Shown here: positions 1-64,000 of the stretch, one piece after another
Numbering within the stretch: the stretch's first letter is position 1
How the letters are laid out: the number at the start of each line of letters is the position of its first letter
Source of the DNA: Nitrosopumilus sp.
Lineage (GTDB): Archaea > Thermoproteota > Nitrososphaeria > Nitrososphaerales > Nitrosopumilaceae
Assembly (NCBI RefSeq): GCF_025698945.1
Contig: NZ_JAILWM010000001.1
Coordinates: 1 to 64,000 of the forward strand
DNA length: 64,000 nt
Direction: 5' to 3'
Position numbers and translations under genes: made by a program
Notes under the pieces: model-generated
Seen by the model: only the letters and a program-made list of their open reading frames with translations
The model's database searches: none
Told to the model about the DNA's origin: nothing

Positions 1-132
1 ACCAGAACCAACACCAGAACCAACACCAGAACCAACACCAGAACCAACACCAGAACCAACACCAGAACCAACACCAGAACCAACACCAGAACCAACACCA
101 GAACCAACACCAGAACCAACACCAGAACCAAC
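1..132 (+). repeat. 12-bp tandem repeat, 11 perfect copies, coding for PEPT
   Basis: The unit ACCAGAACCAAC occurs eleven times without one mismatch, and a partial twelfth copy runs into unique sequence. It lies in frame inside the C-terminal part of a protein and reads Pro-Glu-Pro-Thr. The array probably continues upstream of the window. The absence of any synonymous change suggests recent expansion by slippage. Confidence 0.97.
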
Positions 133-415
133 ACCAGAAAATTCTACAACTGATCCATTTGATGGAATTAAGGATAATGATATTGCAACATATTCTGATC
201 TATTTGACATCCCGCCACCTGAAAATGACAATGATGCAATCAAACTTGGAAATAAAATACGTGATTGGATAAAAAATGGAAGACCTAACCCTGGAGAATC
301 TAAGAGTAAACAAGATGATGAGACTCAGACTGAAGATGAAGAAGAGATACAAAAACATGATAAAGAAGAAAAATCTAAAAAGAAAAGAGGTCTGTTTGGA
401 TTTTTTAAGAAATGA
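2..415 (+). CDS. PEPT-repeat protein, C-terminal part (5' end outside window)
   Basis: The open frame enters from the left edge. It starts as a Pro-Glu-Pro-Thr repeat of at least 11 units, passes through a mixed region containing a plausible short fold (around DLFDIPPPEN to KIRDWIKNG), and ends in an acidic then lysine-rich tail finishing RGLFGFFKK. The repeat would form a stiff extended linker, so the missing N-terminal part is probably a folded or membrane domain; this is inference. The stop overlaps the argF start as ATGA, so the two are likely co-transcribed. I do not recognise the family and assign no function. Confidence 0.75.
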   Translation, partial: PEPTPEPTPEPTPEPTPEPTPEPTPEPTPEPTPEPTPEPTPEPTPENSTTDPFDGIKDNDIATYSDLFDIPPPENDNDAIKLGNKIRDWIKNGRPNPGESKSKQDDETQTEDEEEIQKHDKEEKSKKKRGLFGFFKK

Positions 416-1326
416 AACTAAAAACAAAAAATTTACTCACATTGGCGGAATTATCTCCAAAGGAATTTTTGGGATTAATTGACAATGCAATTAAACTCAA
501 AAATGAATTAAAAAAAGAAGTAGCAAAACCAATTTTAAAAAATAAAACCTTGACAATGATTTTTCAAAAGCCATCAACTCGAACACGTGTGAGTTTTGAA
601 ATTGGAATGTATCAATTAGGAGGATATTCAATAAATCTCTCATCTAATGACATGCAATTATCTCGAGGTGAATCTATAGAAGATACTGCAAAAACTCTTT
701 CTCGATATACGGATTGTATTATGGCACGAGTATATGACCATAAATTATTGGAAAAATTATCTCAGCATGCAAGTGTACCTGTGATAAATGGACTATCTGA
801 TTCATATCATCCATGTCAAATTCTTGCTGACTTTATGACAATTAAAGAAAAGAAGGGAAAACTCAAAGGATTAAAAATTGCTTGGATAGGTGATGGGAAT
901 AATGTTTGTAATTCTATGATTTACGGTGCTTCCTTATCTGGAATTAGTATGTCTATTGCAACTCCAAAAGGATTTGAACCTGACAAAAATGTTCTAAAGG
1001 AAGCAAAAAAATCCACAAAAATTGAATTGACTTCAGATCCTTTCATTGCTGTTAAAAATGCAGATGTTGTTGTCACTGATACATATTCCTCAATTCATAA
1101 CAATGATCCAAAAAGAATTAAAAAATTTCTTCCAAAGTTTCAAGTTAATTCAAAACTAATGAAAGGTGCAAAGAAAAATGCGATCTTTATGCATTGTCTT
1201 CCTGCTAAAAGAGACCAAGAAGTAACATCATCAGTAATTGATGGACCTCAATCTGTAATTTGGGATGAGGCAGAAAACCGTCTTCATTCTCAGAAAGCTT
1301 TGCTAGTTGCTCTAATTCACGGTTAA
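412..1326 (+). CDS. argF: ornithine carbamoyltransferase
   Basis: Transfers the carbamoyl group of carbamoyl phosphate to ornithine, giving citrulline in arginine synthesis; cytoplasmic. At 304 residues it has the usual length. The carbamoyl-phosphate loop STRTR is at about residues 55-59, HPCQ at 133-136 and the ornithine-site motif HCLP at 261-264. These motifs set it apart from aspartate carbamoyltransferase. The ATG overlaps the stop of the PEPT-repeat gene by four bases. A TATA box directly after its stop begins the ribosomal operon, so argF ends the preceding transcription unit. Confidence 0.97.
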   Translation: MKLKTKNLLTLAELSPKEFLGLIDNAIKLKNELKKEVAKPILKNKTLTMIFQKPSTRTRVSFEIGMYQLGGYSINLSSNDMQLSRGESIEDTAKTLSRYTDCIMARVYDHKLLEKLSQHASVPVINGLSDSYHPCQILADFMTIKEKKGKLKGLKIAWIGDGNNVCNSMIYGASLSGISMSIATPKGFEPDKNVLKEAKKSTKIELTSDPFIAVKNADVVVTDTYSSIHNNDPKRIKKFLPKFQVNSKLMKGAKKNAIFMHCLPAKRDQEVTSSVIDGPQSVIWDEAENRLHSQKALLVALIHG

Positions 1327-1328
1327 CG

Positions 1329-1336
1329 TATATAAG
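1329..1336 (+). promoter_or_regulatory. TATA box of the rpl18-rps5-rpl30-rpl15-secY operon
   Basis: TATATAAG is centred about 30 bases before the ATG of rpl18 at 1363. With the archaeal TATA-to-start-site distance of about 26, the transcript would begin a few bases before the ATG, giving an almost leaderless mRNA. Confidence 0.7.
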
Positions 1337-1362
1337 AGAAGGTTCAAACTCGATTTCTGTAG

Positions 1363-1845
1363 ATGGCCTATTCAACAATATTAAGAAGACTAAGAGAAGA
1401 AAAGACCAATTATAAAAAACGTGGAACCATGCTTACTGGTAAGCGCGATTTTATTACTGTAAATATTACTAATGAAAATACCCAAGTCCAAATTCTAACA
1501 CCTGGAATGACTGGAGATAAAGTCATTTCATTTGCTCATTCTAGATCTTTAATTGATAAAGGATGGAAAGGTTCTAGAAAAAGTATTCCAGCTGCATACC
1601 TGACAGGTTATTTGGCAGGAAAAAAAGCAATTGGAAAAGGTGCTAAAGATGCTATCTTGTATACTGGTACTAGAAAATATACTCAAAGAATGGCTGCAGC
1701 ATTAAAAGGTGTAATTGATGCAGGTGTTAAAGTTCCAGCTTCAGAAGAAACATTTCCTCCAACTGAAAGAATCAACGGCGAACATCTTACTGTTAAAAAT
1801 GATATTTCAAAAATTAAATCAACAATTGATAGTGAGGTCAAATAG
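1363..1845 (+). CDS. rpl18: 50S ribosomal protein uL18 (L18)
   Basis: Large-subunit protein that binds 5S rRNA. The 160-residue product shows the archaeal L18 pattern: basic N-terminus (RRLREEKTNYKKRGTML), then AHSRSLIDKGWKGS and the AAYLTGYLAGKKA segment. It is the first gene after the operon TATA box and is followed at 2 bases by uS5, the conserved archaeal spc order L18-S5-L30-L15-secY. Confidence 0.97.
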   Translation: MAYSTILRRLREEKTNYKKRGTMLTGKRDFITVNITNENTQVQILTPGMTGDKVISFAHSRSLIDKGWKGSRKSIPAAYLTGYLAGKKAIGKGAKDAILYTGTRKYTQRMAAALKGVIDAGVKVPASEETFPPTERINGEHLTVKNDISKIKSTIDSEVK

Positions 1846-1847
1846 TA

Positions 1848-2579
1848 ATGAGTCAAACTACACAAGCTAAGGGTACTCAGAGACAATCAGGACAACGAGG
1901 TAGAGGTCCACCCGTTTATGGAAGTGGTCCACCTGGTGGTGTTAAGGGTGGTAATGATCGTCCTAGAAGACCAAGAAGAGAACCGGAAGAAGAAGTCTGG
2001 ATCCCAAAAACTATTTTGGGAAAGAAAGTCGCTTCAGGAGAAATCTCATCTCTCGAAGAAATTATTGAATCTGGATTAAGGATTCAAGAATCTGGAATTA
2101 TTAAAAAACTACTTCCTGATTTGAAGAGTGAAGTAGTAGACGTCGGAATTATTCAAAAAATGACATCCAATGGTCAATCAACTAGATTCAAAGCTATAGT
2201 TGCTGCAGGAAATGAAAATGGTTACTTGGGAATTGGTCAAGGCAAATCAAAACAAATGCGAATTGCAATTGAAAAGGCAACAAGTCAGGCATTTCTTAAT
2301 GTTAATCCAATCAAATTAGGTTGTGGAAGTTGGGAATGTAGATGTGATCAAAAACATTCTATTCCTTTCAAAGTAAGAGGGAAAGGTGGAAGTGTTACTA
2401 TAGAAATTATTCCTGCTCCTCGTGGATTAGGTTTAGTTGCAGGTGGTAAGATTAAACGATTATTGGAATTAGCTGGTCTTAAAGATGCATGGACTACTGC
2501 AAAAGGTTCAACTCCTACAATGAATTCAACTTCAAAAGCAATTCTGGACTGTCTTAGACAGACATTTAGTCAAGGTTGA
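1848..2579 (+). CDS. rps5: 30S ribosomal protein uS5 (S5)
   Basis: Small-subunit protein involved in decoding accuracy. The conserved S5 core, with a double-stranded-RNA-binding-like N-domain and an S5 fold C-domain, occupies about residues 50-235; GNENGYLGIGQGKS and PAPRGLGLVAG are recognisable. A Gln/Gly/Arg/Pro-rich extension of about 45 residues precedes it and makes the protein (243 residues) longer than many archaeal S5 proteins. The extension is probably disordered and RNA-contacting (inference). Lies 2 bases after uL18. Confidence 0.97.
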   Translation: MSQTTQAKGTQRQSGQRGRGPPVYGSGPPGGVKGGNDRPRRPRREPEEEVWIPKTILGKKVASGEISSLEEIIESGLRIQESGIIKKLLPDLKSEVVDVGIIQKMTSNGQSTRFKAIVAAGNENGYLGIGQGKSKQMRIAIEKATSQAFLNVNPIKLGCGSWECRCDQKHSIPFKVRGKGGSVTIEIIPAPRGLGLVAGGKIKRLLELAGLKDAWTTAKGSTPTMNSTSKAILDCLRQTFSQG

Positions 2580-2585
2580 TTGAAT

Positions 2586-3053
2586 ATGGCAAATGCATAT
2601 CTCGTTGTTAGAATTAAAGGTCAGGCTGATTGTCCATATTGGGCAACTCATACCATGAATTTATTAAAATTGGATAAAAAATATCGAGCAACAATTCTTC
2701 CAGCCAAAGACAACACTTTGGGAATGCTAAAAAAAGTACAACATTATGTTACATGGATTGAACTTGATTCATCTTTGGCAAAAGAACTAATTGATAAAAA
2801 AGCAAGAAAAGGTGGATATCAAAAAATTACTCCTGATGATCTTAAAGAATTGGGTTTTTCAAGTTCTGATGAATTAGGAACTGCATTAGCAGAAGGAAAA
2901 GCAACTTTGTCAAAATTAAAACCTCTCAAACCTTGGTTTGCTTTAGCACCTCCAAGATTGGGATTTAAACGAAGTACCAAGAGACTCTATGGACAAAAAG
3001 GTGTACTTGGACATAACAAAGAACTTGATGCAATTGTACGGAGAATGATATAG
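2586..3053 (+). CDS. rpl30: 50S ribosomal protein uL30 (L30)
   Basis: Archaeal/eukaryotic-type L30, about 155 residues, much longer than the bacterial protein of about 60. It starts MANAYLVVRIKG and contains the typical C-terminal stretch PWFALAPPRLGFKRS. An in-frame TTG lies six bases upstream of the ATG at 2586; the ATG is preferred because the family begins with this sequence. Sixth base after the uS5 stop, so the genes are translationally close-coupled. Confidence 0.96.
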   Translation: MANAYLVVRIKGQADCPYWATHTMNLLKLDKKYRATILPAKDNTLGMLKKVQHYVTWIELDSSLAKELIDKKARKGGYQKITPDDLKELGFSSSDELGTALAEGKATLSKLKPLKPWFALAPPRLGFKRSTKRLYGQKGVLGHNKELDAIVRRMI

Positions 3054-3054
3054 A

Positions 3055-3480
3055 ATGGCAACTAGATTAAGAAAAACTAGACGACTAAGAGGCGGACGAC
3101 ATATGGGATGGGGACAAGTAGGTCAACATCGCGCAAGTGGTCATAAAGGCGGTCTTGGAGTTACTGGTATGATGAAGCATCATTGGAGTACTACATTAAA
3201 AGATGAGCCAGAACATTATGGCCATGATTCAACTAAACCACCTCACCCAAATATTACAAAAAAATGGACTAGCATCCGTGATCTTGATGACTTGTTCACA
3301 AAATTCGGAAAAGAAGAAGGAGGAAAAAAGATCGTAGACCTTGAAAGCGCAGGATACGAAAAACTCCTTGGTGGCGGAAAAATTGCAAATGCATATTCCG
3401 TCAAAGTAAAACAATTTACAGCATCCGCTGAAGAGAAACTAAAATCTGTTGGGGGAGAAGTGTTATCGGATAATGGCTGA
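3055..3480 (+). CDS. rpl15: 50S ribosomal protein uL15 (L15)
   Basis: Large-subunit assembly protein. The N-terminal TRLRKTRRLRGGRHMGWG segment and the QHRASGHKGG glycine/basic region are diagnostic of archaeal L15. The 141-residue product is of usual size. The stop codon overlaps the start of secY by eight bases, an arrangement that suggests translational coupling between ribosome and translocon synthesis. Confidence 0.97.
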   Translation: MATRLRKTRRLRGGRHMGWGQVGQHRASGHKGGLGVTGMMKHHWSTTLKDEPEHYGHDSTKPPHPNITKKWTSIRDLDDLFTKFGKEEGGKKIVDLESAGYEKLLGGGKIANAYSVKVKQFTASAEEKLKSVGGEVLSDNG

Positions 3481-4903
3481 AGGTAGTCTTACTACATACA
3501 TTCGAAAAATTGTTTTCAAAGCAGAACCATATCTTCCTCAAGTTCCAAAACCTAAAAAGAAAATCCCCCTCCAAACTAGACTTCTCTGGTGTGGAGTTGC
3601 ATTACTTATCTACATGGTTATGGGCCAAACACCATTATTTGGTGCAACTGCACCTCAATTTGATTTTCTAGCATTTGCTAGAGTTATTTTTGCATCCCAA
3701 CAAGGAACCCTTGTTGAATTAGGGATTGGGCCGATTGTAACAGCTGGTCTCTTGATGCAATTGCTTAGGGGTTCGGACATTTTGAAATTTGACTTTAAAA
3801 AACCTGAAGAGAGAGGAATCTTTCAGACTGCAACTAAACTTGTAACGTATGTTGTAATTGTAGCTGAATCCATTGTATATGCAGGTGCAGTATATGGTCC
3901 TGGAGTTTCAGAGCCGCACTTTCTGTATGTGATGATAGGGCAGCTAATGGCCGCGTCTGTTATTATCATGTTCTTAGACGAATTAATCCAGAAAGGTTGG
4001 GGAATTGGAAGTGGAATTAGTCTGTTTATCATGGCAGGTGTTGCACAACAGATTCTATGGAGCTTGTTTAGTCCGTTACCTGCAGGAGATGGAGGGACAA
4101 TTGGAATTATTCCTTACATTGGACAATCAATTATGGGTGGTGACTTGTCAAATGTATTTTTCCGCTCAAATCAACTTCCGAGCATCTTTGGGATATTCTT
4201 AACAGCTGGAATTTTGCTGATACTTGTGTTTACACAAGGAATGAAAATTGAGATTCCAATAGTATCCACCAAATACAGAGGATTCTCTGCAGTTTATCCT
4301 ATCAAACTAATGTATGTCTCTAACATTCCTGTCATCTTAGCATCAGCACTGACTGCTAATGCTGTTTTCATCTTCCAAATGCTTTGGGCAAACATGAACC
4401 CGCGAAATAATAACTTCTTTATGAATTTTATAGCGCAATTTGATCCTACAAGCCCTTCAACTCCAATTGGTGGTCTAATTTACTACATTACACCTCCAAG
4501 AGGATTAGATGTTGCAGCTTTGGATCCAATGCGTGCTGTGGGATATGTTTTGTTTATGGTGGGAATAGTAGTTGTATTTGGTAGATTGTGGGTAGAGCTT
4601 GGTGGATTGTCTCCAAAGAGCGCAGCTCAAAATTTGCTTGATGCAGATGTACAAATCCCTGGATTTAGAAGATCAAATGCTCCAGTTGAAGCATTACTAA
4701 ACAAGTACATTCCCTCTGTCACTATTATTGGCTCAATGATCTTGGGTCTATTAGCAGGTGTTTCAGATGTACTTGGTGTATTTGGTTCTGGAATTGGAAT
4801 TTTGCTTATGGTTGATATCTTGATTAACTATTATACGCAACTAGTACGAGAACAAGTAGAGGTAGTCATGCCGCGATTGGGTGCATTGCTTGGCAGAAAA
4901 TAA
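3473..4903 (+). CDS. secY: preprotein translocase channel subunit SecY
   Basis: Forms the protein-conducting channel (Sec61 alpha homologue) with SecE and Sec61 beta; essential inner-membrane protein. About 476 residues with roughly ten hydrophobic segments; the plug and pore region (MGQTPLFGA) and the cytoplasmic loop around QGMKIEIPIVSTKYRGF are recognisable. The frame is open 24 bases further upstream, but MAEGSLTTYIRKI at 3473 is the better start: it gives an 8-base overlap with uL15 and lacks an unnatural Cys-containing prefix. The 3' end overlaps the adenylate kinase start. Confidence 0.97.
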   Translation: MAEGSLTTYIRKIVFKAEPYLPQVPKPKKKIPLQTRLLWCGVALLIYMVMGQTPLFGATAPQFDFLAFARVIFASQQGTLVELGIGPIVTAGLLMQLLRGSDILKFDFKKPEERGIFQTATKLVTYVVIVAESIVYAGAVYGPGVSEPHFLYVMIGQLMAASVIIMFLDELIQKGWGIGSGISLFIMAGVAQQILWSLFSPLPAGDGGTIGIIPYIGQSIMGGDLSNVFFRSNQLPSIFGIFLTAGILLILVFTQGMKIEIPIVSTKYRGFSAVYPIKLMYVSNIPVILASALTANAVFIFQMLWANMNPRNNNFFMNFIAQFDPTSPSTPIGGLIYYITPPRGLDVAALDPMRAVGYVLFMVGIVVVFGRLWVELGGLSPKSAAQNLLDADVQIPGFRRSNAPVEALLNKYIPSVTIIGSMILGLLAGVSDVLGVFGSGIGILLMVDILINYYTQLVREQVEVVMPRLGALLGRK

Positions 4904-5468
4904 GAAAATAGTGATGATAGGAATTGCTGGTGTTGGAAAGACCACATTATTGTCAAAAATTGTTGAAATTCTAAAAAACAACAATAAAAGTGTCAAGGTG
5001 ATTAGCTATGGTACATTGATGTTTGATGTTGCCAAAGAAAATGGATTGCAAGATAGGGATGAACTACGAAAATTACCAGTGTCTGAACAACAAAGTCTTC
5101 AAAAAATTGTTGCTGAAAAAATTGCTTCTCAAAATGAACAAATTGTAATTATTGATACTCATGCATTTATCAATTCTCCTGAAGGCTATTATCCTGGATT
5201 ACCAGAACATGTTTTGAAAATTCTCAAGCCATCAAACTTTATTTCTGTTTCGGCAAAGCCTGAAGAAATTTACAACAGACGAATGAAAGATGATACTCGA
5301 AATAGAGATAAAATTACTATAGAAAATATCAAAAAAGAATTAGATGTTCAATCTGGAATGATTTCTGCATGTGCTGTAATTACTGGCTCTCCAGTCAAGC
5401 ATATTCTAAATGGTGAGGGAAAGATTGATGAAGCAGCTGCTAAACTAATAAAATCAATAGGACTGTAA
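4890..5468 (+). CDS. adkA: archaeal adenylate kinase
   Basis: Interconverts 2 ADP with ATP and AMP. Archaeal-type enzyme of about 192 residues. The P-loop GIAGVGKTT is at about residues 11-19; a lid-like segment lies near RRMKDDTRNRD. The frame is also open from a GTG at 4881, but the TTG at 4890 gives MAENKKIVMIG, which places the P-loop at the usual distance from the N-terminus. It overlaps the secY stop by 14 bases. The secY-adk-DUF106-cmk-cbf5 order is a conserved archaeal arrangement. Confidence 0.93.
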   Translation: MAENKKIVMIGIAGVGKTTLLSKIVEILKNNNKSVKVISYGTLMFDVAKENGLQDRDELRKLPVSEQQSLQKIVAEKIASQNEQIVIIDTHAFINSPEGYYPGLPEHVLKILKPSNFISVSAKPEEIYNRRMKDDTRNRDKITIENIKKELDVQSGMISACAVITGSPVKHILNGEGKIDEAAAKLIKSIGL

Positions 5469-5471
5469 AAA

Positions 5472-6095
5472 ATGGATTTTAACTTTATTCTACTCTTTAT
5501 TGATTCAATTTCTCTTCAATTTGATTTTCTTGGTGGAGAATCAAGACATCTTGGAAGCGATGATCCTATTGTACAAGGGTTAATACTCTCAATGTTTGCA
5601 GTATCTGGATTTGGAATTATTCTTAATGTGTTTAATGCAGCAGTTAGAAAAAAGATGGTTGATCAGACCAAACTGAAAAGAATTATGAAAGAAACAAGAG
5701 CTTGGCAAAAAGAAAGAATGGCTGCAATGAGATCAAAAGACCAGGCAAAAATTAACGAGTTGAGCAAAAAATCATCTTACATGAACAAAATGTCCATGGA
5801 GATGATGCAGATGAATATGAGACCTATGATGATTACCTTTGTTCCTTTGATTTTGATATTTTATCTAGTATTGCCGCAATTATTCTCATACACTGTTGCA
5901 TTATCTCCTATTCCTCTAAATGTAATTCCTGGTGATTTCTTCCAATTAACATGCACTGCAGAACAAGCAGCTAATTTAGAAGATATTTGTCCTAAAGAAA
6001 ATGCACTATATCTCTGGGCGTGGTATTTTCTATCATCCATTGCATTTAGTGGCATTATTATGAAACTAACTAAAACATCAATGGATCTCAGTTGA
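5472..6095 (+). CDS. EMC3/TMCO1 (DUF106) membrane protein, archaeal YidC/Oxa1-like insertase
   Basis: The 207-residue product has hydrophobic segments near residues 28-50, 117-140 and 178-200 and a strongly basic, Met- and Lys-rich cytoplasmic helical region between the first two, as in DUF106 proteins. That family is related to Oxa1/YidC/EMC3 and helps insert membrane proteins, probably together with ribosomes and SecYEG. Its place two genes after secY fits. An extracytoplasmic loop with two cysteines (around LTCTAEQ and EDICPKE) could form a disulfide. The stop overlaps the next gene by four bases. Confidence 0.9.
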   Translation: MDFNFILLFIDSISLQFDFLGGESRHLGSDDPIVQGLILSMFAVSGFGIILNVFNAAVRKKMVDQTKLKRIMKETRAWQKERMAAMRSKDQAKINELSKKSSYMNKMSMEMMQMNMRPMMITFVPLILIFYLVLPQLFSYTVALSPIPLNVIPGDFFQLTCTAEQAANLEDICPKENALYLWAWYFLSSIAFSGIIMKLTKTSMDLS

Positions 6096-6652
6096 AAAAA
6101 TCCATTGTAATTTCTGGCCCTCCAGCAGTAGGAAAAACCACTGTTGCCAAAGGTCTAGCAGAAGAATTTCACTTACAATATCTTAGTGGTGGAGATGTTC
6201 TAAAAGAGATGGCAAAAGAGCAAGGATTTGATTCCGATGGAGATGATTGGTGGGATACTGAAGATGGTATGAAATTTCTAAAGCAGAGAGAAGAGAACTC
6301 TGAATTTGATAAAAAATTAGATGATAAACTCATTGCATTGTTTAATCAAGGTGGGATGGTAATCACCAGTTATACTCTACCTTGGCTAGTAGATAATGGA
6401 ATTAAAATTTGGTTGCAGGGTTCACATGCAAGCAGTACAAAGAGAATGCAAACACGTGATAACATGAGCTCTGAGGAAGCTTATGAAATTACAAAAAAAC
6501 GATTTGATAGAAACAAAGCACTCTACAAGAAACTATACAATTTTAATTTTGGTGATGATACATCTGTTTTTGATTTAATAATTAACACTGATCATCTCAC
6601 TGCCCAACAAGTCATAGATGTAACAAAAGAAACTGTAAGGAAATTGCAATGA
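6092..6652 (+). CDS. cmk: archaeal cytidylate (CMP) kinase
   Basis: Phosphorylates CMP/dCMP with ATP. 186 residues; P-loop GPPAVGKTT at about residues 9-17, NMP-binding region around LSGGDVLKEMA, and an Arg-rich lid (KRMQTRDNMSSEEA, TKKRFDRN). The start is a TTG that overlaps the DUF106 stop. The stop overlaps the cbf5 ATG by four bases, so both ends are translationally coupled. It could also be described as a CMP kinase of the AdkA-like group; position in this cluster supports Cmk. Confidence 0.92.
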   Translation: MKKSIVISGPPAVGKTTVAKGLAEEFHLQYLSGGDVLKEMAKEQGFDSDGDDWWDTEDGMKFLKQREENSEFDKKLDDKLIALFNQGGMVITSYTLPWLVDNGIKIWLQGSHASSTKRMQTRDNMSSEEAYEITKKRFDRNKALYKKLYNFNFGDDTSVFDLIINTDHLTAQQVIDVTKETVRKLQ

Positions 6653-7647
6653 CTCTAAAACAATTAGAAAATTTAATTGAAATTGATCAAGATATAACTG
6701 ATGATGTATACGGTACCTATTATGATAAAAGAACTATAGAGCAACTACTAAACTATGGAATTATCATTTTAGACAAACCTCCTGGTCCTACAAGTCATGA
6801 AGCAGTTGCATGGGCAAAACGAATTTTAAAATTACCTAAAATTGGACACAGTGGAACACTTGATCCTCAAGTATCTGGAGTTTTACCATTGGGATTGGGT
6901 GAGGCAACAAAAGCACTTGGTGTTTTATTATTTGGACCAAAGGAATACCATGCCCTGGGAAGGGTTCATTCTCTTCCATCAAAAGAAAAACTACATGAAG
7001 TAATTGATATGTTTAGAGGTGAGATTTTCCAAAAACCTCCACAACGCTCAGCAGTAGTTAGACAAACTAGGAGCAGAATTATCTATGAATTGGAAGTATT
7101 GGAGCAAAAAGAAAGACTGCTCTTAATGAGAGTGTTATGTGAGGCTGGAACATACATTCGAAAATTATACTATGATATTGGAGAAATTTTGGGGCCTGGT
7201 GCTACCATGATTGAGCTAAGGCGAACCAGAGTTGATCAATTTTATGAAACAGACGGATTAGTTACTTTGCATGAATTGGCAGATGCATATGCTCTCTGGG
7301 AGGAGAAAAAAGATGACACAAAACTCATGAAGATGATAAAACCTGTTGAATATGCACTAAGTGAATTAAAATCAGTTGTAATTCGTGATTCTGCAATTGA
7401 TGCAATGTGTCATGGTGCACAACTTGCCATTCCTGGAATACTCAAGATATCTCCTAATCTGAAAAAGGGTGATTTTGTTGCAGTTTATACTCAGAAAGGA
7501 GAAGCAGTGGCACTTGCAGAAGCTACAATGACTGAAGAAGAGATACGAGATGCAACAAAGGGATATGCATTTGAAACTAGACGAATCATTATGGCTCCTA
7601 ACACATATCCAAAAAAATGGAGAAGCAAGCCAACTCCAAAGGATTAA
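6649..7647 (+). CDS. cbf5: tRNA/rRNA pseudouridine synthase Cbf5 (TruB family)
   Basis: Catalytic subunit of H/ACA guide RNPs; also makes pseudouridine 55 in tRNA. Residues about 30-240 form the TruB catalytic domain, with the KIGHSGTLDPQ motif holding the catalytic Asp at about residue 72; the last 75 residues form a PUA RNA-binding domain (around ILKISPNLKKGDFVAVYTQ). The 332-residue length is typical. It closes the operon that began with uL18. Confidence 0.96.
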   Translation: MTLKQLENLIEIDQDITDDVYGTYYDKRTIEQLLNYGIIILDKPPGPTSHEAVAWAKRILKLPKIGHSGTLDPQVSGVLPLGLGEATKALGVLLFGPKEYHALGRVHSLPSKEKLHEVIDMFRGEIFQKPPQRSAVVRQTRSRIIYELEVLEQKERLLLMRVLCEAGTYIRKLYYDIGEILGPGATMIELRRTRVDQFYETDGLVTLHELADAYALWEEKKDDTKLMKMIKPVEYALSELKSVVIRDSAIDAMCHGAQLAIPGILKISPNLKKGDFVAVYTQKGEAVALAEATMTEEEIRDATKGYAFETRRIIMAPNTYPKKWRSKPTPKD

Positions 7648-7674
7648 AAAATCATGGTAATCTTTTAGAAGAAA

Positions 7675-8127
7675 TTGTTAGCAAAAAGTTTAGTAGTTTT
7701 TATTACAATCGGTGTTATTTCAGGACTTGGACTAGGTGTTTATTTGATTGATTTGAAAAATACTAGTCAACTTGAATTCGTTGATGGTCCGTCAATTTCA
7801 GTAGTTACTGAAAAGACTGATTTTAAGCGGGGAGAAGAAATCATAATTAGAATAGTTAATTCTGGTACAACTCCTTTGATATTTTCTGATTCATCCTATG
7901 GATTGAGAATTACTGGTCTGTCTGGAATCTTAATGTATTCTCCATGGGTTTCTGCAGAAGAAATAAATCCAATTTTGGAACCACGTAGTGAAATAGAATT
8001 TTCATGGAATCAAATAAAAAACGATGGCGATTCAGTTCTTGAAGGTCTATACAAAATATCTGCAAAAGGTATGGATTCTCAAGGAAACAAAATTGAGAAA
8101 TCAACTACTGTGACAATCTGGAAGTAA
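7675..8127 (+). CDS. exported or membrane-anchored protein with an Ig-like domain
   Basis: 150 residues: an N-terminal hydrophobic segment (about 4-26) and a beta-rich remainder with the pattern KRGEEIIIRIVNSGTTPLIF and a late LYKISAKGMDS strand, resembling small extracytoplasmic Ig-like folds. No catalytic motif. The only start in frame is TTG at 7675, because an in-frame TAG lies three codons upstream. An A/T-rich TATA-like stretch (GATTAAAAAATC) about 26 bases upstream supports a leaderless start there. Function not recognised. Confidence 0.75.
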   Translation: MLAKSLVVFITIGVISGLGLGVYLIDLKNTSQLEFVDGPSISVVTEKTDFKRGEEIIIRIVNSGTTPLIFSDSSYGLRITGLSGILMYSPWVSAEEINPILEPRSEIEFSWNQIKNDGDSVLEGLYKISAKGMDSQGNKIEKSTTVTIWK

Positions 8128-8148
8128 TTTTGAATTTTTCAAAGTACA

Positions 8149-8161
8149 TAATATATAATCA
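8149..8161 (+). promoter_or_regulatory. TATA box of the tRNA-Ser gene
   Basis: The A/T run CATAATATATAAT lies about 38 bases before the mature 5' end of the tRNA, placing transcription start about 10-15 bases before the tRNA. A short 5' leader is usual in archaeal tRNA genes. Confidence 0.6.
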
Positions 8162-8193
8162 AATTTGTTCAATTCATTTGTCGCAAGACTTGT

Positions 8194-8294
8194 GCCGGGG
8201 TCGCCTAGCCTGGTAGGGCGCGCGCCTGGAAATAATTAACCATAAAGCGCGTTCTCGCAAGGGAACGGGAGTTCAAATCTCCCTCCCGGCGCCA
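8194..8294 (+). tRNA. tRNA-Ser(GGA) with a 14-nt intron, CCA encoded
   Basis: The acceptor stem pairs 8194-8200 with 8284-8290, followed by G73 and an encoded CCA. The D stem, a 5-bp anticodon stem (CGCGC/GCGCG) and a T stem (GGGAG/CTCCC) all form. A long variable arm (TTCTC...GGGAA) makes this a type II tRNA; with anticodon GGA at 8228-8230 and G73 it is serine. Between position 37 and 38 there are 14 extra bases (8232-8245), the canonical archaeal intron site. It should be removed by the tRNA splicing endonuclease encoded at 43580. Confidence 0.93.
8232..8245 (+). other. tRNA-Ser intron, between positions 37 and 38
   Basis: Fourteen bases beginning ATAATTAACC separate A37 and A38. Without them the anticodon loop is a normal 7-base loop. 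The exact cut sites can slide by a base because both flanks are A. Confidence 0.85.
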
Positions 8295-8458
8295 TAATTT
8301 CTGATAATCTATCGACATGTTGTTTTTAAGGATTTGAAGTTCTTGTATTGTTGATATGTTACTATGCATGAGTGAACCTCCTCGTTTTTGAATGCATGTC
8401 TAATTTTAAAAGGCCTAATGTGAAAAGTTTTTTTATATTATTTAGTATTTTCTGAAAA

Positions 8459-8674
8459 TCAAATTTTTAATTTTCCAGATTCTAGACCCTCTTTAATAAT
8501 TATAATTAATTCTTCAACTGTGCATTCTCTTAATGACTTGGGCAAAGAATCGATTTCAAATGATTCTAACTTATGCAATTTTTTTCTAACAAGCATTTTT
8601 ACAATGCCTGGAACATCCTTTTCTATTTTTAAACCTAGATGATTTAAGATTTCATCAGTTTCTTTTTGATTCAT
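8459..8674 (-). CDS. conserved-looking small protein, unknown
   Basis: 71 residues, mostly helical by composition, charged and soluble: KETDEILNHLGLKIEKDVPG near the start and EELIIIIKEGLESG near the end. It starts three bases after the AIM24-family gene and is probably its operon partner. No motif recognised. Confidence 0.65.
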   Translation of the reverse strand: MNQKETDEILNHLGLKIEKDVPGIVKMLVRKKLHKLESFEIDSLPKSLRECTVEELIIIIKEGLESGKLKI

Positions 8675-8677
8675 TAT

Positions 8678-9349
8678 TTAATTCCTTTTTGGTAAAAATG
8701 GAATTAATGCTCTCACAAACTCCATAATGTTTTTTGTTTGAATGTAAACTGTTCCTGGACCTATGATTTCTATAACAAGTGCTTCTCCACCAAACAAAGT
8801 GTTCTTGAAATTGCCATGTTTTGTTACTCTGTAATCTGCAGTGACACTTAGTGCAACAAGTTGATAGTTATCTAAAATCATTTTTTCTCCTGGTTCAAGT
8901 TTTTTCTTTATAATTCCACCCCATCCGTTGACAAATATTTTTCCTGTTCCTATTGTCCTTAACATGAAAAGATTACTTCCAAAGATTCCTTTAGTAAATC
9001 CCTGCCACTGTGTATCTAGTGTTAAATCAGTAGTTGAACCAACAAAGGCCCCTGACTGAACAATAAATTCTTCATTAACTTCAAGTACTTCTATATCTCC
9101 TAGCATATTTCCTGTAATTCCTAACTTACAATTGTCTTCTTGTGCGATGAACTCATTTACAAAAAAAGATTCTCCACCTAATGCTGCAGCTTTGAATGAT
9201 TTGAAGAATCCTCCTTTCCTCATCCGTGTTTCAGTCAGGATGTTGCCCTTGATGAAAACCATTGCTGCAGCTTCAGCTGTAATTTTCTCCCCTCTGTTTA
9301 ATGTAAATTCAATTAGTCCCATTGGGTTTTTTACTATTTCATATTCCAT
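8678..9349 (-). CDS. AIM24 / TIGR00266-type protein
   Basis: 223 residues with the signature of the AIM24 family: glycine-rich beta structure, RMRKGGFFKSFKAAALGGES in the first third, GSNLFMLRTIGTGKIFVNGWG in the middle and YRVTKHGNFKNTLFGGE near the end. Family members form single-domain beta barrels; the biochemical role in prokaryotes is unknown. The gene is probably first in a two-gene unit. A TATA box (TTTATAAAA, 9371-9379) about 26 bases before the ATG indicates a leaderless mRNA. Confidence 0.88.
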   Translation of the reverse strand: MEYEIVKNPMGLIEFTLNRGEKITAEAAAMVFIKGNILTETRMRKGGFFKSFKAAALGGESFFVNEFIAQEDNCKLGITGNMLGDIEVLEVNEEFIVQSGAFVGSTTDLTLDTQWQGFTKGIFGSNLFMLRTIGTGKIFVNGWGGIIKKKLEPGEKMILDNYQLVALSVTADYRVTKHGNFKNTLFGGEALVIEIIGPGTVYIQTKNIMEFVRALIPFLPKRN

Positions 9350-9370
9350 GATAAATCCCTCTTTTAGAAA

Positions 9371-9379
9371 TTTATAAAA
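9371..9379 (-). promoter_or_regulatory. TATA box of the AIM24-family gene
   Basis: On the minus strand TTTTATAAA is centred about 26 bases before the ATG at 9349. Confidence 0.65.
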
Positions 9380-9498
9380 TGATCAATGATTTTTCCAAAA
9401 AACCCTATTGATTAACTTATTTATCAAATTAAATACTCTAAAATAGCATGCCACAAATCAGCGGGCATTAACATATAATTCACAATCCAACCTATACC

Positions 9499-9829
9499 AT
9501 GCAAATAATACAATACAAATTTGATAAATCAAGCCAATCCCTAATTGATAGTGAGGCCAAAAACCCTCTCTTAGTTACCGCAGCCGACATGATTGGATTG
9601 TCTTGGATCTTCAAAGACCAAGACGTACTTGAGGAATTCAATTAGAATACTTGATCAATAAGAACGGAAATAATCATGAATGTTGTAGTTCAATCATAGT
9701 GTTTCAGAACTTGATGTTTGATTAACAACTGTTCAAAAACGAACAATACATGATATCCAACTATTTTCTGTTGTGTTATCTGATGGAAAAATAATCTATA
9801 CATCAGTAATAATGTTGGAAATGTAATGA
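9499..9829 (+). pseudogene. possible decayed gene, frame-shifted twice
   Basis: The 514-base gap between 9378 and 9891 has no full-length gene. It contains a 48-codon frame (9499-9645, MQIIQYKFDK to DVLEEFN) followed in other frames by readable stretches: EYLINKNGNNHECCSSIIVFQ directly after the first stop, and TIHDIQLFSVVLSDGKIIYTS near 9740-9829. Their protein-like composition and consecutive order suggest one original gene broken by small indels. The first piece alone could also be a true 48-residue protein. Family not recognised. Confidence 0.35.
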
Positions 9830-9891
9830 GTTGCAGTATTTTTCAAATTTTTAACCAATTCCTTAATATTTCATAAAAAATCACTCTTCAT

Positions 9892-10683
9892 TTGAGTGCA
9901 CATATGAATACAATCACTACAAATGATAAGGAATATTCAGGATATGGAGAATTTTCAATCTCTGATAAATTAGAATTAAGATTACCTAGAACTGAAATTT
10001 ATATTGAAAAAAAGCCTGATAATCGATTTTCATATTACAGAAAAAATTCTCAAAATCAAGAAATTAGAAAATCAATTCCAAAATCAAATGGAAATATCAA
10101 AATTGAGATGTGTCCAATTCTCCCTCTTAATCTTCCTGCAAAAAAAACTAATGACTTGATTTTTCTTCGATTGGCAGAATCCATTTTTGTAGAAAAACAC
10201 TCCACGATAAACTTTCTAATTCAATTTCCGATAGAAATTGGAATATACATAATCAATCAAAGTGATGGAACAAAAGATCTCTTTGATTGTTTCACGTGTG
10301 AGCCTATGCACTCAAGATTTGCCTTGTATGGTACGCCTGAAAAGGGAAATCTTTGCATGTACTCCAAAGTAAAACTATTAGAAAAAGATGAATTCTATCC
10401 ATATACATTTGCCAAAATGAGGGTGTTTATTACTAATGAACTAAATTCTGGAATTTTAATAGGGAAATTAGTTTTTCCTATTACTGATTTTAACATCTAT
10501 TATTTGAATGGCTCTTCTGAGGTTCATATTGATGATGTAACTGGAAATGTAAAACACATCTCAGGAGAAGATGTAATTGATATATCTAGAAATGAATTTG
10601 ACAAAAAAAATGGTGATTGGAAGCTTGTTTCGTATTCTTCTAAAGAAAAAGTCAACTTTGTAATGGATAGGGGGTTTGACTAA
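9892..10683 (+). CDS. DUF432 protein, partner of the MscS channel
   Basis: 263 residues, soluble, beta-rich. The pattern LNLPAKKTNDLIFLRLAES, a PIEIGIY segment and ALYGTPEKGNLCMYSKV match the archaeal DUF432 family as I know it. Such genes are often next to MscS-type channels, as here: its TAA overlaps the MscS ATG. The role is unknown, possibly a cytoplasmic accessory of the channel. The frame opens at TTG 9892; ATG at 9904 is an alternative start, and TATA-like A/T runs at 9860-9876 do not decide between them. Confidence 0.8.
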   Translation: MSAHMNTITTNDKEYSGYGEFSISDKLELRLPRTEIYIEKKPDNRFSYYRKNSQNQEIRKSIPKSNGNIKIEMCPILPLNLPAKKTNDLIFLRLAESIFVEKHSTINFLIQFPIEIGIYIINQSDGTKDLFDCFTCEPMHSRFALYGTPEKGNLCMYSKVKLLEKDEFYPYTFAKMRVFITNELNSGILIGKLVFPITDFNIYYLNGSSEVHIDDVTGNVKHISGEDVIDISRNEFDKKNGDWKLVSYSSKEKVNFVMDRGFD

Positions 10684-11507
10684 TGGCTTTTGAAATTCTA
10701 GATATGCAACTTATGGAAGGAGTTACAGTTTGGAGTTTGTTAATTACTGGACTTTTAATGGTGGTTGGAGTAATTGTTGCAAGAATAATCCGAATGATCT
10801 TTAACAAAAAATTTGCACCAAGTATGCCTATTCACACAGTAAAAACACTCAACAAATTAATCTACTATGGAATTATCATCGCATTTCTTTTAGCTGCCAC
10901 TGCAAGTCAAGGAATTGATTTAGGTGGTTTGGTAGTAGGTGCTGGATTTATGGGAATTGTAATTGGATTTGCAGCCCAATCTGTAGTATCTAACATGATC
11001 TCAGGTGTCTTTTTACTAATTGAAAAACCCGTTAGACAAGGAGATAATGTTGAAATTGTTGATTCAGGTGTAACTGGAAAATTAATTGATATTAGTACAT
11101 TCTCATCAAAGATACAACAATTTGATGGAACAGTAGTTAGAATTCCAAATGAAAAGATGTTTACATCAAATCTCCGCTCCTTTATACTCTCTGAGGTTAG
11201 AAGAAGTGATGTTTCAGTAGGAATTGGATATGGAGAGGACATTGATAAGGCAATCAAAGTTATTAAAACTGCAATAGAGAACAACGTTGAATTTGCTTTA
11301 ATGGAGCCAGCTCCTCAATTTTGGATTTCAGAACTTGCAGATAACAGTGTAAATATCTTGGTTAGAGTTTGGCATCCACGTGATGATTTAATTGAAGTCG
11401 TACCAAATTTACTCAAAGTAATTAAAAATGCCCTAGATGCTGAAGGTATTGAAATCCCATTCCCTCAAAGAGTTGTATGGCAAGGAAAAGCTGAAAATAA
11501 TGCATGA
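10683..11507 (+). CDS. small-conductance mechanosensitive channel, MscS family
   Basis: Opens under membrane tension to release solutes on osmotic downshock. 274 residues: membrane helices at about 15-35, 60-78 and 82-110, the last being the Gly/Ala-rich pore helix (GVVGAGFMG, IGFAAQSVVSNMISG), then the beta domain motif LIEKPVRQGDNVEI and a C-terminal alpha/beta cage domain. The ATG shares one base with the DUF432 stop. Confidence 0.93.
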   Translation: MAFEILDMQLMEGVTVWSLLITGLLMVVGVIVARIIRMIFNKKFAPSMPIHTVKTLNKLIYYGIIIAFLLAATASQGIDLGGLVVGAGFMGIVIGFAAQSVVSNMISGVFLLIEKPVRQGDNVEIVDSGVTGKLIDISTFSSKIQQFDGTVVRIPNEKMFTSNLRSFILSEVRRSDVSVGIGYGEDIDKAIKVIKTAIENNVEFALMEPAPQFWISELADNSVNILVRVWHPRDDLIEVVPNLLKVIKNALDAEGIEIPFPQRVVWQGKAENNA

Positions 11508-11586
11508 CTTTGAACAAAGAAATTACATCTAGATCGATACTAATTTCAACTTACATCTTAATGCCCTAGAGCAATAATTTGCATTA

Positions 11587-11682
11587 TTGGATTGTAAAAA
11601 AGGATTTGTTCACAATTTTGCCTATTTTTTAATCTTAGATAAGAGAAAATGCATCAATTGTGGAATGGATGAACCTATCTGA
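11587..11682 (+). CDS. possible 31-residue zinc-binding microprotein
   Basis: A short frame from TTG 11587 encodes a peptide with Cys at position 3, His at 9 and a CINC knuckle near the end (DKRKCINCGMDEPI). It overlaps the 3' end of the convergent oxidoreductase gene by eight bases. The Cys spacing is that of a minimal zinc ribbon, but the TTG start and size leave real doubt. Confidence 0.35.
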   Translation: MDCKKGFVHNFAYFLILDKRKCINCGMDEPI

Positions 11683-12988
11683 CTGAAATTTTTTCAATAA
11701 TGTCTGAAAATTTCCATGGTCCACACTGTGCATCTGACTCATCATATTCTAAAAACCCTAATTCTCTTAGGTGATTGACAATGTGGGCTGAAAATGGTAA
11801 TGCTCCAGTAGCTCCTGGAGAATTGTAATTTAGAATGTGAAAAGAGTTTTCACTATCCATTAATATTACATCTGGAACAAATTTTCCATTTTCATCAATT
11901 ACTGAGGATCTAATGCCTGCAGTTCCTTTTTCGGTAATCTTATCTGCATTAATTTTTGGCAAAAATCTTTTTACCCTGTCAATCATTACAGACTTTGACA
12001 TTGAAGACTGTATTTCACTGAATGCTAATTCCTGAAATTGCTTATCAAATATTGCTTTTCTTGCGCCAGAGCCTAACATCTCTAACATTTTTGGAATAAA
12101 CTCCTTGATGTTTTCTACTTTATTGTATCCATATGGACTAAAAACAGGAACTGCATTAGGTCCAATCTCGCATTTACCATCAACTCGAATAATCCAATGA
12201 GGGTCCAAAAATGGATAGTCTTGATATTCGGGAACTGAATATACGCTTGTTTTAGTTAAGTGGTGATATTCTTGTGGTGCTTTCCAGTACTCTCCTCTAA
12301 AATGAACATCTGTTAATTTTTGTGCAACATTCAAAGTATGAGCAATATCCATTGCTTCTCCTCCTGCTGCATTAATCAAAAAATTTGAATTTATTTTATG
12401 TTCATCATTTAATATAATTGTCCACTTGTCCTTTTCTTTTTTAATTTTGGTTACTTTGTTATCTAAAAGAAATTTAATTCCATTCTCTTTACTATCTTTC
12501 ATTACTGCTTTGGTGTATTCTGAATAATCTGCAGAGCCATCTCTGTGAACATTTAGTGCTGCCTCGCATTTTATTTCTGGTTCTATTTTTTTTAACTCTT
12601 CTTTGCTTAACAATTCAATGTCTTTCTCTTCTAATCCATTTTGTTTTCCCCATTTGAGATATTTTTCAAGAACTTTGATTCCTTTACTATCAAGTGCCAC
12701 TTCTAAAACTCCATCCTTTTTAAATGGCAATTTTTGTAATTTTGCATATTCTTCCCACATACCATATCCATGAAAAGCAGCTTTTGCAAACAATTTCTTC
12801 TTCTCAGGATTGTATAGGTAAGGTGCATGGATTTTTCCAGTATTTCTTCCACTGGTATGAAACGCAACATTATGTGCTTGCTCGATTACTGCAATCTTTT
12901 TTGATTTATTTAGAAATGATAGGAAATATGAAATAGATGTCCCAAGTATTCCTCCACCAATAATTACAATATCGAAATTATGAGTCAT
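11675..12988 (-). CDS. FAD-dependent oxidoreductase, L-2-hydroxyglutarate oxidase/dehydrogenase (LhgO)-like
   Basis: 437 residues. The FAD-binding Rossmann motif IIGGGILGTSISYFL lies at about residues 9-23, followed by VIEQ and HTSGRNTGKIHAPY, which resembles LhgO and L-2-hydroxyglutarate dehydrogenase. A C-terminal GIRSSVIDENGKFVPDVIL and NYNSPGATGALP segment fits the same family. Expected reaction: L-2-hydroxyglutarate to 2-oxoglutarate, with unknown electron acceptor; the exact substrate is inference within the DAO family. A divergent promoter region with TTTAATATC about 25 bases before the ATG is shared with the 13070 gene. Confidence 0.85.
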   Translation of the reverse strand: MTHNFDIVIIGGGILGTSISYFLSFLNKSKKIAVIEQAHNVAFHTSGRNTGKIHAPYLYNPEKKKLFAKAAFHGYGMWEEYAKLQKLPFKKDGVLEVALDSKGIKVLEKYLKWGKQNGLEEKDIELLSKEELKKIEPEIKCEAALNVHRDGSADYSEYTKAVMKDSKENGIKFLLDNKVTKIKKEKDKWTIILNDEHKINSNFLINAAGGEAMDIAHTLNVAQKLTDVHFRGEYWKAPQEYHHLTKTSVYSVPEYQDYPFLDPHWIIRVDGKCEIGPNAVPVFSPYGYNKVENIKEFIPKMLEMLGSGARKAIFDKQFQELAFSEIQSSMSKSVMIDRVKRFLPKINADKITEKGTAGIRSSVIDENGKFVPDVILMDSENSFHILNYNSPGATGALPFSAHIVNHLRELGFLEYDESDAQCGPWKFSDIIEKISVR

Positions 12989-13069
12989 TTGTTATACTTG
13001 ACTTTGGTTGATATTAAATTGAATATGTAACAATCAAGATTAATATCTAATGTGACTTGAATTTCTGTA

Positions 13070-13351
13070 ATGCTGCCTGATCAGTGCTCTGTAATGGAAG
13101 ATGGTAAACAATGTGTTAATCCTCCAGAGTTTATAGTTTCAATTGTAGCAGACAAGGATGAATATATGGTAGGTGTTACTTGTGAAAAACATAAGCAAAT
13201 AGTCTCAGGAAAAATTGGTATTCTTCAAAATGAGGGAAAAATTCATGAAGGAAAAATCAGTTTTTCACCTGTAAAAGCAGTTGGAACTGATTGTATTCAT
13301 GGTGATGCTGATGATTTTGTCCAAATAGACATGAATAGATCTAAAAATTGA
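13070..13351 (+). CDS. small Cys-containing protein, unknown
   Basis: 93 residues with Cys/His in a pattern that could bind metal: C6, C15, then TCEKH near residue 45 and CIHGDADD near the end. Product is soluble. The gene has a TATA-like ATTAATATC about 25 bases before the ATG and is divergent from the LhgO-like gene. Function not recognised. Confidence 0.65.
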   Translation: MLPDQCSVMEDGKQCVNPPEFIVSIVADKDEYMVGVTCEKHKQIVSGKIGILQNEGKIHEGKISFSPVKAVGTDCIHGDADDFVQIDMNRSKN

Positions 13352-13377
13352 AATAATTTTGTATTTACTACTAGTTA

Positions 13378-13749
13378 TTGCTTTTAGAATTGTTATCTGA
13401 TCTAGTAAAAATTCCTGATATTTTGTTTATTGTCAAAAATCAGGGAGCGACAAGTGAGGTCAGAAGTCCTCTTAGTATTAAACAGAAAGAAAAATGGATT
13501 ACTATTGGAGATAATGATGGACCTGCACACATGCATGTTGATACTGAATTAATAAGATCTGCAGAGTTTGTCGAAGAAGAAAAACCAGAACGCACTAGCT
13601 TTAGTGTACGATTTTTCAATGAAAAAAATGAAAGGGTTTTAGCTGCATTTTTTACAAAAATGTATGATGAGAATAAAACTCTAATTTCACAAAGAAAAAA
13701 TATTTACGATAAATTGAATGAAAAATTTTCTTCTGCAATTAAATTTTAA
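13378..13749 (+). CDS. conserved-looking protein, unknown
   Basis: 123 residues from a TTG start. The sequence around ITIGDNDGPAHMHVDTELIRSAEF and the following beta-rich RTSFSVRFFNEKNERVLAAFF is reminiscent of ChuX/HutX-type heme-utilisation folds, but I cannot confirm this by eye. It follows the 13070 gene at 26 bases and may share its transcript. Confidence 0.65.
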   Translation: MLLELLSDLVKIPDILFIVKNQGATSEVRSPLSIKQKEKWITIGDNDGPAHMHVDTELIRSAEFVEEEKPERTSFSVRFFNEKNERVLAAFFTKMYDENKTLISQRKNIYDKLNEKFSSAIKF

Positions 13750-13776
13750 AAAAAACCTTGTCTGAAAAAGACAAGG
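13748..13776 (-). terminator. hairpin plus T8 terminator, minus strand
   Basis: Arms CCTTGTC (13756-13762) and GACAAGG (13770-13776) form a 7-bp stem with a 7-base loop. Read on the minus strand the hairpin is followed by eight T residues. Only this strand has the T-run, so it terminates the small minus-strand gene at 13787. Confidence 0.65.
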
Positions 13777-13786
13777 AGAAAAAATG

Positions 13787-13876
13787 TTATTGTTGTAATT
13801 CTTTCTTCTTCTTTTCTTTTTCAGATTGTACTTTAGCTAATTCTAATTCTTCATTTGTATGTTTGAATTTTTTCAA
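13787..13876 (-). CDS. possible 29-residue basic microprotein
   Basis: TTG-started frame MKKFKHTNEELELAKVQSEK, then a Lys/Glu-rich helical end. A TATA box on the same strand (TTTTTATA, 13901-13908) lies about 27 bases before the TTG, which fits a leaderless gene, and a hairpin with a T-run follows the stop. The promoter-ORF-terminator set supports a real short transcript; it could be translated or a small RNA. Confidence 0.42.
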   Translation of the reverse strand: MKKFKHTNEELELAKVQSEKEKKKKELQQ

Positions 13877-13900
13877 TCTAATTTTAGATTATGATTTAGA

Positions 13901-13908
13901 TATAAAAA
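13901..13908 (-). promoter_or_regulatory. TATA box of the 29-residue microgene
   Basis: TTTTTATA on the minus strand, about 27 bases upstream of the TTG at 13876. Confidence 0.5.
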
Positions 13909-13945
13909 CTGCACATTTTTTGTGGCACCAAGTTATGCGTGAAAA

Positions 13946-14917
13946 TCAATATCCTACCGAATAGATCGGTTTTTTCCCCTTTATTCCTAAATTTAGATTT
14001 CTTACAGTAATTTCTGCCATTTTTGCTCTTGTCTCTTTAGTGGAGCTGCCAATATGAGGTGCAAGAATAACATTGTCTAATTTCACTAGTGGGTGATTCT
14101 TTCCAATTGGTTCAGATTCAAACACATCTATTCCAGCTCCTGCAATAATTTTTTTCTTCAAGGCAGTAACCAAATCTTTCTCATTGATTACTTTACCTCT
14201 TGATGTGTTGATTATGAATGATAATTTTTTCATTTTTTTAAAAATTCTCAGATTGAACATCTGCTCAGTTTCAGGAGTATGTGGAACATGAATTGAAATA
14301 ATGTCGCTTTGAGAAATCAACTTTTCAAATGAGACATATTTTACTCCCAAAGATTTTTCTTTTGATTTGGAAATTTTATCTCTGTTATGATAAATTACAT
14401 TGATCCCAAATGCTTTGGCTCTTTTTGCTAGAGTTGAGCCAATTCTTCCTAATCCTAAAATTCCCAAAGTCTTATCCTGTAAATCAACTCCGACATAATC
14501 GTATGCGCCATAAATCTCTCTCCATTTCCCTTTTCTGATTATTCTGTCTCCTTCTGAAACTCTTCTTAGAAGATCAATTAGTAGAGCAAAAGCCAAGTCA
14601 GCAGTTGCATCTGTTAACACCTCTGGAGTATATCCTATTCTGATCTTTTTCTTTTTTGCATAAATCCAATCAATATGATCAAAACCTACACTGTATGTAC
14701 TAATCACTTTTAGATTCTTTGCCAAATCTATGATCTCTCTATTGATTTTGTCATAAGGAAAACAGATCAGTCCCTCAACATCCTTGATTTTAGAACAAAG
14801 TTTTGCTTTTGGAATGGGTATTTTACCTGAATGAACTTCAATTTGATATTTTTTCTTTAATTCCTCTAATGCAAATTTATGTAGTCTTCTAGTTAGAAAG
14901 ACTTTCTTTTTCATCAC
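13946..14917 (-). CDS. D-isomer-specific 2-hydroxyacid dehydrogenase (glyoxylate/hydroxypyruvate reductase-like)
   Basis: 323 residues. NAD(P)-binding motif LGILGLGRIGSTLAKR at about 150-165, the conserved NTSRGKVINEKDLV segment with the catalytic Arg, the Glu in DVFESEP and the His in LAPHIGSST. It reduces glyoxylate, hydroxypyruvate or a related 2-oxoacid; the substrate cannot be fixed from sequence. The start MMKKKVFLTRR is divergent from the Cys-rich microgene at 14966. Confidence 0.9.
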   Translation of the reverse strand: MMKKKVFLTRRLHKFALEELKKKYQIEVHSGKIPIPKAKLCSKIKDVEGLICFPYDKINREIIDLAKNLKVISTYSVGFDHIDWIYAKKKKIRIGYTPEVLTDATADLAFALLIDLLRRVSEGDRIIRKGKWREIYGAYDYVGVDLQDKTLGILGLGRIGSTLAKRAKAFGINVIYHNRDKISKSKEKSLGVKYVSFEKLISQSDIISIHVPHTPETEQMFNLRIFKKMKKLSFIINTSRGKVINEKDLVTALKKKIIAGAGIDVFESEPIGKNHPLVKLDNVILAPHIGSSTKETRAKMAEITVRNLNLGIKGKKPIYSVGY

Positions 14918-14938
14918 TCTGAGAATTATCTCAAACCA

Positions 14939-14944
14939 TTTATA
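14939..14944 (+). promoter_or_regulatory. TATA box of the Cys-rich microgene
   Basis: TTTATA centred about 25 bases before the ATG at 14966, implying a leaderless transcript. Confidence 0.55.
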
Positions 14945-14965
14945 CGATTTCCTTGTTAAACTAAT

Positions 14966-15112
14966 ATGTCTTCTAATGTTAATGAGGAAGAAGAATTTGC
15001 TATTTGTGTAGAGTGTGGAAATTCAATTGAAAAATGTGTATGTGTATGTCCTTATTGTGGTGAACGTGATAAATGTGAATGTGCATTGTTTGATGCCGCT
15101 ACAGGTGGTTAG
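14966..15112 (+). CDS. 48-residue Cys-rich protein, probable double zinc knuckle
   Basis: Below usual gene-calling length but convincing: after an acidic N-terminus come CVEC, CVCVC, YCGERDKCEC within about 27 residues, eight Cys in CxxC/CxC spacing. Two zinc sites are likely. It lies 42 bases before the 2-oxoacid:ferredoxin oxidoreductase genes and has its own TATA box; the same transcript may continue into them. Function unknown; a metal-delivery or regulatory role is speculation. Confidence 0.75.
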   Translation: MSSNVNEEEEFAICVECGNSIEKCVCVCPYCGERDKCECALFDAATGG

Positions 15113-15154
15113 AGTAATTCTTTGTCCTAATCGAATTCTTGGTGATGATAAACT

Positions 15155-17065
15155 ATGAGTTCTACTGATTTTACATGGTTAATTGGAGGTCCACAAGGAA
15201 GTGGTGTAGAATCTGGCGCAAATGTATTCTCAAAAGTTTGTGCAGAAATGGGATATCAAATCTTTGGAAAAAGAGAATTTTACTCAAATATCAAAGGTGA
15301 GCATAGTTACTTTGCAGTTAGAGTCTCTGATGAAAAAATCCATTCTAATCTTAATGAAGTTACATTAATGGCCTCCTTTGATGCTGAAACAATATTTCGT
15401 CATTTTGATGAGGTCTCATCAAATGGAGGAATTATTTATGATTCTGAACTAGACGATGTTGATACAGATAGAGTACATACATTAGATCTACCATTCAAAG
15501 AAAGATTGCATGAATTTCTAGAATCAAAAAACAAACCATTTACTATTGCTGGTGTTCTTGAAATTGCAAAAGAGAAAGGCGTAAAACTTTATCCAGTCTC
15601 TTTCAAATCTATTCTTGAAAAACTTTCTGAAGAAACAAACAATCCAAAATTGCGTGGGTTAGTTAGGATGTATAATGTAATTGGTGTATCCTTGTCTTTG
15701 GGACTAATTGATATGCCACCTGATTCATTACTCAAATCTATTGATTCTATCTTTTCAAAAAAACCTCTGATTGCAGAGATTAACAAACAGGCAGCAAATT
15801 TTTCTTACAAATATGCCACTGAAAAATTTGAAAATTTTGAACATAGTTTACCTGGAATTTCAAAACAACCAAACACAATTTTGGTGCAAGGACATTTTGG
15901 AACATCTATTGGAAAAATGGTTTGTGGTTGTAGATTTCAATCGTACTATCCAATTACTCCTGCATCTGATGAAAGTGTCTATTTGGAATCAAATGAAATC
16001 CTGCAAGTTCAAAATGAAAGACCAGGTTCTACAATAGTGATTCAAACAGAGGATGAAATTTCTGCAATCGGTATGATGATTGGCGCTGCATTGACTGGCG
16101 TTCGTTCATCAACTTCTACTTCTGGTCCTGGGTTTGCATTAATGGCTGAGGCATTAGGTTGGGCAGGAATTAATGAAGTTCCTGTTGTTATTACATTGTA
16201 TCAAAGGAGTGGTCCTTCTACTGGCCTTCCAACTCGACACGGACAAGACGATTTACTTTTTTCAATATTTGCAGGACATGGAGATTTTCCAAAAATAGTT
16301 TATGCTTCAGGTGACATTGAAGAAAGCTTCTATGATACGGGAAGGTGTTTTAATTATGCAGATGTTTATCAAATGCCTGTGATTCACATGATGGACAAAT
16401 TTCTTTCTAGCTCAGTAGTAACATGCCAAAAATTTGATCCCAACAAAGTATCCATTAATAGGGGAAAATTACTCGATAAAATCGAAGGTGAATACAAGAG
16501 ATTTGCATTTACTGATGATGGAATTTCTCCACGCTCAAAACTTGGAATGGATAATGGTGTATTTTGGAATACTGGAGATGAATCCGATGAATATGGCCAT
16601 ATTTCTGAAGATCCACAAATCCGAATAAGGATGATGGATAAAAGAATGTCAAAATTAGATCTTGCTTTGGAAAAAATTCCTGATGATGAACAAGCTGTTT
16701 CCTTTGGCATTCATGATTATACTATAATTTCATGGGGATCAACTAAGGGTCCTATTATTGATGCTCAAAAAATGCTAAAAAAAGAAGGAATTGACATTGG
16801 ATTTTTACAAATCAAACTTCTTCATCCATTCCCTGCAGCATATGTGACATCTTTACTAAAAGATGCAAAAACACTCATTGATGTTGAAGCAAATTATTCT
16901 GGACAGTTAGGAAAAGTATTCAAGCAAAACATATCAAGAGAAATTGATTACTATATTTTGAAATACACTGGACGTGGCATGACAAGCACTGAAATCTATG
17001 ATTCTTTGAAAAAAATCATTGAAAACAAAGCTGAAAAGCGGGAGATTCTAAGTCATGGCGCTTAA
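15155..17065 (+). CDS. korA: 2-oxoacid:ferredoxin oxidoreductase, fused gamma-alpha subunit
   Basis: With the beta subunit it oxidatively decarboxylates 2-oxoacids (probably 2-oxoglutarate or pyruvate) to acyl-CoA, reducing ferredoxin. 636 residues: gamma domain at about 1-200 ([15 protein letters not shown]), alpha domain from about 240, with the YPITP motif at 265-269, and a C-terminal domain from about 520. Fused gamma-alpha subunits are typical of archaeal two-subunit enzymes. It overlaps korB by 11 bases. In thaumarchaea such an enzyme serves the tricarboxylic acid route and biosynthesis; exact substrate is not determinable here. Confidence 0.94.
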
Positions 17066-18017
17066 ACTTGCAGATTACAAAACAGATGTTCATAATGATT
17101 GGTGTCCTGGATGTGGTGATTTTGGAATTGTCAATGCACTACAAATGGCTCTAGCTGAGATGGGAATTGAGAGAGACAAGGCAACAATTTTTTCAGGAAT
17201 TGGGTGTTCTGGAAAAACATCCCATTTTATTAACACATATGGTGTTCACACTCTTCATGGAAGAGTCCTTACTTTTGCTCAGGGTGGGAAATTAGCAAAT
17301 CCTGACATGACTGTAGTTGCAGTTGGAGGTGACGGTGATGGCTTGGGAATTGGAGCTGGTCATTTTGTAGCAGCTGGGAGAAGAAATGTGGATATGACTT
17401 ACATAATTTTTGACAATGGTGTTTATGGGTTAACCAAAGGTCAGGCCTCACCTACTCTCAAATTAGGTGAGAAAACAAAATCTCTTCCATCCCCAAATAC
17501 AAATTACAATGTTAATCCAATAGGATTAGCAGTTGCAAGTGGCTTTACATTTGTTGCAAGAGGTTATTCATATGATGTAAGACACCTTAAGGATTTGATA
17601 ATTAAAGCAGTAAAACACAAGGGCCTTTCATTTCTTGATGTATTACAACCATGTCCTACATATAATGATCTTAACACACGAGATTGGTATGCTGGTGTAG
17701 ATTTAGCAAAAGAATCCATAGAGAGACATTCTAGAATCTACAAGTTAGAAGATACTCATTTTGAACCCAGGGTTCACTATGATGAGGAGGCCGAAGTCAA
17801 TGAAAAACTCTCTCAGGCCTTGATAAAATCATTGGAGTGGGGAGACAAAATCCCAATTGGTGTATTTTATCAAAATGAACTTATATCTCCTTATGAAATT
17901 CGTCTAAAAGATAAGATTCCAAACTATTTGGAAAATCCACCTGCGTCTCAAATCATTTCTAAAGATGGTTTGCCTACAACAGACGTTTCAGAAATTCTTG
18001 ATTCTTTAGAAGTTTAG
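17055..18017 (+). CDS. korB: 2-oxoacid:ferredoxin oxidoreductase, beta subunit
   Basis: Holds thiamine diphosphate and an iron-sulfur cluster. 320 residues; WCPGCGDFG at about 16-24 and CSGK near 51 supply cluster cysteines, and [10 protein letters not shown] at 91-100 with [11 protein letters not shown] is the thiamine diphosphate/Mg site. The KGQASPT stretch is the usual active-site region. Overlaps korA. Confidence 0.95.
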
Positions 18018-18048
18018 CGTATTACCTAACAAGTTATAGACTAGTTAT

Positions 18049-18498
18049 TTGATTATTCTCCTGTTGAACATAACTGATGCAAATAGAATATTTCGAAAAT
18101 CCATTATCAAAGGATTCTTTGAGCCTGAACTGGTTAATTTAGATTTTAAAAAATCATCTGTTAAACACCCTACAATAAATTATGATGGTCTTATGCAGTC
18201 TGACCTCCTTCACATATTCTTTGATGTTGAGACAGGTTCTGATTATCCTGATGGTGATGAGTGGTTTATTGTTGATATGCTATTTCCTCATGATGTTAAA
18301 TTACCTGATAATCTGATTGGAACTGATTATTTTACAACTCTATCAGTTGAGGATGGTAAAACTTTCTGGCATCATAGAGAGTTAATCCGTTACAAATATG
18401 GCAAATCTAAAAAACTAGACGATGCTCTGGAGTTCTTAGAATCAAAATACAAAGAACTTCATGAATCACTAGAACCACTTCAAAAAGATCTCAAGTAA
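18049..18498 (+). CDS. unknown soluble protein
   Basis: 149 residues from a TTG start; no cysteine motif, no membrane segment. Contains LLHIFFDVETGSDYPDGDEWFIVDMLFP and a C-terminal charged helix. The 3' end overlaps the convergent 18491 gene by eight bases. Not recognised. Confidence 0.65.
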   Translation: MIILLLNITDANRIFRKSIIKGFFEPELVNLDFKKSSVKHPTINYDGLMQSDLLHIFFDVETGSDYPDGDEWFIVDMLFPHDVKLPDNLIGTDYFTTLSVEDGKTFWHHRELIRYKYGKSKKLDDALEFLESKYKELHESLEPLQKDLK

Positions 18499-19042
18499 TT
18501 TCTTTCCAAGTGTCTCCTCTGAAAGTATATTTCTTATTTTCAGATAAAGCAGTATTTAGTCTCCATCTAACTGATTCTGAATCAAACTTGTAAATTATCT
18601 CATTAATGTCTGATGGTAATTTTGTAGGATCTAAGTGATATGGTAATAATTCTAAAACAAAATCCATCTTTTCTATTGCATTATCAAACCATATCTTATC
18701 TTCTATATCGATTGTAAAAACAATTTTTGGATTGCCAATAAAGTTGATTTGAATTCTTAGCGCATTTCCAGTTCCTCTTCTCCTCTTCATTTCTTTGAAA
18801 ACTGATTTTACTTTTTCCCACCTTTTGTAATCAAACCACTGAAAAAATTCTTGATTAAATGCAAGAGGAATATCCATATCTAAAGAACTGACAAAATTCT
18901 CATCATTTGCCTCAATTTCGTCTTGAATTATTGTAAAATGAGAATTGAGAAAACCATAGAGAACTTCAATTTCCCAAGGAGAAATTCCGTAATATCGTAA
19001 TGTTGTTTTCAAATTTTCAGACAATGCATTAAAACTAGCCAA
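18491..19042 (-). CDS. unknown soluble protein
   Basis: 183 residues, Trp/Phe-rich, probably alpha/beta: TLRYYGISPWEIEVLYGF at the start, FDYKRWEKVKSVFKEMKRRRG in the middle and ESVRWRLNTALSENKKYTF at the end. Convergent overlap of eight bases with the previous gene. Not recognised. Confidence 0.65.
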   Translation of the reverse strand: MASFNALSENLKTTLRYYGISPWEIEVLYGFLNSHFTIIQDEIEANDENFVSSLDMDIPLAFNQEFFQWFDYKRWEKVKSVFKEMKRRRGTGNALRIQINFIGNPKIVFTIDIEDKIWFDNAIEKMDFVLELLPYHLDPTKLPSDINEIIYKFDSESVRWRLNTALSENKKYTFRGDTWKEIT

Positions 19043-19103
19043 AATTGTAATTAAAGCTTAAATTGCTCGCAAATAGGACTAATTTGACCTTAAAATTAAA
19101 ATT

Positions 19104-19460
19104 ATGTGGATAGTACAAGTAATGTTAGAAATGAAGAAAGAATTTGTAGTTAGAAGTATTGATTCTGCACCTGATGGGGCACCTTATGTGATTGTCTCAT
19201 TATCTTCCTTAAAAGATCTAAAGGAAGGAACTCAAACTCCGCAATCCCCTTTTGGAAGTCCAAAAGTTATGGGATTCACAAACATGAATGACATGATGAA
19301 GGATCTTAACAAGATGCTTGGTGGCATGGGAGGAATGGGGATGCAAGCAGGTGGTGTAACTCAATTAAAACTTGAAATGCATGAATACAAAGAAATGGGT
19401 CTCTCAGTTGGAGACAAAGTGTTCTTGGAATTAAGTAAAGAAGAGTCTCTTGGTGTTTAA
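19104..19460 (+). CDS. unknown protein with a Met/Gly-rich insert
   Basis: 118 residues. Two beta-rich halves (EFVVRSIDSAPDGAPYVIVSL and TQLKLEMHEYKEMGLSVGDKVFLEL) flank a flexible Met/Gly segment (MNDMMKDLNKMLGG, then GGMGMQAGG). The fold could be a small OB-like or barrel domain. ATG at 19104 gives an extended N-terminus; ATG at 19122 is an alternative. Function unknown. Confidence 0.65.
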   Translation: MWIVQVMLEMKKEFVVRSIDSAPDGAPYVIVSLSSLKDLKEGTQTPQSPFGSPKVMGFTNMNDMMKDLNKMLGGMGGMGMQAGGVTQLKLEMHEYKEMGLSVGDKVFLELSKEESLGV

Positions 19461-19461
19461 T

Positions 19462-20055
19462 CTACCATATCGTGTTGAAATACTTCCAACCATAAAATGC
19501 AGCAATCGTACCAATAACAAATAACATTGGTTTCCATGCAAAAACTGGAATGCTTGGAGTAGCTAGTTTTACCTTGTAATTATCTACAATTGCATGAATG
19601 TTTTTCTTTATTTTATCATGCCAAATACTATACTCTATTTGATATTTTTTTAGAATTTCTTCTACTTCATAGACAACAGGTGTTCTTTGGGAGAAGAGAT
19701 GCTGTAGATAATCTCTTGATACTTCTACTTCGGCATGAATTCCTATCAACCCTTTTTTCAAATCAACCATACGAACGTGCATCTCCCATGGTTTTTTTAA
19801 TTTTAAATTCAAACCATTACCAATCTGTCCTGGTTGTTTGTGTTCAAATTTTACTTTAGTAAATCCTTCACTTGTAAAAATTCTCATCAGTTCTTCAAAA
19901 CTCTTCTTGACAACAATGTGTAATTGCTCTACTCCTTTATTATCAATGTCAATTCTATGTTTTAATCCGTCAAGAAATGAAACTGTCTTTGGGTATGTTG
20001 TCAGATATTCCATTATTCTGTCCACTAAAAAACCTCTATTTAAAGGCGAACCCAA
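19462..20055 (-). CDS. unknown protein with a C-terminal membrane anchor
   Basis: 197 residues from a TTG start; a soluble domain of about 170 residues followed by one hydrophobic segment (MLFVIGTIAAFYGWKYF), so it looks tail-anchored in the membrane facing the cytoplasm (inference). It starts 12 bases after the cofE stop and is likely in the same transcript. Not recognised. Confidence 0.65.
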   Translation of the reverse strand: MGSPLNRGFLVDRIMEYLTTYPKTVSFLDGLKHRIDIDNKGVEQLHIVVKKSFEELMRIFTSEGFTKVKFEHKQPGQIGNGLNLKLKKPWEMHVRMVDLKKGLIGIHAEVEVSRDYLQHLFSQRTPVVYEVEEILKKYQIEYSIWHDKIKKNIHAIVDNYKVKLATPSIPVFAWKPMLFVIGTIAAFYGWKYFNTIW

Positions 20056-20067
20056 AAATTGTTGTTT

Positions 20068-20838
20068 CTATGGTGGATTTGATAATCCTCTTACATACAC
20101 ACATTGATCTGGTGCTATTGCCATTTCAGTCGGATTTATTTTTCGGTTAGTAAGTCTTGAATCTGAATTTCTAATAATGGCAATAGGTTTTGATTCTCCA
20201 CCCTCGCCCATTTTGTGATTTGCAATTGTAGCTAGATTATCCACAACTGCTTGAAATGTCACCTTTAGTGGATTTCCATCCAGATCCTTTTTTGCCCTCA
20301 TATCTAAAACTGGTTCAATACCTGCACATGCAATTGCAACTCCAGATGTACCAATTCTAGCAGGCATTAATCTACTATCTACCAGAATAATTCCTACATG
20401 AATTAACATCTTTAAGAAAACCTTTCTACGTAACTGCTCTGCTATGAGATACGGATTTGTTGGATATAGTATCACTTTGCCTTTTTTTGCATTTGATTTA
20501 TCTATTCCAGCATTTGGTGCCATGATGTTGTCTGATGAAGTTATAACAAAACCTCCTATTCCTCCAAAAATTTTATCAGATTCTCTAATGATTACTTCTG
20601 CAATTTCAGGTTTTAGGAGAAATTTTTTAGAAAGTACATTTCCTTCTGCTGATGGTTTAATTTTATGAAGATCTATTATTCTTCCTTGGGAGTTTGAGAT
20701 ATATTTTGTTGAAATAACTATGACGTCTCCTTCTTGTAATTTTTCATTGTTGTTTTCTAATATCTGTATTAATTCTTCAAAAATATCAAAAATTCCCTCC
20801 TTTCTGTTTGCCAAAAGTGGTAAAACAGTTAATTGCAC
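20068..20838 (-). CDS. cofE: coenzyme F420-0:L-glutamate ligase
   Basis: Adds glutamates to F420-0 using GTP. 256 residues with family features: GDVIVISTKYISNSQGR near the start, NIMAPNAGIDKSNAKKGKVILYPTNPY at about 107-133, the DSRLMPARIGTSGVAIACAG segment, and ANHKMGEGGE. Start is GTG. Its presence implies F420 use in this organism, matching the deazaflavin-dependent nitroreductase-like protein at 56135. Confidence 0.94.
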   Translation of the reverse strand: MQLTVLPLLANRKEGIFDIFEELIQILENNNEKLQEGDVIVISTKYISNSQGRIIDLHKIKPSAEGNVLSKKFLLKPEIAEVIIRESDKIFGGIGGFVITSSDNIMAPNAGIDKSNAKKGKVILYPTNPYLIAEQLRRKVFLKMLIHVGIILVDSRLMPARIGTSGVAIACAGIEPVLDMRAKKDLDGNPLKVTFQAVVDNLATIANHKMGEGGESKPIAIIRNSDSRLTNRKINPTEMAIAPDQCVYVRGLSNPP

Positions 20839-20941
20839 ATTTTTTGTTAAATTCTTTTCTTTTTTATTGTTATGAAATCATGGTGATTAAAAGAAATTCT
20901 AAATCAGAACATCAAAATCTCTGTGATTTTGGGATTTTTTA

Positions 20942-20953
20942 AGACCATGGTCT
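20942..20953. promoter_or_regulatory. 12-bp perfect palindrome upstream of the leu cluster
   Basis: AGACCATGGTCT lies in the 180-base gap between cofE and leuC, about 72-83 bases before the leuC ATG and upstream of the probable TATA box (CTTTTAAT near 20995). Its place fits a regulator site, but a chance palindrome is possible. Confidence 0.35.
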
Positions 20954-21024
20954 GAACAATTTTTTACTTTATCCTTCTATCCCCATCTGAAAGCTTTTAA
21001 TCTGTATTACAAGCTTTTTTGATC

Positions 21025-22296
21025 ATGAATATAGTAGAGAAGATTCTAGCAAAGAATTCTGGAAAATCCCAAGTTTTCCCTGATGATGTAATATTTGCTA
21101 ATGTGGATAAAGTAATGGTTCATGATGTTTCTGGACCTGGAGTAATCAAGGTCTTTGATAAGTTAAAGAAACAAGGAATTTCAGTTGATAAATTATGGGA
21201 CCCTACTAAAGTTTGGGTGGCTGAAGATCATTTTGTTCCTTCAGCTGAAAAGGTGTCTGCTGAAAATATCGTAAAATTGTCAAACTTTACAAAAAATTAT
21301 GGAATTGAGAAACATTTCAAATATGGAATGGGTCAATATGGAATTTGCCATACATTATCTCATGAGGAGGCAATGGTTAGACCTGGTGATGTTTATGTTG
21401 GCGGTGATTCTCACACAAATACAACAGGTGCCATAGGAGCCTTTGCATGTGGATTAGGTCATACTGATATTGCTTATGTTTTATTAAATGGAAAAATTTG
21501 GTTTAAGGTTCCTGAGACTTTTTACTTTAAACTAAATGGAAAACTTCCAGAACATGTAATGGCCAAAGATCTTATTCTAAAAATTATTGGAGATATTGGT
21601 ACTGATGGTGGTGCATATAGAACAATGCAGTTTGGAGGATCTGGAATTGATGAAATGTCCGTTGAGAGTAGACTGACATTATGTAATATGACTACTGAGG
21701 CAGGAGCAAAAAATGGAATTGTCGAACCTGATCAAAAAGTTGTAGACTATCTTACAAGTCGAGGTGCTACAAATCTAAATTTGATAAAGGGTGATGATGA
21801 TGCAGAGTATGCAAAAATATTTGAATATGAAGGATCTGAAATGGAACCAATTGTTGCCAAACCATTCTCTCCAGAAAATATCTCAATTGTAAGGGAAGCT
21901 CCTTCAGTTGAATTAGATAAGGCGTACATTGGTTCTTGTACTGGTGCAAAATACGAAGATTTGGAATCTGTTGCAAAAATACTCAAAGGTAGAAAAGTAA
22001 AGATTAGAACTGAAATTTTACCTGCTGCCATTTCCATTTATCAACGTGCAATGGAAAATGGATTGTTGAAAATTTTCTTAGATGCTGGTGTTACCGTTGG
22101 CCCACCAACATGTGGTGCATGCTGTGGTGCGCATATGGGGGTGTTGGCAAAAGATGAAATCTGTATTAGTACTACAAATCGTAACTTCCCAGGAAGAATG
22201 GGACACGTGGAATCTCAAACATACCTTGCTTCTCCACTAGTTGCCGCAGCTTCAGCAGTTACTGGTAAAATCACTGATCCGAGGGATCTGAAATGA
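21025..22296 (+). CDS. leuC: aconitase-family dehydratase large subunit, archaeal LeuC/homoaconitase type
   Basis: Isomerises isopropylmalate or homocitrate by dehydration/hydration, using a 4Fe-4S cluster. 423 residues, the shorter archaeal type. Cluster cysteines are in GSCTGAKYEDL and TCGACCGAHMG; the substrate motif GGDSHTNTTGAIGAFACG is present. GSCTGAK differs from the common GSCTN form. ATG at 21025 is preferred over the TTG two codons upstream. The stop overlaps the small-subunit ATG by four bases. Whether this pair serves leucine or a homoaconitase step of lysine synthesis is not decided by sequence alone. Confidence 0.88.
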   Translation: MNIVEKILAKNSGKSQVFPDDVIFANVDKVMVHDVSGPGVIKVFDKLKKQGISVDKLWDPTKVWVAEDHFVPSAEKVSAENIVKLSNFTKNYGIEKHFKYGMGQYGICHTLSHEEAMVRPGDVYVGGDSHTNTTGAIGAFACGLGHTDIAYVLLNGKIWFKVPETFYFKLNGKLPEHVMAKDLILKIIGDIGTDGGAYRTMQFGGSGIDEMSVESRLTLCNMTTEAGAKNGIVEPDQKVVDYLTSRGATNLNLIKGDDDAEYAKIFEYEGSEMEPIVAKPFSPENISIVREAPSVELDKAYIGSCTGAKYEDLESVAKILKGRKVKIRTEILPAAISIYQRAMENGLLKIFLDAGVTVGPPTCGACCGAHMGVLAKDEICISTTNRNFPGRMGHVESQTYLASPLVAAASAVTGKITDPRDLK

Positions 22297-22784
22297 AGGG
22301 AAATGTAATAAAATATGCACAGGATAACATCGATACAGATGTAATCATTCCCGGCCAGTATCTTAAAGTTCATGATTATGCAGAACTTGCAACTCATGCA
22401 ATGGAAGGTCTTGATCCTGATTTTCACTCAAAAGTAAAAGAAGGTGATTTTATTTTATCTGGGAAAAATTTTGGATGTGGTTCTTCACGTGAGCATGCTC
22501 CTATTGCATTATCTCATTCTGGTGTAAAGGCAGTACTTGCATTATCCTTTGCAAGAATTTTTTATCGCAATGCAGTAGATGGTGCTTTCTTGTTGCCAAT
22601 TGAAATAGATGAAGATGCATATCATGGAATTTCAGAAGGTGATGAAATTGACATTGATGTTTCAAAAAATGAAATTAAAAATCTCACCAAAAATCAAACA
22701 TACAAAATGAAACCCTTTTCTGATATTATTGGAAAGATAATTGCAGCTGGAGGTCTATTCAAATACAAACCAGACCAGGATTAA
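22293..22784 (+). CDS. leuD: aconitase-family dehydratase small subunit, archaeal LeuD type
   Basis: Swivel domain partner of the preceding large subunit. 163 residues, archaeal size. [13 protein letters not shown], with the specificity loop directly after it (KVHDY), and [12 protein letters not shown] are the family signatures. ATG overlaps the large subunit's stop. Confidence 0.9.
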
Positions 22785-22785
22785 A

Positions 22786-24201
22786 ATGGGAAAAACTCTT
22801 TTTGAAAAAATTTGGGATTCACACACTGTTGTTGAAAATAATAGTGGTCCATCACTAATTTATGTTGACCGACATTTAGTACATGAAGTAACATCTCCTC
22901 AAGCTTTTGATGGATTACGAATGAATAATCGTAAAGTTAGAAGACCTGATTTAACTATTGCAACAATGGATCATAACGTTCCAACCAATGACAGATCACT
23001 TCCAATATTAGATCAAACATCTGCAATTCAAATTCAGACCTTGGAAAAAAATTGTAATGATTTTGGGATTACTCTATTTGGAATTAATAGTCCAAATCAA
23101 GGAATAGTTCATGTTATTGGTCCTCAATTAGGAATTACTCTTCCTGGCAGTACCATTGTTTGTGGTGATAGTCATACTTCCACTCATGGAGCTTTTGGGG
23201 CACTTGCATTTGGAATTGGAACAAGTGATGTAGAACATGTTTTGGCATCTCAAACAATTTGGCTTGAAAAGCCAAAACCCTTTGAAATAAGAATTGAAGG
23301 AAAAAGAAAGAATCCTCATGCTGTTACTGCAAAAGATATCATTCTATCTATTATCAAAAATATTGGAACTGGAGGCGGCACAGGTACGGTTGTAGAGTAT
23401 CGTGGTCAGGGAATTACAGATCTTTCAATGGAGCAAAGAATGACTATTTGTAATATGTCAATAGAGGCAGGAGCAAGAGCAGGATTGATTGCCCCTGATG
23501 AAAAAACCTTTGAGTATCTTAGAGGTAGAAAATACACTCCAAAAAATTATGAATCTTTAGTTGATTATTGGAGAGATGAGCTAAAAACTGACAATGACGC
23601 AAAATTTGAAAAACAATTCATTTTGCATATTGATGATATTGCACCTCAAGTAAGTTGGGGAACAAATCCTGGAATGACATGTGATGTAACTGAATCAATT
23701 CCTACTCCTGAAGAATTCTCAAAAGGAGATCCTAATCAACAAAAGGGCGCAGAAAAAGCCCTTGATTATATGGATCTTAAAGCTGGTACTCCTATTGAAG
23801 AAATTAAAATCGATAGAGTTTTCATTGGTTCATGTACTAATGCAAGATTAGAGGATCTTATTGAAGCATCCAAAGTAATCAAAGGGCAAAAAATTTCTCC
23901 ACATGTTAGAGCAATGGTTGTTCCAGGATCACAAATGGTAAAAAAACAAGCTGAAGATATGGGTCTTGATAAAATTTTCATTGATGCAAATTTTGAATGG
24001 CGGGAGGCTGGATGCAGCATGTGTCTTGGTATGAATCCTGACATTTTATCTCCTGGTGAACGATGTGCAAGTACATCAAACAGAAATTTTGAGGGACGAC
24101 AAGGAACTGGAGGTAGGACCCATTTGGTTAGTCCTGTAATGGCAGCTGCTGCGGCAATTCATGGTCATTTTGTAGATGTTAGAAACATGGATTTGAATTA
24201 G
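22786..24201 (+). CDS. leuC: 3-isopropylmalate dehydratase large subunit, bacterial type
   Basis: Second step of leucine synthesis. 471 residues, the longer bacterial-type LeuC: begins [15 protein letters not shown], has [28 protein letters not shown], and cluster cysteines in [11 protein letters not shown] and CSMCLG. The frame is open further upstream, but ATG 22786 gives the family N-terminus and starts one base after the archaeal-type leuD stop. Two complete LeuCD systems therefore lie in one operon. Confidence 0.94.
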
Positions 24202-24202
24202 A

Positions 24203-24787
24203 ATGGATTCTTTTAAAAAAGTAACAAGTATTGTAACTCCACTTGATAAGGTAAATGTTGATACCGATCAAATTGTCCCAAAACAATTCTTAAAACTAGT
24301 TCAAAAATCTGGGTTTGGAAAATTTTTGTTTTATAATTGGAGATATGATGAAAATGAAAACCAAAAACCTGATTTTATTTTAAATGATTCAAAATACAAT
24401 AATTCTAAAATTCTTGTAACTGGTGATAATTTTGGTTGTGGTTCTAGTAGAGAACATGCTGTTTGGGCATTACTTGATTATGGGTTTTCAGTAGTTATTG
24501 CCCCTTCTTTTGCAGATATTTTCCTTAGTAATTGCTTCAAAAATGGGGTTTTGCCAATATCCTTAGATGAAAAGATAGTTGAAAGACTCAAACAAGAAAC
24601 TAATCCCGTTGAGGTTGATCTAGAAAATCAAACCATCAGAACTTCATCTGATGAAATTCATTTTGAGATTGATCCTCACAAGAAAAAAATTCTTCTAGAG
24701 GGATTAGATGATATTGCACAAACTTATCAATATGAAGACAAAATAACTGAATTTGAAAAGAATTCTAAAGTCCCATCTGTTTTATGA
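24203..24787 (+). CDS. leuD: 3-isopropylmalate dehydratase small subunit, bacterial type
   Basis: 194 residues, the bacterial LeuD length. NVDTDQIVPKQFLK and [16 protein letters not shown] are the swivel-domain signatures; the specificity region after the first motif (LVQKSGFGKFLFYNWRY) is the bacterial LeuD form. Starts one base after the leuC stop. Its 3' end overlaps the convergent nucleotidyltransferase gene by 23 bases. Confidence 0.94.
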   Translation: MDSFKKVTSIVTPLDKVNVDTDQIVPKQFLKLVQKSGFGKFLFYNWRYDENENQKPDFILNDSKYNNSKILVTGDNFGCGSSREHAVWALLDYGFSVVIAPSFADIFLSNCFKNGVLPISLDEKIVERLKQETNPVEVDLENQTIRTSSDEIHFEIDPHKKKILLEGLDDIAQTYQYEDKITEFEKNSKVPSVL

Positions 24788-25481
24788 TTTTTCGTACTGT
24801 TTTTTCGTTTCTTTCTAAAACCATTGGAGATTCTGCATCAATCCATTCTCTATCTTCAATGTCAAATGCACTGATTTTACCTTCTTTTGATAATTTCTGT
24901 AAAATATCAAATGATAAATTGATCTCTTTCTGCTTTGTTTTTTTAATTCTTTTAATTATTTGACTATCTAGCATATAGATTCCTAGACATTCTGATAGTT
25001 GCAACTTCATTACTGGTTTTTCTTTGAATTCTTTTACTATGCCATTTTCTACTACTGCAAACCCTGTCTCCTCTCTTCTTTTTGTTCGTGTTGCAATGCA
25101 TGCCAAACTTTTTTTATCTTTGAATAACTCTTTCATCTTTTTTAGATCAATGGCACATAGGTTATCTACAAACCATAATAGAAATTCTGATTCTCCTTTG
25201 AGATTTTTTTCAATGTGGAGAATATCTCCTCCAGTTCCACTTTGTGAATCCTGAACAAATGTAATCCCCTTTTGTTTTTCATAATAGTTTTTAATCTGTC
25301 CTCCCAATCCATTAAAATCTGATATTATGATTATCTCTTTTACAAAACTAAATGATTTTAGATATTTTACTATGTAATCTATTACTGGCTTACCATTAAT
25401 TGGCGACATTGCCTTTGGAAAGAATTCGGTGTATGGTTTGCCTCTGGTCCCCTTGCCGCCTGCTAAAATTACAGCCTTCAC
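24765..25481 (-). CDS. sugar-1-phosphate nucleotidylyltransferase
   Basis: 238 residues. The N-terminal AVILAGGKGTRGKPYTEFFPKA is the nucleotide-binding signature of glucose-1-phosphate thymidylyl-/mannose-1-phosphate guanylyltransferases; metal and sugar-site parts (FVDNLCAID, EFKEKPV, GIYMLDSQII) follow. In the usual G-x-G-T-R-L the Leu is replaced by Gly. It makes an NDP-sugar for glycans, exact base and sugar unknown. Three bases after uS9, so transcribed with the ribosomal genes. Confidence 0.88.
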   Translation of the reverse strand: MKAVILAGGKGTRGKPYTEFFPKAMSPINGKPVIDYIVKYLKSFSFVKEIIIISDFNGLGGQIKNYYEKQKGITFVQDSQSGTGGDILHIEKNLKGESEFLLWFVDNLCAIDLKKMKELFKDKKSLACIATRTKRREETGFAVVENGIVKEFKEKPVMKLQLSECLGIYMLDSQIIKRIKKTKQKEINLSFDILQKLSKEGKISAFDIEDREWIDAESPMVLERNEKTVRKIIKQMGL

Positions 25482-25484
25482 AGC

Positions 25485-25934
25485 CTAACGGTAAGATTTT
25501 TGTTTTCTTCTTCGAGCGCCAGGTCCGCCAAATTTCTTTGGCTCTTTTTGTCTGGCATCTCCACTAATCAGATATTTATCAAATTCTGAGATGCGCTTTC
25601 TAAGATCTTCTCTAGTTGATTTTGGGAATGGATGATCTTTTGGCTCTTTCTTTGATTTGGTCCATCCAATTAATGCTCTTGAAATTCCTGTTGCAACAGC
25701 ACTTGCTTGCCCCATAAATCCCCCTCCTCTTACTCTAACTGATATGTCGATTTTATCTCTTAATTCTCCGGTGATTTCCAGTGGTGCTAAAATTACTTCT
25801 CTTGCAGTTTCCTGTGGGATCATTTCAACTGGTACATTGTTGATTCTAACTTTGCCTTGTCCTTTTGTGATATAGACATGTGCACTAGATGTTTTTCTAG
25901 TTGCAAAATAAATTTCAGTTTTTGGAGTTGTCAT
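25485..25934 (-). CDS. rps9: 30S ribosomal protein uS9 (S9)
   Basis: 149 residues; GKVRINNVPVEMIP, VRVRGGGFMGQASAVATGISRAL and the C-terminal GPGARRRKQKSYR, which reaches the P-site tRNA, are typical. Overlaps uL13 by four bases. Part of the archaeal order rpo3-eL18-uL13-uS9. Confidence 0.97.
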   Translation of the reverse strand: MTTPKTEIYFATRKTSSAHVYITKGQGKVRINNVPVEMIPQETAREVILAPLEITGELRDKIDISVRVRGGGFMGQASAVATGISRALIGWTKSKKEPKDHPFPKSTREDLRKRISEFDKYLISGDARQKEPKKFGGPGARRRKQKSYR

Positions 25935-26395
25935 TCAGTCCACCCTACTATTCTGCCTAATTCTCCCATTGTTGTATAGTTTGATGGGGATCTTTTAATT
26001 TTAGCTTTTTCAAATTGAATCTTTTCAAATGATTTTAATTCTTTTGGGGAACCAATGTATGTTCTAAGTCTTTGATGTGATGATTTTCCTGATGGCTTGC
26101 TATCATAAGGTAACATTCCACGAATCATTTTTGCAATGATTGTATCTGGTCTTCTTGGATGTACAGGTCCATGTTTTGGATTAATTACACTGTTGATTTC
26201 TAAAAATTCCCTGTACTCTTTAATGTGGTTGCCTCTTGTTCCACTCATCATTATTTTTTCACAGTTTACAACTGAAACTCTATTTCCTTTTATCAATAAT
26301 TTTGCAACTTGCGATGATAGTCTTCCTGCAATGTGATTAGAACCATCTACTACAATTGGTCTGTCTGTTCTAACAACTGTTTCTTGATCAGCCAA
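25931..26395 (-). CDS. rpl13: 50S ribosomal protein uL13 (L13)
   Basis: About 154 residues; DGSNHIAGRLSSQVAKLL, GPVHPRRPDTI and RGMLPYDSKPSG are family signatures. The frame is open to ATG 26431, which would overlap eL18 by 44 bases; the TTG at 26395 (MADQETVVRTDRPIVVDG) gives an 8-base overlap and is the likely start. Confidence 0.94.
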   Translation of the reverse strand: MADQETVVRTDRPIVVDGSNHIAGRLSSQVAKLLIKGNRVSVVNCEKIMMSGTRGNHIKEYREFLEINSVINPKHGPVHPRRPDTIIAKMIRGMLPYDSKPSGKSSHQRLRTYIGSPKELKSFEKIQFEKAKIKRSPSNYTTMGELGRIVGWTE

Positions 26396-26735
26396 GTAGT
26401 ACGACTCCTTTTCCTGTTGGGTTTTGTTCAATTAAATCTGAATAGTTGATCAATTTTCCACCATTTTCAATGATTTTGTTAGCTGCTGAATTTGAAATTG
26501 AAAATGAGCATAATGTAATTTTGTGAGGGATAATTCCTGTGCCGAGCACTTTTCCTGGAAAGACTACTGTGTCGTTTTCTTTTGTTAGTTGAGCAATTCT
26601 CTTCAAATTGATATCTCTTCGTGCAACTGATGGTTTTAATGCATACTCTGCTAGTTTTGCCCAAATTGGGGCATCATTTTTAGTTGATGCCTTTTTTAGA
26701 TCTCTGGCCATGCGTATAACGACTTGGTTAGTCAT
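26388..26735 (-). CDS. rpl18e: 50S ribosomal protein eL18 (L18e)
   Basis: 115 residues, archaeal/eukaryotic-specific large-subunit protein. Contains WAKLAEYALKPSVARRDINLKRI, FPGKVLGTGIIPHKI and the C-terminal NPTGKGVVLLG. Lies 45 bases after the rpo3 stop. Confidence 0.95.
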   Translation of the reverse strand: MTNQVVIRMARDLKKASTKNDAPIWAKLAEYALKPSVARRDINLKRIAQLTKENDTVVFPGKVLGTGIIPHKITLCSFSISNSAANKIIENGGKLINYSDLIEQNPTGKGVVLLG

Positions 26736-26780
26736 GTGAATAATGCGGTTTAAAACCCAAATATAATGTCTATGCTTAGA

Positions 26781-27446
26781 TTATTCTTCTATTTGGCTTA
26801 TCATTTCTTTGAATTCTGATAATCTGTTACTTACCTCATCTACTCCTGAAATTATAATTTGTTCAGGATTGAGTGCTCCTGTTGATTCTACTGTTAGAAT
26901 TCTTTCATCTTCTTTATCTGTCTCTGTAAGTACTGATACGTTTGCAGAATTCCATTTTGCGTGTTCCGTTCCTCTTCCTAGTCTAGCATAACATTCAACT
27001 TTGATTCTTTGACCTGGTGCTAGTTGTACTATTGGAATTTTATCTGATGTTGGCTTTATTGAATCATCTTCGGAGGATAGTTCATTTGATAGAACACTTC
27101 TTGTCACATCTGAATCTCCCGAATCTAACACTAACATTACTTTGCAGTTCGAGCATCCAGTTTCACTTTGACATTCGCATTTTGATGGTTCATTAAATCT
27201 TGCCAAATCTGTTTTTAATGGAATTAATCCTAATCTGTGTGCCAACCCCTCATCAGGCAATACTGATGAATTTTCTATAATGTCTACTGTATCAATTGCA
27301 AATACTGGAACTCCATTTAGGCAAACTCGTCTAAGTGCATTTGCATACTGTAACGGTACTCCCTTTAGCTTTACAGCTATTTTTTGATTATCTTTGCTAA
27401 TTACTTCTAAGGATGACAAATCTTGAAGAAAATCTTCAAAGTCCAC
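26781..27446 (-). CDS. rpo3: DNA-directed RNA polymerase subunit Rpo3 (D)
   Basis: Alpha-subunit homologue that dimerises with Rpo11 and nucleates polymerase assembly. 221 residues: VPLQYANALRRVCLNGVPVFAID at the start, GLAHRLGLIPLKTD and a cysteine cluster CECQSETGCSNC at about 90-101 that could hold an iron-sulfur cluster as in some archaeal Rpo3 proteins. Promoter-proximal gene of the minus-strand ribosomal run. Confidence 0.95.
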   Translation of the reverse strand: MDFEDFLQDLSSLEVISKDNQKIAVKLKGVPLQYANALRRVCLNGVPVFAIDTVDIIENSSVLPDEGLAHRLGLIPLKTDLARFNEPSKCECQSETGCSNCKVMLVLDSGDSDVTRSVLSNELSSEDDSIKPTSDKIPIVQLAPGQRIKVECYARLGRGTEHAKWNSANVSVLTETDKEDERILTVESTGALNPEQIIISGVDEVSNRLSEFKEMISQIEE

Positions 27447-27555
27447 ATAAAAATCTAGCTAGTTTTGGACTTGGTATTATTTCTCCCTTTATCATAAATT
27501 CGATTTTTACTATAACCAGGCCTTTTAGCCTTAATGTTTCCTAGTTCATGATCTT

Positions 27556-27729
27556 ATGATTTGTAATATGCTTGGATGTGATGCTGAGGCCTTTACACAA
27601 GTTATGTTGTACCACTTTGAGGATGGAAATCAAAAACCCTACTGCAAACAAATTATGAGGTTTTGTGTAATTTATGCTAAACTAATCTCAAGAGATGAAA
27701 GTACAATTAGGATTCAGGTGCTAAATTGA
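27556..27729 (+). CDS. 57-residue Cys-containing microprotein
   Basis: MICNMLGCDAEAFTQVMLYH, then a C31-region with YCKQIMRFC: four Cys in two pairs (Cx4C and Cx6C), plausible zinc site. The stop overlaps the TTG of the next gene by four bases, an operon-like overlap that supports translation. A stop-free frame with protein-like composition; function not recognised. Confidence 0.55.
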   Translation: MICNMLGCDAEAFTQVMLYHFEDGNQKPYCKQIMRFCVIYAKLISRDESTIRIQVLN

Positions 27730-27911
27730 GAAAAGTAGAGATTGATGTAAAGGAACAGGACTATCTTGATTTCTTATCAGTTTGTATCGAAGAGAAAATA
27801 TCAGTTGAGGAGAAACTCAAAAACATAATTAGATATCATCTTATTACTTATCGAAATCGAAGAAAGGCCGAAAACAGTAAACTATTTTCATATGCTAAGG
27901 ATTGTAATTGA
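27726..27911 (+). CDS. 61-residue charged protein, unknown
   Basis: Begins at a TTG overlapping the previous stop (RKVEIDVKEQDYLDFLSVCIEE), then a basic helix (KNIIRYHLITYRNRRKAENS). Size and composition recall small DNA-binding or antitoxin-like proteins such as ribbon-helix-helix, but no clear motif is seen. Likely pair with the 57-residue gene. Confidence 0.55.
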   Translation: MRKVEIDVKEQDYLDFLSVCIEEKISVEEKLKNIIRYHLITYRNRRKAENSKLFSYAKDCN

Positions 27912-27968
27912 TTTGAACATGGTATACTTAGTACAGATAAATAGCAAATCCACATACATCTTTTAGAA

Positions 27969-28655
27969 ATGGCCGATGTTACAGTGGTAAGATACTCCTA
28001 TGAAGGAGAAAAATTTGAGATTATGGTAAAGCCTGATCCTGCATTGGATTACAAGCTTGGAAAGAAAAAAGATATATCATCTGTTTTGGTTTCAGATGAA
28101 ATTTACACTGATTCAGGAAAAGGCACAAGACCCTCAAGTGAAAAATTACTAAAAGCATTCAAAACTGAAGATCAGACAGAAATTGCTGAAATCATTCTTC
28201 AAAAGGGCGAACTAAATCTTACCACTGATCAAAGACGAAAAATGATAGAAGACAAAAGAAAACAAATTGTAACATTTATTGCAAAAACATACGTTGATCC
28301 TAGAACTCATTTACCTCATCCTCCATTAAGAGTGGAGCAAGCAATGAAAGATGCACGAATTTCAATTGATCCACACAAAAGTGTAGATGATCAAGTCAAA
28401 GAGATAGTTGAAAAATTACGTTCTATTATTGCTCTAAAATCTGAGAATCTGAATTTGGAAATAATAATTCCTGCACAATATGCATCTCAATCATATGCTG
28501 TTTTAAAATCAGTAGGTTCTTTGAAAAAAGAAGAATGGCAAAATAATGGTTCTCTAAAAGCAATACTTGAAATACCCGCTGCAGCAAGGCCAAACGTGAT
28601 AGACAGATTAGGCTCTATAACTAAAGGCTCTGCCACAGTTGAGGTAATGAAATAA
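27969..28655 (+). CDS. sdo1: SBDS/Sdo1 ribosome maturation protein
   Basis: Promotes late large-subunit maturation by releasing the anti-association factor aIF6 together with EF-2-like GTPase. 228 residues in three domains: N-terminal FYSH fold (YEGEKFEIMVKPDPALDYKLG), a helical middle part (PRTHLPHPPLRVEQAMKDA), and a ferredoxin-like C-terminal part. The SBDS-rrp4-rrp41-rrp42 order is the conserved archaeal exosome superoperon. ATG of rrp4 overlaps its stop. Confidence 0.95.
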   Translation: MADVTVVRYSYEGEKFEIMVKPDPALDYKLGKKKDISSVLVSDEIYTDSGKGTRPSSEKLLKAFKTEDQTEIAEIILQKGELNLTTDQRRKMIEDKRKQIVTFIAKTYVDPRTHLPHPPLRVEQAMKDARISIDPHKSVDDQVKEIVEKLRSIIALKSENLNLEIIIPAQYASQSYAVLKSVGSLKKEEWQNNGSLKAILEIPAAARPNVIDRLGSITKGSATVEVMK

Positions 28656-29335
28656 TGGATAATAAAAGAAAATACGTAATCCCTGGTGATGTTGTAACCA
28701 CAGGACCTTTCAGACCTGAGCAAAATGTTATTCTTGAAGGAAACAAGATAATTTCTACAACTATTGGAATTTCTGAAATTTATGATGATTCAGTTAAGGT
28801 AATCCCATTAACTGGAAAATATATACCTAAAATCAATGATCTGGTAATTGGTAAAGTAATTTCCCACACCTCTTTGTCTTGGGAATTAGATATCAATTCC
28901 TGCTATGTGGGATTTTTGCCAGCACAAGATGTTTTTGGACGAGATTTTTCTGCTCATGCTGATGAGCTTACATCAAAACTAAAATCTGGAGATCTTGTAG
29001 CAGCAAGAATTGCAAATTTTGATAGAACAAGAGACCCACTTGTAACAATATCTGATAGAGATTTAGGTAAAATAGACTCTGGAGACTTGGTAAAAATCTC
29101 TCCAAGCAAAGTTCCACGTTTAATTGGTAAAAGGGGTACTATGATTCAAACTATAGAAATGGCAACCAATGCTGCAATTACTATTGGCCAAAATGGGTGG
29201 GTAGTAGTTGCATGTGAAACGCCCGAGGGATTATTAAAGGCTAAAAAGGCAATCCAAATGGTCGATGAGAAAGCACATGTTGCAAATTTGACTGATCAAG
29301 TGAAAGAAATGTTAGAATCAAAAGGTGAATCATAA
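28655..29335 (+). CDS. rrp4: exosome cap subunit Rrp4
   Basis: RNA-binding cap of the archaeal exosome. 226 residues: N-terminal domain (RKYVIPGDVVTTG), S1 domain in the middle (GKVISHTSLSWELDINSCYVGFLP), and a KH domain at about 145-200 (SKVPRLIGKRGTMIQTI, with the GKRG loop). One-base overlaps join it to SBDS and rrp41. Confidence 0.95.
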   Translation: MDNKRKYVIPGDVVTTGPFRPEQNVILEGNKIISTTIGISEIYDDSVKVIPLTGKYIPKINDLVIGKVISHTSLSWELDINSCYVGFLPAQDVFGRDFSAHADELTSKLKSGDLVAARIANFDRTRDPLVTISDRDLGKIDSGDLVKISPSKVPRLIGKRGTMIQTIEMATNAAITIGQNGWVVVACETPEGLLKAKKAIQMVDEKAHVANLTDQVKEMLESKGES

Positions 29336-30069
29336 TGGGCGGAAGAGACGCAACAATGGTCCTATTGGACGAGAATGGTATTCGTTGTGACGGAAGAAAA
29401 GTTGATGAACCACGACGAATAATGATCAGAGCAGGCGGATTAAAGAATGCTGATGGCTCTGCCTATATTGAATTTGGAGACAATAAAATTTTAGTTGGTG
29501 TGTTTGGACCAAGAGATGTTCATCCAAAACACATGTCAAATACTGATACAGGAATTTTAAGAGTAAGATATCACATGGAGCCATTCTCTGTTGGTGAGAG
29601 AAAAAATCCTGCTCCCTCCAGAAGAGAAATTGAAATTTCCAAAGTAATCAAAGAAGCATTAGAACCTGCAGTAATGTTAGATAAATTCCCAAGAACTGCA
29701 GTTGATGTCTTTATTGAAGTATTACAAGCTGATGGTGGAACAAGATGTGCAGCACTTACAGCAGCCTCTGTTGCACTAGCTGATGCTGGAATCCCAATGA
29801 GGGATATGGTTGCAGCAATAGCTGCAGGCAAAGTAGCAGATACTGTAATCCTTGATGTTAATAATGAAGAAGATCAAGCAGGTCAAGCAGATATGCCTAT
29901 TGGCTATATGCCAAATCTTGAAAAAATTACTCTATTGCAACTAGACGGTGTTTTAACTCCAGAAGAATACAAGAAATGTGTTGAAGTTGGAGTTGAAGGA
30001 TGTAAGCTAGTTTATGATTTACAAAAGAAAGCACTACAAGAAAAATACTTTGGAAATGGAGGAGGCTAA
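29335..30069 (+). CDS. rrp41: exosome catalytic subunit Rrp41
   Basis: Phosphorolytic 3'-5' exoribonuclease subunit of the hexameric RNase PH ring. 244 residues; IRCDGRKVDEPR at the start, RRYHMEPFS-type RNA/phosphate region (RVRYHMEPFSVGERK), VLQADGGTRCAALTAASVALADAG, and the catalytic acidic motif DVNNEEDQAGQADMP. Overlaps rrp4 and precedes rrp42 by three bases. Confidence 0.96.
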   Translation: MGGRDATMVLLDENGIRCDGRKVDEPRRIMIRAGGLKNADGSAYIEFGDNKILVGVFGPRDVHPKHMSNTDTGILRVRYHMEPFSVGERKNPAPSRREIEISKVIKEALEPAVMLDKFPRTAVDVFIEVLQADGGTRCAALTAASVALADAGIPMRDMVAAIAAGKVADTVILDVNNEEDQAGQADMPIGYMPNLEKITLLQLDGVLTPEEYKKCVEVGVEGCKLVYDLQKKALQEKYFGNGGG

Positions 30070-30072
30070 GAA

Positions 30073-30891
30073 ATGACATCCACTTCTGTTATTGATGAGC
30101 TAAAAAAAACACAAATTCTTGAATTACTTGAACAAGGAAAAAGAGTTGATGGGAGATCTCTGGATGAGCCAAGGGAACTTCATGTTGAAATTAATGCCAT
30201 TCCAAAAGCAAATGGGTCTGCTCGAGTTAGATTGGGTGAGACCGAAGTTATCTGTGGTGTAAAAATTCAACCAGATAGACCATTTCCAGATATGGGTGAC
30301 AAAGGTATTTTCATTTGTACTGCAGAATTATTGCCTCTTTCACATCCTACTGTTGAAACAGGTCCTCCAGGACCAGATGTAATTGAATTGGCAAGAGTTG
30401 TCGATAGAGGAATTAGAGAAAGTCACATGATAGATGTATCACAATTAGTAATAGAGAAAAACAAATCAGTTGTTGGTGTATTTGCAGATAATGTGGTAGT
30501 TGATTATGATGGTAATCTCTTTGATGCATGCTCTTATGCTGCAACTGCTGCTTTACTATCTTCAAAATCTCCTAAATGGAATATGGTAGATGATGTTCCA
30601 ACATTAGTTGAAGGTGAAGAACAACCTGTTCCAATATCCACCATTCCAGTATCTGTTACGATGGGTAAAATTGGAAATCATATTGTAGTTGATCCAAATG
30701 GTGATGAATGGGATAGCATGGATTCTAGAGTTACAATTACTACTGATTCTGATGGAAATATCTGTGCCTTGCAAAAGGGTGGAAGTGACGGATTCACACT
30801 AGACGAAATTGTCAAATGTGGTGAAACTTCTGTTCGTGTAGGTGCAAAAATAAGAGAAAAATTAAAAGAAGCATCAAAGGCAGGTCAATAA
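30073..30891 (+). CDS. rrp42: exosome subunit Rrp42
   Basis: Inactive RNase PH-fold partner of Rrp41. 272 residues; KRVDGRSLDEPRELHVEI at the start and SYAATAALLSS; the catalytic acidic cluster of Rrp41 is absent as expected (DPNGDEWDSMDSRVTI instead). Needed to complete the RNA-binding site. Confidence 0.95.
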   Translation: MTSTSVIDELKKTQILELLEQGKRVDGRSLDEPRELHVEINAIPKANGSARVRLGETEVICGVKIQPDRPFPDMGDKGIFICTAELLPLSHPTVETGPPGPDVIELARVVDRGIRESHMIDVSQLVIEKNKSVVGVFADNVVVDYDGNLFDACSYAATAALLSSKSPKWNMVDDVPTLVEGEEQPVPISTIPVSVTMGKIGNHIVVDPNGDEWDSMDSRVTITTDSDGNICALQKGGSDGFTLDEIVKCGETSVRVGAKIREKLKEASKAGQ

Positions 30892-30892
30892 A

Positions 30893-31105
30893 ATGGCAAA
30901 AGCAAAAAAATCACTCAAAGGCTTAGGTGCAAGATATGGAATTAAACTTAGAAAACAATATACCAAAATTCACTTACAACTAAAAGAAAAAAGAACTTGT
31001 CCTGAATGTGGCTCTAAAACCTTTGGTAGAGATGCTGTGGGAATTTGGTCTTGCAAAAAATGCAGCTTTAAGGTAGCTGGAACTGCATATGACATTAAAC
31101 TTTAG
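30893..31105 (+). CDS. rpl37ae: 50S ribosomal protein eL43 (L37Ae)
   Basis: 70 residues with a zinc ribbon: CPEC at about 36-39 and CKKC at 54-57. Starts one base after rrp42; its 3' end overlaps pcc1 by 17 bases. Confidence 0.95.
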   Translation: MAKAKKSLKGLGARYGIKLRKQYTKIHLQLKEKRTCPECGSKTFGRDAVGIWSCKKCSFKVAGTAYDIKL

Positions 31106-31334
31106 TGCAAAAATTACAATAGATGCTAAAGAAAAGACTAGAGCAATTTATGATTCTGTAAATACTGATAATGATTTTTATCCAGAAAATCCAGTAAAGA
31201 CAAAAATTGATTTCAGTGATAAAATTGAAATTTTAGTAGAATCTGAACATTTACCTCATTTGAGAGCAAATCTTAATTCTACTCTTAGGCTAGTTCAAGC
31301 AAGCTATGATTCTATTGAATCGGTAAAGATATAA
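31089..31334 (+). CDS. pcc1: KEOPS complex subunit Pcc1
   Basis: Dimerisation and tRNA-contact subunit of the complex that makes N6-threonylcarbamoyladenosine at tRNA position 37. 81 residues, beta-beta-alpha style: NFSAKITIDAKEKTRAIYDSVNTDN and HLPHLRANLNSTLRLVQASYDS fit Pcc1. Position after eL43 in the exosome cluster is common in archaea. Confidence 0.88.
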   Translation: MTLNFSAKITIDAKEKTRAIYDSVNTDNDFYPENPVKTKIDFSDKIEILVESEHLPHLRANLNSTLRLVQASYDSIESVKI

Positions 31335-31357
31335 TGAAATAAATTTTCTGTGTAAAC

Positions 31358-31744
31358 ATGTCATCTCCCCAAATGCCTCCATGGCTTCAAGAACAACTAA
31401 TAAAACTACAACAATCCCAACAAAATCTTCAATCCATCATGACACAAAAACAACATTTGGAGATGGAAAAAGCTGAAACTCAAAAAGCACTTGAAGAATT
31501 AAAAAAAGTTGCAGATGGTGATAATGTATTCAAACAAGCAGGAACTGTTTTGATAAAATCCACAAAACAAGAGTTAATTGATGAATTAGAAGAAAAATTT
31601 GAGATGGCAAAAACACGTGGTACTGTTTTAGAGAAACAAGAAATACGTGTCAAAGAAGCTCTAAAGGAACAAGAAACAAAAATTACTGAAATGATGAAGT
31701 CCGGAGCACAAAGTCCTCCTACAGAAGATAACCCTAGAAAGTAA
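31358..31744 (+). CDS. pfdB: prefoldin beta subunit
   Basis: Six-membered coiled-coil chaperone that hands unfolded proteins to the thermosome. 128 residues: two helical coiled-coil arms (about 5-50 and 75-115) joined by the beta-hairpin segment DNVFKQAGTVLIKSTKQEL, diagnostic of the beta subunit. Confidence 0.93.
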   Translation: MSSPQMPPWLQEQLIKLQQSQQNLQSIMTQKQHLEMEKAETQKALEELKKVADGDNVFKQAGTVLIKSTKQELIDELEEKFEMAKTRGTVLEKQEIRVKEALKEQETKITEMMKSGAQSPPTEDNPRK

Positions 31745-31796
31745 CTGATTATCTAATTTCAAATAAGATATTAACAATTCTTTACATCTATTATTT

Positions 31797-32483
31797 GTGA
31801 AATTAGAGCATCTTAGAATAGTTGTTGATGAGCGAGAAAAAAAAAGTGGTATTCCTGAACTCTTAAAGTCTGTTGGATTAAACATTGAAATGAAAACACT
31901 TCCAATTGGAGACTATATTGTTGCGCCTGAAACCGTAGTTGAGAGAAAAAGCATTCGTGATCTTATGGCCTCTGTTTTTGATGGACGTCTTTTTGATCAA
32001 TGCTCTAGACTAAAGGAGCATTTTGAAAATCCAATTGTTCTAATGGAAGGAAATGTTGATGAGATTGAAGAAATTACCGATAATCCTCTGATTTTTTATG
32101 GTGCAATCTCTACAGTAGTTCTTGATTTTAAAATACCAGTTATTCCTACTCCTAGTGCCACACATACTGCAAAACTACTCGTATCGATGTGTTCTAGAAA
32201 AGATTCACCAAAGGGACCTTATCTGAAAAAAATTAAAAAATCTTCAGATCTAGAACGGCAACAACTATCATCTCTTTGCAGTCTGCCTGGAATTGGAGAA
32301 AAATTTGCAGTTCGAATGCTTGAAAAATTTGGAACGCCACTAAAGGTTTTCACTGCAACAACTGCAGAACTAGGAAAAGTTGAAGGGTTAGGTGAAGCAA
32401 GAGCAAAGAAAATCAAAAAAATGCTTGATACTACTAGTAAACACCTCAAAGAATCAAATCAAACAACATTATCTGATACATGA
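31797..32483 (+). CDS. xpf: XPF/ERCC4-type structure-specific endonuclease, short form
   Basis: Cuts 3'-flaps and branched DNA. 228 residues: ERCC4 nuclease domain at about 7-135 with VDERE (10-14), IGDY (37-40) and the catalytic VERKSIRDL (48-56), then a tandem helix-hairpin-helix domain at about 155-215 (SLPGIGEKFAVRML, VEGLGEARAKKI). The helicase domain of Hef is absent, as in the crenarchaeal short form, which needs PCNA. The tail SNQTTLSDT resembles a weak PCNA-binding box without the aromatic pair. Start is GTG. Confidence 0.92.
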   Translation: MKLEHLRIVVDEREKKSGIPELLKSVGLNIEMKTLPIGDYIVAPETVVERKSIRDLMASVFDGRLFDQCSRLKEHFENPIVLMEGNVDEIEEITDNPLIFYGAISTVVLDFKIPVIPTPSATHTAKLLVSMCSRKDSPKGPYLKKIKKSSDLERQQLSSLCSLPGIGEKFAVRMLEKFGTPLKVFTATTAELGKVEGLGEARAKKIKKMLDTTSKHLKESNQTTLSDT

Positions 32484-32517
32484 TATGATTAATTAAATTG
32501 ATAAAAATGGTTTTTCT

Positions 32518-33276
32518 ATGTTAGTAACAGTTGATTGGCTCAAAGAAAACATTGATGATCCTAATCTTGTGTTATTAGACACACGTCCAAAAACAATGTA
32601 TCTTTATGGCCATATCCCAAAAGCACAATCTCTGTCCATTGAGAATGTTATTCAATTTGATCAATTTGGTTCTAATCTAGTTGCAGAAGATGATAAAATA
32701 ATTTCATTATTTAGTGGTTTGGGAATTGATAAAACCAAAACTGTAGTGTTGATTGGTGATTCAATGGATCCATCCACTGCAAGAATTGCATGGACTCTGA
32801 TGTATTTTGGACATGAAAAAACATTCTTACTTGATGTCAATTCTTCTGATTTACAAAAATATGGTTTTGAACTAACAAAACAGAATATTCCTGCAACACC
32901 TACTACTTTTAAAATTAAAAAAAATTCAAAACTTCGCGTTGAAGCAGACTTTTTAAAAGATAATTTGAATACTTTTGAAATTTTAGATGCTAGGAGTCCT
33001 CAAGAATTTATGGGAGGTCATCTGCCAAATGCAAAACTAATTCCATTTACAGAAGGAATTGGATATGACGGAAAACTTTTTCGTGACAAAGAATCCCTCA
33101 AAGAACTGTTCTCTCAAAACAATGTTTCATATGATAAAGAGGTAGTTTGTTACTGTATGCATGGTCATCGTGCCTCCAGCTTATTATTACAATTAAAAAT
33201 TGCTGGCTTTGAAAATGTAAGACTTTTTGATGGATCATTCGTTGAGTGGGACGGAAAGAGATTTCCCCTTGAGTAA
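32518..33276 (+). CDS. tandem-rhodanese sulfurtransferase
   Basis: 252 residues in two rhodanese domains (about 1-120 and 135-252). Only the second carries the catalytic loop, CYCMHGHRAS, with Cys at about 204. Likely thiosulfate or 3-mercaptopyruvate sulfurtransferase. Its last 42 bases overlap the 3' end of the convergent nob1 gene. Confidence 0.9.
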   Translation: MLVTVDWLKENIDDPNLVLLDTRPKTMYLYGHIPKAQSLSIENVIQFDQFGSNLVAEDDKIISLFSGLGIDKTKTVVLIGDSMDPSTARIAWTLMYFGHEKTFLLDVNSSDLQKYGFELTKQNIPATPTTFKIKKNSKLRVEADFLKDNLNTFEILDARSPQEFMGGHLPNAKLIPFTEGIGYDGKLFRDKESLKELFSQNNVSYDKEVVCYCMHGHRASSLLLQLKIAGFENVRLFDGSFVEWDGKRFPLE

Positions 33277-33741
33277 TTTTCTTTTTAAAATAGTTCCACA
33301 CATTGGGCATTCTTTTCCTTTAGAATGATTGGTTCTACACCCTGGGCAGTAATGCACCCATACCCCTACATCTTCAATCCCGTTAGTCATTATTGATGAT
33401 ATTTTTAAGCCTAAATTTCTACCCACATTTGAAATTGCAAAATCATCGCTAATTATCTCACCGCTTGTTTCAATACATAATGCAATTATTGAAATATCTT
33501 GTTTTGATAACTGCTGAAAATCTCCAGTATCTTTTGCAGCTTTTATTGCAGCATCGGTGGCTTCTTTGCTTGGTTCTCTGATTTTTAATCTGTTGGTCTC
33601 AAGTAAAGTTCCTAAAGCATCCTGATTTTTCTTAATGTGTTTAATTTCATCATATACTAGTGATGTTGTATAGCAATCACTATCTGATCCAAATGGAACT
33701 CCTGCATAAAATGCACTGGCATCTAAAATTCTAAAATCCAA
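33235..33741 (-). CDS. nob1: rRNA maturation endonuclease Nob1
   Basis: Cleaves the 3' end of 16S pre-rRNA. 168 residues: PIN domain at about 1-115 with acidic metal ligands (D7, D31-E32, D82, D99-D100), then a zinc ribbon with CPGC at 132-135 and CPMC at 145-148. It overlaps the NAD kinase gene by 11 bases upstream and the convergent rhodanese by 42 bases at its 3' end. Confidence 0.92.
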   Translation of the reverse strand: MDFRILDASAFYAGVPFGSDSDCYTTSLVYDEIKHIKKNQDALGTLLETNRLKIREPSKEATDAAIKAAKDTGDFQQLSKQDISIIALCIETSGEIISDDFAISNVGRNLGLKISSIMTNGIEDVGVWVHYCPGCRTNHSKGKECPMCGTILKRKLLKGKSLSVPLNE

Positions 33742-34546
33742 GTTTGCTCATCTGTCTTAGTCCTCGTTTCTTCAATCTAACAAAGACTGCTGGTTTATTA
33801 TATTTTTTAATTATTATCGGTTCTTCAAATCCAGCCGTCTTTACAACTTGTGCATCCATTACAATGTTGCAATCGTGTGAAGAAATGATCTCTATTTTTT
33901 CATCTGGAACAACAATTGATTCTAATCTGTATACAGGTGCAACTGGGGTGATGATTAGCACATCTAAACTCTCATGCAATATTGGACCACCAAGCGAAAA
34001 TGAGTGTCCTGTTGATCCGCTAGGTGTTGCAATAATTACTCCATCCATTTTCTGCTTTACCGTATCATTTTGAAATTTAATCACGATTTCAGCTGTTTTA
34101 GTTAAATTTGCTCTGCTAATGTAAATTTCATTTAACGCTGGTGGGAATTCCTTTCCTCCGCAAGTTGCAGTGACCCTTGTTCTCTTGTCTAAGAAAAATT
34201 TGCCCTTTTCAATTTGGTTTAAAGCATCATCAATTTCTTCAAATGTTATCTCAGATAGTATGCCTCTGTTTCCACCAACATTTATTGTTAGAATTGGTGT
34301 TTCATTTTGGAGATTTCTAAATACTCGAAGTGTAGTACCATCCCCACCTAGTGTGATGACTAGATCCAACTTAATTTTTTTCAAATCTTCTAGCGTCTCC
34401 ATCTGTTTTGTACCTTCAACTTCAATTGGTGAAATTGTGTACACTGTTGCTTTTTTAGCCAATAATTTTTTTGAAACTTCTCTAGCGGCCTTCTCTGAAT
34501 CCTTAGATCCTACCTTACTTACCACTGCAACTTTCTGAAGTTTCAA
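33731..34546 (-). CDS. nadK: NAD kinase
   Basis: Phosphorylates NAD to NADP. 271 residues; GGDGT at about 68-72, NVGGNRGILSE, the LNEIYISRA stretch, TPSGSTGHSFSLGGPILH and TPVAPVYR are family signatures. First gene of a two-gene unit with nob1. Confidence 0.94.
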   Translation of the reverse strand: MKLQKVAVVSKVGSKDSEKAAREVSKKLLAKKATVYTISPIEVEGTKQMETLEDLKKIKLDLVITLGGDGTTLRVFRNLQNETPILTINVGGNRGILSEITFEEIDDALNQIEKGKFFLDKRTRVTATCGGKEFPPALNEIYISRANLTKTAEIVIKFQNDTVKQKMDGVIIATPSGSTGHSFSLGGPILHESLDVLIITPVAPVYRLESIVVPDEKIEIISSHDCNIVMDAQVVKTAGFEEPIIIKKYNKPAVFVRLKKRGLRQMSKLGF

Positions 34547-34636
34547 GCAGTTCTTCTGAATCCTATTTACATAAAAATGATATTTTTAATGTGGTTTGGA
34601 AAAACAATTAAGTATGAAAGCATATTCGTAAAAAAC

Positions 34637-35482
34637 ATGACTTACGCACATCCTGAAGTTCTAGTCGATACAGAATGGGTTTCAAAAAATCCTCCTGATG
34701 CAAAAAGAAAGTTAGTTGAAGTAGATTATGATCCTGTAAACGGTTATCAAAAAGGTCACATTAATGGTGCCACATTAATTTGGTGGAAACGCGATATCAA
34801 TGATCCTGTAACTCGAGATATCATTGGTAAAAAACAGTTTGAAGCATTAATGTCAAAAAATGGAATCACTGCTGACTCTGAAGTAATACTATATGGTGAC
34901 TTTAACAATTGGTTTGCCGCATTTGTTTTTTGGGTTTTCAAATATTATGGACATGAAAATATCAAAATAATGAATGGTGGTAGAAAAAAATGGGAATTAG
35001 AAAATAGAGATTACACCACTGATGAACCACAAGTAACTCCAACAACATATGTTGCACAACCTCCAGATGAGGGACTACGTGCATATCTATTTGATGTTAG
35101 TAGAGCATTAGGAAAAGAAGATACAGTTATGGTAGATGTAAGATCTCCTGCAGAATTTTCTGGACAAATTACTGCTCCTCCCGAATATCCTATGGAGCAT
35201 GCGCAACGTGGTGGACATATTCCCCATGCAAATAACATTCCATGGGCAACTGCTGTTAATGATGCTGATGGAACATTCAAAGCAGTTGAAGAACTAAGAC
35301 AAAATTATGAACCAAAAGGTGTGACTCCTGACAAAGATGTGATTTGTTATTGTAGGATTGGAGAAAGATCTTCTCATAGTTGGTTTGTTCTAAAATATTT
35401 GCTTGGATACCCAAAGGTTCGAAACTATGATGGTTCATGGACTGAATGGGGAAATATGATAGGAAATCCAGTGGAAAAATAA
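34637..35482 (+). CDS. thiosulfate/3-mercaptopyruvate sulfurtransferase
   Basis: About 281 residues, two rhodanese domains: an inactive first (VEVDYDPVNGYQKGHINGA, no Cys) and a second with the active loop CYCRIGERSS. The frame is open 60 bases upstream, but MTYAHPEVLVDTEWV at 34637 is the natural family start. Followed within one base by the 35484 gene. This is the second rhodanese in 2 kb, separated by the nadK-nob1 pair on the other strand. Confidence 0.91.
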   Translation: MTYAHPEVLVDTEWVSKNPPDAKRKLVEVDYDPVNGYQKGHINGATLIWWKRDINDPVTRDIIGKKQFEALMSKNGITADSEVILYGDFNNWFAAFVFWVFKYYGHENIKIMNGGRKKWELENRDYTTDEPQVTPTTYVAQPPDEGLRAYLFDVSRALGKEDTVMVDVRSPAEFSGQITAPPEYPMEHAQRGGHIPHANNIPWATAVNDADGTFKAVEELRQNYEPKGVTPDKDVICYCRIGERSSHSWFVLKYLLGYPKVRNYDGSWTEWGNMIGNPVEK

Positions 35483-35483
35483 A

Positions 35484-35795
35484 TTGCTATTAGACCTTCC
35501 TGTCTTAGAGAAAGGATCTTTTTATTTTGTAAAAGATGGAAAAGATGATCTAATTTTAGAAGACAAAACAAAACGTGGTCTTGAAATCAAAGAAACATCT
35601 GCTGATGAGAAACTCAACGTAATGGCAGATAAAGGAATGATTCACGATATGGATGGAATTGGACATTGGGTAGTAATTCGTTGGTATTTTCCAAAATCGT
35701 CTTTTGATCTATCTAAAGTGATGGTTCATGCCAAAGCTATGGAAAAAAAGTATACTGAGCTTCGGGAACTTACATGTCCTGACGATGATGACTGA
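35484..35795 (+). CDS. unknown acidic protein, co-transcribed with the sulfurtransferase
   Basis: 103 residues from a TTG one base after the previous stop. Sequence includes GIGHWVVIRWYFPKSSFDLSKV and ends CPDDDD. No membrane segment. The tight link to a sulfurtransferase suggests a role in sulfur transfer or redox metabolism (inference only). Confidence 0.65.
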   Translation: MLLDLPVLEKGSFYFVKDGKDDLILEDKTKRGLEIKETSADEKLNVMADKGMIHDMDGIGHWVVIRWYFPKSSFDLSKVMVHAKAMEKKYTELRELTCPDDDD

Positions 35796-35831
35796 TAACC
35801 TTTTTAAATAAAATCAATTCATTAAAATCAA

Positions 35832-36779
35832 ATGTCCTTACTTCTAAAAGATCGAGTTTGGTCAATGGAGGCTCCAACAGCTAAACGTGGTGTTTATCCA
35901 TTACATGGTTTCAAACTTGGACTTTACCGATTACCAATCAAATTAGAAGATCCTGTTGAACTAAAATCTGTTCATGATGGACTCAAAAAGGCATTTGAAA
36001 TGGACATGTATGCAGATAGAATTTTTGCTACATACCGCTGGAAAGAACAAAACATGGATGATCCTGATGCAAAGGGGTACGAAGAAGTTGAATTGTCAGT
36101 TACTGTTGAAATTGTTTCCGGTGAAGTCGTAGATATTATTTATCAAATATTTCCTATTGAGAAATTTGGAGATCCAAATTGGGTTAAAGATTATAGAAAA
36201 AAGGCAGATCATTTTGCAAAAATGGTTATTGATACAATACTTCGAAACACTATCTTAGCAGATAAGATGATTTCTTATTTTGTAAAATCTGAGAAAATCT
36301 CAGAAGTTGCAGCTATTCAAAAACTTGAAGAATTAACACCACTTGCAAAAATTGTTCTTGGTGCAAAACCAAAACCAGTTGAAGCAAATGAAGATGAGAT
36401 TGAAGAAGATGATGGAGAAATTGAAATTCCAGATGGTGCAAAACCTGGACCAATTGACGTTGAATTCAAATCAAAAATGAAACCCTCATCACCATATGAA
36501 GCACCTGAGCACACAATCAAAACTTGGGGCCGAAGAGGAACTGGCAATGCTATCCTTGGTGTATGGGGAGAATTTGTCTCAGTTGATTATGATATTTGTG
36601 TTGCAGATGGTGGATGCATTGAAGCATGTCCTGTTGGTGTGTATGAATGGTTTGACACACCGGGAAATCCCGCATCTGAGAAGAAACCCTTGATGTCTAA
36701 AGAGCCTGATTGTATATTTTGTCTTGCATGTGAAGGTGTATGTCCTCCTCAGGCAATCAAGATCTTTGAGCAAAAATAA
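35832..36779 (+). CDS. zinc-ferredoxin-like 7Fe protein with a long N-terminal domain
   Basis: 315 residues. The C-terminal 80 residues match the archaeal zinc-containing ferredoxin: VADGGCIEACPVGVYEW, then a PGNPASEKK loop, then CIFCLACEGVCPPQAI. Exactly seven Cys, as expected for one 3Fe-4S and one 4Fe-4S cluster. The first 235 residues are a separate domain with no cysteine cluster, a helical middle and an acidic linker (around EANEDEIEEDDGEIEIP). Electron carrier, possibly for the 2-oxoacid oxidoreductase or redox partners unknown. TATA-like TTTTTAAATAAA precedes it. Confidence 0.87.
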   Translation: MSLLLKDRVWSMEAPTAKRGVYPLHGFKLGLYRLPIKLEDPVELKSVHDGLKKAFEMDMYADRIFATYRWKEQNMDDPDAKGYEEVELSVTVEIVSGEVVDIIYQIFPIEKFGDPNWVKDYRKKADHFAKMVIDTILRNTILADKMISYFVKSEKISEVAAIQKLEELTPLAKIVLGAKPKPVEANEDEIEEDDGEIEIPDGAKPGPIDVEFKSKMKPSSPYEAPEHTIKTWGRRGTGNAILGVWGEFVSVDYDICVADGGCIEACPVGVYEWFDTPGNPASEKKPLMSKEPDCIFCLACEGVCPPQAIKIFEQK

Positions 36780-36833
36780 ATTGAAATTTTTGCAAGTATA
36801 AATAGCGATTAGTAATTCAGTGAGACTAGGGAT

Positions 36834-38900
36834 ATGGCAATCAACCCTTTCACACAACTAGTCTTTGATTTATTCATTTTATCAGCTATAATTATCACAG
36901 CATATACTTGCAATTTTTACTATCTTGCATTTCTATCAAGAAAAAGAAAAGATGTTTTATCCCCCACTGATTGGGGAACTCCCTCTATTACAATTCAACT
37001 TCCGATATATAATGAAAAATATGTTGCAAAAAGGCTAGTAGACTCTGTTTGTCATCTGGATTATCCTCAAAACAAAATGAGAATTATGGTTTTAGATGAT
37101 TCAGATGATGATACTGTGGAATTACTTGGAGAAGTAGTTAATGATTACAAGAAAAAAGGGTTTCATATAGAGCATGTACGACGCGGTACAAGAAAAGGGT
37201 ACAAAGCGGGTGCTCTAAAATATGCAATGCAAAGCACAGATACTGAGCTTGTTGCAATTTTTGATGCTGATTTTATCCCCCCAACTTGGTTTCTGAAAAG
37301 AGCAATTCCGCATTTTTCAAAACCCACTATTGGACTTGTGCAATGTAGGTGGGGTCATGTAAATGAAAACTATTCTGCAATTACTCAAGCACAAGCACTA
37401 TCTCTTGATTTCCACTTTCTTATAGAACAAAAGGCCAAAAGCAACTCTCATTTGTTTATGAATTTTAATGGAACTGCTGGAATTTGGAAGCGTAGTTGTA
37501 TTGAGGATGCAGGAGGTTGGCACACTGCAACACTTGTAGAAGATTTGGATCTTAGCTATAGAGCACAAATGAAGGGATGGAAGTGTGTCTTTCTGCCTGA
37601 CATTGTAGTTGATGCTGAATTACCCGTTCAGATGAATGCTGCAAAAAGACAACAGTTTCGTTGGGCTAAAGGCTCAATTCAATGTGCAATCAAATTGCTT
37701 ACTGATATTGCACTAAAACGTAAAGTTGCAATTGAAGCAAAAATTCAAGCATTTATCCAATTAACTAGACATATAGTATACCCGTTAATGCTAATACAAT
37801 TTTTGGCATTGCCAATTTTGTTAGCAGGAAACGTTAATCTCTATGTGATTAGTTTTCTTCCAGCACTAACTATTGCAACATATCTTGCAATGGGCCCTGG
37901 TGCGTACATTATGATAATCCAAAGTATGTATCACAAATCCTGGAAATCAAAAGCAAAGATTCTTCCTGCGTTGCTAATCTATAATGCTGGAATGTCAGTA
38001 AACAATACAGTAGCAGTGTTTGATGCAGTTTTGGGAAAAAAGAACGAATTTCTTAGAACCCCAAAGTATGGTGTATTAAAAACAAAAGATGACTGGAAAG
38101 ATAATGCATACAATTTACCCTTCTCGCAAGTAACGCTTCTTGAGATTTTTTTTGGTGTTTATGGTATATTGGGTATTTTTATTTCAATTTTTTCAAATAA
38201 TCCTATATTTGCGCCAATTATTGGTCTTCAAACCATTGGATTTTTCTATATTGCCTACATGAGCCTCTCTCATACACGATTTAAAAGAAATAAATCAAGT
38301 AATACTGTACCAAAAACTAAGAAGGAAAAAATGGCACATACTGTTTACAAACTCTCCATGATTGGGATTGTTGCAATAATTATTTTTGGAGGATTTATGG
38401 CAATAAATGGATACAATACTGATATCTATCCTCTTGATAGAATTCGTGGCCATCTTGATGGAATAGTTGGTTCTTCGGATCCCACTGCAATCCGTAATCA
38501 TCTCTTAGCAATTCAAACTGATTTGGCAATAGTCATGGAAAAAGTCCCTGAGGTAACTGATGCTAATGGCGAAATAATATCTAAAAACCCCGTCTGGATA
38601 TTTGCTACTGAATCTACAAATTTACTTAGAATACAAAATGATGTAAACACAATGATTGCAAGTATTGATAAGATTTCAACTGTGCCAAAGGATAGTTCGG
38701 CATATCATACAGGAATGCTTGATCTTAATGATAGAGCCTTGTTGTTGAGAACCAATATTATGGATGCAACTCCATACATGTATGTCAGTGTTGCAAACAT
38801 TATGTTTGGAACCATTTGGATTGCAGGAATATTGGGAATATTTGCAGCTCTTAAGAGAAAGAAAGAGCAACTAAAACTTGCAGATGAAACTGGTGTTTAA
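36834..38900 (+). CDS. membrane glycosyltransferase family 2, cellulose-synthase-like
   Basis: 688 residues. N-terminal membrane helix at about 10-32, GT-A domain at about 50-280 with DDSDDD (88-93), DADF (144-147), EDLD (236-239) and QQFRW (273-277), then several membrane helices (about 310-330, 335-370, 435-470) and a C-terminal extension with two more hydrophobic segments (about 510-530, 655-675). D, DxD, ED and QxxRW motifs indicate a processive polysaccharide synthase or a glucosyltransferase making a surface glycan. The extracytoplasmic region near 540-650 is unusual for the family. Confidence 0.9.
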   Translation: MAINPFTQLVFDLFILSAIIITAYTCNFYYLAFLSRKRKDVLSPTDWGTPSITIQLPIYNEKYVAKRLVDSVCHLDYPQNKMRIMVLDDSDDDTVELLGEVVNDYKKKGFHIEHVRRGTRKGYKAGALKYAMQSTDTELVAIFDADFIPPTWFLKRAIPHFSKPTIGLVQCRWGHVNENYSAITQAQALSLDFHFLIEQKAKSNSHLFMNFNGTAGIWKRSCIEDAGGWHTATLVEDLDLSYRAQMKGWKCVFLPDIVVDAELPVQMNAAKRQQFRWAKGSIQCAIKLLTDIALKRKVAIEAKIQAFIQLTRHIVYPLMLIQFLALPILLAGNVNLYVISFLPALTIATYLAMGPGAYIMIIQSMYHKSWKSKAKILPALLIYNAGMSVNNTVAVFDAVLGKKNEFLRTPKYGVLKTKDDWKDNAYNLPFSQVTLLEIFFGVYGILGIFISIFSNNPIFAPIIGLQTIGFFYIAYMSLSHTRFKRNKSSNTVPKTKKEKMAHTVYKLSMIGIVAIIIFGGFMAINGYNTDIYPLDRIRGHLDGIVGSSDPTAIRNHLLAIQTDLAIVMEKVPEVTDANGEIISKNPVWIFATESTNLLRIQNDVNTMIASIDKISTVPKDSSAYHTGMLDLNDRALLLRTNIMDATPYMYVSVANIMFGTIWIAGILGIFAALKRKKEQLKLADETGV

Positions 38901-40402
38901 GAAATATTCAAGTCTTTTCTAATTTCATCTACTGCTCTAATGCCGTAGATATCTCGAATTTGCTGAATTCTTACAGCCTCTTTTAGCATGTCTCTGCCAA
39001 TTGCATTTGTTAATATTGAATATACATCACTAAATCTAATCTCCCACTTGTCTGCACAATCTAATATTTTTCCAACTGCCCATTGTCTTACTTCATGTGG
39101 TAAGGGAATTTTTTCGCCTGACTCTATTGAAATTCTATCAAACAAATTAACAATATCTGAAGTCTGGGATGCCATCTTTACTAGATCTTTTGTATCTCCA
39201 TATTTTGATTCTGCATTCATTCTGATGTTTGATTGATATTCTGATAGTTTTAACAGAGCCATCATCTCTTTTGATGAATCACTTGATGACTTGTTTGTAA
39301 AATTCTTGACTGACTGTATCTCTTCAAATAATTTCTCAGATTTTTTATGGAATTCCGCAGTTGATGCATCTTGTCTTTTTAGAACATCTGAAACTGAGGC
39401 TATTTTCTGTTCAATACTGTTAGTTTTATCAAAAACATTTGCTTTGAAACTGGAGAAATCCTCTTGAACTGATTTTAGACCCTCCCCAACAAATGCTGTT
39501 GAATCGGCTCTTTTAGCCAATGAACCTATCTCAGTTTCAATTTTATCTATTTTTCCTCCTAATTCCTTAATTGATTCTAAACTAAGATTGTCAATGGAAT
39601 TTGCTTTTGCTGATACTGTTTCAAATTGTTGCTTTAGACCATCAATTACTCCTCCAAGAGAATCCATCTTTGAGGCTTTGGCAGATATTGAATCAATGGT
39701 TGCTTTGATTGCCTCAAGCTCTGCATTAAGATTTGATGTGGACATTACTCCTTCTGTGATCTTTTCAAATTCTTGTTTGAGACTTTCAATAATTTGATTT
39801 CCTGTATCTAACTGTGCTGTTTTTCCTGAAATATCTTCGATACTGTTTTTTAGTTTCTCCATTTCAGAACCAATTTCTTTAAATGAGTCTGTTTTCCCAG
39901 AAACTTTTCTGAGATCATCTCGCACTTCATCTATTCTTTGTGCAATTTTGATTATCATCTGGGAATTGTTCTTTATTGAATTCATACTCTCTTCAACTTT
40001 TTCTGATAATTCTTGGGATTTTGATGATTTTTGTAATTCAGAAATTCTGTTGATCTCTTCTTGTAGTTTTGTAGTTTGATCATTGATTTTAGTAACTATG
40101 TTGGTTTGGTTTCTTACTTGATTAAGACCTGCATAGAGCTTTTGAGTGTCATCTTCTATTATGTTGATCTGCTTTGATTGTTTTTGAATGTGTTCAAGTG
40201 TTGATGCTAAAGTATCAATCATACCTTTCATGGATACGAGAACTTTTTGATTGTCTGAAAAAATTTTAGTCATTACCTTGATTTCTTTTTGTAATGCTTT
40301 GTTAGAGTCTGATACTGATGCTACTTTTTTAAGAATGGCTGAGGGGGTTGGTTCTTTCTTTGGAGTTTTAGTTGAAGTTTTTTTCTGAGTTTTTGTAGCC
40401 AT
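38897..40402 (-). CDS. long coiled-coil protein with a globular C-terminal domain
   Basis: 501 residues. Basic Lys/Thr/Pro-rich N-terminus (about 1-22), then roughly 360 residues of heptad-rich coiled coil, then a conserved-looking globular end (about 395-501: SEYQSNIRMNAESKYGDTKDLVKM to AVDEIRKDLNIS). No signal or membrane segment: a cytoplasmic structural or chromosome-associated protein is plausible but unproven. It overlaps the convergent glycosyltransferase by four bases. Confidence 0.8.
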   Translation of the reverse strand: MATKTQKKTSTKTPKKEPTPSAILKKVASVSDSNKALQKEIKVMTKIFSDNQKVLVSMKGMIDTLASTLEHIQKQSKQINIIEDDTQKLYAGLNQVRNQTNIVTKINDQTTKLQEEINRISELQKSSKSQELSEKVEESMNSIKNNSQMIIKIAQRIDEVRDDLRKVSGKTDSFKEIGSEMEKLKNSIEDISGKTAQLDTGNQIIESLKQEFEKITEGVMSTSNLNAELEAIKATIDSISAKASKMDSLGGVIDGLKQQFETVSAKANSIDNLSLESIKELGGKIDKIETEIGSLAKRADSTAFVGEGLKSVQEDFSSFKANVFDKTNSIEQKIASVSDVLKRQDASTAEFHKKSEKLFEEIQSVKNFTNKSSSDSSKEMMALLKLSEYQSNIRMNAESKYGDTKDLVKMASQTSDIVNLFDRISIESGEKIPLPHEVRQWAVGKILDCADKWEIRFSDVYSILTNAIGRDMLKEAVRIQQIRDIYGIRAVDEIRKDLNIS

Positions 40403-40463
40403 GTACGTTCAATTATAAAATTGATGATAAAAAAGTTAGGTCTAAAATAAAAAATGTAAAGAG

Positions 40464-40571
40464 TTACTTGTTTACAACTTCAGGTGCATGAAGTAACTCA
40501 TGAAAGGTCTTCTCAGCTAATCCATTAGCCGTCTCGATAAACCCTTGTGTACAATATTCACATTGAATCAT
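40464..40571 (-). CDS. 35-residue C2H2-type zinc-finger microprotein
   Basis: MIQCEYCTQGFIETANGLAE followed by KTFHELLHAPEVV: a CxxC and an HxxxH, 16 residues apart, the ligand set of a C2H2 finger. Its leaderless promoter carries a 23-bp inverted repeat between TATA box and ATG. This regulated promoter supports a real gene. It is the only gene in the 400-base gap between the coiled-coil gene and the antiporter. Confidence 0.68.
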   Translation of the reverse strand: MIQCEYCTQGFIETANGLAEKTFHELLHAPEVVNK

Positions 40572-40572
40572 A

Positions 40573-40595
40573 TAGTACGGTATGGTACCGTACTA
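40573..40595 (-). promoter_or_regulatory. operator-like 23-bp inverted repeat
   Basis: Perfect 10-bp arms TAGTACGGTA and TACCGTACTA separated by TGG. On the minus strand it lies between a TATA-like TATTAATA (about 40595-40602) and the ATG at 40571, a position where a bound repressor would block the polymerase. Probable operator for the 35-residue zinc-finger gene, perhaps autoregulatory. Confidence 0.7.
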
Positions 40596-40629
40596 TTAAT
40601 ACTCAGGTAATTACATCGTTACCAGTTAT

Positions 40630-40690
40630 GCAGTCAGATACCCCAGGTCATATCTCTACATTTTATTCAGTTGACCTAATCATCATTCTA
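40630..40690 (-). ncRNA. possible C/D box guide RNA
   Basis: On the minus strand: a perfect C box ATGATGA (40680-40686), CTGA nine bases later (D'), a weak C' (TGTAGA), and CTGA at 40634-40637 (D). Overall size of about 55-60 bases fits archaeal C/D sRNAs, but the C-D' spacing is shorter than the usual 12 and C' is poor. Low confidence. Confidence 0.25.
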
Positions 40691-40822
40691 CACAAACAAT
40701 ATGTTATCTGGGCATAAAGACGTTAAAGATTATTGAAAATATTGAGCCTGTGTTCTTTAAAATTTCGATTTTAGATTTTATTTTTTAATAATCATTTTTA
40801 AAGAAATTTGTTAAACGATAAC

Positions 40823-42151
40823 ATGCAAAACATTCCTCTTCAAATAGATTCAGGCAATATTCATAATTCTCTTAACAATACTGTAACTAGTTTAATTGAG
40901 CAAATCACTCCTGAGCTTCCTCACACTAGCTTTGTAACTGATTTAGCATTTATCATGATTATTGGTGCAGTAGTGACTCTTGCATTTTTTAAAATAAAAC
41001 AACCCTTGATTATTGGCTATCTTTTTGCAGGAATGCTGATTGGACCTTTGTCCCCCCTATGGTCATGGATCTTACCCGAAGGCGGCCCTTCTAGTGATGT
41101 GTTGGAAGGAGTTGGAATTTTATCTGATATCTCTGCATTGAATCTTTTTTCAGAGATTGGTGTGATACTGCTTCTTTTTGTAATAGGAATTGAATTTCCT
41201 TATGCAAAAATTCGAAATATTGGTAGAGTTGCAATAGGTGTTGGAACAATTGGATTGTTTTCCTCATTGGCAGTTATTTTTTATACCGCAGTTGCCCTTG
41301 GATTAAATTTTATGGATTCATTATTTATTGCAGCAGCATTATCTATTTCAAGTACTGCAATAATTGTTAAAATTTTAGAAGAGATGGGAAGAATTAGAAA
41401 AGAATCTTCCATTCTTGTTTTAGGCATCTTAATTGTTGAAGACGTAATTGCTGTAATTTTGATATCGTCATTACAATCTATTGCTCTAGTTGGAACAGTA
41501 TCTGTTGAATCCATTGTTGTTGTTGTATTGGTAGCAACAGGTCTAATTGTTGGAACATTTACTATTGGTACCCGTATTATTCCCCCCCTTATTGATAGAG
41601 TAGCTGCTGCTGAGCATAGAGAAATTTTACTTTTAAGCGTTCTAGGTGTATGTTTTGGATATGCTCTATTCGCTAACATTGTTGGATTGTCTGTTGCAAT
41701 TGGTGCATTTTTAGCTGGGGTATTAGTTGCTGAATCAAAATCAGCTGAAGTTGCAAAACTTCTCTCTAGTCCCATTAAAGACATGTTTGTAGCAATTTTT
41801 TTCATCTCAGTTGGTGCCTTGATGGATGTATCCCACATTGGAGATTATATTGTAATAGCCATAATTTTGATAGCTGTTGCAACTGGAATGAAATTTGGAG
41901 GAAACATGATTGGAAATATAATATTTAGGCAGAAAAGAGTAAAATCTGTTCGCTCTGCATTTGCATTAGCTGCACCCAGAGGCGAATTCTCAATTGTAAT
42001 TGTAAAAGCTGGTGTGGATATTGGTGCTGTTAGTTCATTCTTGTTCCCATTAATAGGAATTATTTCAATTATTACTGCATTTATCTCTCCATTTTTGATA
42101 AAGGCTGGAGATAAAATAGTACCACTAGTGGAAGATAAAAAAAATGTCTGA
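40823..42151 (+). CDS. monovalent cation:proton antiporter, CPA2/Kef family
   Basis: About 442 residues, 12-13 membrane segments. The pattern LIIGYLFAGMLIGP, FSEIGVILLLFVIGIEF, AAALSISSTAIIVKIL, SVAIGAFLAGVLVAES and FFISVGALMD is typical of CPA2 Na+(K+)/H+ antiporters; no C-terminal TrkA-N domain is fused. A TATA box TTTTTAAAG (about 40795-40803) sits 24 bases before the ATG at 40823, so this start is chosen over the upstream TTG. Overlaps the next gene by eight bases. Confidence 0.92.
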   Translation: MQNIPLQIDSGNIHNSLNNTVTSLIEQITPELPHTSFVTDLAFIMIIGAVVTLAFFKIKQPLIIGYLFAGMLIGPLSPLWSWILPEGGPSSDVLEGVGILSDISALNLFSEIGVILLLFVIGIEFPYAKIRNIGRVAIGVGTIGLFSSLAVIFYTAVALGLNFMDSLFIAAALSISSTAIIVKILEEMGRIRKESSILVLGILIVEDVIAVILISSLQSIALVGTVSVESIVVVVLVATGLIVGTFTIGTRIIPPLIDRVAAAEHREILLLSVLGVCFGYALFANIVGLSVAIGAFLAGVLVAESKSAEVAKLLSSPIKDMFVAIFFISVGALMDVSHIGDYIVIAIILIAVATGMKFGGNMIGNIIFRQKRVKSVRSAFALAAPRGEFSIVIVKAGVDIGAVSSFLFPLIGIISIITAFISPFLIKAGDKIVPLVEDKKNV

Positions 42152-42569
42152 TGAATTAAAGAGATTGCTTGAGCAAGTTCATGATGGCATTACTACTTTT
42201 GATTTTGACGGAAAAGAAATTCCATGTATTGTTATTGAAGAAAACAAGTATGATCAAATGCTATCAAAAGTTGCTGGTCAATCACTTGCAATTAATACTG
42301 ATTTGAACATTTTACAGAATGGGTTGGGAAATGTTTTTGTTGAGATTGTTTTGACATTTTCAACTGGAAATATCGTTGAAAAGTATCTAGTTAATGCAAA
42401 TAAAGATCTTGAATTTTTTAAAACACTTGCAAATACTTCCATGCTTGCATTGTCTTCTCCAAAATCTCAATATGGCAAAGACAATGTCTTTATGATTCAA
42501 TTACCTCGTCCAGAAAAAGCAATTGATGCCTTGGAAATAATTCAAAAGGCTTTGATTCCTAAAAATTAA
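42144..42569 (+). CDS. cytoplasmic protein coupled to the antiporter, unknown
   Basis: 141 residues, soluble: HDGITTFDFDGKEIPCIVIEENKYD, a central VFVEIVLTFSTGNIVEKYL, and a C-terminal helix. Its ATG overlaps the antiporter stop by eight bases. The antiporter lacks its own regulatory domain, so this protein may be a separate cytoplasmic regulator; that is inference from position. Confidence 0.7.
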   Translation: MSDELKRLLEQVHDGITTFDFDGKEIPCIVIEENKYDQMLSKVAGQSLAINTDLNILQNGLGNVFVEIVLTFSTGNIVEKYLVNANKDLEFFKTLANTSMLALSSPKSQYGKDNVFMIQLPRPEKAIDALEIIQKALIPKN

Positions 42570-42576
42570 TGATAAA

Positions 42577-42653
42577 TGGTGCAGTTACCGGGATTTGAAC
42601 CCGGGTCACGAACTTGGCAAGCTCGAATATTAACCAAACTGTACTATAACTGC
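42577..42653 (-). tRNA. tRNA-Gly(GCC), CCA encoded
   Basis: Minus-strand cloverleaf: acceptor GCAGTTA pairs with TAACTGC, then A73 and CCA; anticodon stem CGAGC/GTTCG with loop TTGCCAA, giving anticodon GCC; T arm with GGTTCAAAT. No intron. Confidence 0.95.
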
Positions 42654-42716
42654 AACAATCCTACAGGCTGAATTTGGATATTAAACTGTTTTTAACTAAT
42701 TCAAAGAAGATATGAT

Positions 42717-42980
42717 ATGGATGAAATTCTTTTTAAAAAAATTGAACAAAAAATTCATGATACCATTTCAAATAAAGATGAGATTGTACAACTGATCAAA
42801 TTTCTATCTGATATTGATGATTCCAAATCATTTGCCATGGGAATAATTGTTGGGCGATTATACAACTCGTTTTACTATCAAACCAAAAGAATTCTAAATC
42901 GAGAACCAACAAAAGAAGAGTTTGAAGAATTTTTAATTTTTATTAAAAATAAGAAACCTGATTTAGAAAATTTATGGTGA
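42717..42980 (+). CDS. small helical protein, unknown
   Basis: 87 residues, charged and helical: IEQKIHDTISNKDEIVQLIK, MGIIVGRLYNSFYYQTKRIL, and EFEEFLIFIKNKKPDLENLW. Its 3' end overlaps the convergent uL16 gene by nine bases. Not recognised. Confidence 0.68.
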   Translation: MDEILFKKIEQKIHDTISNKDEIVQLIKFLSDIDDSKSFAMGIIVGRLYNSFYYQTKRILNREPTKEEFEEFLIFIKNKKPDLENLW

Positions 42981-43481
42981 TTCTTTATTCCAATCAATGA
43001 CTTTGATTGTTGGAGTCCCTGGTAATTTCACACATGAACTCTTTAGTGCTTTTTTTGCAGCCTCTAGGTGTGCATCACCATTTACATATAATTCCATAAT
43101 GCATTGTCCTTGTTTTACTCTTGCACCCAAACTGACAGCTTTGCCCCATGATCTTCTCATTCCTTCTGAAACTCTATCTGCACCTGCAGTTGCAATCTGT
43201 TTGTTTTCTCTTAGTAGGTTATGTGGGTAAATTCTTAGTCTTGAATAATAGCCTGATTCACCTGTTGTTTGTTCTAGTGTTTTGTTTGCTGCCAATCTGG
43301 CTGATTCAATTGCCATGTGTCTAATTTGGATCTTTTCATTTAGAAGTAACTGAACACAATATTGGTAAGTTCCTCTTTTTCCACCTTGAAATTTTGCAAT
43401 TTTAATTTGGGGTTTACCCTTGATGTACTCTTTTCTTGTAAACACTTGACCTGTTGCAGTTCTGTAATTGGCACCATGCAT
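42972..43481 (-). CDS. rpl10e: 50S ribosomal protein uL16 (L10e)
   Basis: Large-subunit protein near the peptidyl-transferase entry. About 169 residues from MHGANYRTATGQVFTRKEY; HMAIESARLAANKTLEQTTG and AGADRVSEGMRRSWGKA are typical. The frame opens earlier, but ATG 43481 is the family start and removes a Trp/Cys-rich prefix. Confidence 0.95.
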   Translation of the reverse strand: MHGANYRTATGQVFTRKEYIKGKPQIKIAKFQGGKRGTYQYCVQLLLNEKIQIRHMAIESARLAANKTLEQTTGESGYYSRLRIYPHNLLRENKQIATAGADRVSEGMRRSWGKAVSLGARVKQGQCIMELYVNGDAHLEAAKKALKSSCVKLPGTPTIKVIDWNKESP

Positions 43482-43579
43482 GATAACCTCAAACCAAAAT
43501 GCCCATATTTTAACGGTTAGACAAGATTCCTTCGTATTCTCCAATGCTTATATGGAAATCCTTTGATTTTCTCATCAAT

Positions 43580-44143
43580 ATGGAAGACACTCCTTTGGTT
43601 GTTGGTGAATTGATTTCAGATCAAGTTTGCATATCTGATAAGAACATGATTCATGAATTAGAACAAAAAGGGTATGGTGAAATTGAAAAAGAGAAAATGT
43701 ACTTGAAACAATTCGAGTCTCTTTACTTACTTTATGCAAATAGACTTAATCTAAAGAAAGGCAAAAAAGAAATTGATTTTGATTCTTTTATGAGTATTTG
43801 TCAGAAAACCGATTTTGACATTCTAACAAAATTTCTGATTTATCGTGATTTACGTAATCGTGGATATGTTGTAAAAGATGGATTTGGATTTGGTTCTGAT
43901 TTTCGTGTCTATGAAAGGGGGCACTTTGGTGAAAAAGGAGCTAAATTTCTAATCTTTGGACTAAATGAGGGCCAACAAGAAAAGATAGGGTTGCTTCAAA
44001 AAAAGATTGAAGAGATAACTCAAATGGGTAAAGAACCTATTATTGCAGTTATTGAAAGACGTGGTGAGGTAATCTATTATAAGATTAACCGAATGAACTT
44101 CCCTGAAAACAAAGCTCAATTCGAAGAGTCCTTTCAGCTTTAA
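43580..44143 (+). CDS. endA: tRNA-splicing endonuclease
   Basis: Cuts bulge-helix-bulge motifs to remove archaeal tRNA introns. About 187 residues: N-domain then the catalytic domain from about 80 with YRDLRNRGYVVKDGFGFGSDFRVY. The catalytic Tyr is at about 111 and Lys at about 168 (EVIYYKINR). The usual His of the GxxHSxFLV motif is replaced (GEKGAKFLI); a His at 115 may replace it. ATG 43580 is preferred because 36 upstream bases precede a natural N-terminus. Divergent from uL16, overlaps the next convergent gene by four bases. Confidence 0.9.
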   Translation: MEDTPLVVGELISDQVCISDKNMIHELEQKGYGEIEKEKMYLKQFESLYLLYANRLNLKKGKKEIDFDSFMSICQKTDFDILTKFLIYRDLRNRGYVVKDGFGFGSDFRVYERGHFGEKGAKFLIFGLNEGQQEKIGLLQKKIEEITQMGKEPIIAVIERRGEVIYYKINRMNFPENKAQFEESFQL

Positions 44144-44799
44144 TCTTGCATTATCCATTCTGATGAATATTTTAAAAGATTGTTCTCTTCTGCAAACATA
44201 AAATCATAGACTTCAACATACTTTGTCTTGTTTTGCCATAATTCTTCGAAATCTTTCATCTTTCTTTCTACGCGTGAACTATCATTCCAAGATGTAAATA
44301 CATCTACTGATTCAAAGTCCCTTGTTTGTGTGGAAAATGATTCCCTTGACGTTCCAGTAAAAGCTACTGCTTGATCATACTCATCTCTAAAAATTCCTAT
44401 TCTTTCTGAGAATGAATTTGCAACTTGCTCGGAATTGGGAATTGCAATCTTTAGTTCTATTTGACCATTATTTACAATGTCTTGAAGTTTTTGTATTTTT
44501 GTATTTTTGATAAATGTCCCTTCAAATGACTTTGTGTATTTTTCTGAAAATAGTTTTGTAAATAGATTCAAATCTTCTGTTCTGAATCTATGCCCTGTGA
44601 TCATTCTTATTTTTGCCTTGCCTACAGCAAAATTGTCAAAAGCCATTGCAATAGTGGCTAGTGTCTGAATCGATAAAAAATCCACACACCTATCATATTC
44701 AATGCAGTTACTCAAACAAGGAAAGAAAAATTCTGTAACAATATCATCTCTGTCAGAACGATATTCTTCCTTGAGCTCAATCTCTCTTAATCCCAACAA
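44140..44799 (-). CDS. lone PLD-like domain protein, related to N-terminal domains of defence helicases
   Basis: 219 residues. RSDRDDIVTEFFFPCLSNCIEYDRCVDFLS, then KIRMITGHRFRTED, GIFRDEYDQAVAFTGTSRES and FESVDVFTSWND follow the pattern of the phospholipase-D-like domain that precedes superfamily 2 helicases in some restriction-type systems. Here the helicase is absent and the family's HxK is SxR before GIFRD, so catalysis is doubtful. Start is TTG. May be an independent truncated remnant or a binding protein. Confidence 0.65.
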   Translation of the reverse strand: MLGLREIELKEEYRSDRDDIVTEFFFPCLSNCIEYDRCVDFLSIQTLATIAMAFDNFAVGKAKIRMITGHRFRTEDLNLFTKLFSEKYTKSFEGTFIKNTKIQKLQDIVNNGQIELKIAIPNSEQVANSFSERIGIFRDEYDQAVAFTGTSRESFSTQTRDFESVDVFTSWNDSSRVERKMKDFEELWQNKTKYVEVYDFMFAEENNLLKYSSEWIMQD

Positions 44800-44975
44800 T
44801 GACTGTTCTGGATTTTCTTATTTAAAGAAACAATTTTGATTATTTGAAATGTTGAGGTATGACCAACTATCTCTCTTTAAACCTTCTACCTAGTACAAAA
44901 GTAAAAGGTCTTAATCGAAAAATTTTTCTTCTGTCATTAACTATTTACGGTTTTAATTCTGACTGCAATAATGCA

Positions 44976-45878
44976 TCAGGGTATGTGTTTTTGAGGTAAA
45001 ATTACAGTAAATGTTGTAGGGTTGTTTGTTACTTCTATTTTACCACCATGTGCCTCTACAATTTGTTTACAACTAACTAGACCTAAACCAGTACCTGTTT
45101 GTTTAGTAGTAAACAAAGGATCAAATATTTTTGAGATTATTTTCTCAGGTATACTAGGTCCAGAATTTTCAAAAGAGATTAGGACATTCTCCATGTCTCG
45201 AGTTATTTTGATGTCTATTTTTCCAAAATTGTTCATTGCTTGTATTGCGTTAAGAATAATATTTACAAAAAGAATCCGTATTGATTCAAAATCACAATAA
45301 AGAGAAACGTTATTTTGGGATTTATTTACAGATATTTTTTCAGGAATAGATATTCCTGTAAGAGAGGAATCCAAAATTTCAGATATGTTGTTTAAATTAA
45401 AATTTAGTTTCTTTGAAGCCACAAATCCCAACACATCATCTATTTGATGTTCAATTCTATTTATTGCAGATTTTATCATATCGAATTTGATAGTTTCTTT
45501 TTTTGCTATATCGGGATATTTTGATTTTAAAACATCCACGGATGTTTGTATAATGGTTAAAGGATTTCTAATGTCGTGCGCAAATCGAGAAGAAAGTTCC
45601 CCAACCACTTTTAATTTCTCCTCTTTGGTAATTTTATCTGTCTTTATTTCGTCAATTGGAAATATTTTATCGCATTTTGTGTTAAATTTTATATGATGTT
45701 TTTCTATAGACTCTATGTTGGGAGCAGAACAAATACAATGCAAGATATCTTCCTTTTCATTAAACATCATTTGATGTACTGTGACCCCAAATTCATCTGC
45801 TTCATCTTCTAATCCAATAATTAATTGCTCTTTAGTGTAATCTCCCAATTTGTGCATGTCTAGAAAAATAGGCATCAA
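44976..45878 (-). CDS. histidine kinase with a DUF4242-like N-terminal domain
   Basis: 300 residues, soluble. Residues about 2-76 (FLDMHKLGDYTKEQLIIG, GVTVHQMMFNEKEDILHCIC, SAPNIESIEKHH) resemble the small ferredoxin-like DUF4242 domain, some of which bind nickel. Next come the H-box FAHDIRNPLTII with phospho-acceptor His at about 101, N-box NIILNAIQAM (Asn 210), and GTGLGL (262-267). No membrane segment and no neighbouring response regulator. A cytosolic sensor of a metal or small ligand is inferred. Confidence 0.87.
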   Translation of the reverse strand: MMPIFLDMHKLGDYTKEQLIIGLEDEADEFGVTVHQMMFNEKEDILHCICSAPNIESIEKHHIKFNTKCDKIFPIDEIKTDKITKEEKLKVVGELSSRFAHDIRNPLTIIQTSVDVLKSKYPDIAKKETIKFDMIKSAINRIEHQIDDVLGFVASKKLNFNLNNISEILDSSLTGISIPEKISVNKSQNNVSLYCDFESIRILFVNIILNAIQAMNNFGKIDIKITRDMENVLISFENSGPSIPEKIISKIFDPLFTTKQTGTGLGLVSCKQIVEAHGGKIEVTNNPTTFTVILPQKHIP

Positions 45879-46141
45879 TCACCAGAGGAAATTGGTATTA
45901 AAAATGATATGGGTTTGAAAAAGGCTCAAATAAGCAATTTGTGTATGTGCCCCCAAATACGAGGTACTGCCATAGGGATTTGTTAAATTGGTTAAGCACT
46001 CCCCACTTTTGATTATATGTAAAATCATTTTTTTGTGAATTTGTCAAAGTCAAAATTCAATCTTGTTACTAAATGATGGAAAAAGCTCTAACAAAAATTT
46101 TCATGGTTGGTTCAAATCTCTAATTCTTTAAATGATTTAAT

Positions 46142-46843
46142 ATGAATTTGAAAATTATGTCTTTATCTCCTAAGGAATTCGTACCTATCTTTTTTGATAA
46201 TACATCTCAAACTTATGACAAGGTAGCATATTGGTCAACATTTGGCAAAGACAACCTTTGGAAAAATGAGATAATAAAAAAAATTCAAAATGCAGATTCC
46301 ATACTGGACTTAGCGTGTGGAACAGGAATATTAACAAGAAGACTGGCAACCTGTTTTCCTCGAAGTAAGATAGTTGCAGTTGATATAACAAAAAACTATT
46401 TGGAAATTGCAGAAAAAAACTCTACATCGTTTTCAAATGTGTCTTTTGTACATCAAGATGCAGAAAAACTTGCACTTGATAAAAAATTTGATTGTATTTG
46501 TTCATCATATATACCAAAATACTGCGACCCAGAAATTCTTGTCAAAAACTGTATGAATCACCTAAATCCAGCAGGACAGATAATATTGCATGATTTTACA
46601 TACCCAAAAAATTATCTTATACAAAAAATATGGAATCTTTACTTTATATTGTTGAATTTTATTGGAATATTTATACCATCTTGGAAAGAGGCATTTTTTA
46701 ATCTTCCAAAATTAATTAAAACAAGCAACTGGTTTGATTCTTACAAAAAAGAATTTGAGAAAAACAATTTTGATGTTGTATTGCAGAATCTAACTTGGCA
46801 TACTTCTGCGATTTTAGTTGCAACTAAAACTAATTGTAATTAA
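46142..46843 (+). CDS. SAM-dependent methyltransferase, UbiE-like
   Basis: 233 residues. Motif I DLACGTGILTRRLA at about 55-68, VDITKNYLEIAEKN (motif II) and later SYIPKYCDPE. A hydrophobic stretch near 170-190 (LIQKIWNLYFILLNFIGIFI) suggests membrane association. Resembles menaquinone/ubiquinone methyltransferases. The 3' end overlaps the convergent UbiA-like gene by four bases; a shared role in quinone synthesis is inference. Confidence 0.83.
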   Translation: MNLKIMSLSPKEFVPIFFDNTSQTYDKVAYWSTFGKDNLWKNEIIKKIQNADSILDLACGTGILTRRLATCFPRSKIVAVDITKNYLEIAEKNSTSFSNVSFVHQDAEKLALDKKFDCICSSYIPKYCDPEILVKNCMNHLNPAGQIILHDFTYPKNYLIQKIWNLYFILLNFIGIFIPSWKEAFFNLPKLIKTSNWFDSYKKEFEKNNFDVVLQNLTWHTSAILVATKTNCN

Positions 46844-47529
46844 ATCACAACTTTAACTATAAAGAAACTAATTGTGCTCAAAACAACTCCAACTGTTATT
46901 AATTTCAGAATTATTTCCTTTCTTTTTATTGCTTGAATATCCCCATCATTTCGTTTGAGCAATTTGTATTGTCTAGATGTTGTAATAAGAAAGTATGTTA
47001 CCATTGCTGTTATTGCAGCAATGACTATCGTTTCAATTGAGATAGAATTTGACTGGATAACTGAGCCTGCAAAAACGGGAAGAACCCCCCACGAAAATAT
47101 TGTAGATGTATTATTGTGAAATCTTCCTCCAAACAACTCTAGATTGTATGCAAAAAGAAAGAATCCTTCAATGATTCCTATTGGAAAAAGCCATGGAGAA
47201 TCTAAAAATGCAAAATAGATACCAACTGTAAATGCAACACCTAATGCACTTAGTGCAATAGTCCAAATCTTTCTTTTAGGCAAGTCTCCCCATGGTTTTG
47301 TCTTGCCTCCAACTGCATCAAGTAAATGAGCGCCAACTCCTAACGCTAAAACGTAAATCAAACAAATAGCTGCAATTCTTTCTAGCTGAAATGGTTCGGA
47401 GATTGAGCCTAATGCCGCAAAACAAGTAACAATGCTTGTGTAAGGTAAAAACAAAATTCCAACACTAATTCGAAATCTTCTGGAACCAAATTTTGGTACA
47501 AACCATTCTGAAGTCCTATCAACTTGCAA
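46840..47529 (-). CDS. membrane protein, possibly UbiA-like prenyltransferase
   Basis: 229 residues with seven hydrophobic segments. The loop AHLLDAVGGKTKPWGDLPKRK between segments 2 and 3 resembles the first Asp motif of UbiA-type prenyltransferases, and YNLELFGGRFHNN resembles a degenerate second one. The canonical NDxxD pair is not complete, so the identification is tentative. Confidence 0.6.
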   Translation of the reverse strand: MQVDRTSEWFVPKFGSRRFRISVGILFLPYTSIVTCFAALGSISEPFQLERIAAICLIYVLALGVGAHLLDAVGGKTKPWGDLPKRKIWTIALSALGVAFTVGIYFAFLDSPWLFPIGIIEGFFLFAYNLELFGGRFHNNTSTIFSWGVLPVFAGSVIQSNSISIETIVIAAITAMVTYFLITTSRQYKLLKRNDGDIQAIKRKEIILKLITVGVVLSTISFFIVKVVI

Positions 47530-47603
47530 TAATCTTATTTGGTCTTTGTAGAATATATGATGTATAGATAACTGATATAATTGATCAAATGGCTTTATGA
47601 TTT

Positions 47604-47996
47604 ATGAACAAATATCAAGATTTTATCAAAAAAGGAGTGATTGAACCACTAGAAGAAGTTCCATTTCATGGTAAAGCACCAATTAAACGATTCTTGATGT
47701 TAGAAAAATCTCTAATTCCTCAATCTGATACCCACATTGCAGTTCACTTTGTTGATGCTTCAAAAGATCTACCAAAATACAGCAAGCCCCACAAACATGA
47801 CTGCGATGAAATCAATCTAATATTATCTGGGGATTCTGAATTGACATATGAGATTCAGCTAGATGATGAAATCTACAAGGTATCTTCTCCATCTACAATA
47901 TTTATTCCAAAAGGACTAAGACACAGTGCACAAGCAATTTCAGGAAATGGGATCTTTGTGTGCATTATACTATCAAATGATCATTCCTCTGAATGA
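47604..47996 (+). CDS. cupin-domain protein
   Basis: 130 residues, single cupin barrel at about 40-125. Metal-site pattern KPHKHDCDEINLILSGD and the second motif TIFIPKGLRHSAQ with its His. Bound metal and substrate unknown. Followed five bases later by a small membrane protein. Confidence 0.8.
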   Translation: MNKYQDFIKKGVIEPLEEVPFHGKAPIKRFLMLEKSLIPQSDTHIAVHFVDASKDLPKYSKPHKHDCDEINLILSGDSELTYEIQLDDEIYKVSSPSTIFIPKGLRHSAQAISGNGIFVCIILSNDHSSE

Positions 47997-48000
47997 AATT

Positions 48001-48207
48001 ATGAACAATAAAGAAAGAAGTGTATTTTGGTATGTCTTACCTCTAATCTTTAGTATTATTGGTGCAGTGGTTGCGTATTTTATTTTAAGAAAAGATGATC
48101 CTGACAAAGCAAAAAATTGTCTATGGATTGGAATATGTTTGGTGATATTTTATGTGGGATATTATGTCGTATTCCATGTGATGCTTGAAACATTCGAATT
48201 TTCATAA
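48001..48207 (+). CDS. small two-helix membrane protein
   Basis: 68 residues: two hydrophobic helices (about 10-29, 43-62) joined by a charged loop (RKDDPDKAKN). The frame extends upstream into the cupin gene, but ATG 48001 right after the cupin stop is the natural start. Likely same transcript as the cupin. Function unknown. Confidence 0.75.
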   Translation: MNNKERSVFWYVLPLIFSIIGAVVAYFILRKDDPDKAKNCLWIGICLVIFYVGYYVVFHVMLETFEFS

Positions 48208-48266
48208 AGATCCAGTCTCGATTAGGAACTTGGTTGATTTATCTATAATCTAATTGGTTAAAATCC

Positions 48267-48344
48267 TGGTGCTCCCATCGGGATTTGAACCCGAGTCACT
48301 GCCTTGAGAGGGCAGTATGCTTAACCGGACTACACTATAGGAGC
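48267..48344 (-). tRNA. tRNA-Glu(CTC), CCA encoded
   Basis: Minus-strand cloverleaf: acceptor GCTCCTA with TGGGAGC, A73 and CCA; anticodon stem CTGCC/GGCAG with loop CTCTCAA, anticodon CTC; T arm GGGTTCAAATC. No intron. Confidence 0.95.
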
Positions 48345-48455
48345 TTGTTGAAAACCAAATTAAATCTTAATTTAAAGGAAATGTTTTGACTTTGAATGAA
48401 TTTGTAAAAATTTGTGAGTTGGTTCCTTTAAAGAAAATTCATTCTATCCAAATAC

Positions 48456-49340
48456 ATGGATTTCAAAAAATTAATTGCAGAACAAGGATTCTGTGATTTT
48501 CCTGTTGGTATTGGAGGCTGTAAAAATTCTGATATTAGTTTTGATGTATGTCCATTTGATGTTTGTGTATTTGATGGAAAAGATGAACCTGAAAAAATAA
48601 TTCAATATGATGGAAAATATTTGGTTATTCACCATGTATCATTATCTGAAAACAAATCCAAGAACCTTCTAAAATTTGATAAACTCCAGATAATTCAAGA
48701 TGAATCTTGGGAATTGAGAATGTTGTTATCAAAAATCAATGAAAAACGTTCTTCACTTTTTGCAGATTTTGCAAAGAATTGCCTGATCGAATCCCAATTT
48801 TGTTGTCAGAAAACTAGAGAAGCAATTGAATCCTCTAATGCATTTGCACCTTGTTGGCAAAAGTGTGCATCATACTATTTAGCTGATGCAATCTCTGCAA
48901 TTAATCATTTACAATCAAGACCCTCGCACATGCTGGAATCTCTTAGAAAATTAACTAAAAATAATATCAATGAACACCTCTCTGTTGTTACACAGACAGT
49001 TGGAATAGAAAGGGCAACTCCATCTTTGCTTAAGCGCATGCTAAAATCCACCATTGGATTCTCTGATTTGGTTGAAAAAAATGGTCATTCTCAAATTATT
49101 CAGTCAAAGCATGATTATTTTATTAAAAATTCTATGCTATCTGATTGCTATTTTTATTTGGGTTACATTAACAAGGAAAATTTTGTTAAAGTAAAAGATA
49201 CTCTGAATAGAGAGCCTGATCTTATCTATATTCTAAAGATAGCCTTTGATGTGGAGGCTGATTCTAATCTGTTATTGCAACAGGCAAATCTTGTTCAAAA
49301 ATCATCGAATGAGATACTTGAGATAATTTCAAAAATTTAG
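48456..49340 (+). CDS. unknown Cys-rich soluble protein
   Basis: 294 residues. The N-terminal part has a Cys-containing loop (GFCDFPVGIGGCKNS, FDVCPFDVCVFDG) and the middle has NCLIESQFCCQKTREAIE and CWQKCASYYLADAIS; a metal or iron-sulfur site is plausible. The rest is helical. No relative recognised; starts after a long T-rich gap following tRNA-Glu, so it probably has its own promoter. Confidence 0.7.
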   Translation: MDFKKLIAEQGFCDFPVGIGGCKNSDISFDVCPFDVCVFDGKDEPEKIIQYDGKYLVIHHVSLSENKSKNLLKFDKLQIIQDESWELRMLLSKINEKRSSLFADFAKNCLIESQFCCQKTREAIESSNAFAPCWQKCASYYLADAISAINHLQSRPSHMLESLRKLTKNNINEHLSVVTQTVGIERATPSLLKRMLKSTIGFSDLVEKNGHSQIIQSKHDYFIKNSMLSDCYFYLGYINKENFVKVKDTLNREPDLIYILKIAFDVEADSNLLLQQANLVQKSSNEILEIISKI

Positions 49341-49393
49341 CGTTCTTGGATTCTGTACTAACCTTTTAAAACAAGTAATATGCAAGGTTTAAC

Positions 49394-49537
49394 ATGGTAG
49401 ATCAAGCATGTGGATGCGAAGCAGAAAGCGGCGATCCAGATTACTCATGTGATTGTGCTATGCAAGGTCATTGTATATGCAGTGCAGATTGCAAATGCTC
49501 AACCGACGTTTGTAAAGAAGCTGTCGGACAATTATAA
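49394..49537 (+). CDS. 47-residue metallothionein-like protein
   Basis: Nine Cys in CxC and single pairs: ACGCEAE, YSCDCAM, GHCICSADCKCS, VCKE. No aromatic residue except Tyr. Pairs of CxC at short regular distance are what metallothioneins show; copper, zinc or cadmium binding is therefore likely but not proven. Below the usual length limit of gene callers. Possible TATA box CTTTTAAAAC about 30 bases upstream. Confidence 0.78.
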   Translation: MVDQACGCEAESGDPDYSCDCAMQGHCICSADCKCSTDVCKEAVGQL

Positions 49538-49576
49538 CTCGATAGTTACTTTCAATCTTATTTTTTCTTTTTATGA

Positions 49577-49789
49577 TTAATCTTCTTCTTGTTCAAAGCC
49601 CCATGATTTTACTAATTCTTTTTGGAACTTGTCTGATTGTTTTTCATCTAGTGCGAATCCGCAATTTTTGTGGGTTGGAACTACTGTCATTCCATCTAGT
49701 TTGAATTCAACTTCAAAGAGGTGAACTTTTGAGCATTCGCACATTTCTGGAATAACTGAGAATTTTCCTCTATATTTGCTTATTTGAAT
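49577..49789 (-). CDS. small Cys/His protein, possibly with an ATT start
   Basis: From ATG 49744 the product is 55 residues: MCECSKVHLFEVEFKLDG, THKNCGFALDEKQ and KSWGFEQEED. The same frame remains open and protein-like for 15 more codons upstream (QISKYRGKFSVIPE), but contains no ATG, GTG or TTG; an ATT at 49787-49789 would be the first usable codon, giving 70 residues. CEC, His and NCG could be a zinc site. The longer form is given as the extent; the start is uncertain. Confidence 0.5.
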   Translation of the reverse strand: MQISKYRGKFSVIPEMCECSKVHLFEVEFKLDGMTVVPTHKNCGFALDEKQSDKFQKELVKSWGFEQEED

Positions 49790-49868
49790 TGAAAACTACT
49801 TGTAATTATCTTGTTTTTTGAATTTATGAATAACGTTTAACTATCCGTTTTGCTCATTTTTAATAGAT

Positions 49869-51362
49869 TTGAAAGTAAGTTTATTCTTAATTCCAGTTAT
49901 TGCAGCATTATTCTTTGGATCTTTGATCATCCCTTCAAGTTATGCACAGTATGAAGGCGGTGGAGTTAACAAAGAAGGAACATGGTATGCTGGTGAAGGT
50001 CTTCAACAAGGAGATTATTTTGAATATTCTATGTGTCATGTAGATTACAAAGAATGTGCCAAGTTTGAATTGGATATGTGGATTAAAGGTGACAAACAAG
50101 TTGGCTCTGAATCAAAGTGGTTAGCTGAAGTTGTAGTTTATGATGGAAATAAAATAATTAAAGGTGAAATGGAATTAGGAAAAATTGCTCCAGAACCAAC
50201 TGGGGGTAGTTCTGAACTTGGAATTTACCGAGGTGCATTCAAATCATCCGTTGCTTGGCTGTCTGCTTTTGCAACAGCTGATGGAAGCTCAGGTGGCAAA
50301 GGACCAAAAGAATTCTCAGCTCAATCATGGGGTAAAATTGGAAACATTGGTGGCCAACAAGTAGCTCCAAGAGGACTAGAGACAATCACAGTTCCAGCTG
50401 GAACTTATGATACTGTCCAAGTAGGGTGGAAGACCGGTGGTGCTACAAGTAAAGTTTGGATTGTAGATGATTTTCCTTTTCCAATAAAAGCAAAAACATA
50501 CACCCATGTTTCTGAAGGAATCCCTCCAACAGAATATGAGTTTGAACTATTAAAATACCAAAAAAATATACAGTCTAGTCCATTTGCTGGAATAATTTCT
50601 ACTCAAACTGACATTAAGGCTGGCTGTGAAACAAACTTTGAAAAAGATGTTAGCATAAAGAAACCCACTAAAAACTTCAAGTATCAAATTCATGTATTTT
50701 ATGGACCTGAAGATCCTGTTGAAGGTTGTGGGATGCAATGGTTAATCAAATTTATCAGTATTTACGATGATACAGAATTTTTGAACCAAGTTCAATTTGA
50801 TTTCCTTGTAGTTGATAACAATCTGACTCCGCTAAGATCGATTGCACAGGATGAAGGTAGACAGTTTCTTTATTCTCCATCTGGTCAATACATTCTTGAT
50901 ATGGTTGTAAAAGAAAAACCTGGAACTGCTAATTATGTTATCTGGGTTTATGGACTAGCACCTGAAGGAATAGTTCCTTCTACTGCAACCGATTATCTAC
51001 AAATCCCTGTTTTGATATATGGTGATAAGACTAGTACATCTCAAAATATCCCTACATGGATTAAAAATAATGCAGGATGGTGGGCAGATGGCTCCATTGA
51101 TGATAACTCCTTTGTTCAAGGAATTCAATTCTTGATTAAAGAGGGAATTGTGAAGATTCCTCCTACCTCTCAAGGTTCATCTTCAACTAATCAAATCCCT
51201 GCATGGATTAAGAATACAGCAGGATGGTGGGCAGATGGTATTGTCTCTGATAATGAGTTCGTTCAAGGACTTCAATTCTTAATCAAAGAAGGAATCATGA
51301 AGATAGAACAATCTTCTGAAAAGAAAAAATCTAGTGGTTCTGAACCTGAATCCTGGTATTAA
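49869..51362 (+). CDS. exported protein with two WIKNxAxWW C-terminal modules
   Basis: 497 residues from a TTG start: signal peptide at about 1-26 (ending SSYAQ), a long beta-rich domain (about 30-390), then two near-identical modules with IPTWIKNNAGWWADG at about 397 and IPAWIKNTAGWWADG at about 443, each ending FLIKEGI. A Ser/Lys-rich tail follows. The same module ends PstS at 60714. Cell-surface protein, function unknown. Confidence 0.85.
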   Translation: MKVSLFLIPVIAALFFGSLIIPSSYAQYEGGGVNKEGTWYAGEGLQQGDYFEYSMCHVDYKECAKFELDMWIKGDKQVGSESKWLAEVVVYDGNKIIKGEMELGKIAPEPTGGSSELGIYRGAFKSSVAWLSAFATADGSSGGKGPKEFSAQSWGKIGNIGGQQVAPRGLETITVPAGTYDTVQVGWKTGGATSKVWIVDDFPFPIKAKTYTHVSEGIPPTEYEFELLKYQKNIQSSPFAGIISTQTDIKAGCETNFEKDVSIKKPTKNFKYQIHVFYGPEDPVEGCGMQWLIKFISIYDDTEFLNQVQFDFLVVDNNLTPLRSIAQDEGRQFLYSPSGQYILDMVVKEKPGTANYVIWVYGLAPEGIVPSTATDYLQIPVLIYGDKTSTSQNIPTWIKNNAGWWADGSIDDNSFVQGIQFLIKEGIVKIPPTSQGSSSTNQIPAWIKNTAGWWADGIVSDNEFVQGLQFLIKEGIMKIEQSSEKKKSSGSEPESWY

Positions 51363-51422
51363 TTAAACTTCAAAGTTCTACATTCAAATTACTAATCTCG
51401 TACTATTCATTATGGTGGTATT

Positions 51423-51782
51423 TTGGTAAGTCTCTTTAGATATCCTAAACGAAAATTGAAGAAACTACTCAAAGACGGTGAATATGATGAAGCAGTAAAG
51501 TTTGGAAAAAGCTTAGAGAAAGAATTCTCTGATGATGCTGATTTTATGTTTATCATGGGAAGTGTTTTCTTTATAGTTGAAGATGCAAAAAAGGCACTAC
51601 CTTATTTTGAAAAAGCATTTACATTAAATCCAAATGATGTTGAGACCTTAACTCTCAAAACTAATGCCCACTTGGCTTTGGAGCAAAAAGATGAAGCAAT
51701 TAATTGCTGCAAGAAAATTCTAGTACTTGATCCAAAAAATTCTGAAGCTCAAGATTTGCTAGATAAATTAGAAAGCATTTGA
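51423..51782 (+). CDS. tetratricopeptide-repeat protein
   Basis: 119 residues from TTG 51423. About three TPR units: VSLFRYPKRKLKKLLKDGEYDEAVK, DADFMFIMGSVFFIVEDAKKALPYFEKAF and NDVETLTLKTNAHLALEQKDEAINCCKKIL, with the typical A-residue spacing (ALPYFEKAF). Protein-protein interaction module, partner unknown. The 3' end is adjacent to the convergent 51784 gene. Confidence 0.78.
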   Translation: MVSLFRYPKRKLKKLLKDGEYDEAVKFGKSLEKEFSDDADFMFIMGSVFFIVEDAKKALPYFEKAFTLNPNDVETLTLKTNAHLALEQKDEAINCCKKILVLDPKNSEAQDLLDKLESI

Positions 51783-51783
51783 T

Positions 51784-52257
51784 CTATTTTTTCATTTGAT
51801 AAGCATTCTCTAATAACCAATCACAAAATGCAGTTACATTTTCAGTAAATTCAGTCCAGATGTGAATTGAGTGTGGCAATATGTCTATCTTCCAATTATC
51901 TGTAAATACTCTGACTCCTTCTTTATTCTCATACATGTAGGCATCTTCTGTTTTAACATCGCCTAACATCTCTACTGCTTTTTGTTTGATGATTTCTCTA
52001 TCTATGGGAAATCTTGTTTTTTCATAATCTACAATTAAACTAAGATCTCTTTTTCCATACATATCATACTCTTCAATTCTTCCTTCTTTTGGAAAATTAA
52101 CAATTAATTTGATGTTGTATTTTTTTCCAACCTCTTTTCCAATCTCAACAATTCTGCTATATCCAAGGGCTGGATTTTTTTTAAGAAGAAACACGATCTG
52201 TGCCAGTTCTTTTTTTAACTCTTTTTGCAAATCTCCAACAATTTCAGAAAATAACAT
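51784..52257 (-). CDS. unknown soluble protein
   Basis: 157 residues, mixed alpha/beta: LKKELAQIVFLLKKNPALGYSRI at the start, AEVYDMYGKRDLSLIVDYEKT-like central part, and WTEFTENVTAFCDWLLENAY at the end. Starts divergently from the 52339 gene, with 81 bases between. Not recognised. Confidence 0.67.
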   Translation of the reverse strand: MLFSEIVGDLQKELKKELAQIVFLLKKNPALGYSRIVEIGKEVGKKYNIKLIVNFPKEGRIEEYDMYGKRDLSLIVDYEKTRFPIDREIIKQKAVEMLGDVKTEDAYMYENKEGVRVFTDNWKIDILPHSIHIWTEFTENVTAFCDWLLENAYQMKK

Positions 52258-52338
52258 GATTTTTCATGAGTAAATTCCTATTATAATCATTAATTTTTCC
52301 AAAGGTTGGTTTTTTTAGAACTCTAGGAAATTCTAGTT

Positions 52339-52983
52339 ATGGCAATGCCAATGGACTATGACGGCTTGAGAACGGATGATGCCTCTGAGAGAACAAACAA
52401 CGTAGATGAATATAAGAGAACTTGCATTGATTTTATCGAAGATATTTCTCACGATTATGAGGCCTGGGTGGATTATTACAAATTGCCTGAAGATGAGGAT
52501 AAAAGAAGACGAGCTGGTATTCATGCCACCATTACTAGGACAAATGAATGGATTGCCAAAGTTGCACAAACAATCAAGGCAGTTGATGTTGTAATGAATG
52601 ACGGGATTCAAAAGATGGCAGAATCTACTGCAGGAAAACCTCTTGAGATTGGTGTGTTTGTAAATCACAAGTCTGGTTACACTGAAGGCAAATCCTGTAT
52701 TATTGATGTCAATGTAAAAGGGCATGGACGAGAAGGAAGAAAAATGAAACTTGGATTTCATTTTAAGGATGATCGATTTCGAATAGAGTCTACATGTGAT
52801 GCATACTTGGATGAGAAAGATCTTCCAACGCAAGAATTTGAAATGCTTGATATTAATTTAAAACTTCATGCTGAAAAAGCAAAACCCCGAGATGTTATAT
52901 CATTTACAGTTACACTATGTGAAATTGAAAATGATGTAGAGTTTGATAGAAGAGGAATCTCTACTATAGTTCACATTGTGTGA
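52339..52983 (+). CDS. unknown soluble protein
   Basis: 214 residues; a helical first part (DEYKRTCIDFIEDISHDYEAWVDYY to MNDGIQKMAEST) and a beta-rich second (CIIDVNVKGHGREGRKMKLGFHF, RDVISFTVTLCEIEN). Overall shape suggests a two-domain binding protein. It stops one base before the convergent beta-propeller gene. Not recognised. Confidence 0.68.
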   Translation: MAMPMDYDGLRTDDASERTNNVDEYKRTCIDFIEDISHDYEAWVDYYKLPEDEDKRRRAGIHATITRTNEWIAKVAQTIKAVDVVMNDGIQKMAESTAGKPLEIGVFVNHKSGYTEGKSCIIDVNVKGHGREGRKMKLGFHFKDDRFRIESTCDAYLDEKDLPTQEFEMLDINLKLHAEKAKPRDVISFTVTLCEIENDVEFDRRGISTIVHIV

Positions 52984-55206
52984 CTATCTAACAATCTCTT
53001 CTTCTAAATAACCAATAAACTTTCCAGTATTCTCTAGTTTTATTGAATTGATTCCTTTCAAATTATCCATTTGATTCATCTTTAGGTAATCAGTAGATGC
53101 AGTATACAACACATCATCAATATAGAATGTTCTTGCATTACTCATTCCATAGTATCTGTTATCTTCTGCAGAGTGTGTGATTGTTCCTTTGAGACTAAAT
53201 CCCTCTGAACTATTCAAATCATATACATAGAATCCATTCCAGCGATTGTACTCTGGTGCAATCATCTTTGAACCTGAAACATTCTTCAAACTCTTTGCAT
53301 CAGAACTAATAGGGATTGATAGGGTTCCTGTTTTTGCATCAAAGAAGAATGCTTTGTGGTTGTATAGTGCTTCAGACTGTGTGGAACTATCACCAATGAC
53401 TACCTCATCGGCAACCTTGGGGTTTTTGACATCTTTTACATTAAACAAGGCAATCTTGATGCCTAACTGTTGAACTCTGCCTTCGCCAATCTCTTTTGTG
53501 TCTCTTCCTACTCCAATGATGTACTCATCATCATATGGGTGTAGGTAGTTTGAAAATCCTGGAATTTTAAGTTCTCCTAGAATCTTTGGCTTGTCAGTTG
53601 ATAAATCAATTACAAAGAATGGATCTATTTGCTGGAATGTTACCAAGTAAAGTCTGTCTCCAATGAATCTAGCTGAGAATATACTCTCATCTGGGGCAAC
53701 ATCTTCCAAGGCTCCCACTACATTTAATTCCTCATCTAAGACATAGACTGAATTTGCTCTGACCATTCCTTGGTACTGTGTATAGTATTCCGTTGTTGTA
53801 GCAACTCTAAATCTGTCTCCTTCTTGATCCATTGAGAATTGGTTTAGTAATCTTCCTGGAACAGAACCTTTTGCAACATATTCTAGTTTGTCTTTGTTAA
53901 TTGCAATCTTGTGAATAATGGTTTTCGAGTTTTCTTCTTGAATCTTAGTGTCATATTCAATCAGTGCTTCACGTATTTTCTCAAACAACTTCTCTTTTTC
54001 TGCTTTATCCATTGTATTGTATGACTCTTGCATTACTTCTGAAATCTTTATCCATTGCTGTGATAAATTCAAAGAATCATCTTTTTGAATATCTGTGATT
54101 TTATTCTGGATGTTTTTTGGAAGTAGTGGAACTATGACATCAAAGAATCTGTCCTGTGAAGATTTTTCATAAAATCCAAATGGCATGTTCTGCTGGTATG
54201 TCAAGTAAAAATTATCTTCGGAGACATAAACTGAACCTGAGTATCCCATTAGGAATGTCTCAGAACTAATAGTATCTCCAAAAATATCAATTGCTGTCAA
54301 TGTGTTGAAATTTGAAAACTGCTCTATATTATCAAAGTAAAATGCATCTGGAGTCATTATACGAATAGAATCCTCCATAATTATTGGAAGTCTAGGATAC
54401 TGGTAATTGATATTGCTGTTAGTAACAAAGTATGCATAATCCCCTATCATTCGGGCATCAGTAAAGTATCCATCAATTGAATAGTCTTTGAGAATGGTTG
54501 GATTTTCTTTGTCTGACACATCTACAATTAGGGCATGTGTGACTGGACTGTAGGAGCGTTGTGGCACAAAGTCAAATTGCGGAATAATTTCCTCATCACT
54601 TTGTCCGTTATAGAAAATTACTAGTCTATCACCATTTAGGAACATGTTTTCAATGTGCTGTGATTCAATATCTAGAGCAATTTTAAGAATTAATCTTGCT
54701 GATTCTGCAGGATATGCATCAATAATTGATAATGTGTTTCTTGATACAATGTAAACATATTTTGCATCATTTTTTAGATAATCCGGCTCATCTACATTTT
54801 CAACTTGAACATTTGTTGTTGAATACTCTGTTCCTTCTACTGCTTTTTCTACAGCACCAGATGGGAGCGGTGATGGTGCTCCTGCTGATTCAGCAACTTC
54901 ATTTCTAGTCATTACCATGTCGCCATCCATCATCATGGTAGGTCTGAAACTTATTTGATCAAAGTATTGACCTCCAAATAATGCAGCAGCATCAAGAACA
55001 CTCTTTAGTTCTTTCTCAGAAGATATTTTTTTAATTTCATTATTTCCATCAAAAAATTCCGATATTGTTTTATCGACATAGATGATTTCTGGTTTTGGAG
55101 TTTCTGTAACTTGCACTTGTTGATCAAAACCGATTGCAAACATTACTCCGGCAGTAACTATTACCGAAACGACTACTGCAATTGGAATCATTATTTTTGA
55201 ATTCAT
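52984..55206 (-). CDS. exported/membrane-anchored beta-propeller protein (Beta_propel family)
   Basis: 740 residues. N-terminal signal anchor (about 6-26), a linker, then a large domain with repeated blade-like stretches (TEYSTTNVQVENVDEPDYLKND, VVDVSDKENPTILKDYSIDG, LYLVTFQQIDPFFVIDLSTDKP, IALFNVKDVKNPKVADEVV). The NVQVENVDEPD start and YVYDLNSS end are characteristic of the archaeal/bacterial secreted C-terminal beta-propeller family. Divergently transcribed from a membrane-bound HTH regulator; the two are likely a functional pair. Its promoter region contains a CTAGAC half-site of the regulator's inverted repeat. Confidence 0.88.
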   Translation of the reverse strand: MNSKIMIPIAVVVSVIVTAGVMFAIGFDQQVQVTETPKPEIIYVDKTISEFFDGNNEIKKISSEKELKSVLDAAALFGGQYFDQISFRPTMMMDGDMVMTRNEVAESAGAPSPLPSGAVEKAVEGTEYSTTNVQVENVDEPDYLKNDAKYVYIVSRNTLSIIDAYPAESARLILKIALDIESQHIENMFLNGDRLVIFYNGQSDEEIIPQFDFVPQRSYSPVTHALIVDVSDKENPTILKDYSIDGYFTDARMIGDYAYFVTNSNINYQYPRLPIIMEDSIRIMTPDAFYFDNIEQFSNFNTLTAIDIFGDTISSETFLMGYSGSVYVSEDNFYLTYQQNMPFGFYEKSSQDRFFDVIVPLLPKNIQNKITDIQKDDSLNLSQQWIKISEVMQESYNTMDKAEKEKLFEKIREALIEYDTKIQEENSKTIIHKIAINKDKLEYVAKGSVPGRLLNQFSMDQEGDRFRVATTTEYYTQYQGMVRANSVYVLDEELNVVGALEDVAPDESIFSARFIGDRLYLVTFQQIDPFFVIDLSTDKPKILGELKIPGFSNYLHPYDDEYIIGVGRDTKEIGEGRVQQLGIKIALFNVKDVKNPKVADEVVIGDSSTQSEALYNHKAFFFDAKTGTLSIPISSDAKSLKNVSGSKMIAPEYNRWNGFYVYDLNSSEGFSLKGTITHSAEDNRYYGMSNARTFYIDDVLYTASTDYLKMNQMDNLKGINSIKLENTGKFIGYLEEEIVR

Positions 55207-55224
55207 TTTTTTCTCCTCACTTTT

Positions 55225-55230
55225 CTAGAC
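55225..55230. promoter_or_regulatory. CTAGAC half-site near the beta-propeller start
   Basis: CTAGAC occurs about 20 bases upstream of the beta-propeller ATG (55206, minus strand) and matches the arm of the inverted repeat at 55336-55358. A six-base match alone is weak; its value is the matching context. Confidence 0.35.
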
Positions 55231-55335
55231 TCTTTTTGCTGATCTGGAATTTAGCGATTACTACTGTTTGCTAGTTGTAGATAAAAGGTTTAGTGAAACT
55301 CAAATTTTACCAATCATTTACATATACCTCCACTT

Positions 55336-55358
55336 ACTAGACAACTCAAATGTCTAGT
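55336..55358. promoter_or_regulatory. inverted repeat over the start codon of the membrane HTH regulator
   Basis: Perfect 8-bp arms ACTAGACA (55336-55343) and TGTCTAGT (55351-55358) separated by 7 bases. The ATG of the regulator lies at 55350-55352, inside the repeat. A dimeric regulator bound here would block its own leaderless gene; an autoregulatory operator is the likely role. Confidence 0.6.
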
Positions 55359-56138
55359 GAAAATCCTGATGATGAACTAACTGAAAAAATCAAAATTCTT
55401 GCTACTGATGATGAAAAAATAAAGTCTTTTGGCGAACTTCTAACAAACGATTCTAGCCGTGAAATCCTTCAATTACTCTTCAATGAAGAATTATCGGCAA
55501 ATCAAATTTCTCAAAAGACTGACATCTCATTACAGTTGGTAAAGTACCATTTGCAAAAACTTCAGGACTTGGGAATTGTAAAAATTGTAAAGGTAGAAAA
55601 AAATTCAAAATCTCAAGATATGAAAATTTATTCTGCAACAAAATTCAGTATTGTTATTGTTCCTCCTAAATTCTCAGAGAAGACAAAGGAGAGTAAATTA
55701 CTTGTAAGATCATTTAGACATATTTACAGAGTTGCAGGCCTTGGTATTGCCACCGGACTCTCAGGATTATTCTCCCTATCACTTGTAAATCAAGACAAGC
55801 AAATTGTTGTAGATGATCTACCTAGAGGAATCCCCAGCGCTGATGAATCTGCAGATTCTACAATGTCTAAATCCCTTGATGCAGGAACAACAGAATCCAT
55901 TGCAGCTTCTCCTAAGATGTCAACTGAATCCGAATCTCAGATGGAATTGAGAACTGCAATTGAGTCTCAAGACGGAAATCAGAATTTAGAAATTGTTCAT
56001 GGCCTTGCAGAATCTGATGGTGGTGCAATGTTTGGCTCTGATTTGTTATTGCCATTTGTAGTGATTACTATCATTTTGGCTGGAATCACTATTTTTTATG
56101 CAGTAAAACTATTCAAAAAATCTAAATTAAAAAACTAG
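55350..56138 (+). CDS. membrane-bound HTH (ArsR/winged-helix) regulator
   Basis: 262 residues. Winged-helix DNA-binding domain at about 28-98 (SSREILQLLFNEELSANQISQKTDISLQLVKYHL), then hydrophobic segment at about 127-147, a Ser/Glu-rich extracytoplasmic region of about 80 residues, and a second hydrophobic segment at about 231-253 with a basic cytoplasmic end. One-component membrane sensor: external signal, cytoplasmic DNA binding. Overlaps the convergent nitroreductase gene by four bases. Probable controller of the divergent beta-propeller gene. Confidence 0.87.
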   Translation: MSSENPDDELTEKIKILATDDEKIKSFGELLTNDSSREILQLLFNEELSANQISQKTDISLQLVKYHLQKLQDLGIVKIVKVEKNSKSQDMKIYSATKFSIVIVPPKFSEKTKESKLLVRSFRHIYRVAGLGIATGLSGLFSLSLVNQDKQIVVDDLPRGIPSADESADSTMSKSLDAGTTESIAASPKMSTESESQMELRTAIESQDGNQNLEIVHGLAESDGGAMFGSDLLLPFVVITIILAGITIFYAVKLFKKSKLKN

Positions 56139-56458
56139 TCTTCATTCAAAGTCACTTCAATTGTAACTCTTTTTTCTTTTGCTCTTTCTTCTCCAGGATA
56201 TTTTAAATATGAAATTTTTTTACCTAGTTCCTCATCTGTAATTTCTTTTGCAGTTCCTGAAAAAACTTTATCATTGTATGTTATTTTGACTTGGGGATTT
56301 ACAATTGCGTTTTTGAACCAATCCCCATCTGGCTTATGTCTTGAAAAATATATTTTTCCATTATGGTTTACTGCCCGTAACATCACAGAATGCTCCTTTC
56401 CCGTCTTTCTTCCCCTGGTAGTAAGGATTGGTCTGAAAAGTTCCTCTTTGATTTCCAT
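56135..56458 (-). CDS. deazaflavin (F420)-dependent nitroreductase-like protein
   Basis: About 107 residues from ATG 56458: MEIKEELFRPILTTRGRKTGKEH, then VMLRAVNHNGKIYFSRHKPDGDWFKNAIVNPQVKITY. TTRGRKTGK and DWFKNAIVNPxV are the DDN family pattern for F420 binding. The frame extends to 56650, but that start would overlap the PRC-barrel gene on the other strand. Needs F420, whose synthesis gene cofE is in this window. Confidence 0.83.
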   Translation of the reverse strand: MEIKEELFRPILTTRGRKTGKEHSVMLRAVNHNGKIYFSRHKPDGDWFKNAIVNPQVKITYNDKVFSGTAKEITDEELGKKISYLKYPGEERAKEKRVTIEVTLNED

Positions 56459-56546
56459 GCGTAATTTTTTCCTGTCAAGTAATTTAACCCCATTGATAGA
56501 AATTTCTGATATTTGGTATGATAAGCAAATCTGATCAATTGAGTAT

Positions 56547-56999
56547 ATGTCAGTAAAACTAGAAGGAATGCCTGAAAACATATCTACAGCAGACTCTTTT
56601 ACTGGAAAAACAGTAATTGATAGAGAGGGAATCGAGTATGGTAAAGTCAAACATATTCACATAAACTCTGAAACCCTGACCGTGTCTGGCGTGACAATTC
56701 ATCAGGGATTCAACAAGGACTACTTTCTATCAGAAGACTATATTGACAAATTCTCTGATGAAACATTACTTCTAAGTAGACCTCCTGTAAGAACTGGAAT
56801 TCCAGTTACCGATATTGACCGTCATAAAGTTGGTAAAGTAAAACGATTACACAGAAATCCTGATACCAATGAATTGGAATCGATTGAAATCAGTGATGGT
56901 TTGATGCATTCAAAAATATTGTCCAAATCAGAAATTTGGGGAATAGGCGAAAAGGTCATTTTAAGAATGACAAAAGAAGAATTCAAGAAACTTGAATGA
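56547..56999 (+). CDS. PRC-barrel protein, two barrels
   Basis: 150 residues; two PRC-type barrels (about 14-75 and 83-150): TGKTVIDREGIEYGKVKHIHI and VTDIDRHKVGKVKRLHRNP each show the D/V-x-G-K-V pattern. PRC domains bind RNA (RimM) or membrane/regulatory partners. Divergent from the nitroreductase-like gene. Function unknown. Confidence 0.83.
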   Translation: MSVKLEGMPENISTADSFTGKTVIDREGIEYGKVKHIHINSETLTVSGVTIHQGFNKDYFLSEDYIDKFSDETLLLSRPPVRTGIPVTDIDRHKVGKVKRLHRNPDTNELESIEISDGLMHSKILSKSEIWGIGEKVILRMTKEEFKKLE

Positions 57000-57018
57000 A
57001 CTCTCTTAACTTTCTTTT

Positions 57019-57117
57019 TTAATTACTCACTTTAGAGCATGCTGTGCAAACTGGAATACCATTTTGAACAGTAATCTCCACATTTGATGAGTGACATTTT
57101 TGACATAATCCTCTCAT
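57019..57117 (-). CDS. 32-residue zinc-ribbon microprotein
   Basis: MRGLCQKCHSSNVEITVQNG ending with CTACSKVSN: CxxC and CxxC, 16 residues between, the ligand set of a zinc ribbon. A TTTAAAG sequence (about 57140-57146 on this strand) sits about 26 bases before the ATG, giving a leaderless gene divergent from the ABC transporter operon. Confidence 0.65.
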   Translation of the reverse strand: MRGLCQKCHSSNVEITVQNGIPVCTACSKVSN

Positions 57118-57178
57118 GCAATAAATTCACAAATTCTACTTTAAATTTTTTATGAGGATCTAATTGAATACTTAGCAA

Positions 57179-57186
57179 TTTATAAT
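57179..57186 (+). promoter_or_regulatory. TATA box of the ABC-2 transporter operon
   Basis: TTTATAAT lies about 25 bases before the TTG at 57207. It decides the start: the TTG at 57186, which would open a longer frame, overlaps this box and cannot be transcribed from it. Confidence 0.65.
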
Positions 57187-57206
57187 TGGCAAGTGCGATC
57201 TATGTA

Positions 57207-58205
57207 TTGCACTCAATAGAAACTAGATCACTTACAAAATCCTTTGGTGATGTTACCGCTGTAAATGATATTTCCTTCACTGTTGAAAATGGAGAAATTT
57301 TTGGGTTTTTAGGCCCTAACGGAGCTGGTAAAAGCACCACGATGATGATTCTAACTACTCTACTAAAACCCACATCTGGCAATGCGGTGATCTGTGGTTT
57401 TGATGTAATGACAAATCCAAAAAAAGTTAGAGAAAATATTGGTTATGTTCAACAAGAATCAACTGTTGATGAATATCTAACAGGAAGAGAAAATCTCTTA
57501 CTCCAAGCAAAACTAAATCACATTCCAAAACAAGAGATTAACAAAAGAATTGATGAAGTTTTGAAATTAATTGAGTTATCTGATAAACAAGACATGGCAG
57601 TAGTAACGTATTCTGGTGGGATGAGAAAGAGGTTAGATATTGCAGGGGGACTTTTGCATAGACCTAAAGTTTTGTTTTTAGATGAGCCTACAGTTGGATT
57701 GGATATTCAAACTCGAAGAAAAATTTGGGAATATATCAAAAAAATTCATACCGAATTTGAGATGACTATCTTTTTGTCTACTCATTATATGGAAGAAGCT
57801 GACCAACTCTGCGATAGAATTGGAATCATTGATGGTGGTAAAATTCAGATAATTGATTCCCCTGAAAATATGAAAAATGCTATGGGCAATGAGGTAATTA
57901 CCATAATTTTAGACAAGGATGAAAATATTGATTCTTTTATTGCAGAACTAGAAAAAATTGAATTTGTTAAAAAAATAAACAAAGATGACTTCAAGCTTAC
58001 ATTGTTTGCATCAAATGGAACAGAAGTGATTCCTAATGTTTTTCAAATTTCATCTGATCAAAATATTAAGATAACATCTATCTCTCTTACACAACCAACA
58101 CTAGATGATGTGTTTGTATCCTATACTGGACATGAAATCCGAGATGATGATTCTGGATTTAATAGAAAACGTGAGCATGCAAAGATGAAGAGGTTACGTG
58201 CATGA
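57207..58205 (+). CDS. ABC transporter ATP-binding protein, DrrA-type
   Basis: Motor of an ABC-2 exporter. About 332 residues; Walker A GPNGAGKST at about 36-44, signature YSGGMRKR at about 135-142, Walker B VLFLDEP at about 155-161, and a C-terminal extension typical of DrrA/ABC-2 ATPases. Start TTG 57207 chosen from the promoter. Overlaps the permease by four bases. Confidence 0.93.
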   Translation: MHSIETRSLTKSFGDVTAVNDISFTVENGEIFGFLGPNGAGKSTTMMILTTLLKPTSGNAVICGFDVMTNPKKVRENIGYVQQESTVDEYLTGRENLLLQAKLNHIPKQEINKRIDEVLKLIELSDKQDMAVVTYSGGMRKRLDIAGGLLHRPKVLFLDEPTVGLDIQTRRKIWEYIKKIHTEFEMTIFLSTHYMEEADQLCDRIGIIDGGKIQIIDSPENMKNAMGNEVITIILDKDENIDSFIAELEKIEFVKKINKDDFKLTLFASNGTEVIPNVFQISSDQNIKITSISLTQPTLDDVFVSYTGHEIRDDDSGFNRKREHAKMKRLRA

Positions 58206-58987
58206 ATACACTGATGTATGATACCTATACGATTTTTTGGCGAGAACTAAAAAGATACAAGAAATCTAGAAGTGGAGTTTTAATTAGATTAATTCAGCCC
58301 GCAATTTGGATAATAGTTATTGGAAATACTTTTTCTGGAACACAACCACTCATTCAGTCGGTTGGATTTGATGGTGAATACATCGAGTTTATGGCACCCG
58401 GCGTCATTATTCTTACTGCAATCTTTACTAGTATTTTTGGTGGGGTGAATACTCTCTGGGATAGAAGATATGGATTTATGAATAAGGCATTGACCTCTCC
58501 TATCTCTCGCTCTTCAATTGCATTAGGAAAGATGTCTGCTATTTCATTAATTGCAGCTTTGCAAGCTAGCTTGATTTTGGGAATTGCATTGGCAATAGGT
58601 GTTAATTTTCCAAACCCAATAATGATTGCACCAATTATGGCAATTGTGATTTTATTCTCACTTGGATTCTCTGGAATCTCTGTTATGGTTGCCGCAACTG
58701 CAAAATCTCAAGAAACTTTTTGGGGTGTGATTAATTTTCTTGGAATGCCATTGTTCATGCTTAGTCCTGCACTGTTCCCATTGGAGCTATTGCCTGACTG
58801 GCTTGCAGTAATTGCAAAACTCAACCCTGTAACATATACTGTTTTACTAGTTCGAGAGATGATGACTGGTGTCTCTGAAGGAGGCATATCTGTTTTTCTT
58901 AGTCTTGGGATCATCTCTGTGTTTGTGCTTGTAATGGTTGGACTTGCTAGCTATGTCTTTACCCGTGAAGTAAACAAGCCCTTTTGA
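58202..58987 (+). CDS. ABC-2 type transporter permease
   Basis: Membrane subunit of the exporter. 261 residues, six hydrophobic segments; the signature around GVNTLWDRRYGFMNKALTSPISRSSIALGKMSA is that of DrrB-type ABC-2 permeases. Substrate unknown; drug, lipid or polysaccharide precursor possible. Confidence 0.92.
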   Translation: MNTLMYDTYTIFWRELKRYKKSRSGVLIRLIQPAIWIIVIGNTFSGTQPLIQSVGFDGEYIEFMAPGVIILTAIFTSIFGGVNTLWDRRYGFMNKALTSPISRSSIALGKMSAISLIAALQASLILGIALAIGVNFPNPIMIAPIMAIVILFSLGFSGISVMVAATAKSQETFWGVINFLGMPLFMLSPALFPLELLPDWLAVIAKLNPVTYTVLLVREMMTGVSEGGISVFLSLGIISVFVLVMVGLASYVFTREVNKPF

Positions 58988-59055
58988 GATAAAATTGACA
59001 AAAATTGCAAAAATTGCTAACTCTGGCAATGTTTCTCAAATTTTGTAATGACTAA

Positions 59056-60627
59056 ATGTTGAAACTCTCTCTAGGTGTGATGATTTTATCTGTAACCTTG
59101 TTTGCAGGTACTTTCACTCAGGCATCTTTTGCATTAGGTGACTATGATCTTTTATCCGAATTTGGTTCTTTTGGAATTTCAAAACCTGGACATTTCTCTC
59201 ATCCCCAATTTATTGCAGTAGGTGATGATGGAAGTGTGTTTGTCAGTGATCTTGGAAATAAGCGAATTCAAAAATTATCTAGTAATGGAGAATTCCTTGC
59301 TGAATGGGGACAAGGTGGAAAATTGCCTGGTGAATTTTTCTATCCAACAGGCATAGCAGTGTCAAATGATTCAGTATTTGTCGTAGATCGTGATCTTAAT
59401 AGAATTCAAAAATTTACACATGATGGTGAGTTTGTGTCTGAATGGGGAAAGAAAGGAGTGTATGGTGGACAATTCATGTATCCAAATGGAATTGCAATTT
59501 TTAATGATATAGTATATGTTGTCGATACTGGTAATCAAAGAATTCAATCATTTACTACTGATGGTGAATTTCTATCATCATTTGGTTCTAGTGGATTAGG
59601 TGCTGGACAATTTCTAAATATTGTTGGAATTGATCTTGATGGTGAGGGAAATATCTACATTACAGATAAAGGAAACAGTAAGATAGAAAAATTCTCTTCA
59701 TCTGGGGAATACTTGAAATCATTTTCATTTTATGCAAATAACTATGTCTTTTCCCCTGAAGCAATTGCAGTCGATCCTAGTGGTGAGATGTTCATTGTAA
59801 ACTCTGCAACAAATAGAATTTTACATTTACCTCAGAACTCTAGTTTGTATCTTGATGTCTTTGATCAAAAGGGACCATATCCAGATTCATTTGATGTTAT
59901 TACTGATTTGACTATTGGAATTAATGGAGAATTGTTTGTTGTTGATTCTGCTAACCATAAAATAAAATCTTTTGAAACAGAATTTTACAAAAAACCTCTC
60001 TTTGAATATGTTCCGACACCTCAAATAATTGAAGACTATTCTTATGACAAAACTAAACCTGAAATCACTGCTCCAGTATCATTAACAGTTGAGGCAGAAG
60101 ATTATCTGACTACTGTAAATTTGGGTGAGGCAACTGCAACTGATGATAGTGGAATAAAGGCAATTATCAACAATGCCCCTGATGGCTTCTCTCCCGGGGT
60201 TAGTAATGTAATCTGGGTAGCATTTGATTATGTTGGCTATTCTGCTACCGCTGTGCAAACCGTAACTGTCAATGCATGTGGAAATGATCGTTCTCACTAC
60301 AACATCATAATGGGAACAGATGGTGATGATATAATCATGGGAACAGATGGTGATGATTTGATCTTTGGCTTGAAAGGAAATGATCTAATCTCAGGTGGCT
60401 ATGGAAATGATTGTATTTTTGGTGGTTATGGTGATGATGTAATTTCTGGAGATGAAGGGGATGACACAATTCGAGGGAATTATGGCAGTGATGTGCTCAA
60501 AGGACAATCCGGAAATGATATTATTTTTGCAAACTCTGGAATCGATATAATTGATGGGGGAGCAAACAGCGATCGATGTTATTCAGATGACACTGCAGAT
60601 GATCTTGTATTGAACTGTGAAGAGTAA
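59056..60627 (+). CDS. exported NHL-repeat protein with RTX calcium-binding tail
   Basis: 523 residues: signal peptide (about 1-26), six NHL-like units at about 30-340 (each with FVVDRDLNRIQKF, YVVDTGNQRIQSF, YITDKGNSKIEKF), a HYR/Ig-like segment (about 345-405) and about ten RTX nonapeptides (GTDGDDIIM, GLKGNDLIS, GGYGDDVIS, GDEGDDTIR pattern). RTX tails bind Ca2+ outside the cell. It follows the ABC-2 exporter at 68 bases. Surface or released protein; function unknown. Confidence 0.9.
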   Translation: MLKLSLGVMILSVTLFAGTFTQASFALGDYDLLSEFGSFGISKPGHFSHPQFIAVGDDGSVFVSDLGNKRIQKLSSNGEFLAEWGQGGKLPGEFFYPTGIAVSNDSVFVVDRDLNRIQKFTHDGEFVSEWGKKGVYGGQFMYPNGIAIFNDIVYVVDTGNQRIQSFTTDGEFLSSFGSSGLGAGQFLNIVGIDLDGEGNIYITDKGNSKIEKFSSSGEYLKSFSFYANNYVFSPEAIAVDPSGEMFIVNSATNRILHLPQNSSLYLDVFDQKGPYPDSFDVITDLTIGINGELFVVDSANHKIKSFETEFYKKPLFEYVPTPQIIEDYSYDKTKPEITAPVSLTVEAEDYLTTVNLGEATATDDSGIKAIINNAPDGFSPGVSNVIWVAFDYVGYSATAVQTVTVNACGNDRSHYNIIMGTDGDDIIMGTDGDDLIFGLKGNDLISGGYGNDCIFGGYGDDVISGDEGDDTIRGNYGSDVLKGQSGNDIIFANSGIDIIDGGANSDRCYSDDTADDLVLNCEE

Positions 60628-60631
60628 TTTA

Positions 60632-60641
60632 TCTATATAGT
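60632..60641. promoter_or_regulatory. TCTATATAGT motif upstream of pstS
   Basis: TCTATATAGT, containing the palindrome CTATATAG, lies 73 bases before the pstS ATG and is found again, identical, at 62059-62068 upstream of the neighbouring three-repeat protein. It may be a shared regulatory site. It could also act as a TATA element, but a separate A/T-rich box lies nearer the pstS ATG. Confidence 0.4.
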
Positions 60642-60713
60642 CAATAGAGTGAACTTGTTTTTCCGTAATCTATGATTGTTATTTGTAAATAAATTCTAAA
60701 ACAGGTTATTGCA

Positions 60714-61970
60714 ATGAGAGCAAAGATAACATCAATACTGATGATCGCAACATTGGTTGCAATCATGTCACCATTGAGTGCAAATGCTGATTCAATGCCT
60801 GATGCACCTGATCCAAATTTAGAATTTAATCTAACAGGAGCTGGTGCAACATTTCCATTTCCTCTAATTGATTTGTGGAGAGTTGAATACAAGAATGTGT
60901 ACAACAACGTAAATCTAAACTACCAATCTATTGGAAGTGGTGGTGGAATAAAACAACACATTGAAAAAACTGTAAATTTTGCAGCATCAGATGCCCCTAT
61001 GAAGGAGTCTGAAAGAGAATTGGCTCCTGGAACTCTGCATATTCCAGAAGCAATTGGAGGTGTAGTGTTAGTATATAATATCCCTGAAGTTCCAAATAAA
61101 GGTCTCAAACTAACTGCTGAAGTTGTTTCAAAAATATTCTTGGGAGAAATTACAAGATGGAATGATCTTGCAATCACTGCAGCAAATCCTGGACTAAATC
61201 TACCTGATAAAGAAATTGTTTCTGCACATAGATCAGACGGATCTGGAACCACCTTCATATTCACTGAATACCTAACAACTGTTAGTCCGACTTGGGATGA
61301 GAAAATAGGTAAAGGAAAATCTGTACCGTGGCCAAGTGGTCTTGCAGCTGCTGGAAATGAAGGCGTTGCAGGAATTGTAAAATCAACACCATACTCAATT
61401 GGTTACGTTGAGCTTGCATATGCATTTCAAACTGGAATGAGTTATGCTAGTATTCAAAATGCTGACAAAACTGCATTTATCGAGCCCACATTAGACAGCA
61501 TTTCAGCTGCATCTAGTGGAGTGGCAGATAGTTTACCTGCATCTGAGAAGAGCTGGGTAAATGTATCCCTAGTTAATGCACCAGGTAAGGATTCATACCC
61601 AATTGCAAGTTTCACATATTTGCTTGTGTATGATGATCTAAAACAAGTCACTAAAAACAAGGCGCAAGCAAAGGCAATTATTCATTTAATTCACTGGATG
61701 ATAACTGATGGTCAGAAATACTCCTCAAGTTTGCTTTATGTTCCATTGGCTGATAAAGTAGTAGAAGTAGGTAAGCAAGGATTGTCCAAAGTGACTTATG
61801 GTGGCGAAAAACTTTGGGATTACAAAACATCTGCAATGCCTGCAGGTGATTTGGGAATTCCAAAATGGATTAGAGACAATGCAAAATGGTGGTCAGAAGG
61901 ATTGATTACAGATGAAGACTACATCAATGGACTACAATATCTAATTAAAGAAGGTATTCTCAAAGTCTAA
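60714..61970 (+). CDS. pstS: phosphate-binding protein PstS with a C-terminal WIRDNAKWW module
   Basis: Captures phosphate for the PstCAB transporter. 418 residues: signal peptide (about 1-26), phosphate-binding domain with GAGATFPFPLIDLW, SDAPMKESE, and HRSDGSGTTFIFTEYL, then a C-terminal extension IPKWIRDNAKWWSEG to the end. The extension is the same module found in the 49869 protein and is atypical of bacterial PstS. Motif TCTATATAGT and a TATA-like box lie upstream; a phoU gene follows three genes on. Confidence 0.94.
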   Translation: MRAKITSILMIATLVAIMSPLSANADSMPDAPDPNLEFNLTGAGATFPFPLIDLWRVEYKNVYNNVNLNYQSIGSGGGIKQHIEKTVNFAASDAPMKESERELAPGTLHIPEAIGGVVLVYNIPEVPNKGLKLTAEVVSKIFLGEITRWNDLAITAANPGLNLPDKEIVSAHRSDGSGTTFIFTEYLTTVSPTWDEKIGKGKSVPWPSGLAAAGNEGVAGIVKSTPYSIGYVELAYAFQTGMSYASIQNADKTAFIEPTLDSISAASSGVADSLPASEKSWVNVSLVNAPGKDSYPIASFTYLLVYDDLKQVTKNKAQAKAIIHLIHWMITDGQKYSSSLLYVPLADKVVEVGKQGLSKVTYGGEKLWDYKTSAMPAGDLGIPKWIRDNAKWWSEGLITDEDYINGLQYLIKEGILKV

Positions 61971-62010
61971 TTTTTTTCTTTTTATTTTTTATTTTTTCTA
62001 AAAGTTTATT
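61971..62010 (+). terminator. T-rich terminator after pstS
   Basis: A run of T7, then CTTTTTATTTTTTATTTTTTCT follows the stop, in the form TTTTTTTC and TTTTTATTTTTTATTTT. Nearly the same pyrimidine run follows the next gene, so both are likely archaeal intrinsic terminators. Confidence 0.6.
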
Positions 62011-62058
62011 CTATGATTTTATTTTTGTTTTTGAAATTCATTTTTTAATTGAAATTTT

Positions 62059-62068
62059 TCTATATAGT
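62059..62068. promoter_or_regulatory. TCTATATAGT motif, second copy
   Basis: Identical to the copy at 60632-60641; 84 bases before the ATG of the three-repeat protein. Confidence 0.4.
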
Positions 62069-62090
62069 ATTACGATGATATCCTATGCCT

Positions 62091-62112
62091 ATATTCTACT
62101 TGGATAGAATAT
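62091..62112. promoter_or_regulatory. perfect inverted repeat before the three-repeat protein
   Basis: ATATTCTA (62091-62098) and TAGAATAT (62105-62112) with a 6-base spacer CTTGGA. It lies just upstream of a TATA box (CTTATAATG near 62119-62127), the position of an archaeal activator or repressor site. Together with the TCTATATAGT motif it suggests regulated, perhaps phosphate-dependent, expression. Confidence 0.5.
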
Positions 62113-62118
62113 GGATAC

Positions 62119-62127
62119 AGCTTATAA
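62119..62127 (+). promoter_or_regulatory. TATA box of the three-repeat protein gene
   Basis: TTATAATG region about 26 bases before the ATG at 62152, giving a leaderless transcript. Confidence 0.55.
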
Positions 62128-62151
62128 TGAAACAAAATAATTTAATTTACA

Positions 62152-63762
62152 ATGACTTGTAAAAACACAACAAACATTGCACTTTTAAGTATTGTTGCAG
62201 TTTTGGCAATTAGTCCATTTGTTTTCTCAAATGTATTAGCTGAAGAAAGTGAAGGTTACAAAATGATAGGTGATATTTCTCCTGTTCTAACTTTTACTTT
62301 TAGAGAGGGAGTTGAAATTTATGAATTCCCCGTATTTGAAATGGGAGAAAATTTTGCACAAAATTCAGGAACCTCTTTTTCAGTTGAAGGAACAGTTACC
62401 AAATCACCTCTTTTGCATAAAGCCATGGATGAAGCATACAAATACAGATTATCAAATGCAGCCTATGATCATCAATTCAAATACTTTGATGTAGACGCAA
62501 ATTTTGTACAAGGAGATAAATCAATACTTACACTTGATTACAATAATTGCAGAGTTGAAAATTATCAAATAGAAACCCTTGATTCTAATGATTATGAAAG
62601 TTATTTCAAGGAAGTTGGATTTGCTATTGTTGATAAGATAGATTTTGTATGTAGTGGAGTAAATATCGCTAATGTGGAAAAATCCTCTCTTGCAGAAACT
62701 ATGGTAGATTATGGTAGTTCTGGATTCAATTTTGCTAATGATGTTAAACCTTTGGCTACATTCAAATTTGATTCTGGAATTGAAAAAATTGAATTTCCTG
62801 TTTTTAATTTAATTTCAGGTTATCAAGAATCATCTGATAATGTAGTTACCCAGTTTCAACTTGAGGGTATTTTAGATTATTACCCATTATTGTACAATGC
62901 AATTGACAAATCAAGACAGGTATCGGGAATTTCTTCTGCATCACATATTGACTTTGATGTGTTGGTAGAATTTGCAAATTCTAATTCTACTCTCAGAGGT
63001 TTTAATTTTAAAGATTGTAGAATTTCTGATGCTAAAATAACTACTCAAAGTGACAAAGAAGAAGGATTTACTGGAAAAAGTGGATTTGCTCTAGTTCATC
63101 AATTAACTTTTACCTGCTCTGGACTTGCTCCAATAAACATGAATTATTCTAAACTTGGAGGAAATGGTCCAAGTTGGAAAGTTTCACAAATATACAATGC
63201 GTATACAGAACCAATTCAAAACACTGACAAAGGTCTAAAGACAGTTAGTACTTTTACTTTTGCAGATGGAATTGAAGAAATAGAATTCTCTATGTTTACT
63301 CAGAGTGATGTTTTAACTTCTACAGTTGATACAGGTTCTCCAGATATTACTGATAAACCTGCAGCTCCCACATTGGAATTGCGTGGAATTGTTGGAGACT
63401 ACCCAATGCTTTACAATTATGTAGATAAAATTCGTAAAGTGCAAGGTGTGGCTGGAACTCAGTTTAAAGACTTGGCAGATATTGATGTGAAAATAATTTC
63501 TAATGAAGAAATAATTCGCAGCTTTAACTATCAAAACTGCAGACCTACAGACTACAGCATATCTACTAACACTAACAGTGAAGAAAGTTATATGAAAAAC
63601 TCTTTTGCAATAGAGAGTATATTTGACTTTGAATGTCAGGGGTATCATCCAAACAATCCTGTATATGATGCAATGTTTGATGTAAAAAAAGCAAATACTG
63701 AAAGCTCAAAAGATCTTAGAAATACAGATCAATGGCGCGACGGTTTCACAGTTAGAAAATAA
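62152..63762 (+). CDS. exported protein with three copies of an unrecognised ~130-residue domain
   Basis: 536 residues; signal peptide about 1-30. Three domains at about 46-169, 202-323 and 366-497. Each starts T-F-x-F-x-x-G-(I/V)-E with EFPVF or EFSMF, has PLLHKAMD / PLLYNAID / PMLYNYVD in the middle, a Cys in NNCR/KDCR/QNCR and a second Cys near the end in DFVCSG/TFTCSG/DFECQG. The two Cys per copy (133/167, 289/322, 463/495) could form disulfides. A basic tail ends the protein. Lies between pstS and phoU; a role at the cell surface under phosphate limitation is inferred. Confidence 0.85.
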   Translation: MTCKNTTNIALLSIVAVLAISPFVFSNVLAEESEGYKMIGDISPVLTFTFREGVEIYEFPVFEMGENFAQNSGTSFSVEGTVTKSPLLHKAMDEAYKYRLSNAAYDHQFKYFDVDANFVQGDKSILTLDYNNCRVENYQIETLDSNDYESYFKEVGFAIVDKIDFVCSGVNIANVEKSSLAETMVDYGSSGFNFANDVKPLATFKFDSGIEKIEFPVFNLISGYQESSDNVVTQFQLEGILDYYPLLYNAIDKSRQVSGISSASHIDFDVLVEFANSNSTLRGFNFKDCRISDAKITTQSDKEEGFTGKSGFALVHQLTFTCSGLAPINMNYSKLGGNGPSWKVSQIYNAYTEPIQNTDKGLKTVSTFTFADGIEEIEFSMFTQSDVLTSTVDTGSPDITDKPAAPTLELRGIVGDYPMLYNYVDKIRKVQGVAGTQFKDLADIDVKIISNEEIIRSFNYQNCRPTDYSISTNTNSEESYMKNSFAIESIFDFECQGYHPNNPVYDAMFDVKKANTESSKDLRNTDQWRDGFTVRK

Positions 63763-63786
63763 CTTTTTTTTCTTTTTATTTTTTAT
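63763..63786 (+). terminator. T-rich terminator after the three-repeat protein
   Basis: T8 followed by CTTTTTATTTTTT directly after the stop; the same form as after pstS. Confidence 0.55.
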
Positions 63787-64000
63787 TTATTCTTCTAAAA
63801 TTATATTTTGAATGTTATCATCAATTGCAACTTCTGCAATATCACTGGAATACTCTGCTATTCTTCGTAAATCTTCTAATGCAAACCTAATGACGCTAGA
63901 ATTTTTCTCATTTTCATTAATTTTATTCATTATCTGTTTTTCATCATTAATTATCTGCGTAACTTTTTGAGCTACATTTTCTGCTTTTTCAAAATCATGT
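63787..64000 (-). CDS. phoU: PhoU-family phosphate regulator, C-terminal part (5' end outside window)
   Basis: The last 70 codons of a minus-strand gene entering from the right edge. The product is helical and contains RFALEDLRRIAEYSSDIAEVAIDDNI near the end, the PhoU repeat signature. PhoU controls phosphate uptake by the Pst transporter. Converges with the three-repeat protein gene; 24 bases apart. Confidence 0.82.
   Translation of the reverse strand, partial: HDFEKAENVAQKVTQIINDEKQIMNKINENEKNSSVIRFALEDLRRIAEYSSDIAEVAIDDNIQNIILEE

Follow-up and report, generated by a model that had tools for sequence, protein, structure and literature searches.

An exported beta-propeller protein and a membrane-anchored winged-helix protein as a putative split regulatory module of Nitrosopumilus

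Transmembrane transcription regulators (TTRs) of the CadC/ToxR class carry a DNA-binding domain and a membrane segment in one protein and act from the membrane. The same is predicted here for a regulator encoded in the window, i.e. the whole stretch of 64,000 nucleotides of Nitrosopumilus DNA that was analyzed: it combines a predicted DNA-binding domain with at least one transmembrane (TM) segment, seen as two hydrophobic helices. It differs from the TTRs by an ArsR-like winged-helix domain (wHTH), an external stretch placed between two TM segments, a separate exported partner, and a dyad shared by two divergent genes. The main text of the TTR survey contains no mention of a propeller, of HTH_20 or of the ArsR domain (PMC10269533). 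In archaea, ArnR and ArnR1 of Sulfolobus acidocaldarius are membrane-bound one-component regulators with an N-terminal HTH and two TM segments; in ArnR, HAMP and sensory domains precede the two C-terminal TM segments, the ArnR boxes read TCGAC-N5-GTCGA, the target is the archaellum, and no propeller partner is reported (PMC6396743). The window regulator resembles both proteins in its archaeal origin, its N-terminal HTH, its two TM segments and the inverted repeats upstream of the promoter, and is set apart from the published ArnR layout because its variable stretch lies between the TM segments. With the ArsR/SmtB family (HTH_5, HTH_20) it has the wHTH fold in common, and it differs by its membrane anchor; it contains no cysteine and scores 27 bits against the NCBIfam HTH_metalloreg cut-off of 55 bits, which places it outside the ArsR/SmtB metalloregulators.

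Hybrid two-component systems of Bacteroides use periplasmic propeller sensors, a phosphorelay, a histidine kinase and an AraC-type output. As in the module proposed below, an external beta-propeller sensor is coupled to transcription across one membrane, whereas the window module has a propeller of a different family, a split divergent pair of genes and no phosphorelay. The exported propellers of PF09826/COG4880, of which the window protein is a full-length member, are tied here to membrane regulators and are fused to a wHTH in five contigs. In the literature searched we found no function or partner for PF09826/COG4880, no pairing of it with a membrane regulator, and no description of an outside-to-DNA signalling module made of a membrane wHTH and a PF09826 propeller. 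To our knowledge, little is understood of how ammonia-oxidising and many uncultured archaea sense their environment.

We propose, with a probability of about two in three, that the two genes constitute a split transmembrane one-component regulatory module, in which the propeller outside signals via a membrane regulator that would bind the shared dyad (Table 1). The computations directly show a conserved dyad at a constant position, which is also present at paralogous membrane-regulator loci, a recurrent pairing of the genes, and single-protein fusions.

Table 1. Coordinates of the features of the regulator-propeller locus in the window.
Feature	Position	Strand	Basis or remark
Membrane-anchored winged-helix regulator, 262 aa (wHTH - TM1 - ~80 aa outside - TM2)	55350..56138	+	
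ArsR-like winged-helix domain, residues 12-104	55383..55661	+	Pfam HTH_20/HTH_5 above cut-off; AF2 pLDDT ~80-93 over most
TM1, residues ~125-147	55722..55790	+	Hydropathy; AF2 helix 113-146, low confidence beyond 128
Extracytoplasmic S/T/E-rich stretch, residues ~148-228	55791..56033	+	Poorly conserved; predicted disordered, pLDDT < 50
TM2, residues ~229-251	56034..56102	+	Hydropathy; model helix 233-258, low confidence
TATA-like box TTTACATAT of regulator	55317..55325	+	25 nt 5' of ATG; kept in nearly all congeners; putative function, from archaeal promoter geometry
Dyad TTTAGTGAAA-CTCAAA-TTTTACCAAT	55289..55314	.	Proposed operator common to both divergent genes; conservation, genome scan, constant position
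TATA-like box CTTTTAT facing propeller gene	55281..55287	-	Other side of dyad; putative function
Site A TTTAGCGATTACTA	55250..55263	-	Conserved also at propeller loci without regulator
Shine-Dalgarno-like GTGAGGAG of propeller gene	55213..55220	-	Sequence
PF09826 beta-propeller protein, 740 aa	52984..55206	-	Divergent from regulator
N-terminal membrane anchor of propeller, residues ~6-26	55129..55191	-	Sequence and hydropathy; putative topology; no obvious cleavage site or lipobox
PF09826 domain, residues 128-715	53062..54825	-	
Inverted repeat ACTAGACA/TGTCTAGT of the preliminary description	55336..55358	.	Real sequence, chance-level, unconserved
CTAGAC half-site of the preliminary description	55225..55230	.	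Unconserved

A preliminary description of the locus had given the regulator a winged helix, two membrane segments and about 80 residues between them, and this topology was borne out by Pfam, hydropathy and AF2, the TM segments being called from hydropathy and low-confidence models. The regulator scored 32.4 bits against HTH_20 (cut-off 27) and 30.7 bits against HTH_5 (cut-off 22); its nearest solved relatives are PH1932 (1uly) and CzrA-like proteins. Mean column identity was 0.91 in the wHTH and 0.93 in the juxtamembrane segment, and 0.46 in the external stretch, which is the least conserved region of the regulator apart from the C-terminal tail. The suggestion that this external domain senses found no support, given the low conservation of the stretch and its predicted disorder. 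For the same reasons, and because in the fusions described below the propeller stands where the outside domain would be, the propeller is the likelier sensor.

The neighbouring gene had been read as coding for a large exported beta-propeller, in agreement with its N-terminal membrane segment and with its match to PF09826 (Beta_propel; E=3.9e-150, 501 bits versus a cut-off of 22.4, model positions 1-494 of 495). A PDB sequence search with the propeller gave no relative, and Foldseek returned generic multi-blade propellers alone, with low TM-scores. PF09826 propellers were present in 95 of 200 sampled genomes of the phylum. Site A probably serves the propeller gene as a core promoter independent of the regulator: at propeller loci devoid of the regulator, it mostly lies ~27 nt 5' of the ATG, the distance expected for a core promoter.

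Alignment of the intergenic region of 27 congeners with both genes delimited a conserved core from ~55250 to 55325, which comprises site A (TTTAGYGATTACTA), the TATA-like ATAAAAG facing the propeller gene, the 26-bp dyad TTTAGTGAAACTCAAATTTTACCAAT and TTTACATAT, the dyad being flanked by two TATA-like boxes. In this alignment the dyad reads TTTAGTGAAATTnnAATTTYACCAAA, and every regulator-bearing congener listed matches TTTRGTRAAA-N6-TTTYACYAAA with 0-2 mismatches. Positions 4 and 7 of the half-site alternate between A and G, as expected of equivalent half-sites. Where the regulator was cleanly lost and the propeller kept (four congeners), the dyad is gone (best match with 6-7 mismatches) and site A is retained; the CTTTTAT box, conserved in 27 of the 27 aligned regulator-bearing congeners, is likewise missing from these four. 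A point against the operator reading is that the dyad persists, with one mismatch, at three loci whose regulator was recently broken or survives as a remnant, so that it decays slowly or has another role. The promoter geometry makes it likely that the regulator transcript is leaderless. Together with the genome scan and the constant position described below, the pattern of conservation and loss strongly supports the dyad as the putative operator of the regulator, which would bind it. Remnants or frameshifted copies of the regulator were seen at L050, L051, L054, L027 and L044, all from congeners keeping the propeller; they suggest repeated recent loss of the regulator, and some could be sequencing errors.

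A pattern derived from the window regulator and its group-1 orthologs only was searched in 460 gene upstream regions from 463 kb of the source genome. Only five of these regions, at three membrane-regulator loci, matched the dyad with at most three mismatches: two belong to the propeller and the regulator of the window, two to paralogous membrane regulators, and one to the exported SIMPL-cupredoxin protein that partners one of these paralogs. At the same threshold the genome-wide matches (18) did not outnumber those of a reversed-pattern control (19), so the evidence lies in the position of the matches and not in their number. Two of the 18 stand immediately 5' of the genes for the regulator's two close paralogs (C2:117.9 kb and C1:231.8 kb). 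A match at C2:68860 (one mismatch, 40 nt 5' of an exported 278-aa protein) was set aside as a further operator, orthologs being lacking in 13 of the 14 relatives searched, with a weak partial match in the other; two matches within coding frames (C3:150306 and C3:161098) were treated as chance.

With gene starts aligned and corrected by eye, four paralog groups have the dyad beginning at -60, -61 or -62 relative to the start of the regulator. The exported partner is the propeller in group 1, a small exported membrane protein in group 2, SIMPL in group 3 and SIMPL-cupredoxin in group 4; the latter group also includes a second, diverged regulator in the genome G013, divergent from a second PF09826 propeller and provided with the dyad. 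The intergenic regions of groups 2 and 3 measure 91-93 bp; the dyad ends 30-31 nt 5' of the partner start (far edge at -56/-57) and has TATA-like boxes on both sides, a nearly symmetric layout. The partner leader is ~50 nt longer in groups 1 and 4. The regulator/SIMPL pair recurs in several further genera of this family, where the dyad mostly starts at -61/-62. A dyad search at distant paralogs (L208, L209, L211-L214, L216 and L217) gave no good match; the operator is thus not general to every family member.

Two observations concern the paralogous pairs themselves. The SIMPL protein divergent from a dyad-bearing paralogous membrane regulator at L196:1613-3025 (G000 C1, near 232 kb) is exported and carries a plastocyanin-like copper domain, and this pair is possibly copper or redox related. 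In group 2 (L202-L207), a motif of 30 residues around NPxxGSGTP is common to the external part of the regulator and to its exported partner (E 2e-5, single comparison); the motif is followed by a TM segment in nearly all copies and hints at contact or common origin.

The pairing of regulator and propeller was then followed beyond the window. Among congeners, the group-1 regulator is always divergent from the propeller where the neighbour is readable, and the good congeneric genomes contain it in 19 of 31 cases with the propeller and in 0 of 7 without (counts uncorrected for relatedness). Many propellers, some in congeners, have no adjacent regulator, which counts against the module. Fusions were surveyed among the best 80 loci: five archaeal contigs (L132, L134, L142, L169 and L170) encode a wHTH, one TM segment and PF09826 in a single ORF, both Pfam HTH_20 and Beta_propel scoring above their cut-offs. 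The N-termini of these fusions were matched by a profile trained only on the genus of the window (E 4.7e-11 to 4.6e-4), and the AF2 model of L169 (mean pLDDT 84.7) shows a confident wHTH at residues 5-98, a helix of lower confidence at 108-125 and the propeller from ~190 to 740. The five fusions may trace to one fusion event.

Furthermore, a wHTH-TM-80 aa-TM protein adjoins the propeller in archaea of other phyla, Woesearchaeota (L163) and Nanoarchaeota (L155). Of the 76 PF09826 genomes that lie beyond the family of the window, at least 23 place the propeller next to a member of another family of membrane wHTH proteins (~150 aa with a TM hairpin; Bathyarchaeia and relatives), encoded on the same strand or divergently; in a few named loci this gene lies downstream. 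A Thermoplasmata protein (L154:1911-3386), encoded directly upstream of a PF09826 propeller, has an N-terminal TM segment, a second one, and two C-terminal winged helices; the stretch between its TM segments is weakly like the squalene-hopene cyclase/TED toroid fold. It represents another putative membrane regulator architecture, with reversed topology. The fusions, L163 and L155, the ~150-aa family and L154 show PF09826 recurring together with membrane DNA-binding proteins of varied architecture; the regulator-propeller link is real, and wider than the preliminary description had proposed. The window pair shows the arrangement of the proposed split wHTH/propeller module, in which the gene for a membrane wHTH protein neighbours a PF09826 gene or is fused to it.

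In Bathyarchaeia, small TM-linker-TM proteins (~90-140 aa) were also noticed next to the propeller, with a membrane wHTH gene close by (L064, L066, L091, L092, L093, L109, L111, L123, L126 and L127). They look like the membrane portion of the window regulator made as a chain of its own, a profile comparison hinting only weakly at homology (E 0.09 to 1.6, with a profile already including L155 and L163), and several sit between the wHTH gene and the propeller.

The operator had at first been placed elsewhere, on an inverted repeat enclosing the regulator's start codon and a CTAGAC copy near the propeller gene. Both exist: the repeat has perfect 8-bp arms, ACTAGACA (55336-55343) and TGTCTAGT (55351-55358), with a 7-nt spacer, and CTAGAC lies ~20 nt 5' of the propeller ATG. 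The repeat does span the start codon, the ATG (55350-55352) overlapping the right arm by two bases (TG). Perfect arms around a start codon are what would commend these elements as an operator, but their frequency is at chance level, with 52 perfect 8-bp inverted repeats (spacer of at most 20 nt) in the window versus 44-68 in Markov shuffles, 13 of 460 genes having such a repeat within 30 nt of their start, and 21 copies of CTAGAC versus 13.2 +/- 3.8 expected. L002, the closest relative with 87-90% protein identity, reads aactaaacaactcaaATGtccaatgag and tttcctgactc at the repeat and half-site, both arms and the half-site being altered; repeat and half-site are missing from 29 of the 29 related loci checked (L002 and 28 other propeller loci), and no relative retaining both genes has the repeat, the very outcome that the preliminary description had named as refuting its site. 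Shuffle-level frequency and non-conservation make the repeat a chance feature and rule it out as an operator, a reading to which we leave next to no probability. The dyad itself might be taken for two divergent core promoters whose BRE elements mirror each other by chance, with no operator. A TATA-like box does adjoin each arm on its outer side, and the half-site with one mismatch is mildly commoner in the -60 and -50 gene bins (14 versus 5.4 expected). The full half-site TTTYACYAAA is, however, no general promoter element (4 exact matches in 460 upstream regions); both arms together occur at membrane-regulator loci alone, where four diverged groups agree in the 6-nt centre and in the position; and the propeller retains the promoter-like site A where the dyad is gone. 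Since the half-site is not general, an explanation by BRE elements alone was rejected, and we judge it very improbable.

A more serious alternative makes the propeller an output or effector only, the regulator itself sensing the state of the membrane or a cytoplasmic ligand, or sensing through its own external stretch, autoregulating via the dyad and controlling the propeller gene. Paralogous regulators with the same dyad face differing, unrelated exported proteins (SIMPL, SIMPL-cupredoxin and the small membrane protein), which would allow the exported protein to be no more than a regulated output; the persistence of the propeller without the regulator in several congeners and the strong conservation of the juxtamembrane segment point the same way. 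Such a role is hard to reconcile with the fusion of wHTH, TM segment and propeller in one polypeptide, and the external stretch of the regulator is variable and predicted to be disordered. We consider this alternative unlikely.

In the split module, the propeller protein would be anchored by its N-terminal helix with the propeller outside, and the regulator by its two membrane helices with the ArsR-like winged helix inside. Dimers of the regulator would bind the dyad between the TATA-like boxes of both genes and control both promoters, by repression or activation, which would provide autoregulation and control of the partner. A cue from outside would lead the propeller to change the state of the regulator, probably via contact with the membrane or external part of the latter, so that the signal would flow inwards. 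The earlier idea of a signal-transduction pair thus stands as far as the coupling is concerned (divergence, co-loss, dyad, fusions, the second pair in G013 and the other membrane wHTH proteins), and was wrong as to the site, the dyad at 55289-55314 replacing the one proposed. The fusions and the conserved putative operator lead to a concrete, testable role for PF09826, that of the external portion of a membrane transcription regulator, and the dyad offers a candidate DNA target for an archaeal membrane regulator family that can be tested in vitro without host genetics. On a broader and more tentative view, to which we give somewhat less than even odds, an archaeal principle may be at work: an exported protein (PF09826 propeller, SIMPL, SIMPL-cupredoxin or small membrane protein) would serve as the sensory subunit of a membrane-anchored ArsR-like regulator, with back-to-back genes and a symmetric dyad between two TATA boxes, the propeller occurring in single-chain, two-chain and possibly three-chain forms across archaeal phyla.

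Outside the archaea, the PF09826 propeller gene of several Chloroflexota (L094, L095, L096, L099 and L101) is followed by a serpin gene, with Pfam Serpin E-values of ~1e-115 to 1e-121 for L094 and L101; for L095, L096 and L099 the serpin was recognized by its sequence. In L101 the propeller is preceded by a single-TM protein without any Pfam match. A link of the Chloroflexota propeller to extracellular proteolysis is possible. Finally, the window encodes two exported proteins (49869-51362 and 60714-61970) that end in the same type of repeat, IPxWIKNxAGWWADGxIxDxxFVQGLQFLIKEGIxKI, one of them being a PstS-like phosphate-binding protein.
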